Shown here piece by piece: positions 1 through 43,864 of a stretch of 43,864 bases of DNA. The position numbers and the translations under genes are program-made. The notes beneath the pieces were generated by a model. The model was not told where the DNA came from, did not search any database, and saw only the letters and a list, made by a program, of their open reading frames with translations. The stretch is from Planctomycetota bacterium (lineage in GTDB: Bacteria; Planctomycetota; Phycisphaerae; UBA1845), in the NCBI GenBank assembly GCA_013151185.1, contig JAADIU010000277.1:13053-56916 (forward strand), read 5' to 3'. Every line of letters starts with the position of its first letter. Positions within the stretch are counted from its first letter, which is position 1.

Positions 1-13
1 ACAGGGTCGACAG

Positions 14-517
14 TTATTCGTCAAACGTACCCGGAAGATTGACATGGGGGAGCGTCTGAATTTCGCGATTCACCGTGCGATAGCGATTCTCTTTGCACCA
101 TTGCTCCAGCAAGGCGTTCGACTTCGATTCAACACCGATGCCATCGAGCAACAAGCCGTCGAACATTCGCGTATCACGTTGAAGATAGTCGAGAAACGCA
201 CCGAGGACTGCATCGTGGTGCGCGGGCCTGCACAGCACGTCGAGATGATCGCCCCGCACACCATCGCTACCCAGAAACTTCACCCATCGCGGTGATGCGG
301 ATCGATCAACGCAGAGCGGCCAAAGTCCGACGACACCATCGCGGTTGCATGCGGTCAGAACCCACGGCGTACAATTACGCCCCAGCGTATTCGCCCAAGA
401 TTGACACCATTGAAGCGTCGAGAAAATTGATGTGCCCGGTTCGACCTGCAACCCCAGCCACGCATCTCGCAGGTTCGGATCGTCGAGATCGTCGTACGCG
501 CAAACGGTCAGTTCCAC
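14..517 (-). CDS. FemAB/CelD-like GNAT acyltransferase, N-terminal part only (short ORF)
   Basis: ORF 14..601; likely GTG start at 515-517 overlapping the deacetylase stop (GTGGAACTGA). Sequence ELTVCAYDDL...IFSTLQWCQSWANTLG...VGLWPLC resembles the N-terminal half of CelD/FemAB-type proteins; stop TAA at 14-16. Confidence 0.55.
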   Translation of the reverse strand: MELTVCAYDDLDDPNLRDAWLGLQVEPGTSIFSTLQWCQSWANTLGRNCTPWVLTACNRDGVVGLWPLCVDRSASPRWVKFLGSDGVRGDHLDVLCRPAHHDAVLGAFLDYLQRDTRMFDGLLLDGIGVESKSNALLEQWCKENRYRTVNREIQTLPHVNLPGTFDE

Positions 518-1551
518 CCTTGTTGTCTCCGTCGACGGCGATCGAGCAGACCGCTGACTTCGAGCATGAACCGCGTTGGCGTGTGCCCCATGCCAATGCA
601 AACACGCGGCAACTCGAACTGCGAAGACGCGGCAGAGCAGAACCCCGCGATTGTGGTCACCGCATACTTAAAGCCAGCCGCTCGCAGGTGGGTTGTGTCT
701 GTTTGGCTGAAGTCGCCCGGTCCGCCATTGGGATAAGCGAATCCGACGGGATCGACACCCAGTTGATTTTGAATATCCGAAAGGCACCGTGCAACTTGTT
801 GCTCGCGCGTGGCCTCGGTTTGTCGACTCAAAATGGCGTGGTCGACCGTGTGCCCACCGACTTCGTGCCCCTCATCAACCAACGTGTGAAGCTGCGACCA
901 GGACAGCAATCGCAGCGATTCAATCGCTTCGCGCGGTGCCTGCGAAAGAAGTCGCCGATCGACGCGTGCCAAGATTCGTTGCAACGTTTGGATCGTCAGC
1001 GATTTGTGCGTGCTCGGCTTCCTGCACACCTCGTTGAGCGCAGGCGATGCAGCATCCTGCCGAATGTCGGGATATAGCCGCAGTAAATGCACCATTTCTG
1101 CCGGAGCGGGTCGGTTTGACGACAGTAACCCCGTCGCAACAAAGAACGTTGCAGGGATTCCCAACTCCTTGAGGATCGGACGCGCGTGGGTAAACGCACA
1201 CGCAGGCACATCGTCGAACGTCACCGCAATGCGTGGCGTCCTAGTATCGTTCGGTGTTTGATCATTGCGATAAATGTCAGCCAATCGCACAATTTCGGCG
1301 AAAGACTGAATCGTCTGCATCTGTTCGCGAAACTGGGTTTCGGTCACAAAATAATCAGGAACCCAGGGTTCACCCGCCAGTTCGTCTGCGATGACCCCGT
1401 GATAACACAACACGCGCAGCGACTGCCGACGTCGAAACAAACCGCGCAGGATTCCACGCCCTGGAGAAAGCCGAACCGATCGACCTGCCGCCTGCTTCAC
1501 CGGACGCGCTTCTTGAACAGCTTCTTGTGTTATCAGTTCAGGTGCGGCCAT
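508..1551 (-). CDS. Polysaccharide deacetylase (NodB-like)
   Basis: 347 aa; LRVLCYHGV, IAVTFDDVPACAFTHARPILKELGIPATFFVATGLL, EVGGHTVDHAILS, GFAYPNGGPGDFS motifs of NodB homology domains. Confidence 0.9.
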   Translation of the reverse strand: MAAPELITQEAVQEARPVKQAAGRSVRLSPGRGILRGLFRRRQSLRVLCYHGVIADELAGEPWVPDYFVTETQFREQMQTIQSFAEIVRLADIYRNDQTPNDTRTPRIAVTFDDVPACAFTHARPILKELGIPATFFVATGLLSSNRPAPAEMVHLLRLYPDIRQDAASPALNEVCRKPSTHKSLTIQTLQRILARVDRRLLSQAPREAIESLRLLSWSQLHTLVDEGHEVGGHTVDHAILSRQTEATREQQVARCLSDIQNQLGVDPVGFAYPNGGPGDFSQTDTTHLRAAGFKYAVTTIAGFCSAASSQFELPRVCIGMGHTPTRFMLEVSGLLDRRRRRQQGWN

Positions 1552-1588
1552 CCGTTGCGCTCCGAAGCAGTCGATGCAGAAAGTTCAA

Positions 1589-2176
1589 TCAGTTCGCCTT
1601 GATGGCACTGGAAATCGCAAGTCGACGATACCAATCGATGGTGCATTGCGGATCAAACTTTGAAAAATGCGCCCGATAGTCGGCCAACGTATTTTGCCAA
1701 ATATTGTCCACGGGTTTGTTTCCCGACAGGTCGGTCGCAATGATTAAAATGAATCGGCCACCCGGTTTGATGTAGCGCATCAGGTTGCGTGTCATATTCA
1801 ACGCGGTCGCGCCCGACAGGTCATAGTGATAGATGCTGCAGCCGCGCGTGATGATGATGTCGAAGCTGGCTTCGTCGAACGATAGGTCAGCGGTTGCGTC
1901 GCCCTGAACGAAATTGCGCCCGGGATAGTTTTGTCGGGCGACCTCGATGCCGGTGGCGCTGATGTCGGTTCCGACGCAGTCAAATCCCATACGACAAAAC
2001 AGATTCGTATGGAACCCACTTCCGCAGGCGACCTCGAGCATCCGCAACCCGCGTGGCAAATCGAATCGCCTGACCAGATGCTTGCGATGCCACCACCATT
2101 CGCGAACGCGGCTATATCGCCAACCACCGCCCGCGTAGAACTTGTCATAACCCGTTGGTGCCAAAAGAGTTGCCAT
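1589..2176 (-). CDS. Class I SAM-dependent methyltransferase
   Basis: 195 aa; LRMLEVACGSGFHTNLFCRMGFDCVGTDIS (motif I) and FVQGDATADLSFDEASFDIIITRG. Confidence 0.88.
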   Translation of the reverse strand: MATLLAPTGYDKFYAGGGWRYSRVREWWWHRKHLVRRFDLPRGLRMLEVACGSGFHTNLFCRMGFDCVGTDISATGIEVARQNYPGRNFVQGDATADLSFDEASFDIIITRGCSIYHYDLSGATALNMTRNLMRYIKPGGRFILIIATDLSGNKPVDNIWQNTLADYRAHFSKFDPQCTIDWYRRLAISSAIKAN

Positions 2177-2635
2177 CAGCCAGTATTCCCTCTTGCAAGC
2201 GTCAATACGTCAGCAAAACCGGCGAGCCAACCCCGCTCCAAACAGAGCGCGGGTCTGCGCGCACGAACCTAAACGGGTTATCGGCGGTAACGCGAACCGG
2301 TTTGAGAGGGGCTGATTGTCGTTCGATGTCGAAGGTGCGAACGGAGCAATTCTGCTTGCCGAACGCTTATCGGTCGTCATTTGGACGGCACCAATTCTGG
2401 CCCGCCGAGGTTGCGGGGTTCAGGCCATATCGGTCGAATCCGATAAAGACATGGGTACGCGGTATTGCGGAAGGACGTTTCCGGTCGCTCGGTTCTGCGC
2501 GGTTCAATTGCTTCGACGCAGGGCATCCGCGGATTTAACGAAAGTAGACCAGCGACGGCACGCCACATCGGCGCCGCTGTGTTTCCCGAAGTGCTGCGAA
2601 TCTTAGAGCATTGTACTTCTCAAAATGGAGTCGCT

Positions 2636-4564
2636 ATGAAGTCGGAACCAGTGACACAGAGTGACACTCGAACAGAACGCTCGGCGGAAGACTCGTCCTT
2701 TGTTCTGTTGCGAAACAACATTTTCGAGGTCTTTAGAATTCTCATCCTCAGGCGATGGGCGTTCTTTATTCCGTTTTGCCTCGTCGTATGCCTGGCAACG
2801 ATCATCAGCCAATACGTCCCCCGTGTGTACGAATCCACCACGGTCATCGAGCGCCGCGACCACCCGGTTCTGATCAACCTGCAACAGACGGTCGCGACGG
2901 GTGAGTTTGCCCGGTTCTTTCGCCCCACGCTTTCGCGCGATGTTAAGTCTGTCGAAACGATGGCGGATGCCGTCGAGCGGGCCAATATTATTCCGAACTT
3001 GCCACGCAACCCCGACGGAACACCAACCGAAGCGGGATGGGAACTGCTCCGCAAGAAAGGTGCGATACTGTCCGCAGGCGTCAACGTGCGGCTGATTCAA
3101 CGCACCGAGCACCTCGATCAAATTCAAATCACCTACAAAGGTCAAAGCCCCGACATACCCCGCCGTTTTGTGCGGGCCATCAAAGACGCCTATGTCCGCC
3201 GCGTGCGCGCTCAACTGGTCAGTCTGTTGGGTGATGCCAAGACGTACTTTGAGACGGCTGCCCAAAGGCAACGCCAACAAATCTCCGACCTCGAAGCGGA
3301 AACCCTCACATTTCAAGCGGAATTTATCGGGATCGACCCAACCAATCCGGGCGCGTTGAAGCTGAAGCTGACGTCGCTCGAAAGCGAAAAAGCCGAACTC
3401 GATCGCGATCTCGCCATGTTTGAACTCGAGATTGACGCCCGCAAAAACCGCGTCAAACAACACAAGCTGCGCAACCAACAAGCTCTGGCGCTCAACATCG
3501 GTTCGGCGAAACTGCTGGGCACGACCCTTGGCCCCAAAGCCCAATCCATCGAATCGGAAATCCTCAGCCTGCAGCGAGAAATCCACGAACTCAAAACCGC
3601 GCGACGAATGACCGATCGTCATCCCGACATCATCGAACTGGGCAAGCGCATCAACCGACTCAAGAGCCAGCTCGAATCGCACTACACTGCGGGCAAGTCC
3701 GACTCATCCACCGCTCCGGCAGGGCAACACATCGCTGCCGGCGGGAGCCCCGCAATATGGGATATGGAGTTGGCCGATCTGCAACTCGATTTGCAGGACC
3801 GCGAAAGTCGGTTCGCCGCAACCCAGCGACGACTCCGGATCGTCAACGGCGACATCATCAAGCACAAGCAGCTTGAAGACAACATCTTCCGCTATCGTGA
3901 GGATTTTCAGATCAAGCAGGATTTGCTCGGACAGGCGCGGACAGAGCATACGCAAAACTCGCGACGGGTCGCAGAGATTTCAAGCATTCTCAGCGCCGAC
4001 GAATCGCAACGGGGAATTTCCTTTGCCGAACTGACCCCACCCACAGCATGTATCAAACCCATCAGCCCGCGAAGCACAACGGTCCTGGCGCTATCCATCC
4101 TCGCCGGACTCGGTGCCGGAGCGGTGGGCGTATTGCGTAAGGAGCTGTTCGATCAAACCTACCATACCACGAAGCAGGTGACGCGCAGTTTGGGACTCGC
4201 AGTGCTCGAATCGGTTGAAGAATTCATCACGTCCGTCGAACGCGCTCGGCTGTTTCGACGTCGTGTGATCTACGCACCGACGATTGTTCTGGTATTGCTT
4301 TCAGCGGTGGGTATTTCATGCGCGGCTGCTTTCCTTAGCATTGAGCGACCCAAGACTTATGATCGCCTTATGAACAAACCGCGAAGCGCGTGGCAGCGAG
4401 CCTGGGGCGAGCCATCGATGGCTGATGCTTCAAAGCAACACGCGCCGGACGTCGCAAAGAAGAAAGCGGTCGATCAGAAGCCTGCCGAAGTTCGCAATCC
4501 AAACGAGCGGCTTACATCGGTGCAAGACGATGTCGCGCTGGCATCTGTCGAAGCCGGCAGCTAA
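2636..4564 (+). CDS. Wzz/GumC-like polysaccharide chain-length determinant protein
   Basis: In-frame ATG at 2636 within ORF 2465..4564; N-terminal TM (RRWAFFIPFCLVVCLATIISQYVPRVYESTTVIE), long coiled coil, second TM near the C-terminus; no C-terminal Walker kinase. Confidence 0.8.
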   Translation: MKSEPVTQSDTRTERSAEDSSFVLLRNNIFEVFRILILRRWAFFIPFCLVVCLATIISQYVPRVYESTTVIERRDHPVLINLQQTVATGEFARFFRPTLSRDVKSVETMADAVERANIIPNLPRNPDGTPTEAGWELLRKKGAILSAGVNVRLIQRTEHLDQIQITYKGQSPDIPRRFVRAIKDAYVRRVRAQLVSLLGDAKTYFETAAQRQRQQISDLEAETLTFQAEFIGIDPTNPGALKLKLTSLESEKAELDRDLAMFELEIDARKNRVKQHKLRNQQALALNIGSAKLLGTTLGPKAQSIESEILSLQREIHELKTARRMTDRHPDIIELGKRINRLKSQLESHYTAGKSDSSTAPAGQHIAAGGSPAIWDMELADLQLDLQDRESRFAATQRRLRIVNGDIIKHKQLEDNIFRYREDFQIKQDLLGQARTEHTQNSRRVAEISSILSADESQRGISFAELTPPTACIKPISPRSTTVLALSILAGLGAGAVGVLRKELFDQTYHTTKQVTRSLGLAVLESVEEFITSVERARLFRRRVIYAPTIVLVLLSAVGISCAAAFLSIERPKTYDRLMNKPRSAWQRAWGEPSMADASKQHAPDVAKKKAVDQKPAEVRNPNERLTSVQDDVALASVEAGS

Positions 4565-4589
4565 CCGACAGTGACGCGCAGCGAATCCG

Positions 4590-5975
4590 ATGCACACAAT
4601 GAGTCGCCGCATGACCACTGAGCCACGCCACGTCCTTATGATCGCGGCTGCCTTTCCGCCTGCTGGTGGTTCGGGCGTGCAGCGAACGCTCAAATTCACA
4701 AAGTACCTGCATCAATTCGGCTGGCAGCCGATCGTGTGGACCGTGGATCAAATCGACGGCTTGCCCACCGACGAATCGCTCTGCCTTGATATTCCACCCA
4801 CCGTCGAAGTACACCGCCAACGGCATCAGTCCGATCCATTCGGCGCTGGCTATGTGCTGCGCAGATTGCAACAAAGCGGTGGGCTCGCAACACGCCTGGC
4901 GAAAGCGGCAGAGTGGCGTCTTGAGAAGTGGCATCGACAACGCACCTGGCCCGATGAGTTCGCGAAGTGGGTTGATACAAGCGTCGCCCCGCTCGAAGCC
5001 CTCATCCACAAGCGAAACATCCGCGCCATCTATTCCACTTACAGCCCTGCCGCCAATCACCTACTGGCTCTGCAACTCAAGCGAAGAACCGGGCTGCCCT
5101 GGCTAGCCGACTTTCGCGACTTGTGGACCGATGACCTGCGCTACAACGAATCGAACCCGCGAAAGCACGCCGCGAATTTGAAACTCGAACAATCGGTTCT
5201 CGAAGAAGCGGATGCTGTCGTCGGTGTGTCGCCTTCGCAAACCCGCGTGCTCGCAAGTCACACACCCCAACAGGCGTCGAAATTCCACACCATCACCAAC
5301 GGGTTCGACCCTGCCGACTTCAAGAAACGCACGCGACACGACCGAAATCTCGATCGCCTATTCACGTTGGCATTTGTTGGCCGGTTCGATCGGCACCGAG
5401 CGGACGACGATCTGTTCGTTGCATTGCGTGAATTCGTGGACGGTTTGGGTGAGCGACGTGACCGATTCGTCTTCCGCATCGTAGGAGAGTTCGATTCGCG
5501 CACGGCGCAGAAACTCGAAAACGCCAAGATACCGTTTGCCGCAACGGGATATGTTTCGCATCAAGCAGCGGTCGCGGAGATGCGTTCTGCCGATGCGCTG
5601 CTGCTCACCACCGACCGGGGCGGGCCGAACGCGGACACGGTTATCTGCGGCAAAATATTTGAATACCTCGCCAGCGGTACACCCATCCTGTCGGTTGGAC
5701 CCGAAGGATGGGAGGGTGAGCGACTCATCCGTTCGCAGCAAGCCGGGCCCACCGTCGCATGGGTTCCGCAGCGCATCGCCAGTGCATTGAGCGAGATATT
5801 TGGCGCGTGGCAAAAGGGAAATCCCATGCACGGCGCTCAGGCGCAGAACGTCAAACGCTTTAGCCGCGTCCACCTCACAGAGCAGCTTGTCGAAGTACTC
5901 GATGGAATAACCGATTGCCACGTCGAAGCAACTTCACACGAACATCGCAGCATTGCAGAGCTTGCGCAATCCTGA
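4590..5975 (+). CDS. Glycosyltransferase (GT4-like)
   Basis: 461 aa; VLMIAAAFPPAGGSGVQRTLKFTKYLHQFGWQPIVWTVD, VVGVSPSQTRVLASHTPQQASKFHTITNGFDPADF, FEYLASGTPILSVGPEGWEGERLI. Confidence 0.88.
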   Translation: MHTMSRRMTTEPRHVLMIAAAFPPAGGSGVQRTLKFTKYLHQFGWQPIVWTVDQIDGLPTDESLCLDIPPTVEVHRQRHQSDPFGAGYVLRRLQQSGGLATRLAKAAEWRLEKWHRQRTWPDEFAKWVDTSVAPLEALIHKRNIRAIYSTYSPAANHLLALQLKRRTGLPWLADFRDLWTDDLRYNESNPRKHAANLKLEQSVLEEADAVVGVSPSQTRVLASHTPQQASKFHTITNGFDPADFKKRTRHDRNLDRLFTLAFVGRFDRHRADDDLFVALREFVDGLGERRDRFVFRIVGEFDSRTAQKLENAKIPFAATGYVSHQAAVAEMRSADALLLTTDRGGPNADTVICGKIFEYLASGTPILSVGPEGWEGERLIRSQQAGPTVAWVPQRIASALSEIFGAWQKGNPMHGAQAQNVKRFSRVHLTEQLVEVLDGITDCHVEATSHEHRSIAELAQS

Positions 5976-6018
5976 CCAGCGAAGAGGTTCGCACCGCCTC
6001 AAACGGTTGGGCTGAAAT

Positions 6019-6357
6019 TCATTTCTTGGATTCGGTCTGAGGCGTAAACCCCCACCGCGCCGAAGCATACGCAACGATCACTTCCGCCAACGCTTCTTCA
6101 ATGGAAGCTCGATCGGCTCGAAAGAACTCGCCCGAGAGCACACGCCCCGTGATCAGCGCCGTATACGGTCCTTGGTCGCCGCCAGAACCATGTTCGCCAT
6201 CCCACTTAAGCATGATGACGGCACCGTCGGCACGAAGTTTTTCCAACAGAGGAAAGAGTTCGTCGATGCCCTTCCAGTCCACAGGCACCGGAGCCATGCC
6301 CAGGAACCGACACAGCTTGGGAATCATCCGGCTGGGTTTGGGTGGATTTTTGGGCAA
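6019..6357 (-). CDS. Hypothetical protein (112 aa)
   Basis: Only plausible minus-strand ORF in the gap between convergent/co-directional genes; no recognised family. Confidence 0.5.
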   Translation of the reverse strand: MPKNPPKPSRMIPKLCRFLGMAPVPVDWKGIDELFPLLEKLRADGAVIMLKWDGEHGSGGDQGPYTALITGRVLSGEFFRADRASIEEALAEVIVAYASARWGFTPQTESKK

Positions 6358-6555
6358 GGGCGTCTTTCTATGACGAATCGGACAAGAAACATTCAGCTTC
6401 GTCCAGCCAGCGATTTGATCGAAGTCGGGTCATCCTGATAAACCGGTGGTGATCCGCTGGCAAGTCTTGTCGATGCAGACGGGTAACGATCAATCATAGG
6501 CGACCTATTCGGGATGGCCCGGAGATTCTGTTGATGCAGGCTTCCTACGGGTAGT

Positions 6556-7866
6556 TTACCTTCGCCGGCGAGAGGGTTTGAATCTTCCGCCGAGCGTGCG
6601 TCGCACCTTGGTCGCTGGTTGGCCATCCGCATCGGTCGAGGTTTCACCGGATGACGACTGCACGCGGCTTGCGAGAACTTCGCCGGGTGATTGCTGCGGC
6701 GCGACTGGCGTTTCGATCCGCACGGGCGAGGGTTTGTATCCGGGATAGTGAATCTCTTCGATCTGTGCGTTGATGAGCATTTCGATGTCGGTCAGCAATC
6801 GCCCTTCCTCACGGGTGACAAGGCTGACCGCTTTTCCGCGTTTGCCCATGCGGCCTGTGCGACCGATGCGGTGGACGTAGACCTGAATTTCGGGGGGAAG
6901 ATCGTAGTTAATAATGTGCGTGACGTTGTGAACATCGATCCCGCGCGCGGCGAGGTCGGTGGCGACCAGCACCTTCAAGCGGTTCTTCTTGAATTTGTCG
7001 AGGACGGCTTCCCGTTTGCTCTGGATCAAGTCGCCGTGGATTTCCATCGCCCCGTGGCCTTCCTTGAATAGCTTTGCGGCGACTTTGCGGGCGGCGGCTT
7101 TGGTGTTGGTGAAGACAATCACACGTTCGGGATCGTCGTGCTTGAGGATCGCGTTGACGGCGCGATCTTTGTCGCGTCGTTCTGCCGTCAAGAAATACTG
7201 ATCGATTTGTTCGACCGTCAGACTGTCGCGCGAGACGTTGATCTCGACCGCGTCGTTCATGTACTGCTTGCAAAGCCTTCGGATTTCGCCACCGATCGTG
7301 GCTGACACGAACACGGTTTGATGCGCCGAACGGATCTGACCCAAGATCTTTTTGATGTCATCGCGGAACCCGATGTCCAACATGCGATCCACTTCATCCA
7401 ACAAAGCAAACTCAACGTTGCGGATATCAAGAATCCCGCGGGCCATCATGTCCATCACGCGCCCGGGCGTCCCCACGCAAAAGTGAGGCTTCTTTCCAAG
7501 CTGATGAACCTGCGTTTGAATTTTTTGTCCGCCGTACACCGCGACGATGCGCAAACCGCTGAACTCCGCAAGCCGGCGCAACTCACCCGTCACCTGCACA
7601 GCCAACTCGCGCGTGGGCACCAGGCAAATCGCCTGCAAGCCTTTCGACCGATCGATCATTTGTAGCGTCGGAATACCAAAGGCTGCCGTCTTGCCCGTAC
7701 CGGTTTTGGCCTGACCAAGTACATCGTGGCCGGCAAGGATTTTCGGGATCAGTTCGCTTTGAATTTCGGAGGGTTCCTCGTAACCGACTTTTGCGAGGGC
7801 CTTGAGAAGGGGGGCTTCGACGCCAAGATCAGCGAACGCCTGGGGAAGATCAGGATGTTTCTGCAT
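6556..7866 (-). CDS. DEAD-box family ATP-dependent RNA helicase (motif II = DEVD)
   Basis: AKTGTGKTAAF (I), PTRELAVQV (Ia), TPGR (Ib), LLDEVDRMLDIGF (II), SAT (III), HRIGRTGRMG (VI). Confidence 0.95.
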   Translation of the reverse strand: MQKHPDLPQAFADLGVEAPLLKALAKVGYEEPSEIQSELIPKILAGHDVLGQAKTGTGKTAAFGIPTLQMIDRSKGLQAICLVPTRELAVQVTGELRRLAEFSGLRIVAVYGGQKIQTQVHQLGKKPHFCVGTPGRVMDMMARGILDIRNVEFALLDEVDRMLDIGFRDDIKKILGQIRSAHQTVFVSATIGGEIRRLCKQYMNDAVEINVSRDSLTVEQIDQYFLTAERRDKDRAVNAILKHDDPERVIVFTNTKAAARKVAAKLFKEGHGAMEIHGDLIQSKREAVLDKFKKNRLKVLVATDLAARGIDVHNVTHIINYDLPPEIQVYVHRIGRTGRMGKRGKAVSLVTREEGRLLTDIEMLINAQIEEIHYPGYKPSPVRIETPVAPQQSPGEVLASRVQSSSGETSTDADGQPATKVRRTLGGRFKPSRRRR

Positions 7867-7934
7867 ATCGCTCCAATACAGTCTCGACGCCTACGAGGAG
7901 CATGTTAGCAGAGGGCACGCCTCATCGCCAGCAA

Positions 7935-8792
7935 CTACGAAGGCGATCCTGAACCCGAAATTAGGATCATTCCCCACAATTGCACAAGATTAAAAAGCGT
8001 GTGGCCGACCACGCTCGCGACGATCGACCGCCTCCAAATCATGAACAATGACCACACCACGGCCACCGCGAACAACGGTATCACAACAACCGGCACCTGA
8101 ACGTTCGTGTGCAACCCCGCGAACAGAAGGGCCGATAACGCCATTGCAACCGTCCATCCGCCCGTGATTCGACGCAAGTGCGTGACCAGAATGCCGCGAA
8201 AAACAGCTTCCTCCCATGCTGCCCCCAACACGATCATGACAGTGAGCATCGCTGGCCCGAGATCAGGGAGCATCGTTTCGACGCGTTGCGAGTTGCCGCT
8301 GAACGGATTGGTGCCGCTCGGCCAAACGGCGAAAAGGATTCCAACCATCAGAAAAAAAGCCGCGAGACTTGCAACCGCCACGAGAATTCCCCACGCGCAC
8401 TCAGACAACCACCGATCACGCGAAAGGCCAATTGAAGCGGGAGAACAACCCGACCGCCGCATCAATATGAGCGCCACGAAAACAACGGAAGACCCCACAG
8501 AAAACGTGATCACCATCGCCAACAACGGATGTTCACCGCTCTCCAAATCAATTCCTGCCAATTGGGCCAGAAGAACCGCGGTGATCTGAAGAAGAAGAAA
8601 CGTTGCGATGAGAAAAACCAAGTGCGCTGCCGCCCGTGATCGCGGTAGATTCTCAAGACGAAGTGGATTTGACGACTGGCTACAGTAGAAGCCTGACCCA
8701 TCGATCGGCGTCGCAACGGGAATGAACGCGTCTGCTTCCCGCGCATTGGAGTCAAATGCATCGCCGTCGGGTGTCGGGTCGTTCGGCGTCAT
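7935..8792 (-). CDS. CPBP family intramembrane metalloprotease
   Basis: 285 aa multi-TM; AAWEEAVFRGILVTHLRR (EExxxR), LFAGLHTNV, VGHTLFNLVQ. Confidence 0.88.
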   Translation of the reverse strand: MTPNDPTPDGDAFDSNAREADAFIPVATPIDGSGFYCSQSSNPLRLENLPRSRAAAHLVFLIATFLLLQITAVLLAQLAGIDLESGEHPLLAMVITFSVGSSVVFVALILMRRSGCSPASIGLSRDRWLSECAWGILVAVASLAAFFLMVGILFAVWPSGTNPFSGNSQRVETMLPDLGPAMLTVMIVLGAAWEEAVFRGILVTHLRRITGGWTVAMALSALLFAGLHTNVQVPVVVIPLFAVAVVWSLFMIWRRSIVASVVGHTLFNLVQLWGMILISGSGSPS

Positions 8793-8836
8793 GGGTCGTT
8801 GGCCACCGTGTGGGGAGTCGGCGAAATGAGAGTTCG

Positions 8837-9578
8837 TCAGTCCGCGTTCAGTTGCGCGAAGATGTCGTCGGGAATGTCGACATTTGACGATACGTTTTGT
8901 GAATCGTCGTGATCCTCCAACGCATCCATAAGGCGTACGATTTTTTTGGCGGCTTCCAGGTCAACAGCCACGGTGTTTTCTGCCACCATGGATACTTCGG
9001 CGGATGCGATGTCGATGTTGGCGGCTTCAATCGCGCCCTTCACCTCAAGATAGCTTTCAGGCGTACACATAATTTCGTGGCAGGTCGCATCGGAATCGAT
9101 GTCTTCCGCGCCAGCTTCCAGCGCGAGCTCCATGATCTTGTCCTCATCCACTGCGTCTGCCGCAATCACAATCACACCGCGCTGCTTGAACATCCAAGCC
9201 ACACTACCGACCGCACCAAGGCTCCCACCGGAACGCTCGAAAATCTTCTTGATTTCCGGGGCGGTTCGCGGTCAGCGCAGAACACATGACGGCTACTCCG
9301 CCCGGTGCATACCCTTCGTACAGGCATTCTTCGTAGACGACCCCGCCCAGATCACCGGTGCCTTTTTTGATTGCCCGTTCGATCGTATCGCGGGGCATGT
9401 TCGCCGACTTGGCTTTGTCGATCGCCAGACGCAATCGCGGGTTGGCATCGATGATACCACCGCCCATTCTTGCGGCGACGGTAATATCCCGCGACACCTT
9501 GCTCCACGCCTTGCTGCGTTTGGCGTCGGTGGCGGCTTTCTTATGTTTGATCGTGGACCATTTGGAGTGACCCGACAT
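8837..9578 (-). pseudogene. yebC: YebC/PmpR-family protein, frame-disrupted around 9255-9275
   Basis: N-terminal part [32 protein letters not shown]...[20 protein letters not shown] (ORF 9204..9614) and C-terminal part [33 protein letters not shown]... in another frame (ORF 8837..9202 and upstream). Confidence 0.85.
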
Positions 9579-9683
9579 CGATGGGCGTCCTTTCAAATCG
9601 TGTGAGCGCGACAATCACGCGCCAATGTGTGCCCCCCTCACCGCAACATGCAGCTTGGGCATTAAGGCAGTTTACCCGGAATC

Positions 9684-12600
9684 CTACTTTTCGACGACGG
9701 GTGCGAGTTCGGGATCCTTGCCATCGTCTTGAGCGGCTAACTTTGCCTCCATGCTCTCCAGCGATCGCAAATCCGAATTGCGAGTCGGTGGCTCCTTCGT
9801 GCGATCGCGGGCGATTTCGATACCTTCGCGCCACCACTTTGCCGCACTCTCGCGATCACCCATCCGCCAGCAGGTGTCGCCAAGATGATCGCAAATGACT
9901 GGGTCTTCGCCACCCGCTCCGCCCTTCGCCAATTCAAGCCATCGGCGGGCACCTGCAAAATCGCCCTTCTTGTACAGAACCCATCCGAGGCTGTCGAGGT
10001 AGGCGCTGTTGCGGGGAAATTCACCGACAGCCACCCGAATCATCCGTTCTGCCCGATCCAATTCGACCCCCGAGTCGGCGAGCGTGTATCCCAAGTCGTT
10101 GTGCAACCCGATATTTGTGGGTTCCAACTCCAGCGACAGGTTCAACGCCTCGCGCGCTTCGGCAAGATTGTTCGCCTCTTGGTATGCGATCGACAGGAGA
10201 CTCAAAAAGAGAATCTGCTGCTCGATGTCGCCCTCGGCTTTCACCTGTGCATGCCATCGGGTCAGCTTTTCGACGGCCTGAGTCGTTCGCCCGTGATTGA
10301 TCAAGAGCTGCGCCATCGCCTGTCGAAGATATGCAAGCATCCCAGAGTTGCTGTTCGCCCCGGCGGACCGATCTGCAATCATGCGTGCCACAACGTCGAT
10401 CGCTTCATCCACCTTGCCAACCGCTTCGAGGCAAAAATACACCTGCTCTGAGAAAAGCTCAGCCGTTGGCGAACCCGAAGCCGCATTGTTTCGAGCAAGG
10501 GCGAGGGCTTCGTCGCGCTTTCCCGACGCACGAAGGAACTGGATGAACGCGATGTGCAATTGATCGCTATCCGGATCGGCTGCTATTGCTTCGAGAAGAA
10601 TTTCGGTGAATTCTCCGCGCTGCTCGGGGAGAAGGTCTGTCCAGATGCCTTCCGCACCCCCGCGCGCGTACCCACCCGGAATATCCGTTTCCCATAGGCG
10701 GATCAATTCCAGCGCCCGATCGTGTTTGCCTGCGGCTTGACATGCGCGGATCAATGCACGAAGAATCGCCAGGTTGTCACGCTCTCTGCCCCGCCACGCT
10801 TCGAGTATTTCGATGGCCTGATCGTACTGCTTTCGCATGAGCCGCGTCTCAACAAGTTCCGCTCGATACCGGGCAGCCTGCGATGGATCGATATTCGGAT
10901 CGTCGATCAATCGCTGCGCAGTTTCGATGGCTTCGTCGTAGCGCTGAATCGTCAAGAGAAGTTCGAGTTCGTTATCCTGCCACGCACGGCGACGCGGGTG
11001 GCGACGCAGCAATTGGCGTTGAAGTTCCAGGGCTTCCTCAAACTCGAGGTTTCGCTGTCTGCATTCGAGCAGCAACGCCAACGATGCCAGGTGCTTCGGC
11101 TCGATCGCCAGCGCAGCCTCAAAGGCAAAAACCGCCTCCTGCCAGTTGGACTCCTGCATGTACGACATGCCAAGCAACTGCAAGCTGTCTGCGTCTGGTT
11201 TTGAAGCGTCGATCGCCTGCTTGATCGTCCTTCGGAATCGCGCGTGGTTCGGAGAGTTGGCGTCGAATTCCAGCGCGGCGATGCATCGCGCGATCGTCGT
11301 CGCTGGAGCGCGGTGAAGGCGAAGTTGCTGAATCTGCTCTGCCGCAGCCCGCCGATCGCCACTGTCGAGGTAGCTCAGGCACAGGCTGCTTCGCGCGGAT
11401 GCGTTCGATGGGTCGATGCGAAGGATTTTTTCAAGCTGCCGACGGGCGGCTGCCTGCTCACCGCGTACAGAATATAGCTCTGCCAAGGCAGACAAAGCCA
11501 CGGTATTGGCGCGATGAAATCGCAGCGCCGATTCGTAGTGACCGACCGCAGAACGGGGATCATCCAACCCTTGGTAGGCTTCACCAAGGATGATTTCCAA
11601 CTGCGTATCCCGCTCCAGCTTCGGCTCGGCTGGGGCGGCAACATCGATGGCCTTTTGCCACGCCCACCGATTCAGATGGATCCGCGCCAATCCGATCCGC
11701 GCCGCGATGAACGTTGATCGGTCGTCGAGCGCTCGCCTGAACCAACTCAATGCCGCATCGCCCTTGTCGGCAGCAAGCGCGACGTGGGCCAACACGAACG
11801 ACTTCGCATAATCCAGTTTGTGTTCGGATACTGTACCACCCGTCGGGCCCGTCGAACCAGCTTGGAGTAATGCCTCGGCAACCTCACCCTCAACCAGATC
11901 GGTGATGAGCAGCACAATGTCAGGTGCCAACTCGGGCCGATTGCGAACGGCGAGTGCCAACGTATCCAAAACCAGCGACCAATCCTTAGCCGTGATGAAC
12001 ATCTCGACGGCAGCCCGCAAAACCTGGGGGCGATCCGGATGGCGTTCGACCAGGGCACGCATCAAATCTACGGCTTCTTTGTTGCGGCCAAACTCCATCA
12101 GAGCGGAGGCGTGCGCGATGCCGACTTTTGGATCTTTCGTATTGTCCCCCGCCTGCGAACTGAATTCTTTGATGATCGCCTCCGGACGATTCTGGTGGGC
12201 GTAGATCGCCGCGAGGACGTGGATGGCTTCGGGTTGGTGTTCGAGCGCTTTCTTGGCTTCCGCGATCGCCGCATCAAGATCACCCGCGCGGGCTAGCACC
12301 TTTGCGTATTCAAGCTGGCGCGGATCGGGTGCATCGGATTCGCCATACAAGCCGCGAAGCAGGTCAGCCGCTCGCTTGTACTCGCCCAACTGCGCGTATG
12401 CCGATGCGGCTTGCTCCCATGGAGAAACCCTGCCTCGATTCAGCTTCCTGAACAACAGGGCGTCGTCTTTGTCCGTCGGAAAAAAAGCGAACGAACTACG
12501 GATCCTGCGCTCGTAGGAATCAATCGCAGCCCTCAAGTAACCACTGGTAAGCAGTGTCTCGGCGAGATCCAAGCTAGCCAACTCCCCGAACAAGCGATCC

Positions 12601-13166
12601 GTCGGATCATCACTCGAACAAGCCAGGGCTTTGCGGTATTCGAGGATCGCGGTTTCGTTCTCAAACCGACTCGCCGCCATTCGGCCCAGGAGATAGTGAC
12701 ACATAACGTCATCGTCGCTGATAGCCAACGCTTGCTTGATGTGCTTGCGTGCCCGACGGATATTGCCCGACTCCCACGAAGCAAGCGCGAGTGCGCGCGT
12801 CACGCGCCGGCTGGCCGGTGCAAGCCGAGACGCTTTTTCGAGTTCGATCAAGGCTTCGGTAAATCGCTTCTCCTGTTTCAGCGTGGTGGCCCGATCGAGC
12901 GAACGCTGCGCACGTTCGGGAAGGGGTGCTTCCTCCACGCGAGGTGCAAGCGACTCCGCCGCACCCAACTCCACCGCCACTGCTGGCTTCAAGTCGTCGA
13001 ACGACACATTGGCTTTTTCGGAGTCAATTGCGACGGGAGGTTCGTTGAACAAGTCAACAACAGGCGGTTCACCTTCGGCGGCTAACGCGATCGAGCAAGC
13101 CGATGCGATTGTTACAAACAGGCAGGCCGAAACAACCCGCAGAAAATCATCAGTGAATTTGAGCAT
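9684..13166 (-). CDS. Large secreted/periplasmic tetratricopeptide-repeat protein
   Basis: ORF 9684..13217; internal ATG at 13166 precedes a signal peptide (MLKFTDDFLRVVSACLFVTIASACSIALAAEG); many TPR-like units (e.g. PTNIGLHNDLGYTLADSG, NSAYLDSLGWVLYKKGDFAGARRWLELA). Confidence 0.92.
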   Translation of the reverse strand: MLKFTDDFLRVVSACLFVTIASACSIALAAEGEPPVVDLFNEPPVAIDSEKANVSFDDLKPAVAVELGAAESLAPRVEEAPLPERAQRSLDRATTLKQEKRFTEALIELEKASRLAPASRRVTRALALASWESGNIRRARKHIKQALAISDDDVMCHYLLGRMAASRFENETAILEYRKALACSSDDPTDRLFGELASLDLAETLLTSGYLRAAIDSYERRIRSSFAFFPTDKDDALLFRKLNRGRVSPWEQAASAYAQLGEYKRAADLLRGLYGESDAPDPRQLEYAKVLARAGDLDAAIAEAKKALEHQPEAIHVLAAIYAHQNRPEAIIKEFSSQAGDNTKDPKVGIAHASALMEFGRNKEAVDLMRALVERHPDRPQVLRAAVEMFITAKDWSLVLDTLALAVRNRPELAPDIVLLITDLVEGEVAEALLQAGSTGPTGGTVSEHKLDYAKSFVLAHVALAADKGDAALSWFRRALDDRSTFIAARIGLARIHLNRWAWQKAIDVAAPAEPKLERDTQLEIILGEAYQGLDDPRSAVGHYESALRFHRANTVALSALAELYSVRGEQAAARRQLEKILRIDPSNASARSSLCLSYLDSGDRRAAAEQIQQLRLHRAPATTIARCIAALEFDANSPNHARFRRTIKQAIDASKPDADSLQLLGMSYMQESNWQEAVFAFEAALAIEPKHLASLALLLECRQRNLEFEEALELQRQLLRRHPRRRAWQDNELELLLTIQRYDEAIETAQRLIDDPNIDPSQAARYRAELVETRLMRKQYDQAIEILEAWRGRERDNLAILRALIRACQAAGKHDRALELIRLWETDIPGGYARGGAEGIWTDLLPEQRGEFTEILLEAIAADPDSDQLHIAFIQFLRASGKRDEALALARNNAASGSPTAELFSEQVYFCLEAVGKVDEAIDVVARMIADRSAGANSNSGMLAYLRQAMAQLLINHGRTTQAVEKLTRWHAQVKAEGDIEQQILFLSLLSIAYQEANNLAEAREALNLSLELEPTNIGLHNDLGYTLADSGVELDRAERMIRVAVGEFPRNSAYLDSLGWVLYKKGDFAGARRWLELAKGGAGGEDPVICDHLGDTCWRMGDRESAAKWWREGIEIARDRTKEPPTRNSDLRSLESMEAKLAAQDDGKDPELAPVVEK

Positions 13167-13270
13167 GGCAACGCTCCTTGCTTGTTGCGAACCACAATGC
13201 AGCGCCGACGATTCCATTCGGATCGCCCGATCCCCCGACCCACTGCCTGCCTACCTACTGGGCCACTTGC

Positions 13271-14056
13271 CTACTTGCGCTTCGCGGTTGCTTTCTTGGC
13301 GGGCGATTTCTTCTTGACGGCTTTTGTTTTGACCGGGGCCTTCTTCTTGCTTTTCGTCGCAGGCTTGGATGAACTTGCCTTTTTTGTCGGTGAGGCAGCC
13401 GCTTTCGCCGATTTGGGCGACTTCGGCGACTTGGCTTTGCCGTTTCCCGCAAAAATATTTGAACCGATAGCCGCATCCAAATCGAGGCAGAATGCCTTCG
13501 CGTCGGCAGCGTTGATGTGCCTCTCTAAAAACGATTGCACCTCCGCACCCGTCGCACCACCATCGACCAAATCGTTCTCCCGGAGGAACTCCAACGCAAC
13601 ATCGTTGATCGGAATCGCGTGCGCACCCAAACTCCAAAGCATCACCGACGCCATGGCATAAGGAGTGATTCCGTGGAGGCTTTGTAAGTACGCTTTGATT
13701 TCCCGCACACCCCTGGAAGCCAGGTGGTCCAGCGTGATGGTATACTCCAATTGGTAAATCGCGTTGAGAACCATCAACAGAGACTTCGACCGCTGAACGC
13801 TTCGGGGAACGTGCTTGCTGATCGATGCCGACACCTCAGCCGGTGTTGAAACACGAAGTTCGTTGTAATCCACCATGTCGTCGAGGATTCGCCTGAGCGC
13901 CTGCTCGGCCCGCGCGAAGGACGTTTCCTGACTGAGGATTCCGAGGATCAACTGCTCGACCGGGGTATGTGAACCGAGGCTGTCACCGCGTGCTGTCCCT
14001 CGAAACTTGGCATAGGCCTTCTTGATTTTCTTGGCGTAGGCCGTTCCGTTCTTCAT
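13271..14056 (-). CDS. HhH-GPD/endonuclease III-like protein with Lys/Ala/Pro/Ser-rich C-terminal tail
   Basis: VEQLILGILSQETSFARAEQAL..., HhH-like LHGITPYAMASVMLWSLGAHAIPIND, tail KAKSPKSPKSAKAAASPTKKASSSKPATKSKKKAPVKTKAVKKKSPAKKATAKRK; ATGA overlap with the rbfA stop. Confidence 0.75.
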   Translation of the reverse strand: MKNGTAYAKKIKKAYAKFRGTARGDSLGSHTPVEQLILGILSQETSFARAEQALRRILDDMVDYNELRVSTPAEVSASISKHVPRSVQRSKSLLMVLNAIYQLEYTITLDHLASRGVREIKAYLQSLHGITPYAMASVMLWSLGAHAIPINDVALEFLRENDLVDGGATGAEVQSFLERHINAADAKAFCLDLDAAIGSNIFAGNGKAKSPKSPKSAKAAASPTKKASSSKPATKSKKKAPVKTKAVKKKSPAKKATAKRK

Positions 14057-14514
14057 GGCTGAACTCCGTCGTCTTGATCCGACTCCGTGGTGTCGGACTC
14101 GTTTGTCTGCGCCGGGTTCTCCCCGCAGCGCTCGCCCTCTTCTGCCAGTTTTTCGGCGCGTTCCTCCATCTCAGCCGCATTCGCATTGATAATTTCCATG
14201 ATCTCTGCGGCTTTCTTGATCGAACCGTCTGCGACGAACGCCAACTGCGGGCAAGTTCGGGCGGTCACACCCTGGGCAACCGCGCGCTGAATCAAGCCTC
14301 GGGCGCTGTGAAGACCGCGCATGGTACTGCGCTGTACCTCGTCGCTCCCCAGAACGCTGATGTACACCTTCGCCATCTGCAAGTCCGGAGCCACCTCCAC
14401 ACGGGTGACGCTGGCGAAGCGGCTAATTCTTGGGTCTTGAACCTTGTTGGCGATCATGTCACTCGCGATGTCGCGAATGAGGCTGGCCATCTTGTGCGTG
14501 CGAAACGATTTCAT
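14053..14514 (-). CDS. rbfA: Ribosome-binding factor A
   Basis: Internal ATG at 14514; SFRTHKMASLIRDIASDMIANKVQDPRISRFASVTRVEVAPDLQMAKVYISVLG; located downstream of infB. Confidence 0.9.
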   Translation of the reverse strand: MKSFRTHKMASLIRDIASDMIANKVQDPRISRFASVTRVEVAPDLQMAKVYISVLGSDEVQRSTMRGLHSARGLIQRAVAQGVTARTCPQLAFVADGSIKKAAEIMEIINANAAEMEERAEKLAEEGERCGENPAQTNESDTTESDQDDGVQP

Positions 14515-14574
14515 ATACCACCATCCGACCAAACACCAACCCAGTTGACGAAACTCCCACTCGGGCAGCGTTCG

Positions 14575-14856
14575 TTAGAAAATTTCCTTCTCAAAAGAGA
14601 GGAGCGATGCCGACGAATCCCGCTGCGCGAGGTCGGTGATCTGATCCAAACAACCGTGAACAAACTTCGCGTCCACAGAAACCATCGCGACAGCAAGTGC
14701 AGCCCGCTGACGAAGTTCGAGATGATCCACCTCTGCCACCGACACGTTGAACCGATTGCGGATGCGATCCTTCAAGCTCTTGATCGCGCGACGTTTGTCT
14801 TTGAGAGACATCGCGTCGTATACGACCAACTCCAATGTCAGTACGCCAACGACCAT
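14575..14856 (-). CDS. DUF503 family protein
   Basis: MVVGVLTLELVVYDAMSLKDKRRAIKSLKDRIRNRFNVSVAEVDHLELRQRAALAVAMVS: typical DUF503, normally between infB and rbfA. Confidence 0.92.
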   Translation of the reverse strand: MVVGVLTLELVVYDAMSLKDKRRAIKSLKDRIRNRFNVSVAEVDHLELRQRAALAVAMVSVDAKFVHGCLDQITDLAQRDSSASLLSFEKEIF

Positions 14857-14971
14857 CAGATGTTTGAGACATTACCCATACATGCTCTGCCCGAACCACA
14901 ACTCGCCAACGACAAGTCGCTATCTACCGGCCGTTGCCAGTAGGATCGATGCACACGGCGCGATATCCAAA

Positions 14972-15002
14972 GTAGGGTGCGTCCCGGACGCACCGAATAA
15001 AC
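14972..15002 (+). repeat. REP-like palindromic element, copy 1
   Basis: GTAGGGTGCGTCCCGGACGCACCGAATAAAC; GGTGCGTCC-C-GGACGCACC perfect inverted repeat; identical to 19244..19274. Confidence 0.85.
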
Positions 15003-15019
15003 CATCACCATGGACCTGC

Positions 15020-16141
15020 CTACTGGTTTACTTTCTTGGACATCACCGCCCCGGTTGTCGGCTCGATTCGAAACAACCAGTACTGTCCATCTTCCATGCA
15101 GTAGCTAACCATACCCACACGCTCCAGCGCGTCGGTCACATACTTCTGCTGATCGCCGGCAGGCACACGATAAAAATCGAGTTCGCGCTGCGTCTCGATG
15201 CGATCAAATCCATACGCCTTCCTGCTCGGCAGACAATCGACGACCTGCTTCGCGCTAAGTTTGCGTGGCAAGAACAATGCCGTCACAGGTTCCCACGACT
15301 GCCCGTCAATCTCACACTCAAAAATGCGCACCAAGTGAAGCGCACCCCGCAGTTTTTCCACGCGGGTGGCGATGCTGCCATCGGGTACAAAAAAGTTCTG
15401 AACCAAACGATCGATGTCTCCATCGTTCGATTCGATCTGCCGACGGATATTTTCATACCCCGGCAAGCGCATCAGCGATGAGTGGTTCACCCGCAGTGCC
15501 ACCGCAATGGTATGTTGCCCAGGTCGAAGCCGAAGGGCTTTGTTCGTGCGGGCGTGCTTGTTCGCAGACACTTCACCCAGAATCGAACCGGTCACCGAAA
15601 ACTTGGGTAGGTGATAAATACCAGCACCCTGCGGAAAACTGCTGACATACGCGCCTTCCTGCTGGGCACTGAGCCTTTCGCTCAATAGGCCACGACGCTG
15701 CGACGTATGGGTCGGTTGGCCGCCTGGGGCTTGCGCTGGCGAATCTGCAACCTGAGTCGGCGCATCTTGGCTGCTACCACCGGTCAGCATGTCATACCAA
15801 GCGGGAACAAACGCGATGCCAAGATACACAATGATGATGACCACTGCGACGTAGGTCATTTTCATTGCAACGTCGAACGGATCAAACGCCTTGACCGGCT
15901 TGCCCGCGACCAAACGCTTTTCGTGTTTTTTCTGAACGCGGTGAACCTTCTGACCCACGCGGGTGGCCTGCGCGTCATACGCCCCAGTCTGCTCGACCTG
16001 ATCGAACAGTAGGTCGAGGTCATTTTGAGGCTGCTGGGTGACCAGCGCTTCCTTACCGCAATAGGAACACCGGACGACCTTCCCGGCGTCCTCGTCCCTG
16101 GCTCGAATGGTGTGGCCGCATTCGCCTTTGAATTCGATCAT
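15020..16141 (-). CDS. Zinc-ribbon, single-TM protein of unknown function
   Basis: 373 aa; N-terminal CGHTIRARDEDAGKVVRCSYCGK and a TM (VAMKMTYVAVVIIIVYLGIAFV). Confidence 0.75.
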   Translation of the reverse strand: MIEFKGECGHTIRARDEDAGKVVRCSYCGKEALVTQQPQNDLDLLFDQVEQTGAYDAQATRVGQKVHRVQKKHEKRLVAGKPVKAFDPFDVAMKMTYVAVVIIIVYLGIAFVPAWYDMLTGGSSQDAPTQVADSPAQAPGGQPTHTSQRRGLLSERLSAQQEGAYVSSFPQGAGIYHLPKFSVTGSILGEVSANKHARTNKALRLRPGQHTIAVALRVNHSSLMRLPGYENIRRQIESNDGDIDRLVQNFFVPDGSIATRVEKLRGALHLVRIFECEIDGQSWEPVTALFLPRKLSAKQVVDCLPSRKAYGFDRIETQRELDFYRVPAGDQQKYVTDALERVGMVSYCMEDGQYWLFRIEPTTGAVMSKKVNQ

Positions 16142-16277
16142 ACAAACATCGAGGCCTGAAACGACCTCCCAAGTTCACACTCACATCCGGCTTCGATGCG
16201 GATGCACTTCCCGAGTGACAAGATATGGCACTAGAATTACATTACAAACTATTTCTCAAGACGCATCAAACAAAGTG

Positions 16278-19121
16278 TCACGCCTCGTCCTTCTTCGCCA
16301 CGGAGTCCTCCAACGTGCGGGCTGTCTTGATGATCTCGTACGTTTCGATCGTGTCGCCCGCTTTGATATCGTCAAACCCTTGCAGTCGAATACCGCATTC
16401 CATCCCGTTGCGAACTTCCTTGGCGTCATCCTTGAACCGACGCAGCGATTCAAACTTGCAGTTGTCGCGAACCAGAACGCCATCCCGCAGCACGCGGGCC
16501 AAATGCTTGCTCGAAATCACGCCCTCGCGAACATAGCTTCCCGCAACCAACCCGAGCTTTGAAATACGGAAGAGTTCGCGGACCTCAGCAGAACCGCGCG
16601 ACTCGACCTTTTCATCGGGAGCAAGCAGCCCTTCCAACGCCTTCTTGATGTCGTCCGTCACGTCATAAATCACCTTGTAGCTGCGAACATCCACACCGCT
16701 TTGCTCGGCGAGTTTGCGTGTCTTCGTGGGCATCGTAACCCGATACGCGATGATGATTGCATCGGAGGCGTCGGCAAGGTGGACGTCGCTGTCGGTGATC
16801 GCACCGATACCGGCGTGCAAGATGTTCAGCCGCACCTCGTCGCTTGGGAATTTCTGCAACGTCTGCACCAGCACGTCGACTGAACCATCCACGTCGGCTT
16901 TGACGATGACGGGCAGTTCGCGAACGTCGGCACCGCTGTGGAACTTAACGAGGTCTTCAAGGCTGCGGGCTTTCTTGATGGATGACCGCGCATCCGAAAC
17001 GCGCTGGTGTTTGATCTCATCCGCGATTTCTTTGGCCCGCTTCATGTTGTCAACGGTGTAGAACACATCCCCCGACGAAGGCACCTCGTTCATGCCCCAC
17101 AGTTCCGCAGGCATCGACGGACCGGCAGACGGTGTGGCTTTGCCTGCGTCATCGCGCACCGAACGAACCTTGCCACAGGCATTTCCGCACACCACGATAT
17201 CACCGACAGAAATGGTTCCATCCTGGACAATCACCTGCATCACCGGACCCGCACCGTGGCGATTTTCCGCCTCGATCACGACGCCCGTACCCGGAATCGT
17301 CTTGTCGGCTTGGAATTCGTGAAGCTCCGCCAAGGTCGAAAGATGCTCCAGAAGTTCATCCACACCTTCACCCGTAGAAGCCGACGTGTGAACCACGTCT
17401 GTGTCACCACCCCAATCGCCCGCAGGCGTCAGACCGTGCTCGGTCAACTGCGTGTAGATCTTCGTCACGTTCTGGGTGCCAAGGTCGATCTTGTTCAGCG
17501 CCACAACAATCGGCACATCTGCCGCCTTGGCGTGGTTGATGGCCTCGATCGTCTGAGGCATGATGCCATCGTCCGCAGCCACCACAAGCACGACGACATC
17601 GGTCACTTGCGCACCCCGGGCGCGCATCGCCGTGAAAGCCTCGTGGCCCGGTGTGTCAAGGAATGTCACGGACGTGTCACCCACTGCGTAGTGATATGAA
17701 CTGATGTGCTGGGTGATTCCGCCATCTTCGCCCGCAGCGACGCGCGCCTTGCGAATGCGGTCAAGCAGGCTCGTCTTTCCGTGATCGACGTGGCCCAAAA
17801 TGGTCACGATCGGTGGGCGCCGCGTGAGGTTTTCACGCTCGAGCGCCGCGTGCTCTTCTTTGATCCTGTCCATGCCCGTCTTGGCTTTGACGATGGTGAC
17901 TTCCACGCCGAGTTCTGTCGCAACAAGTTCTGCAACGGGGGTCGGAATCTCGCTTGTGACAGCCAACATCAAACCGTGTTCGCGCTGGAAGATCGGGAAA
18001 ATCCGCTGGAACGGTACGCCCAAAGCCGAGCAAAACTGCTTCACGCTGATGGGTTCGACAAGTTCTGCGTGGGTGATCGGAGCCACCTCGACCCGTCCGC
18101 CGCGGCCACCCTGTTTGCTGCGGGCACGTCGCGAAACCATCCGACGACCGGTCGCACCTTTTAACCGGGCCCGTCGTTCGGCAAGGTCCTGGTTGTTCCA
18201 CTCACTCAAACGCTCGCCGGCTTCTTTGGCGTGCTGTGATTCACGACGCGTCGAAAGTCGCTTACCGGGAGCCTTCTGCTCAATGGGTTTTCCACCAGGA
18301 CCGGTGCGACGCTTCACGCCTCCCCGATCCTGCGTCGGAACCGGACCCTCTGCCTGAGCAGGTTTCGGCCCGCGATTGGCAGCCGCTGTCGCCGGTGCTG
18401 TCCCTTGGCTCACGCGGCGCGGTCCGCGCTTGGGAATCGCGTACTCTTCCGGCGCTTCATATCGAACGACGCGCGGACCCGCCAATTTTGCGGGGGCGGG
18501 AACGTTCTGCGGGCCGGCAGGTATAATGCGTTCAGGGGGAGCGGGGGTATCCTCAACAGGCGGCTTCGCGGGTGACTCATCTGCCACACCAGGGGGCGCC
18601 TCTGCGGCAACATCACGCGCATCGTCAACTTCGACTTGGTCAGGTGACGCTGCATCGGAAGTCGTCGCGGATTCGTCCACGGTATCGGGCAGCGATGAGA
18701 AATCGGTCGTCGCGGGCGATGCATCTTCCGCAACCGACGCCCCAACAGCAGACGTTTCAGTCGCGGACACCTCTTCCGCAGTGGTTGGTATGGGTGAATC
18801 CGGCGTGGCTTCTCCGGGTCGCTCCATTTCTGCAACAGCGGTGGACGGTTCACCGTCGGCGGTGTCGATTGTCGTGTCCGCCGTCGATTTGACCTTGGCG
18901 CGTTTCTTGACCTTGCTTCGGGCCTTCTTGAGATCGACGCGCCCCGTCTTTTCAACGACGTGAACGTGTGCGCCCTCGCTAAACCACTCGCGCACAGTCG
19001 CCTCCAAGCCCGGGCCCAAGGTCGACATGTGGTTCTTCAAGTCGATTTCCTCAGCCCGACACTTGGTCAGGATATCCTTACTGGTGACGTTCAATTCCTT
19101 CGCCAGAATGTGAACGCGCAT
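16278..19121 (-). CDS. infB: Translation initiation factor IF-2
   Basis: Start [22 protein letters not shown] at 19121; [43 protein letters not shown]. Confidence 0.97.
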
Positions 19122-19243
19122 TTTGTCACCCAAAACACTTCTCCATGAAACCGCAGGCCACGGGCGGCACAAAGCCGTTCACCCATTGACCAAATTAAGT
19201 CAGTACCGCCCTCAACAACGTCGTTTCTGTTTTCGCACTAAAC

Positions 19244-19274
19244 GTAGGGTGCGTCCCGGACGCACCGAATAAAC
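19244..19274 (+). repeat. REP-like palindromic element, copy 2
   Basis: 31-bp identical copy of 14972..15002, same orientation, in the nusA-infB intergenic gap. Confidence 0.85.
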
Positions 19275-19345
19275 AAACGTAAGACCAAGCAGCCAAGCCG
19301 CCTCCTGCAACCGTCCCCAACAGAAACAATGTTTCTGAAACCCCG

Positions 19346-20827
19346 CTATTCCGTTCGCTCTGCCACAGCACCGTCATCCGATTCCGCTTCGACGATGGGG
19401 CTTGCTTCGGGTGTATCCGCAGTCGAATCCGCCCCTTGTGCTTCAACCGACTCCGGCGCGTCGCCATCCGTTTTGTCGGCTTGAACTTCGCCGGCGGAAT
19501 CAAGATCGCCAGCGAGATCGGTCCCGTCCTCGCCTTCCGATTCCGCAGCCTCGCCTGCCGGCTCACCATCGACCGGCTGCTCACCGTCTGGTGTTTCTTC
19601 ACCGTCTGACGCTTGCGCTGCCTCTTCGGCTTTCTTGGCTTCTTCAGCCGCGGCTAATTCTTTGGCGGCTTGCTCTTCCACCTTGAACCGCTCTGCCGCT
19701 TCCTTCGCCGTTTCGAGCAGGGTGGCGACCAGTTTCTCGTCCAACTCCAGTTCGGTAACGAGTGGTTCTGCGCCAACCTCTTCGAGATCGGCCAAACGGA
19801 TGATGCCCATCGCCAAAAGCTTCTCGACGAGGATGTCGTCAATCCCTTCGATCTCGCGAAGCGCCTGACTCATCTGGTCGATGCCCTTGTCGTAGTTGGC
19901 TGGCGTGACGATGTCGATGTCCCACCCCGTTAAACGGGCACCCAACCGCACGTTCTGTCCGCGCTTTCCAATCGCCAGTGAAAGCTGATCTTCAGCCACC
20001 ACGACAGAAGCGCGTCCCAACTCGAAACACAGCGCGGTCTCCTGAACCTCTGCCGGTTTGAGTGCGTTTGCGATAAGGACCTGCGACGATTCGTTCCACC
20101 GCACGATGTCGATTTTTTCACCGTTGAGTTCGTCAACGATATTTCGGATTCGACTTCCCCGGACACCAACGCACGCGCCAACCGCATCCACTTTGGAATC
20201 GATGGACGACACAGCCACCTTGGTGCGATAACCGGCTTCTCGGGCGAGGGCTTTGATTTCGATAATGCGCTCACCGACTTCCGGAACCTCCAAATCAAAA
20301 AGCCGACGGATGTAGTCGGGGTGCGTTCTTGTCAGCACGATGCGCACTTCGTGGGGTTGCTCGCGAACGTCAAGAATCATGCCGCGAACACGTTCGCCCG
20401 GATGATGCGTTTCGCCTGGGATCTGCTCACTTCGCGGCAAGAACCCTTCGGTTCTTCCCAGATGAAGCACCAGTGCCCCACCTTCATATCGCGCAACCGT
20501 TCCGGTAATGATCTGTCCAACGCGCTCCGAAAATTCCTCGAACAAACTGTCTCGCTCTGCCTCACGGAATTTTTGGATCATCACCTGTTTGGCGGTTTGA
20601 GCGGCGATGCGACCCAACTCGCGCATGCTGATGGGTTCACTGTCGTGCGTGGCGCTGATTTCGCCCGTCGTGCGATCGATCCGCACGGTCACATCTTCGG
20701 CGGCTCCATATGCTTTACGGGCAGCCGACAGCATGGCCATTTCGAGGTCCTCGAACACCATCTGTTTGTCGATGTTCTTTTCCCGACTAATGTGTTCGAC
20801 GACCTTGAGCAATTCTTGATTGAACAT
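19346..20827 (-). CDS. nusA: Transcription termination/antitermination factor NusA with acidic C-terminal tail
   Basis: ATG at 20827: MFNQELLKVVEHISREKNIDKQMVFEDLEMAMLSAARKAYG; S1/KH regions (GACVGVRGSRIRNIVDELNGEKIDIVRW; AIGKRGQNVRLGARLTGWDIDI); tail rich in D/E/A. Confidence 0.96.
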   Translation of the reverse strand: MFNQELLKVVEHISREKNIDKQMVFEDLEMAMLSAARKAYGAAEDVTVRIDRTTGEISATHDSEPISMRELGRIAAQTAKQVMIQKFREAERDSLFEEFSERVGQIITGTVARYEGGALVLHLGRTEGFLPRSEQIPGETHHPGERVRGMILDVREQPHEVRIVLTRTHPDYIRRLFDLEVPEVGERIIEIKALAREAGYRTKVAVSSIDSKVDAVGACVGVRGSRIRNIVDELNGEKIDIVRWNESSQVLIANALKPAEVQETALCFELGRASVVVAEDQLSLAIGKRGQNVRLGARLTGWDIDIVTPANYDKGIDQMSQALREIEGIDDILVEKLLAMGIIRLADLEEVGAEPLVTELELDEKLVATLLETAKEAAERFKVEEQAAKELAAAEEAKKAEEAAQASDGEETPDGEQPVDGEPAGEAAESEGEDGTDLAGDLDSAGEVQADKTDGDAPESVEAQGADSTADTPEASPIVEAESDDGAVAERTE

Positions 20828-21160
20828 GGCAGCTACACCTTGGCTTTCATTTCGTTGCACGGAATACCGGCGTCCATGCGCGCCAAAATTACCAAATTGA
20901 CCGATCCGCGCTCGCGTCCCCCCGGACACGTCGCCAAAAAACAAAAAAGCGGGCGCTAGAGGCAAACCCACTTTCCAACCGACACGACCCAACATGGCAA
21001 AAAGTCTGCCTAGCGCATCGGATGGACTCCCCTCGAATTCTCCTTCACATCCCCTCGAACAAACGCGACCGCCGACGAACATCGCCGCAGGACCGAGATA
21101 GCTTGCAACCGGAAAACTTGTGACCGGCTCGACAGTGCGCAACCCTGGTTGATGGAGGCG

Positions 21161-22408
21161 TCAGTTTGCACTGGCGTCAACTCCCACAACCGATTGCGTT
21201 TGCCCATTTAAGGTGACGTTCATGCCAAGTTCACCCGTCTCAAAAACGTGTATCCGATCAACATCAAATGCGATCCGAACACGGTCACCCTCTGAAATCG
21301 CCACGTCAGCCCCGACCCGAGCCACCAACTGCCCAGTTGCTGACTGCCGAGACACCGACTCCCGAGTCGCCGACTTATCGCCAGCGGCCAAGTCGAGATA
21401 AACGTCCTTGTCGCGGCCCAACAGTTCCACAAGTGAAACCGTCGCAAGCACCCGACCCGCCGTTCCAGAATCAGCCGCTCCAGACCCGCCCGCTTCATCC
21501 ACGGAGAAGAACCGAAACGCTTCCGGCCGAGCGCCGAAAACCATCGCCTGATTGCGGAACCGGGCCAACAAAGGCCACGCTTTTTCCGGAACATCAAGCA
21601 AGCCGAAACCGCAATCGAACACCACCCTGCCCGACTCCTCAACAATCCGACCGTCGAGAAAGTTCATCGGCGGAATGCCAACAAATTCAGCAACAAACCG
21701 GTCCACAGGGCGCTCGTATATATCAACCGGCGCAGCACACTGATGAACAACGCCCGCCCGCATAACCGCGACCCGGTCTCCCAGGGTCATCGCTTCTTCC
21801 TGATCGTGCGTAACGTAAACAACCGTGGTCCGCAGCGTTCGATGTAGCCGCTTCAACTCAGCTCGCATCGCAAGTCGCAGGCGAGCGTCGAGATTCGACA
21901 ATGGTTCGTCGAAAAGAAACGCCTGCGGCGTTCGTACAATCGCCCGACCCACCGCGACCCGCTGACGTTCTCCGCCCGAAAGCGACGCGGGCTTGCGATT
22001 CAGCAGGTGCTCGATCCCGAGCATGTTGGCCGTCTCACCGACCTTCTGCCGAATATCCGCTTTCGGCACCTTCCGCATCTTCAAGCCGAAGGCCATATTC
22101 TTAAAGATCGTCATGTGCGGATAGAGGGCGTAGTTCTGAAACACCATCGCCACATCCCGATCTTTGGGCGCGACATCTTTCCCGCCCCGATCACCGCTCA
22201 CAACCCGATCACCGATCGAAATCGTGCCCTCACTGACCGCCTCCAAACCGGCAATCATCCGCAGGGTCGTGCTCTTGCCACATCCAGACGGTCCGACAAG
22301 CACCAAGAACTCACCATCGCCTGCCGTCAAACTCACGCGATCGACAGCTTTCACAGGCGGCTTGCCGGGATAGACCTTCGACACGCCCTGCAAAGTCACA
22401 GCCGCCAT
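21161..22408 (-). CDS. ABC transporter ATP-binding protein, MalK/UgpC/MsmX type
   Basis: VGPSGCGKSTTLRMIAGLE, SGGERQRVAVGRAIVRTPQAFLFDEPLSNLDARLRLAMRAELKRLH, C-terminal FGARPEAF TOBE-like region. Confidence 0.95.
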   Translation of the reverse strand: MAAVTLQGVSKVYPGKPPVKAVDRVSLTAGDGEFLVLVGPSGCGKSTTLRMIAGLEAVSEGTISIGDRVVSGDRGGKDVAPKDRDVAMVFQNYALYPHMTIFKNMAFGLKMRKVPKADIRQKVGETANMLGIEHLLNRKPASLSGGERQRVAVGRAIVRTPQAFLFDEPLSNLDARLRLAMRAELKRLHRTLRTTVVYVTHDQEEAMTLGDRVAVMRAGVVHQCAAPVDIYERPVDRFVAEFVGIPPMNFLDGRIVEESGRVVFDCGFGLLDVPEKAWPLLARFRNQAMVFGARPEAFRFFSVDEAGGSGAADSGTAGRVLATVSLVELLGRDKDVYLDLAAGDKSATRESVSRQSATGQLVARVGADVAISEGDRVRIAFDVDRIHVFETGELGMNVTLNGQTQSVVGVDASAN

Positions 22409-22480
22409 CTACGCGCAAACTCCAACCGTCGAAGGCGGAAGGCAGCTTTGAAAACCACAACCGACCCTAACGTGGACGCC

Positions 22481-22508
22481 ATTATAATCCACGCCCCAAG
22501 GGTGTCAA
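22481..22508 (-). promoter_or_regulatory. Near-consensus sigma70-type promoter for the ABC ATPase gene
   Basis: On the minus strand TTGACA (22508-22503), 16-nt spacer, TATAAT (22486-22481), about 70 nt upstream of the ATG at 22408. Confidence 0.6.
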
Positions 22509-22683
22509 CGCGACCGCTTCCAGACAGCCCGTTGCACGCTTCTCACAAGGTTGGGTTGGAAGGCAATGCCGTCACGTCGGATGGTGCAGGTAACGTGTCG
22601 ATGCTGGTAGAACGGTTTTTTTGAGGCGGGCGACCGCGCAGATGCTGAATGCCCAATCGATGGCTTGGCAAGTCGCCAATTGC

Positions 22684-23025
22684 CTAAAACGTGAAATCGA
22701 GTTGCAAGCCGATGATGCTTTTGCCGATCGCCTGCGTGCAGTGGGCGACTTTGCAGGGAATCCATGGGTCGCGGCTATCGCGGCGAATCTCGACGTCGCT
22801 GTGCTCTTCAAGCCGCTTGCGAACCGACACCCCTATGCCGCCCGTACCGATGTCTCGACATTGGATGTACACCGTTTCGCCATCGACCAACATCTCCATC
22901 TGCTGATACCAGGCGTAACGCATGTTCGCACGCTTCGCGTCGTAGACATCGCCCGAACCACCGAGGGCGGCTTCTTCGATCCATTCGGCGACGACGACTT
23001 TGGGGTCGATCGATTGTGTTTCCAT
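22684..23025 (-). CDS. PilZ-like domain protein
   Basis: 113 aa; RANMRYAWYQQMEM (RxxxR) ... CRDIGTGGIGVSVRKRL ... GLQLDF, resembling PilZ but with DxG instead of DxS. Confidence 0.6.
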   Translation of the reverse strand: METQSIDPKVVVAEWIEEAALGGSGDVYDAKRANMRYAWYQQMEMLVDGETVYIQCRDIGTGGIGVSVRKRLEEHSDVEIRRDSRDPWIPCKVAHCTQAIGKSIIGLQLDFTF

Positions 23026-23320
23026 GGGCGTTCCTATTGTGGTGATCTGACGTTGCGACAGCCTCCGGAAGATGCCTGAGCTGTCCGCGTGGTATCTTCC
23101 TCCTTTTTACTTCGGATTTTGATTGCTGGGACTCCGGTACCATTCTTGCGGGATCGAATGCCTTTGCATTAGAACGACATGATAAACTCCAAGTCGCGAG
23201 AGGAATCGCCTTAGTAGATATCAAGGGATCGCGTCAAATGCCCCACTCCGGCGAACGGTGCCCAACCGTGGCTTGGCGGCCGACGAGTTAGTGATAGGAG
23301 GAGAAGCGTACGGGAGCAGG

Positions 23321-24214
23321 TTACCGAAGGACGGATTCAAACGCATCCGCGAGTTCGTCGTGTTCGAAAGAGAACCCGCTGGCCATCAATTGCTTCGGTG
23401 ACACGCGTGCGCTCGATAGCAGCAACGCTTCCGCCAGTTCGCCGAAAGCGAGTTTCGCGACGAACGCGGGCATCGGAACAACGGTCGGCCTTCTGAGCGC
23501 GCAGCCGAGCGTCTTGGTAAACGTCCGGTTGGTCACCGGATTGGGCGCGACGACATTGACCGCTCCGCTCATGGAGTCATCGCTGAGAATGTGAGCAATC
23601 GCCCGGACCGCGTCCGCCAGGCAAATCCAGCTCATACACTGCTGACCGCTACCCACCACGCCCCCCAAGCCAAGTCGAAACGGCGTCAGCATCTTGGCCA
23701 AAGCGCCACCGCCTGTGCTTAGCACGACGCCCAACCGAAAGTTCACGACGCGAATTCCCACATCGCTCGCCGGTTGAGCTGCGCCTTCCCAGGCTTGGCA
23801 AACCTCAGCCAAGAACCCCGTCCCGACCGATTGCTGTTCGTCAACTTCGACATCTCCGCACTCGCCATAGAAACCGATCGCCGATGCGCAGGCAACAACC
23901 GTGGGTTTGACGTCGAGATTTGCCAGCGCATCGCAAAGCAGTTTCGTACCGTCAACGCGACTCTTGCGGATCTTGAGTTTGCGTGCTTTCGTCCAGCGAC
24001 CGCCTGCGATGTTCTCGCCAGCCAGATGCACCACTGCATCCCACGGACCGCCGACAGACAGATCGATTCGCCCGCTCGCCGGGTCCCACGTTGGACTGTT
24101 ATCCGATTCGCGTGCCTGCCGCGCAAGCCGCGTGACGTGATGCCCCTCCGATTCGAGGTGACGCACCAGCGCAGACCCGATCAATCCACTCGAACCCGTC
24201 ACGAGAACATTCAT
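23321..24214 (-). CDS. TIGR01777-type NAD-dependent epimerase/dehydratase (YfcH-like)
   Basis: MNVLVTGSSGLIGSALVRHLESEGHHVTRLAR, WDAVVHLAGENIAGGRWTKARKLKIRKSRVDGTKLL, FYGECGDVEVDE. Confidence 0.93.
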   Translation of the reverse strand: MNVLVTGSSGLIGSALVRHLESEGHHVTRLARQARESDNSPTWDPASGRIDLSVGGPWDAVVHLAGENIAGGRWTKARKLKIRKSRVDGTKLLCDALANLDVKPTVVACASAIGFYGECGDVEVDEQQSVGTGFLAEVCQAWEGAAQPASDVGIRVVNFRLGVVLSTGGGALAKMLTPFRLGLGGVVGSGQQCMSWICLADAVRAIAHILSDDSMSGAVNVVAPNPVTNRTFTKTLGCALRRPTVVPMPAFVAKLAFGELAEALLLSSARVSPKQLMASGFSFEHDELADAFESVLR

Positions 24215-24476
24215 GGTATCGCTCCACCCAACGGAGCCTCACACGCTCACAACCCCGTCGCGTCGTTGCAGGTATTGAAAATCGTAAAGGCGTTATCGGT
24301 CCCCGAAACCCAACGCAAATCATGCCCCATGCAAACTCCGATTCGATTGTATTGTAGGTTTGAATTTGATCCATCCGACTGACCGCGGCGAGCCGCAATG
24401 TCAACGGTTGGCCCTCCATGAACTTGTTTTCATTGTTTTCATAAAAATTGTTTTACAAAACCCGTAGGACGCAGGA

Positions 24477-24806
24477 GTGATACCCATGCAATCGTTGCAC
24501 GAAAAACAAGCCATCGCAGCACTGTTTGAAACAGAGACGAGTGGAGATTCGACAAAGAAAATGATGAAGCGTGATTGGATCGCGGCAATGTGTTTGCAGG
24601 GCATTCTGGCGAACAAGAACACGACCAAGACCACGATGTGGTCCACGGCTCAGAGCGCGGTCATGTATGCCGATCAGTTGATCGTGGCGTTGGATGCAGA
24701 CTTTGAAACCGGCGTGCCATTGGGCCAGGGCGCAACGCTACCCGCCACGCCTCCACCGATCAGGCGGCCTATGATTCATGCGCCGACAAATGGTTCCGTC
24801 TCATAA
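24477..24806 (+). CDS. Hypothetical protein, possibly phage-type small protein
   Basis: 109 aa; MMKRDWIAAMCLQGILANKNTT...AQSAVMYADQLIVALDADF resembles short phage-associated 'RDxFAxxALxGLLAN...AYxxADAM' proteins by eye. Confidence 0.5.
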   Translation: MIPMQSLHEKQAIAALFETETSGDSTKKMMKRDWIAAMCLQGILANKNTTKTTMWSTAQSAVMYADQLIVALDADFETGVPLGQGATLPATPPPIRRPMIHAPTNGSVS

Positions 24807-24828
24807 GATAGGACTGGAGCACACCCGG

Positions 24829-25533
24829 TCAGTTCTGAACGGGGACGGGGTTTATGATAGGCGATGGCGACTCGCTCGCCTGCTCAATCGTGCGCTCAAC
24901 GATCTTCATGTCTCGCACGCAGGCGTTCGAGCTTGGGTCGGCTTCACCGAGTTGCTGCAAGAGGGTGGTCACTTCGACGACGCCCCTGCGAATACAATCG
25001 AGAGCGTCCTGTCGGTTGCCCGCCACCATACGCCGATTCACATGCGCAACCCATTTTTGAGCGGTGAGCGTAGGGATGAGTGCGGTCTGAGCGGCTGACA
25101 GTTGTTGCGAAGGGTGTCGTCGACGCGCAAAAGCGATGATCGCCAAGCTATGCTGTGCGTCTTCGCTCGCCGTTCGATACAGGGTCGACGCGGTGTCGAG
25201 ATCGCCACGCGCCTGCGACTCAGACGCACCAACCAGAGCCGCTTTTCGACGCTGCTGGAATTGCGTGAATTCGCGGTCAAGCTCCATCCATTCTTGCGGA
25301 GAAACCGAACCGTTGGCGGGTTGACCGGCAGACTCGTCGAAACGTGCAGCCAACAGTTGAAGCGTCGAATCGCGTCCACCGGGACGAACGCCGTCAGGGC
25401 GACCAACCAGCATCACCTGAACCACCGACAGCGATTCCTGGTATTGCAGCATGGACCTTCCGTCATTCGTGCGGACAAGTCGCACGCGTTGTCGCGGTGT
25501 ATTTGTCATTGCATCGGGTGATAGATCTGGCAT
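24829..25533 (-). CDS. Hypothetical protein
   Basis: ORF 24829..25629; likely start MPDLSPDAMTNT at 25533; no recognised family. Confidence 0.55.
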   Translation of the reverse strand: MPDLSPDAMTNTPRQRVRLVRTNDGRSMLQYQESLSVVQVMLVGRPDGVRPGGRDSTLQLLAARFDESAGQPANGSVSPQEWMELDREFTQFQQRRKAALVGASESQARGDLDTASTLYRTASEDAQHSLAIIAFARRRHPSQQLSAAQTALIPTLTAQKWVAHVNRRMVAGNRQDALDCIRRGVVEVTTLLQQLGEADPSSNACVRDMKIVERTIEQASESPSPIINPVPVQN

Positions 25534-25824
25534 AGCTTTGTACCCCCATCCTCGCGCGGTCACTCGCGCAGCCGTCTTACTGTACCCCAGTCTATCGGGC
25601 ACTTTCGGCAGGCGATTTACACTGCGCATTGCGGAAATGTGGTGTACTGCGTGGCTTTGTTTATGCGGACGTGAACAGGGCGCACGATTCGGAGATGGCG
25701 ACCAGTCCGATAGCCTGACCTCGATCGCCGGGGACTGGAATACCAGCCGAATCTTCGGCCTTCATCAGACGCAGGCGCGGAACTTGCGCCCATGGTCCGA
25801 ATGTTGCGGAGTTGCAATGGCTAA

Positions 25825-25852
25825 GAAAATACGGGCCTGAACTGAGACCCGT
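25825..25852 (-). terminator. Rho-independent terminator after rplT
   Basis: Minus-strand ACGGGTC-tcagttca-GGCCCGT stem (one G.T pair) followed by ATTTTC, immediately after the rplT stop. Confidence 0.5.
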
Positions 25853-26221
25853 TTATGCAGCGATCTTTGCAGCGTGCTGCTTGGCGATCTCGACCAATTT
25901 GTCGAAGGCTGCCGGATCGTCAATCGCCAATTCGCTGAGCATCTTGCGATTGATAATGATCTGAGCTTCCTTGAGGCCGAAGATGAAGCGGCTATAGGCG
26001 ATGTCCCGCATTCGACAGGCAGCCGTGATGCGGGTGATCCACAACCCGCGAAACTCTCGCTTGCGCCGTTTGCGATCGCGATAGGCAAAAACACCGGCTC
26101 GGGTCACCGCTTCTTTGGCGGTGCGATAGAGCTTGCTGCGCCCACCGCGAAATCCTCGGGCTGCACGAAGCAATCTGTGTTTCCTGCGATGACGGGCAGC
26201 TCCGCTTTTGACTCGAGGCAT
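25853..26221 (-). CDS. rplT: 50S ribosomal protein L20
   Basis: [65 protein letters not shown]. Confidence 0.97.
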
Positions 26222-26234
26222 GACTCATACTCTC

Positions 26235-26266
26235 CAACAGAATGGCGACCCAACAAAATGGCGACC
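26235..26266. repeat. 16-bp tandem direct repeat upstream of rplT
   Basis: CAACAgAATGGCGACC / CAACAaAATGGCGACC, one mismatch, in the rpmI-rplT gap. Confidence 0.75.
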
Positions 26267-26342
26267 CAAGTAAACAACAACAAGGCGTCGCCCAAGATTG
26301 ACCTTAACTCTTCGGCAGTGCTATACAGTTTAGACGGCACTC

Positions 26343-26543
26343 TCAGCCCAGCAGTTCTTTCACGCGACGCGCGTCGCCCTTGGCCAAGTACGCTGGCTTG
26401 TGGAGGCGACGTTTGCGATCGCCCGACTTCGTACTCATCAGGTGGCCGCCAAACGAACGGCGATAGCGGACTTTTCCAGACGCCGTCAGCTTCAACCGCT
26501 TGCGAGCGCCCTTGTGCGATTTCATTTTGTTACGCATCACCAA
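26343..26543 (-). CDS. rpmI: 50S ribosomal protein L35
   Basis: NKMKSHKGARKRLKLTASGKVRYRRSFGGHLMSTKSGDRKRRLHKPAYL. Confidence 0.95.
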   Translation of the reverse strand: MVMRNKMKSHKGARKRLKLTASGKVRYRRSFGGHLMSTKSGDRKRRLHKPAYLAKGDARRVKELLG

Positions 26544-26825
26544 ACTCCGCTACAGCACACTTTGCCAATAGTCCATTCGCCAAACCCAGACCCAACACGG
26601 CGAGCCGCGTAGTCTAGCAACTGCCAATCCCAATTCAACCCCGGCAAGGCCAACTTTCACAGGCCGTCTTCGCCCCCGGATTGATGCGCCGGATTGATGC
26701 GATTGTGGGCAAGCGTGGTACAATCTGCCCAAACGAGCGGGCTTTTCGGCTGACCCACACCGCATTCCTGACCGCCGAGAACACCCGAAAACACCGCGTG
26801 ACACCTTTGATCAAGGCAGGACAAC

Positions 26826-27944
26826 GTGAAAAACCTCGACGCCTTCGTGGCAAAACGGATCGCCGACATCTCCACATCGGGCATCCGCCGGATTTTTGAC
26901 CTGGCTGCGACCATGGAAAATCCGATCGATTTCTCCATGGGCCAGCCCGACTTCGCCGTGCCCGACGCCATCAAAGCCGCTGCCCACACCGCCATCGATG
27001 CGGACCAAAACGGCTACACCGTCACGCATGGCCTGGCTGAGCTGCGTGCGAAAATCAAATCGTCGCTGGCAAGGGAGTTCGACTGGGACCCCGCCATCTT
27101 AGCCACCTGCGGCGTCTCCGGCGGTTTGAACCTCGCGATGACCGCGATCTGCAATCCGGGCGATGAGATACTGATCCCCGACCCATACTTCGTGTCCTAT
27201 CCGATGCACGTCTCGCTTTCCGGTGGAGTCCCCATCCCGATTGATACCGCGCCCGGATTTGAAATGACCGCGGACCTGATCGAACGCGCGCTCACCCCAA
27301 AGTCGAAAGCCATCCTCCTGAACTCACCCAGCAATCCCACGGGTGTGATCTATTCCGAAAAAAACGTCAAGGAAATTTGCGATCTCGCCCGCCGCAACGA
27401 CCTGCTGATTATCAGCGACGAAATCTACAACCTGCTGAGTTTCGATGCGCCGCCAACCAGCCCGGTAACATACGCACCGGAGCGCACGATTTTGCTGCGC
27501 GGGTTCGGTAAGAGCTACGGCATGACGGGCTGGCGCATGGGCTTCGCTGCCGGCGCAGATGAAATCATTTCGCAGATGGCCAAGGTGCAGCAGTACACAT
27601 TCGTGTGCGCACCGCACCCGTTTCAAAGGGCCTGCATTACAGCGCTCGATCAAGACATGTCCGACGTGATCGCAGCGTATCGTATCAAGCGCGACCTATG
27701 CGCAAAGATCATGGGCGAGCGTTTCAAATTCGCCCAACCGGGCGGCGGGTTCTTCTTGTACTGCCAAGCCCCCGATTCGTATGCAAACGGAACAGCATTC
27801 GTAGAAGCAGCCGTCGGTAAGAACGTGCTAACAGTCCCAGGCGGAGCCTTCAGCCAACACGACACCCACTTCAGAATCAGCTACGCAGTAGCAAACGAAA
27901 AACTAACCGAAGGCTGCCAAATCCTCCACGACCTAGCCGGATAA
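26826..27944 (+). CDS. Class I/II PLP-dependent aminotransferase
   Basis: MENPIDFSMGQPDFAVPDAIKAAA, LLNSPSNPTGVIYSEKNVKEI, ISDEIYNLLSFD, RGFGKSYGMTGWRMGFAAG (PLP-Lys motif). Confidence 0.95.
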   Translation: MKNLDAFVAKRIADISTSGIRRIFDLAATMENPIDFSMGQPDFAVPDAIKAAAHTAIDADQNGYTVTHGLAELRAKIKSSLAREFDWDPAILATCGVSGGLNLAMTAICNPGDEILIPDPYFVSYPMHVSLSGGVPIPIDTAPGFEMTADLIERALTPKSKAILLNSPSNPTGVIYSEKNVKEICDLARRNDLLIISDEIYNLLSFDAPPTSPVTYAPERTILLRGFGKSYGMTGWRMGFAAGADEIISQMAKVQQYTFVCAPHPFQRACITALDQDMSDVIAAYRIKRDLCAKIMGERFKFAQPGGGFFLYCQAPDSYANGTAFVEAAVGKNVLTVPGGAFSQHDTHFRISYAVANEKLTEGCQILHDLAG

Positions 27945-28083
27945 AATAACTTGCAAGCCAAACCACCCGCACCTACGTCGCCACAGCAACAACACGCGCG
28001 ACGGCTTCGCCACGGAAGGGTTTGATAGCTACAGTGCGCGTCCCCCGAAAAGGCCCCTTGGCACGAAGTCTTTTCGTGATTCA

Positions 28084-28662
28084 TTGCCAGAGCCGCAACG
28101 TTCGTTCTTGGTTTCTGGCATGTGTTCCGCAGAAACCAGATTTGGAAAAGCGTCGAGGTTCTTTATCTTGAGTACTTGGTTGAGATGGCCCAAGTTTCGA
28201 ACTGGGCGTTGCGGCATTATCTACTCATGTGGACTCACGAGCATGGTCTTGCTCATTGCTATGTGGGTAGCAAGCCAGTTGTTCTACATAGAGTATAGAT
28301 CTGGGTCCAGTTCGATTACAATTTGGGTCGGCGCTGTTACTCTCACGTTTAATGCACCGAACTCCAACGACTCAAACGGGCTTAAATGGCACTTTGCTCC
28401 GGTCAAAGGCGACATCCACAATGCATGGTGGATTGGCACGTTGGTTGCCCCCAGTGGAACTTACATTGGGATTCCGATTTGGCTGATAGCCTTCCCGTTC
28501 GCCCTCATTGCCGTGATAGCACGATTTTCGCGCGCAAAGCAAGACCCTAACCTCTGCCGCGAATGTGACTATGATTTGCGATGCAATGTATCAGGCGTCT
28601 GCCCTGAATGCGGGTGCGCCAAGGAAAGCTCGGGAAAGGGGGATTGTGATATGAGTCCATGA
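28084..28662 (+). CDS. Small membrane protein with C-terminal zinc ribbon
   Basis: TM segments (SMVLLIAMWVASQLFYI; IPIWLIAFPFALIAVIARF) and CRECDYDLRCNVSGVCPECG; start uncertain (28084 or 28120). Confidence 0.7.
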   Translation: MPEPQRSFLVSGMCSAETRFGKASRFFILSTWLRWPKFRTGRCGIIYSCGLTSMVLLIAMWVASQLFYIEYRSGSSSITIWVGAVTLTFNAPNSNDSNGLKWHFAPVKGDIHNAWWIGTLVAPSGTYIGIPIWLIAFPFALIAVIARFSRAKQDPNLCRECDYDLRCNVSGVCPECGCAKESSGKGDCDMSP

Positions 28663-28728
28663 TCTTTGCTGCATGAAACCTTTCGTAGGAACCCGGCAGG
28701 TCATCAATCCTGCCCGGCAAAGCTGGAC

Positions 28729-28758
28729 GGGTGGCCCAGGTCCTGTGGACCTGGGGGG
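28729..28758 (+). repeat. REP-like palindrome, left arm of an inverted pair
   Basis: GGGTGGCCCAGGTCCTGTGGACCTGGGGGG with CCCAGGTCC-tgt-GGACCTGGG hairpin. Confidence 0.75.
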
Positions 28759-28820
28759 ACGATTGCTTTCGGCTGCGAGGTTGGGCTGATCGCTTGGGGT
28801 TGCGTCCGCATCGAATCGAG

Positions 28821-28850
28821 ACCCCAAGTCTGAAGACTTGGGCCACCCCT
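28821..28850 (-). repeat. REP-like palindrome, right arm of an inverted pair
   Basis: Minus-strand AGGGGTGGCCCAAGTCTTCAGACTTGGGGT; CCCAAGTCT/AGACTTGGG hairpin; inverted relative to 28729..28758. Confidence 0.75.
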
Positions 28851-28913
28851 CAAAGAGTTGGTTCGGACCGTCATGAAATCCGGGGCGACAACATCCGCAG
28901 CAGGGGTCTTGCA

Positions 28914-30083
28914 CTACCCGCCCGGGATGACTTCTACCGTTCCACTTAGCACACCGATGCCTTGGAAGCCGATCGGTTCGGATGCGTCATCCAGCGTGAC
29001 GAGGATGGTGTCTCCGCAGTTGACGTGGGTGCCTACCACGAGGATGCGCTCGCCTTGGCGCGAGACGCTGACTTCGTCGAATCCGGGTGAGCCCGTTCCG
29101 TCGCCGGTCAGGATCACCAGCGCGGTGGTTTCCTGATCCTCGGGCGTTTCGGGATTGGGGTAGGTGGCTGATATGGTGTACTGCGTCCCGCACGCGAACA
29201 CACCTTCCGTTTGCTCACCGGGCGGAACGGTCACGGTGAATTCCGGATCGTCCACACCGGTGCTCAGCTTCACTACGGCTGTCGCGATCACGTCGCCGTC
29301 GTTTGCAATTTGAACGAGGATGTCCGTCGAAACAGGCTCTTCCGTGCCATCCCCACCTTCGCCCGCACCCGGATCGACGATCGGATCAAACGGTGATGTT
29401 TCGCCCGGTCCCACGACAGCCAAGGTTCCACCGGGCGTCTGCGTAGACTCCGCACCGACCCCAACACCATCATCACCCACGCGAATCACAATGCTGTCAC
29501 CACAACCGAAGTGAACCGTTCGAATCAGAAAGCGCTCACCCGATTCGCCCACGCTGCCTTCGTCGAAACCAAACGTGCCCGTGCCATCCCCCTCGAAAAG
29601 AATCTGCGCTTCACTGGTCTCGATCGTTCCGGTGATGCGAATCGATTCGCCGCACGACAAAAATCCCTCGCTCAGCGCAAAACCCGGAACCCGCACCGTC
29701 GCCTGCGTACCGATCGCAAGCGGTGCTCCCAGCGTTGATCCTTCGCCCTCGACATCGCCTGTTCCTGCGCCGGCCAACGATGCAGCAGCGGCAGCCGCTC
29801 CGACCGGTTCCAGCGTTGAGAAACTCACACTGCCCGGTACCACCGTAACCACGGGGATGCTCACCGCGCCAAATCCACCGTCCACATCCAGCAGGTTGCC
29901 GTTGGCGTCGAGCACTTCGACTGTGATTTGCACCGGGCTTGCGGTGGCATTCTCGATGCGAAACGCAGAAACAGCCCGGGCGGCAGACAAGGGTGATCGC
30001 GTCAAACACGCACTCGTCAAAACCACCAACACTGCGATCGGAAGAAGAGCGAAGCGTAAGACCCGCGTTTTGATTTGCGACAT
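28914..30083 (-). CDS. Predicted lipoprotein with a duplicated beta-rich domain
   Basis: ATG at 30083: MSQIKTRVLRFALLPIAVLVVLTSACLT (lipobox-like TSAC); two related units ending GDGTGTFGFDEGSVGESGERFLIRTVHFGCGDSIVIRV and GDGTGSPGFDEVSVSRQGERILVVGTHVNCGDTILVTL. Confidence 0.8.
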   Translation of the reverse strand: MSQIKTRVLRFALLPIAVLVVLTSACLTRSPLSAARAVSAFRIENATASPVQITVEVLDANGNLLDVDGGFGAVSIPVVTVVPGSVSFSTLEPVGAAAAAASLAGAGTGDVEGEGSTLGAPLAIGTQATVRVPGFALSEGFLSCGESIRITGTIETSEAQILFEGDGTGTFGFDEGSVGESGERFLIRTVHFGCGDSIVIRVGDDGVGVGAESTQTPGGTLAVVGPGETSPFDPIVDPGAGEGGDGTEEPVSTDILVQIANDGDVIATAVVKLSTGVDDPEFTVTVPPGEQTEGVFACGTQYTISATYPNPETPEDQETTALVILTGDGTGSPGFDEVSVSRQGERILVVGTHVNCGDTILVTLDDASEPIGFQGIGVLSGTVEVIPGG

Positions 30084-30480
30084 GACACCACCTGCCCAAT
30101 GGACGATTGACTCGGCGCGCTTGGCACGACCTACCGGTGTGCAATCGGCAGAGTTTGAACCGCAGTGAATATCGAAACCCATCGCTGGGCGGAAAGACAT
30201 CTTGATGATTGCATCTGTGAAATGAAAAGGCCCGATAATGTGCTTGCAAACAGCATTGTTGCGCATAAAGTGTAGCCTGCCAACGTTGGGAGCCGATAAC
30301 ATTCCCGGTGGTTGGCTTGGGCTTTCCAAGTCGAAAACCCGCCACAAGTCGTGTGCCTGAACAAACATGTGCCTGAACAAAAGGCAGAAGATGCAACGGT
30401 GAGCAGCAGGAGGCGGGCTCACATGCATCTCGGACAACATCAAGCGCCTCGCTACGGATGGCGATAAGCCGCACCATCTC

Positions 30481-31974
30481 ATGAGAACCATTGCCGTTGC
30501 GAACCAAAAGGGCGGATGTGGGAAAACCACCATCGCCATCAACCTGTCTGCGATGCTGGCCCGCGAGGGTCGGCGTGTTCTGCTGATCGACATGGACCCG
30601 CAGGGCCACTGCGCCCTTGGCTTGGCTGTTCCCGAGGAACAGATCGACCTGAGCGTGCTCGACTGTTTACTCAGTCAGCACAAAGGCGAGCCGATAGAGA
30701 TCGAGCGCATCCGCTGGCAGATCACCCCCAATTTCGATTTGGCACCGTCGCGCCTCGACCTCTCGCGCATCGAGTTGTCGTACACGAGCGAGAATATTCC
30801 AAGCACGCTGCTTCGCGACATGCTGGCCAGCATCGACAACAAGTATGATTACGTCATCATCGACTGTCCGCCGCACGTTGGCCTGCTCACACGAAACGCC
30901 ATCCACGCTGCCGACAATATCGTGATCCCGGTCGATACGGGCTACTTTGCTTTGCACGGGCTGACGCAGCAGCTTCAAACCATCCACGACATCGACCGCG
31001 AGGAGAACACATCGAAGAATGTGCGCGTTCTTGCAAACCAATACGACATTCGCACGAAGCTGGCCCGCGAGATCCTCGCCGAACTGCGCAAGCGTTTCGG
31101 GAATGTCATGTTTGAAACCATCATCAACTTCAACACGAAATTGAAAGAGGGCGCGAGCTTCGGCCAACCGATTACAGAATTCTCGCCCAATAGCATGGGG
31201 GCGCGAGATTTCCTGAAACTCGCCCGCGAAGTGATGGTCCTCGAACCGAAGGTTACCCCGGCAGAAACAATCTTGGCGCAGGCAGAACGGATGGCTAAGG
31301 AAGCAGACCAGCTCCTCGCAACAACCGCCAGCCTGATCAAACAGGGCGAGGGGCAAAGCAAAACTGTCGACGCGCAAAAAATCGAACCGAAAGAGCAAAC
31401 CGCTTCGACCAACCGCTTGCCCAATCGCTCATCCACGCTGGCACCCACGAACAAAACAGTGACCCCACAGGCAAAGGCCCCGCAGGTGAAGAAGACCGAG
31501 CCTGCAAGCCCGATGGCATCCACAAATTCGGCGGCTACGCGTCCGCCCAGCATCGTAGCTCCGCGAACGGACAACACAAACAAGACGCCCAGTCTGAATA
31601 AACCAACAGGGAACTTGAAGGCGGCATCATCGTCGCCATCATCCGCAGAAGAAATCGAGCGCAAGATCGAAAAAATCTACGGCGTGCAACAAACTCCCAC
31701 GGGCACACTGTTTCGATTGCACGGAGACGACGCACGAGAGGTTCAGATCGCGGGTGACTTCAATGATTGGATGCCGCACACGACGCCGATGAAACGTGTC
31801 GGCCAGGATTTTGAAGCGCTCCTCCAGCTTGATCCGGGGCGATACCGCTATCGCGTGGTTGTCGACGGCCGATGGTCGCACGATAAAGCCAACCCCGAAA
31901 TCGAAACGAATCAATACGGCGAATGGAATTCGATCGTGAACGTCAACGCGCAAAGTCAGCAACGGGCGTCATGA
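30481..31974 (+). CDS. ParA/MinD-type ATPase fused to a C-terminal AMPK-beta/CBM48-like glycogen-binding domain
   Basis: MRTIAVANQKGGCGKTTIAINLSAML (deviant Walker A), LLIDMDPQGHCALGL, YDYVIIDCPPHVGLLTRNAI; after a Pro/Thr/Ser-rich linker: TLFRLHGDDAREVQIAGDFNDWMPHTTPMKRVGQDFEALLQLDPGRYRYRVVVDGRWSHDKANPEIETNQYGEWNSIVNV. Confidence 0.9.
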   Translation: MRTIAVANQKGGCGKTTIAINLSAMLAREGRRVLLIDMDPQGHCALGLAVPEEQIDLSVLDCLLSQHKGEPIEIERIRWQITPNFDLAPSRLDLSRIELSYTSENIPSTLLRDMLASIDNKYDYVIIDCPPHVGLLTRNAIHAADNIVIPVDTGYFALHGLTQQLQTIHDIDREENTSKNVRVLANQYDIRTKLAREILAELRKRFGNVMFETIINFNTKLKEGASFGQPITEFSPNSMGARDFLKLAREVMVLEPKVTPAETILAQAERMAKEADQLLATTASLIKQGEGQSKTVDAQKIEPKEQTASTNRLPNRSSTLAPTNKTVTPQAKAPQVKKTEPASPMASTNSAATRPPSIVAPRTDNTNKTPSLNKPTGNLKAASSSPSSAEEIERKIEKIYGVQQTPTGTLFRLHGDDAREVQIAGDFNDWMPHTTPMKRVGQDFEALLQLDPGRYRYRVVVDGRWSHDKANPEIETNQYGEWNSIVNVNAQSQQRAS

Positions 31975-32256
31975 TCCGCAATATGTAACTCTCCACAATG
32001 TAGCTTTCAACAAGACTCTCCTCCTTCAGGGGTGGCGGCTTTGGGCGATCGCAAGATTTCGTTCGGAGCCGTTTTTTTTTTGCGCCGGTCGCCCCGGACC
32101 ATCCGCACCAAGAGCCAAGACCGCACCAATTATAGGACGCGTGGTTTCCCGCATGGCTCCCATGTGGGGATTTTCAGGTGAACGCACAGTTCGTTGCTGT
32201 CGATAGATTCCATAACACAATACTGTCAGCCGTTGGATTGATTGGGGTCATCGAAA

Positions 32257-32757
32257 ATGAACCGACAGCAGGGTTCAATTGCACGCGCATTCACGTTGGT
32301 CGAAGTGTTGATCGTGGTGATCATCCTCGGCATTCTCGCAGCCGTGGTGGTTCCGCAATTTTCAAATGCGTCGCAAGAAGCGACGGGCGCTTCGCTCAAG
32401 TCCACGCTGGACGTGATCAAGGATCGAGTCGATTACGAAAAACATCAATCCCCGACGAGTCAATATCCCACAGTGATCAGCCCGACCTGGTTCGCAAGCC
32501 AGATCGGACCGCTCCATCCGGGGAATTCTTTCGGCGTCGCGAATGTCGAAGTAGACACCACCGCCGGACGGATGCACCCGGTCAACAAGGTTCTGGTGGC
32601 TGGTGTGGCTGGGGCGTACTGGTACAACTCTACCGAGGGCATTATTCGCGCCCGGGTGAAAGACCAAGGCACCTCGGCTTCAACGTTGACATTCTACAAC
32701 GATGTCAACGATTCAAACGAAACCACCCTCGGTAACTACACGGGCGGCGCATCGTGA
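32257..32757 (+). CDS. Type II secretion/type IV pilus pseudopilin-like protein (prepilin N-methylation motif)
   Basis: MNRQQGSIARAFTLVEVLIVVIILGILAAVVVPQFSNAS, canonical N-terminus. Confidence 0.92.
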   Translation: MNRQQGSIARAFTLVEVLIVVIILGILAAVVVPQFSNASQEATGASLKSTLDVIKDRVDYEKHQSPTSQYPTVISPTWFASQIGPLHPGNSFGVANVEVDTTAGRMHPVNKVLVAGVAGAYWYNSTEGIIRARVKDQGTSASTLTFYNDVNDSNETTLGNYTGGAS

Positions 32758-33416
32758 ACAACCCGGAGGAGGCCCTGCCCTCTCCGAACGGTTCATCGGG
32801 ACGGGTCCTCGGCGCACTGTTGTTGCTGCATTTTGTCGTCGTCTTCATCATCAAGACCATCAACAATGAAGCGGCAGACATGTTCTGGATGTCGCACGTC
32901 GGCTTGCTGACAGTCGCTCTCGGCTTGGCGTTCAGCGTCCCGCTGCTTGTAACCGCAGCCTTCATCGAATTGCTGGTGCTTCACGGACTGTGGCTTTTCG
33001 ATTGCCTATCGTGGTTCGCTACCGGCGAATTTCCGATGGGGCTAGCAACGTATCTTGAGGGGGCGGACGTGCTGGTGTGGATCGCCACCGCACACCACTT
33101 CTTCCTGCTACCCATGCTGATCGTGCTGGTCCGAAGGCGACCCGCCCGTCCACGCGAAGCGGTACTCTGTGCGATTGCAACCTACCTCATCATCACCACC
33201 ATAAGCCGCGCATTTCTGGAACCATCCTCGAATATCAACTATGCGTTCGGCGTACGGATTTCCTGGCAACACGCTTTTTGGGACTGGGCAAACCACAACA
33301 GCAAGGGGCCACTCTATCTGCTGGGACTCAACATCTTCGTCACGTTTGTGATGTTCCTGCCCGCGTTCGGTTTGGTGTGCCTGTGGCGAAAACGAAGCCA
33401 ACGCCATATCACCTGA
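32754..33416 (+). CDS. Polytopic membrane protein of unknown function
   Basis: 220 aa, GTG start overlapping the pilin stop (GTGA); multiple hydrophobic segments. Confidence 0.75.
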   Translation: MNNPEEALPSPNGSSGRVLGALLLLHFVVVFIIKTINNEAADMFWMSHVGLLTVALGLAFSVPLLVTAAFIELLVLHGLWLFDCLSWFATGEFPMGLATYLEGADVLVWIATAHHFFLLPMLIVLVRRRPARPREAVLCAIATYLIITTISRAFLEPSSNINYAFGVRISWQHAFWDWANHNSKGPLYLLGLNIFVTFVMFLPAFGLVCLWRKRSQRHIT

Positions 33417-33430
33417 TTCAAAACATCACG

Positions 33431-34846
33431 TCACATGGGCAGGAGCGACGAGGTCGGATCGCGGTGCGCTTCAATCGGGTCATCCACAATTTGCACGACC
33501 TGGCTATGGGCGATCGATGTTTGCAGCTTCACCACCGCGTTGTCCACCACGGGCTTGTACCGCTTGGAAAAATCCTCCGGGGACATCCCCGCCTGCGCCG
33601 CAATCGCCGACAGCGATGGCGGCGAATCGAAATCGCCCTGCTCCAAGCGAATCATGTACGACCGAGCCACGCGATATGGCGTCGAATTCAGGTCCACCTG
33701 TCGGACGCGGGTGCGGTTGGACACCGGATCGATCATATCCTTAAACGGCACCGCAATCAGATCGCCCCCCTGCACCGCGACCATCACACCCGAAACGGTT
33801 TGCTCATCTTCCAACAAGAGCGACACAGCGCCGAATCCAAGGTCGCGACAATAGGCCATGTCGAACGGCGTCGGGCGGGCGCAGCGTAGTTCGTAACCCA
33901 GCGTCTCCGACACGATCGTGATGGAATCACCCCGCTCATCGAAACGCTTCTTGACCTCTGACTTGAGAATTTGATCGAGCGGGAATTCCGCCAATCGCGG
34001 ATGGCCTGCCGCGTCCACCGGCACATCGCGACCGAGAATTTTCTTCAACTCTTCCACGTCGCCAAATTTGAATGCGACGCCTTCCGCAATCACCGCCACC
34101 CCATCGGGCCGCTTCATCGCTCGGCGCTTCAGGATCGCACATTCGAGAATATCGACCACATCGCAAACGGTCGCGTGTTCCGGTAGTTCCTCGGGGATGA
34201 CGCTCAACGTCGCACCTGCGGCTTTCCCTATTTCGTATGCCAGGAACCCTGCGTTTCGCCCCATCGCCACGACGAAGTACCACCGCGACGTCGTGCGGGA
34301 ATCCTCCATCAGGTTGGCGACCAGCATCGAGCCCAGATGACGGGCGGTGTTGAATCCAAACGTAGGCAGATCGCCGGGTAGCGGAAGATCGTTGTCGATC
34401 GTCTTGGGCACATGCGCAACGCGAATCGCACCCTGCGACGCCTCGGCAACAAAGCGGGCGCTGAGCGCCGTGTCATCACCCCCGATGGTGATCAGGTGTG
34501 TGACCCCGGCTTTTTGAAGGTTGTCCAGAACGCTTTTGACGCTGGCTGGGTCGGCTACGACTTTGGCAGATTCGCAAACGCTGGATTTGTCGAGGAGGCT
34601 GGTCCGCGACGTGCGAAGGATAGACCCACCTTCAAAATGGATCCGGGCAACATCGGGGATGCCAAGCTGCACGCTGTGCTTTTGGGTGTCGAACTGCTCA
34701 GTCGACAACCACCGGAACCCGTCGTAAAAGCCCCGAACATCAAATCCGTGGTTGATGGCATTGATAGCAGCGGCTCCGATGACACCATTGATGCCTGGAG
34801 CAGGCCCCCCTCCGACGATAATTCCCAGAGTCTTCACCGACATCAT
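33431..34846 (-). CDS. 6-phosphofructokinase family, likely PPi-dependent
   Basis: GIIVGGGPAPGINGVIGAA, ITIGGDDTALSARFV (GGDD), HVPKTIDNDLPLPGDLPTFGFNTA (PKTIDND), GRNAGFLAYEIGKAAGA. Confidence 0.93.
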   Translation of the reverse strand: MMSVKTLGIIVGGGPAPGINGVIGAAAINAINHGFDVRGFYDGFRWLSTEQFDTQKHSVQLGIPDVARIHFEGGSILRTSRTSLLDKSSVCESAKVVADPASVKSVLDNLQKAGVTHLITIGGDDTALSARFVAEASQGAIRVAHVPKTIDNDLPLPGDLPTFGFNTARHLGSMLVANLMEDSRTTSRWYFVVAMGRNAGFLAYEIGKAAGATLSVIPEELPEHATVCDVVDILECAILKRRAMKRPDGVAVIAEGVAFKFGDVEELKKILGRDVPVDAAGHPRLAEFPLDQILKSEVKKRFDERGDSITIVSETLGYELRCARPTPFDMAYCRDLGFGAVSLLLEDEQTVSGVMVAVQGGDLIAVPFKDMIDPVSNRTRVRQVDLNSTPYRVARSYMIRLEQGDFDSPPSLSAIAAQAGMSPEDFSKRYKPVVDNAVVKLQTSIAHSQVVQIVDDPIEAHRDPTSSLLPM

Positions 34847-35034
34847 TCAGACATTCCTTACGAGTGATCGATTGGGCCCATCCATCTTGAGCCCAGAAAG
34901 CCAGAGAGATTCAAAAAGCAGTGTAATCGGCGATCCTGCAATATCGCAACCAGCCGCACACCCGCTATACTGCCCCGCCCGGATAGAGGCCCCTGGCAAG
35001 GCGCCCGAAGCGCCGTGGAGCAGTTAATAAGAGC

Positions 35035-36288
35035 ATGTCCGAGACAAACTACAACCCCTTTCGCACCGCGCAGGCACAACTCGACCAAGCCATGGAGGTC
35101 CTCGGCCTTGAACCGTCGATGCGGGAACTGCTCCGCTGGCCCATGCGTGAATACCGATATCGCCTGCCCGTCCGCATGGATTCGGGCGAAGTCCAGATCT
35201 TTGATTCGTATCGCGTTCAATACAACCACGCCCGGGGGCCGACAAAGGGTGGTTTGCGTTGGCATCCCGATGAAACCATCGACACGGTTCGCGCCCTCGC
35301 CTGTTGGATGACATGGAAGTGCGCCGTTCTCGATTTACCGCTGGGCGGTGGCAAGGGCGGTGTGACGTGCAACCCGACATCGCTTTCGACGTCGGAAAAA
35401 GAACGACTTGCACGGGCATATATTCGAGCGGCAGGCCATCGCATGAGTGTCGATCGCGACGTGCCCGCGCCCGACGTACACACCACACCCCAGATCATGG
35501 CGTGGATGCTGGACGAATACGAAACGATGATGGGCTACCATCACAGCGGGGTCATCACGGGCAAACCGATTCCACTCGGCGGGTCGGCTGGCAGAAATGA
35601 AGCCACGTCACTCGGTGGTGTGGTCGTTGCCCGCGAAGTCGAACGCGTATTGGGTCACCCGATCAAAGGCGCCCGTTGCGCGATTCAGGGTTTTGGAAAT
35701 GTCGGCGGAATTCTCGCTCGCCTTCTTCATGAACGCGGTGCCAAGGTGATCGCAATCAGTGCGGTGGATGGCGCAATCTTCAACGAAGGTGGCATCGACA
35801 TACCCGCAGCGCTCACCTATTACAACCGCAAGATGCAGCAGCTTGGCGGATTCGACGGCGGAGATGCCACCACCAACGAGCAACTGCTCACCTGCGACTG
35901 CGACATGCTGTTCCCTGCCGCTCTCGAAAACGTCATCACCGAAAGCAACGCGAACGCAATCCAGGCGAAGGTCGTCATCGAGATGGCCAACGGGCCCACC
36001 ACACCGGAAGCCGACAAGATCCTCCATCAACGCGGTGTGTTCGTCGTCCCCGATATTCTGGCCAACGCGGGCGGTGTCACCGTTTCGTATCTTGAGCAGG
36101 TTCAAAATACCTACAACTACCATTGGTCGTTAAAAGATGTACACAGCGAACTGGAGCGCCGGATGACCAGCGCCTTCAAAGATGTCTACGCTGAATACGA
36201 GCGCATCGACGGCCCGATGCGGTTGGCGGCATATTTGCTCGCCGTCGAACGCGTGGCTGAGGCTTGCCGTTTGCGGGGGTGGGTGTAG
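35035..36288 (+). CDS. Glu/Leu/Phe/Val dehydrogenase (417 aa, NAD-type GDH-like)
   Basis: GPTKGGLRWHPDETIDTVRALACWMTWKCAVLDLPLGGGKGG, VPAPDVHTTPQIMAWMLDEYE, CAIQGFGNVGGILARLLHERGAKVIAISA. Confidence 0.95.
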   Translation: MSETNYNPFRTAQAQLDQAMEVLGLEPSMRELLRWPMREYRYRLPVRMDSGEVQIFDSYRVQYNHARGPTKGGLRWHPDETIDTVRALACWMTWKCAVLDLPLGGGKGGVTCNPTSLSTSEKERLARAYIRAAGHRMSVDRDVPAPDVHTTPQIMAWMLDEYETMMGYHHSGVITGKPIPLGGSAGRNEATSLGGVVVAREVERVLGHPIKGARCAIQGFGNVGGILARLLHERGAKVIAISAVDGAIFNEGGIDIPAALTYYNRKMQQLGGFDGGDATTNEQLLTCDCDMLFPAALENVITESNANAIQAKVVIEMANGPTTPEADKILHQRGVFVVPDILANAGGVTVSYLEQVQNTYNYHWSLKDVHSELERRMTSAFKDVYAEYERIDGPMRLAAYLLAVERVAEACRLRGWV

Positions 36289-36423
36289 GTTAAGCCCGCT
36301 CGACCCCGTGGCACGACAAATGCCATTGGGTTTTTCAGCGAATCGAAGCCGAAATGACCAACCGTGTTCGGTTGATCGTCGTACAAGAACAATGGGCTGC
36401 ACGGTGTCGCCCGGACAAAATGA

Positions 36424-37830
<1,407 letters not shown>

Positions 37831-37855
37831 TCCCGCGATTACTCTCTAACAACGG

Positions 37856-37887
37856 GTGCCCCACCCTTGAGCGAAGCGGAAGAGTGG
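37856..37887. repeat. REP-like imperfect palindrome
   Basis: gggtgCCCCACCCTTgagcgaagcggAAGAGTGGGG; 10-bp stem with one mismatch, downstream of gdhA. Confidence 0.55.
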
Positions 37888-37934
37888 GGGACGGACAAAC
37901 AACGAGTCACCCGACAGACATCAACAATTCATCC

Positions 37935-37965
37935 GGGGGCGAAGTCAAGGCTTCGCCCCCTTTGT
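37935..37965 (+). terminator. Rho-independent terminator downstream of gdhA
   Basis: GGGGGCGAAG-tcaagg-CTTCGCCCCC followed by TTTGT. Confidence 0.65.
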
Positions 37966-38133
37966 CTATTCAAAGATCGCGAAGTGCGTAGGATTCCGCA
38001 TCCGCTGAGCCAAACACCACCTCCGCGCAAACCAACGCTTGGCGAACCCGCCCTGTCCGCGATAAGCTATACACATCCTCGTTGATGCTCGCCGAATATT
38101 GAGCGAGCTGCCAAACGCTGGGAGTTTTCCCCA

Positions 38134-41106
38134 ATGACCCCGCTAACGAACCAAGCAAGCCGCGACGACCTCAACCGCTACTTCTGCGGCTTCCATACCC
38201 TGATGCCGTTTCGCGTCGAGCATGTCCTGTTGGTGTGCAGCCTCTACGAATCGTTCGTACTCGAAGAGGACGGTTTGCTCAGCGAGTTGATCACCAGCGA
38301 ATTTCTCGACATGAACCTCAGCCAAGCCCCGCGCGTGTCGCGGGTATCGACCGGGCAGGAAGCGTTGCAGTTTTTGGACATACAAAACGTTGACCTCGTC
38401 ATCACCATGACACGCCTCGGCGATCTCAGCGTGGTCGCGCTGGCAGAGGCCATCCGCGAAAATCACAAAGCCCTTCCGATCATCGTGCTCGCCGACGAAC
38501 CCCGCTCCATCATGCGTCAACCCGGCATCAAGGACGGGTCTGCCGTCGACCAGGTCTTCCTCTGGGATGGCGACACGAAAATCCTCTTGGCCATCATCAA
38601 GTTCGTCGAGGACCAACTCAACGTCGAGCACGACACGCGAGAAGGCAACGTTCGGGTCATCCTCCTTGTGGAAAATTCGATCCGATTTTATTCCTCGTTT
38701 CTGCCCCTGATCTATACCGAAGTGATGAAACTGACGCAGGCGCTGATCGCCGACAGCGTCAACATGATGCACCGCCTCCTGCGCATGCGTGCCCGTCCGC
38801 GCATCCTTCTCGCCGAAACCTTTGAGGACGCCTCGAACCTGTGCGAGAGGTACGGCGACAACTTGCTCGGGTTAATCTCCGACGTGCGGTTTCCGCGCAA
38901 TGGCGAGTTGGACTCGCACGCCGGGTTGGAACTGGCCAGCAGGGTCCGCGCAAAATACCCACACCTGCCCGTCTTGCTGCAATCTTCCGATCCCGCATAC
39001 GCAGCAGCCGCCGACGAGTTGGGCGTGTTCTTCGTCCGCAAGAAATCGCGCAATCTCATGCGCCGCGTGCGTGAATTCCTGCTAAACAACCTGGGATTCG
39101 GCGATTTTATTTTCAAAATGCCCGACGGCTCGGAGGTGGGCCGAGCCCAAACCGTGTTGGAACTCGAGGAAGGCATCGCCCGCGTTCCCGGTGAAGCCCT
39201 TTCGTTTCACGCCAACCACAACCACTTCAGCAATTGGTTGATGGCCCGCACAGAATTCGACCTCGCCGCTCGTCTGCGCACCAGCCAGGTCTCCGATTTC
39301 CAAAACATCGACCAGATGCGCGAGCACCTCGTTCGAGAACTCTCGGAATTCCGAGCACGCAGCCAAACCGGAGTCATCACCGATTTTTCACCGCGAAAGT
39401 TCGACGTCACCAGCAGCTTCACAAGAATCGGGAGCGGCTCCATTGGCGGCAAAGCGCGCGGTCTGGCATTTGTCAACGCACTGCTTCGCCACCACAGCCT
39501 CGGACGAAAATTTGAAGGCGCAAAAGTGTTCGTACCCAACAGCGCTACGCTTGGCACCGATGTGTTCGACACCTTCCTCGACGAAAACAGCCTGCGCGGA
39601 TTCGTCGCGGAAGATGTCACCGACGCCCGCATCACACAAATGTTCCTCGCGGCGAAACTTCCCCGCGAAATTTACAAAGACCTCACTGCGTTTCTACGCT
39701 TCGTGCGATATCCGCTGGCGGTGCGTTCGAGCAGCCTACTCGAAGATTCGCACGGGCGACCATTCGCGGGTGTCTACGAAACGCACATGGTGCAGAACAA
39801 CCACCCCGACATTTCCGTGCGCCTCGACCAATTGTGCGACGCGATCAAACGTGTCTACGCCTCCACGTTCTCGCAACGCGCGAAGCAATACCTCGAAGCC
39901 ACAGGCCGCAACGTCGAGCAGGAACGGATGGCGGTCATCCTTCAGGAACTTGTCGGCAGCAATCACAAGAACCGATTTTACCCTACGTTTTCCGGTGTCG
40001 CCCGTTCCTACAATTTCTATCCGCAGGGCAATCTCACTTCCGCCGAAGGCATCGCATCGGTGGCGCTCGGATTGGGAAAGACGGTTGTGGAGGGCGGCCA
40101 AACGTTGATGTTCTCGCCCGCGCATCCGGAAGTGCTCCCACAGTTTCCAACGACGAAAGACCTTCTTGCCAACTCGCAGCGAAAATTCTTTGCCGTTGAT
40201 ACCAGTCATCCCGAGGTGTATCCCACTGACGATGCCGCAGCCAACCTTGTTCTGCTCGATCTGGAAGTCGCCGAAAGGGATGGCACGTTGGCACCGGTGG
40301 GTTCGGTCTACAGTTCCGAAAACGACCGCGTTTACGACGGAATCCGAAGGGCGGGCCCGCGATTGGTCACCTTCGCCCATGTTCTAAAAGCCAACGCGTT
40401 CCCACTCGCCGACATTCTTAGCACGTTGCTTCAACTCGGAAGCGAAGGGATGGCTGGCCCCATCGAAATGGAATTCGCCGTCGACATGAGCACGACCCCG
40501 ATGGAGTTCGGCTTCCTGCAAATCAGGCCCATCATCGTGCATGAAGAATTTTCCGATGTCGGCTTGGATGAGGTGGACCGCGATTCGCTCATTTGCTTTT
40601 CCGATCGCGCGTTGGGCAACGGCAAGGTGGATGGCATCACCGACGTGGTTTACGTCAAACCCGATGCCTTCGACAACACGCAAACGCGCGACATCGCTGC
40701 CGACATCGCCCACATCAACGACGGCTTGCAGCAAGAGGAGCGCACCTCGATCCTCATCGGACCGGGTCGCTGGGGCACCGCAGACCGCTTCCTCGGAATC
40801 CCGGTGACGTGGGAGCAAATTTCGTCCGCCCAACTCATCGTTGAAACCAACCTGAAAGATTTTTGCGTGATTCCCTCGCAGGGCACACACTTCTTCCAAA
40901 ACCTCACCTCGCTGGGTGTGGGCTACCTGACCGTCGATCCGCACATCGGCGATAGTTTTGTCAATTGGAAATGGCTCGAACAGCAAACCGCCCTCAAGGA
41001 GACCAAATACACACGGCACATTCGATTTGACGAACCCGTTCAGATTCGCATTGACGGCAGAAATCAGCGCGGAATCATCTGTCAGCCGTCACCCGTCTCA
41101 GATTGA
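38134..41106 (+). CDS. Receiver-like domains fused to a PEP synthase-type PPDK_N (ATP-grasp) domain
   Basis: 990 aa; N-terminal receiver-like segments (GLISDVRFPRNGELDSHAGLELASRVRAKYPHLPVLLQSS), then GGKARGLAFVNALL, YPLAVRSSSLLEDSHGRPFAGVYET, C-terminal ILIGPGRWGTADRFLGIPV and GTHFFQNLTSLGVGY. Confidence 0.88.
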   Translation: MTPLTNQASRDDLNRYFCGFHTLMPFRVEHVLLVCSLYESFVLEEDGLLSELITSEFLDMNLSQAPRVSRVSTGQEALQFLDIQNVDLVITMTRLGDLSVVALAEAIRENHKALPIIVLADEPRSIMRQPGIKDGSAVDQVFLWDGDTKILLAIIKFVEDQLNVEHDTREGNVRVILLVENSIRFYSSFLPLIYTEVMKLTQALIADSVNMMHRLLRMRARPRILLAETFEDASNLCERYGDNLLGLISDVRFPRNGELDSHAGLELASRVRAKYPHLPVLLQSSDPAYAAAADELGVFFVRKKSRNLMRRVREFLLNNLGFGDFIFKMPDGSEVGRAQTVLELEEGIARVPGEALSFHANHNHFSNWLMARTEFDLAARLRTSQVSDFQNIDQMREHLVRELSEFRARSQTGVITDFSPRKFDVTSSFTRIGSGSIGGKARGLAFVNALLRHHSLGRKFEGAKVFVPNSATLGTDVFDTFLDENSLRGFVAEDVTDARITQMFLAAKLPREIYKDLTAFLRFVRYPLAVRSSSLLEDSHGRPFAGVYETHMVQNNHPDISVRLDQLCDAIKRVYASTFSQRAKQYLEATGRNVEQERMAVILQELVGSNHKNRFYPTFSGVARSYNFYPQGNLTSAEGIASVALGLGKTVVEGGQTLMFSPAHPEVLPQFPTTKDLLANSQRKFFAVDTSHPEVYPTDDAAANLVLLDLEVAERDGTLAPVGSVYSSENDRVYDGIRRAGPRLVTFAHVLKANAFPLADILSTLLQLGSEGMAGPIEMEFAVDMSTTPMEFGFLQIRPIIVHEEFSDVGLDEVDRDSLICFSDRALGNGKVDGITDVVYVKPDAFDNTQTRDIAADIAHINDGLQQEERTSILIGPGRWGTADRFLGIPVTWEQISSAQLIVETNLKDFCVIPSQGTHFFQNLTSLGVGYLTVDPHIGDSFVNWKWLEQQTALKETKYTRHIRFDEPVQIRIDGRNQRGIICQPSPVSD

Positions 41107-41184
41107 TTGCAAGAGTGGCTGCATGAATCCGGCGATGGTTTGGAATACAATGAACGCGGGGAGATCGCAGCGAGCAACAACGCC

Positions 41185-42231
41185 ATGATGTTTTCACTAA
41201 CAACACTCAAATCACGCGACCACGATTTGACCTCGGGGCAGCGGCAGCTTCACGTTCTCGATCAAGTTGCGCTCAACGAAAACTTTGAGGACAAACTCGC
41301 CGAATGCAATCTGTTCCCGCTCGTCCCCACACAAATCGAAATCCTGCAAATCAACGTCGGAAAAATGTGCAACATGACCTGCGCCCACTGCCATGTCGAT
41401 GCGGGCCCCGATCGAACCGAAATCATGACGCGCGACACCATGCAGCATTGCATCGATGCCGCCAAGTCGCCCGGCATCCACACGGTCGATTTGACCGGTG
41501 GCGCTCCGGAAATGAACCCCGACTTCTTCTGGTTTGTCGAACAGCTCGCGAAACTCAACGTACACATCATCGACCGCTGCAATCTGACCATCTTGCTGAC
41601 GGGCCCGCACAAGAACACCGCAGCTTTCTTGGCAAAGCATGGTGTCGAGGTCGTCTGCTCACTCCCACACTACCAAAAAGCATGCACCGACACGCAGCGC
41701 GGAGACGGTACATACGACAAGTCGATCGAAGCGCTGCGGATGCTCAACGCGCTTGGATATGGCAAGGGCGACGACCGCCTCAAACTCACTCTGGTCACCA
41801 ATCCAATAGGAGCCGCTCTATCTCCTGCGCAGGCATCAATCGAAAACGAATGGAAGGTCCAACTCGATCGCAACTTCGGCATCAGCTTCGACAACCTTTA
41901 TACAATCGCCAATATGCCCATAAGCCGCTTTCTCGATTGGCTGGTCACGACCGACAATTTGGAATCGTACATGCAGCGTTTGCTCGCGGCATACAATCCG
42001 TGCGCCGCAGCCAACGTCATGTGTCGAAACACGATTTCGGTCGGCTGGGATGGGGTGCTTTATGATTGCGACTTCAATCAAATGTTGGAGATGCCCGTCG
42101 ACTCAACAAACGCCCGACACATCAAAGACTTCAACGTCGACTCGCTCAATGGCAGAGTGATCCACACCGGACGCCACTGCTTCGGTTGCACAGCCGGGGC
42201 AGGCTCCAGTTGCACAGGCAAGGTGATATGA
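41185..42231 (+). CDS. arsS: ArsS-type radical SAM protein (arsenosugar biosynthesis family / DUF3641)
   Basis: QINVGKMCNMTCAHCHVDAGPDR (CxxxCxxC), DLTGGAPEMNP, C-terminal RHCFGCTAGAGSSCTGKV. Confidence 0.93.
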   Translation: MMFSLTTLKSRDHDLTSGQRQLHVLDQVALNENFEDKLAECNLFPLVPTQIEILQINVGKMCNMTCAHCHVDAGPDRTEIMTRDTMQHCIDAAKSPGIHTVDLTGGAPEMNPDFFWFVEQLAKLNVHIIDRCNLTILLTGPHKNTAAFLAKHGVEVVCSLPHYQKACTDTQRGDGTYDKSIEALRMLNALGYGKGDDRLKLTLVTNPIGAALSPAQASIENEWKVQLDRNFGISFDNLYTIANMPISRFLDWLVTTDNLESYMQRLLAAYNPCAAANVMCRNTISVGWDGVLYDCDFNQMLEMPVDSTNARHIKDFNVDSLNGRVIHTGRHCFGCTAGAGSSCTGKVI

Positions 42232-42262
42232 TGTCGGGATCGCGAGCTAACGGTTTGCCCGA

Positions 42263-43864
42263 TCATCGCAGGAAGGCGAGGGCTTCATCCTGTTCACCGT
42301 TCATGGCGATGTGCAGCTTCATGCCGGCTGACACCGTGGGCACATGAATCACACGAACGATTTCGGAGAACGCTTCCGCCTGCGGTAGCATCGACGCCAG
42401 CGCATTTTCAGAACCATCAAAGAACGCATCGTTGAAGATGATCTTCGGATCATCGGGATAGAGCGGCAGGTATCCGATATCGGCTTCGACCAAGTCCTGA
42501 AAAAAGTGCGTACCAAACGAAACCTCCGGTGTGTAACCGGCTTTTGATCGCGCGACTTCGATCAACATGCACGTTTCGTTGATGTCGGCATATCCCACCT
42601 TGACGCCCAGCCGAATGTCGTTGCTTCCCCATCGACCCGGTCCGACCAGCACAAACCGGTTCTTCGCCAACGCACGATTGATCTTCCCCACCACCCGCGC
42701 GACTTCAATTCGCCGATCATGTGTTTCGATTTCGTCGTAGGCTGCAGGGTCGACGTATACAACGTATTCGATATCGGAAAGCAAACCCGTCCGCACATAC
42801 TTGTCGGCGCTGAATACTATGTGTTCCTGCGGTAGGTCGGATGGTATCTGCACACTTTCAACATCCCGCTGCGATGCCAACGCCCGACACTGGAGGAGGT
42901 AGAGCTTTTCGCCATCGTGCGCAAATTCGACATCTACGGGAAACCCATACGCTTCTTCAAGGCGAACCAGAATTCGATGCATCGCTTCGGCGAACGTGGT
43001 CCGACCCAGCAGCTTGTCGAACGTCACGCACAATTGCGACGACGACGCACTGATCCGCGTCCCCGTCGGAATCGAAAGGCTGCCATCCTCAAACACCGAC
43101 ACGATCTGATCCAACCGCGGAACGTTGTCGTCCAGCGCCAGCAATTCCTCGATGTCGATCGACTCCAAACAGTTCATTTCGAGGTTGATCACATCGATGG
43201 TGCGCTGCGACGTTTGCGCCACAACCTGATCGCTCGTCGTGGGTCGCAGCGTGGGTGCGCCGAGGGCCACCATGCGCGGATGCTCGCGCCCAACCCGATC
43301 AACCGCCCGCGTCCCCAAACCCATCACCAAACGAAGCAGTCCATCTTCGCGTTTGATCCGAGGAGACCAACGGTATTCATTTCGGGAAAACGCAACACCA
43401 GCAAACGCGGGGGCAAAGTATGGACCCACCTGTTGCCCGACCACCTTTTGGATGAGAACGCCCATGTCTTCGTGATAGTCCAAGAGGTTGCGTTCGCGTC
43501 GATACGCGATCGGGTCCGGAGCCATCGTGCTGGCGAATACTTCGGAAATCGCGACCAGCAAAGCCTGAAGTCGAACTTCTAGCGTACCCTGATTGGCAAC
43601 GAACACGCTCGCATACTTCCCCGAAAATGCCGACCCGATGCGATCTTCCAACAAACTCGACGACCGAACAATCAGCGGGTGCGTGCCAATTTCCCGAAGC
43701 ATCGCCCGCATTTGCTGAACGATTTCGACGGGAAAATCGGAATTGCGAAACACGCCTTTGACAAGCGGATACTCGTGGCGAATTTCGTCGGTTGTTTTGT
43801 ACTTGAGGCTCTGATAACCGGTCAGGTGATTGAGTTCGAGGAATCGGTCGATCAGGTCGCTGCG
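42263..43864 (-). CDS. Second PPDK_N (PEP/pyruvate-binding) paralogue, 5' end beyond the window
   Basis: HPLIVRSSSLLEDRIGSAFSGKYASVFV, LVGPGRWGSNDIRLGVKV, FGTHFFQDLVEADIGYLPL; frame stays open through 43864 (RSDLIDRFLELNHLTGYQSLKYKTTDEIRHEYPLVKG). Confidence 0.88.
   Translation of the reverse strand, partial: RSDLIDRFLELNHLTGYQSLKYKTTDEIRHEYPLVKGVFRNSDFPVEIVQQMRAMLREIGTHPLIVRSSSLLEDRIGSAFSGKYASVFVANQGTLEVRLQALLVAISEVFASTMAPDPIAYRRERNLLDYHEDMGVLIQKVVGQQVGPYFAPAFAGVAFSRNEYRWSPRIKREDGLLRLVMGLGTRAVDRVGREHPRMVALGAPTLRPTTSDQVVAQTSQRTIDVINLEMNCLESIDIEELLALDDNVPRLDQIVSVFEDGSLSIPTGTRISASSSQLCVTFDKLLGRTTFAEAMHRILVRLEEAYGFPVDVEFAHDGEKLYLLQCRALASQRDVESVQIPSDLPQEHIVFSADKYVRTGLLSDIEYVVYVDPAAYDEIETHDRRIEVARVVGKINRALAKNRFVLVGPGRWGSNDIRLGVKVGYADINETCMLIEVARSKAGYTPEVSFGTHFFQDLVEADIGYLPLYPDDPKIIFNDAFFDGSENALASMLPQAEAFSEIVRVIHVPTVSAGMKLHIAMNGEQDEALAFLR

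Follow-up and report, generated by a model that had tools for sequence, protein, structure and literature searches.

The locus studied here raises the question of why an ATPase of the ParA type is joined in one protein to a carbohydrate-binding module (CBM) of the AMPK-beta/CBM48 kind, and what such a protein might do in the cell. By the window we mean the whole stretch of DNA analysed, 43,864 nucleotides from a planctomycete of the class Phycisphaerae. A preliminary description of it had read the N-terminal ~260 residues of the protein as ParA, the C-terminal ~85 as an E-set/CBM48 domain and the segment between them as a low-complexity linker, and these three readings agree well with the profile searches and the structural model (Table 1). 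Pfam AAA_31 matches residues 1–177 (E 1.6e-50), the ParA domain ending at residue 253, and AMPK1_CBM (PF16561) matches residues 415–491 (E 1.9e-15, 57.3 bits against a cut-off of 26.8). In the AlphaFold model the ParA domain is followed by a helix (261–289), a disordered linker (~290–385), a lead helix (389–399) and the CBM from about residue 401, near the earlier estimate. The pLDDT exceeds 90 across most of both domains, so that the C-terminal E-set fold is predicted with high confidence, and falls below 50 in the linker.

A sequencing frameshift or an assembly chimera could have joined two genes artificially. The reading frame in the window is uninterrupted over its 497 codons, and the artefact is ruled out because the same single open reading frame is found in 86 distinct homologues, most of them from separate assemblies; judged from the aligned sequences, such recurrence is far more than chance would give. 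Measured against the window protein, these 86 homologues have a median identity of 57% in the ParA domain and 48% in the CBM, compared with 14% in the linker. The linker also varies widely in length, with 46 to 225 residues separating the two domains in homologues. Divergence of the linker with conservation of both domains is what would be expected if both were selected as parts of one two-domain protein. We consider it practically certain that the gene encodes a ParA-CBM48 fusion.

Table 1. Coordinates of the fusion gene, its parts and associated genes. Positions are those of the window, except for the partner family, where they are preceded by the locus.
Feature	Coordinates	Strand	Basis
Lipoprotein-like gene containing repeated segments; divergent to the fusion, whose upstream region it shares	28914..30170	-	No Pfam family
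ParA-CBM48 fusion gene, 497 aa	30481..31974	+	ORF, ATG to stop; Pfam, PDB sequence matches, AlphaFold
Soj-type ParA ATPase domain, residues 1-253	30481..31239	+	AAA_31; 8ray/1wcv/6iub matches; Foldseek 2bek
Deviant Walker A motif KGGCGKTT, residues 10-17	30508..30531	+	K10, K15, T16 invariant in 87 sequences
Helical region after ParA domain, residues 254-292 (model helix 261-289)	31240..31356	+	AlphaFold
Disordered low-complexity linker, residues 293-388	31357..31644	+	pLDDT mostly <50; median identity 0.14
Lead helix 389-399 and AMPK-beta/CBM48 E-set domain to residue 489	31645..31947	+	PF16561; 1z0n; pLDDT about 95 over domain
W430, equivalent of AMPK beta-1 W100	31768..31770	+	87/87; 1z0n alignment
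R458, at AMPK beta-1 K126 site	31852..31854	+	Arg in 87/87
W465, equivalent of AMPK beta-1 W133	31873..31875	+	87/87
Partner family members	L087:9683-11221, L069:9348-10829, L091:9219-10652, L101:8464-9135		C-terminal domain without recognised family in long members

The ATPase part belongs to well-known territory. In a sequence search of the PDB the fusion protein matched ParA 8ray with E 2.9e-48, and Foldseek superposed the ATPase on Soj 2bek with a TM (target) of 0.91–0.93; among the matches listed, the nearest solved folds are Soj (2bek), ParA 8ray and Helicobacter pylori Soj, followed by McdA. The deviant Walker A motif with its signature lysine (KGGxxK[S/T]) is present. Residue conservation was counted over 87 sequences: K10, K15, T16, D39, D128 and D189 are invariant (87/87 each), R191 is kept in 82/87, and position 220 is Lys in 80/87 and Arg in 5; R191 and K220 align with basic residues of Soj. 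On this sequence evidence the protein is a member of the ParA/MinD deviant Walker A ATPases, a predicted ATPase with its catalytic residues intact.

Such closeness to Soj and ParA speaks for another explanation, that the fusion is the chromosomal ParA of these bacteria, that it works with an orphan ParB and that the CBM is incidental. The arrangement of the ParB genes speaks for it too, as the main ParB has no adjacent ParA in the inspected Phycisphaerae loci (L165–L168, L170–L174). As the preliminary description had remarked, there is no parB in the window, and this is borne out as far as tested, since the only ParB found in the genome (90% complete) lies on another contig (C287, with the fusion on C29), so that no parB adjoins this parA. 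Other evidence speaks against it. ParB is present in 24/24 genomes tested, including those without the fusion, so families that lack the fusion still keep ParB; a second Soj-like ParA is found in carriers and non-carriers alike; and one genome from outside the class (G285) has a normal parAB pair besides the fusion and a candidate partner of the fusion's own. We therefore think that the fusion is most likely not the chromosomal ParA, and that this explanation is very unlikely. The second ParA is encoded elsewhere in the genome, in several genomes near a gene that by eye looks VanZ-like.

The C-terminal domain matches, besides PF16561, the CBM_48 profile (E 2.3e-7) and, in the PDB sequence search, the CBM of AMPK beta-1 (1z0n; E 2.2e-12 with the full protein, 8.4e-14 with the C-terminal 101 residues alone) and LSF1 8j5d (E 2.2e-7). 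The best 50 Foldseek matches of the fusion are all ATPases, and the relation of the CBM to AMPK rests on sequence. In AMPK, mutation of W100, K126, W133, L146 or T148 lowers glycogen binding (PMC2642990; PMC6274970). Loss of the carbohydrate-contacting aromatics was looked for in the fusion family; the key tryptophans were found invariant instead. G480 (G147 in beta-1) is also kept in 87/87, and position 483 is Asn in 79/87. The L146 site is occupied by Phe or Tyr and the T148 site by Glu in 80/87. The invariance of W430, W465, R458 and G480 suggests that the sugar-stacking platform has been kept, with changes at two contacts, and these changes imply that the ligand may differ from that of AMPK.

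The same two changes can be taken further, to an E-set domain that has turned into a protein- or other-polysaccharide-binding module with no affinity for alpha-glucan, the ATPase positioning some other cargo such as a surface-polysaccharide machine. BcsQ provides a precedent, as ParA-like ATPases can serve polysaccharide machines, and no glycogen gene is a conserved neighbour; the match of the fusion to the BcsQ profile TIGR03371 is weak, 96.4 bits against a cut-off of 157.85. We judge this unlikely, because two stacking tryptophans and a basic residue that are invariant in 87 sequences are hard to explain without sugar binding, and because stand-alone relatives of the CBM sit in alpha-glucan operons. 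Stand-alone AMPK1_CBM proteins of 109 and 118 residues are encoded in apparent Phycisphaerae alpha-glucan synthesis operons (L138:4287-10844 and L139:7596-10892), in the first directly upstream of GlgP-GlgA-GlgB and in the second in the order GT4-GH57-CBM, where the CBM scores 131 bits with a model of the fusion CBM. The window's genome also encodes a second AMPK1_CBM fusion (L137:1860-3422, contig C106), Met/Gly/Lys-rich and exported-looking with the CBM at its C-terminus, beside a gene whose product has oxidoreductase NAD/FAD and 2Fe-2S domains.

The preliminary description went on to propose that the protein positions or segregates glycogen or another glycan cargo. This is plausible and consistent with the evidence, but a specific link of the fusion to glycogen genes finds no support: the loci compared have no glycogen gene as a conserved neighbour of the fusion, and the presence of the fusion tracks no glycogen pathway. 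GlgA (TIGR02095) exceeds its cut-off in 1/198 genomes, GT3 is found in 12/25 fusion carriers versus 8/20 non-carriers, the GlgB equivalog in 9/45 genomes, GT35 in 73/80 and GH57 in 70/80, and all five fail to separate carriers from non-carriers, so that co-occurrence with a synthesis route had to be discarded as an argument. The fusion is absent from several families that have alpha-glucan genes, and at least one carrier (G016) gave no match to GT3, GlgB or GH57. Since alpha-glucan genes of some kind occur in nearly all tested genomes, with and without the fusion, the comparison has little power either way. The window's genome itself has a eukaryote-type GT3 glycogen synthase (PF05693, about 888 bits; L136:1516-3474, contig C110), GT35 phosphorylase matches and a branching-enzyme-like match below the cut-off (C336, 230 bits). 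Phycisphaerae are mostly without GlgA, many of them having GT3 and/or GH57 genes in its place.

That the fusion correlates with no single glycogen route would suit a general sensor rather than a mover. The CBM would then report the alpha-glucan level, as in AMPK, and by tuning the ATPase would make a Par-type process follow the energy store, be it chromosome segregation, the choice of division site or the handling of another cargo; in AMPK the homologous domain is indeed an inhibitory glycogen-sensing domain (PMC2642990). We regard this as rather unlikely, as the long disordered tether suits reaching for a particle no less than allostery, and no second output is known.

Function could not be taken from the genes around the fusion in the window. 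The tested aminotransferase, PFK, pilin-like and membrane-protein genes are not kept beside it beyond close relatives, the exception being the divergent lipoprotein-like gene, which tblastn finds head-to-head with the fusion in related genera (L006–L008, L014, L023/L057, L028/L046, L031, L035, L036, L048, L049). Its tie to the fusion system is a candidate link. No McdB or carboxysome genes were found among the adjacent genes scanned with Pfam. Further along, the window holds two different glutamate dehydrogenase genes in tandem (35035-36288 and 36469-37830).

The fusion is spread through much of one class. Of 60 relatives the great majority have it as a single reading frame, as do 79 loci of public assemblies, whose labels are nearly all Phycisphaerae, Phycisphaerales or Planctomycetota; the four loci that bear the labels Alphaproteobacteria or Actinomycetes/Actinomycetota probably come from mislabelled bins. 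About 110/198 Phycisphaerae genomes sampled have a high-scoring copy (best E below about 2e-24). The split between carriers and non-carriers is set by a score threshold, with which some divergent carriers, for example G167 and perhaps G132, where a partner gene lies near the CBM, may be miscounted as non-carriers. Outside the class, 1/112 genomes sampled elsewhere in the phylum matches at that strength, and this copy (G285) is a ParA-CBM. In the tree the ATPase domains of the fusion stand apart from the second ParA that these bacteria possess (support 92/90), with the G285 sequence on a long branch. As far as these sequences indicate, the fusion may have had one origin across its carriers. An origin from plasmids or phages was discarded, as the CBM has no match there.

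In many carriers the fusion is accompanied by a second gene. A same-strand gene follows, usually within 0–350 bp, in 26/80 loci of a first clustering and in at least eight more by profile search. The survey of genomes added several further families with this gene next to the fusion, among them a family of the order to which the window belongs (G036, 3 bp downstream). In the same survey it was absent beside the fusion in the window's genus and in the other tested members of its family. In the window's genome a single-sequence search for it came back empty, and the profile search found only an FlhG-like, P-loop-bearing protein encoded separately (L164). Since the partner is missing in this lineage, the earlier reader could not have seen it, and no activator is known there.

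Nothing convincing was found for the partner in Pfam with nine sequences, nor anything in NCBIfam with two. In its model a short N-terminal helix precedes a MinD/FlhG-like middle domain and a C-terminal domain; the middle domain matches FlhG 4rz2 with E 7.7e-8 in a partial superposition (TM (target) 0.48), and by inspection there is no Walker A motif. In two distant members the N-terminal helix resembles the LGRG peptide of ParB. The G285 candidate starts with MMKRKKLGRGIEDFIG, close to the N-terminus of the ParB of the same genome, MSEKKLGRGLDFLISG, and in the partner at L091, a locus with the label Sedimentisphaerales, one reads GRGISSIAHHFL. According to a review (PMC9178275), ParA is probably stimulated by the N-terminus of ParB, and by analogy we infer that these helices may do the same. 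The G285 candidate is linked to the other partners by a weak profile match (probability 15%), which does not establish homology. The partner is an undescribed P-loop-less protein of MinD fold, and may exemplify a MinD fold turned ParA activator. The same fold suggests a regulatory pair, as a glycogen sensor might have.

Taken together, the best reading of the sequences and models is that the fusion is an alpha-glucan-binding positioning ATPase of the ParA/MinD family, unpaired with parB and with its cargo or sensor domain built in. To positioning by an ATPase that carries its own alpha-glucan-binding domain we give a probability of about 0.5. Like Soj, the ATP-bound dimer would bind non-specifically to the nucleoid. 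The CBM would hold a particle of glycogen or another alpha-glucan, by which the polymer store would be distributed along the nucleoid and divided among the daughter cells. Hydrolysis would be switched on by the short N-terminal helix of the partner and, in lineages without a partner such as that of the window, by another factor. Granule positioning is in this sense what we infer. It counts against it that we know of no ParA system in which the cargo adaptor is fused to the ATPase, instead of being a separate protein. The fuller proposal, an ATP-driven glycogen positioning system that much of the class has conserved, with the cargo receptor in the ATPase and a pseudo-MinD activator whose trigger peptide resembles that of ParB, we put forward tentatively, as a possibility that falls short of an even chance.

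Little is known about the placement and inheritance of bacterial storage polymers. Positioning systems for carboxysomes, magnetosomes, PHB and polyphosphate granules are covered by a review of 2025 on the positioning of bacterial organelles, in which glycogen goes unmentioned (PMC13052382). In the open-access literature we found no description of a ParA fused to a module that binds glycogen or other carbohydrates; both modules are known, but neither their union in one protein, nor the conservation of that protein across the class, nor the pseudo-MinD partner was found there. As read from sequences and models, the fusion of a ParA with a module like that of animal AMPK suggests that sugar stores are placed, shared out or sensed in an ATP-driven manner that has yet to be described. 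In our opinion, a class-wide ParA with an AMPK-type glycogen module would make ATP-driven partitioning of glycogen, or coupling of a Par process to the energy store, testable in cultured Phycisphaerae.

The known systems resemble the fusion in part. With Soj/ParA of the ParABS systems it shares the ATPase fold, the catalytic residues and the likely DNA-binding residues (37–41% identity to 2bek/8ray in the Foldseek alignments), and it differs by a C-terminal CBM on a disordered tether and by the lack of an adjacent parB. The carboxysome-positioning pair McdA/McdB likewise has a ParA-type ATPase, with a probable non-DNA cargo and a separate activator being what we propose for the fusion; in the fusion, however, the cargo-binding module is joined to the ATPase itself, the partner is a pseudo-MinD and not McdB, and McdA matches the sequence weakly, over residues 1–173 only. 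FlhG/FleN, which are MinD-like, share the fold of the partner's middle domain, whereas the partner lacks the Walker A motif. PhaM, PhaF and AlgP have the proposed job in common with the fusion, holding storage granules on the nucleoid, but are of a different molecular type, DNA-binding granule proteins. The glycogen-binding domain of AMPK beta (PF16561, CBM48) has the same E-set domain, the equivalents of W100 and W133 and a basic K126 site; in the fusion it is joined to ParA and not to a kinase scaffold, with Glu at the T148 site and Phe or Tyr at the L146 site. In plant PTST and LSF1 a CBM48 recruits a second protein or domain to glucan granules; like the fusion they bear a CBM48, but they do so without an ATPase and in a eukaryotic plastid.
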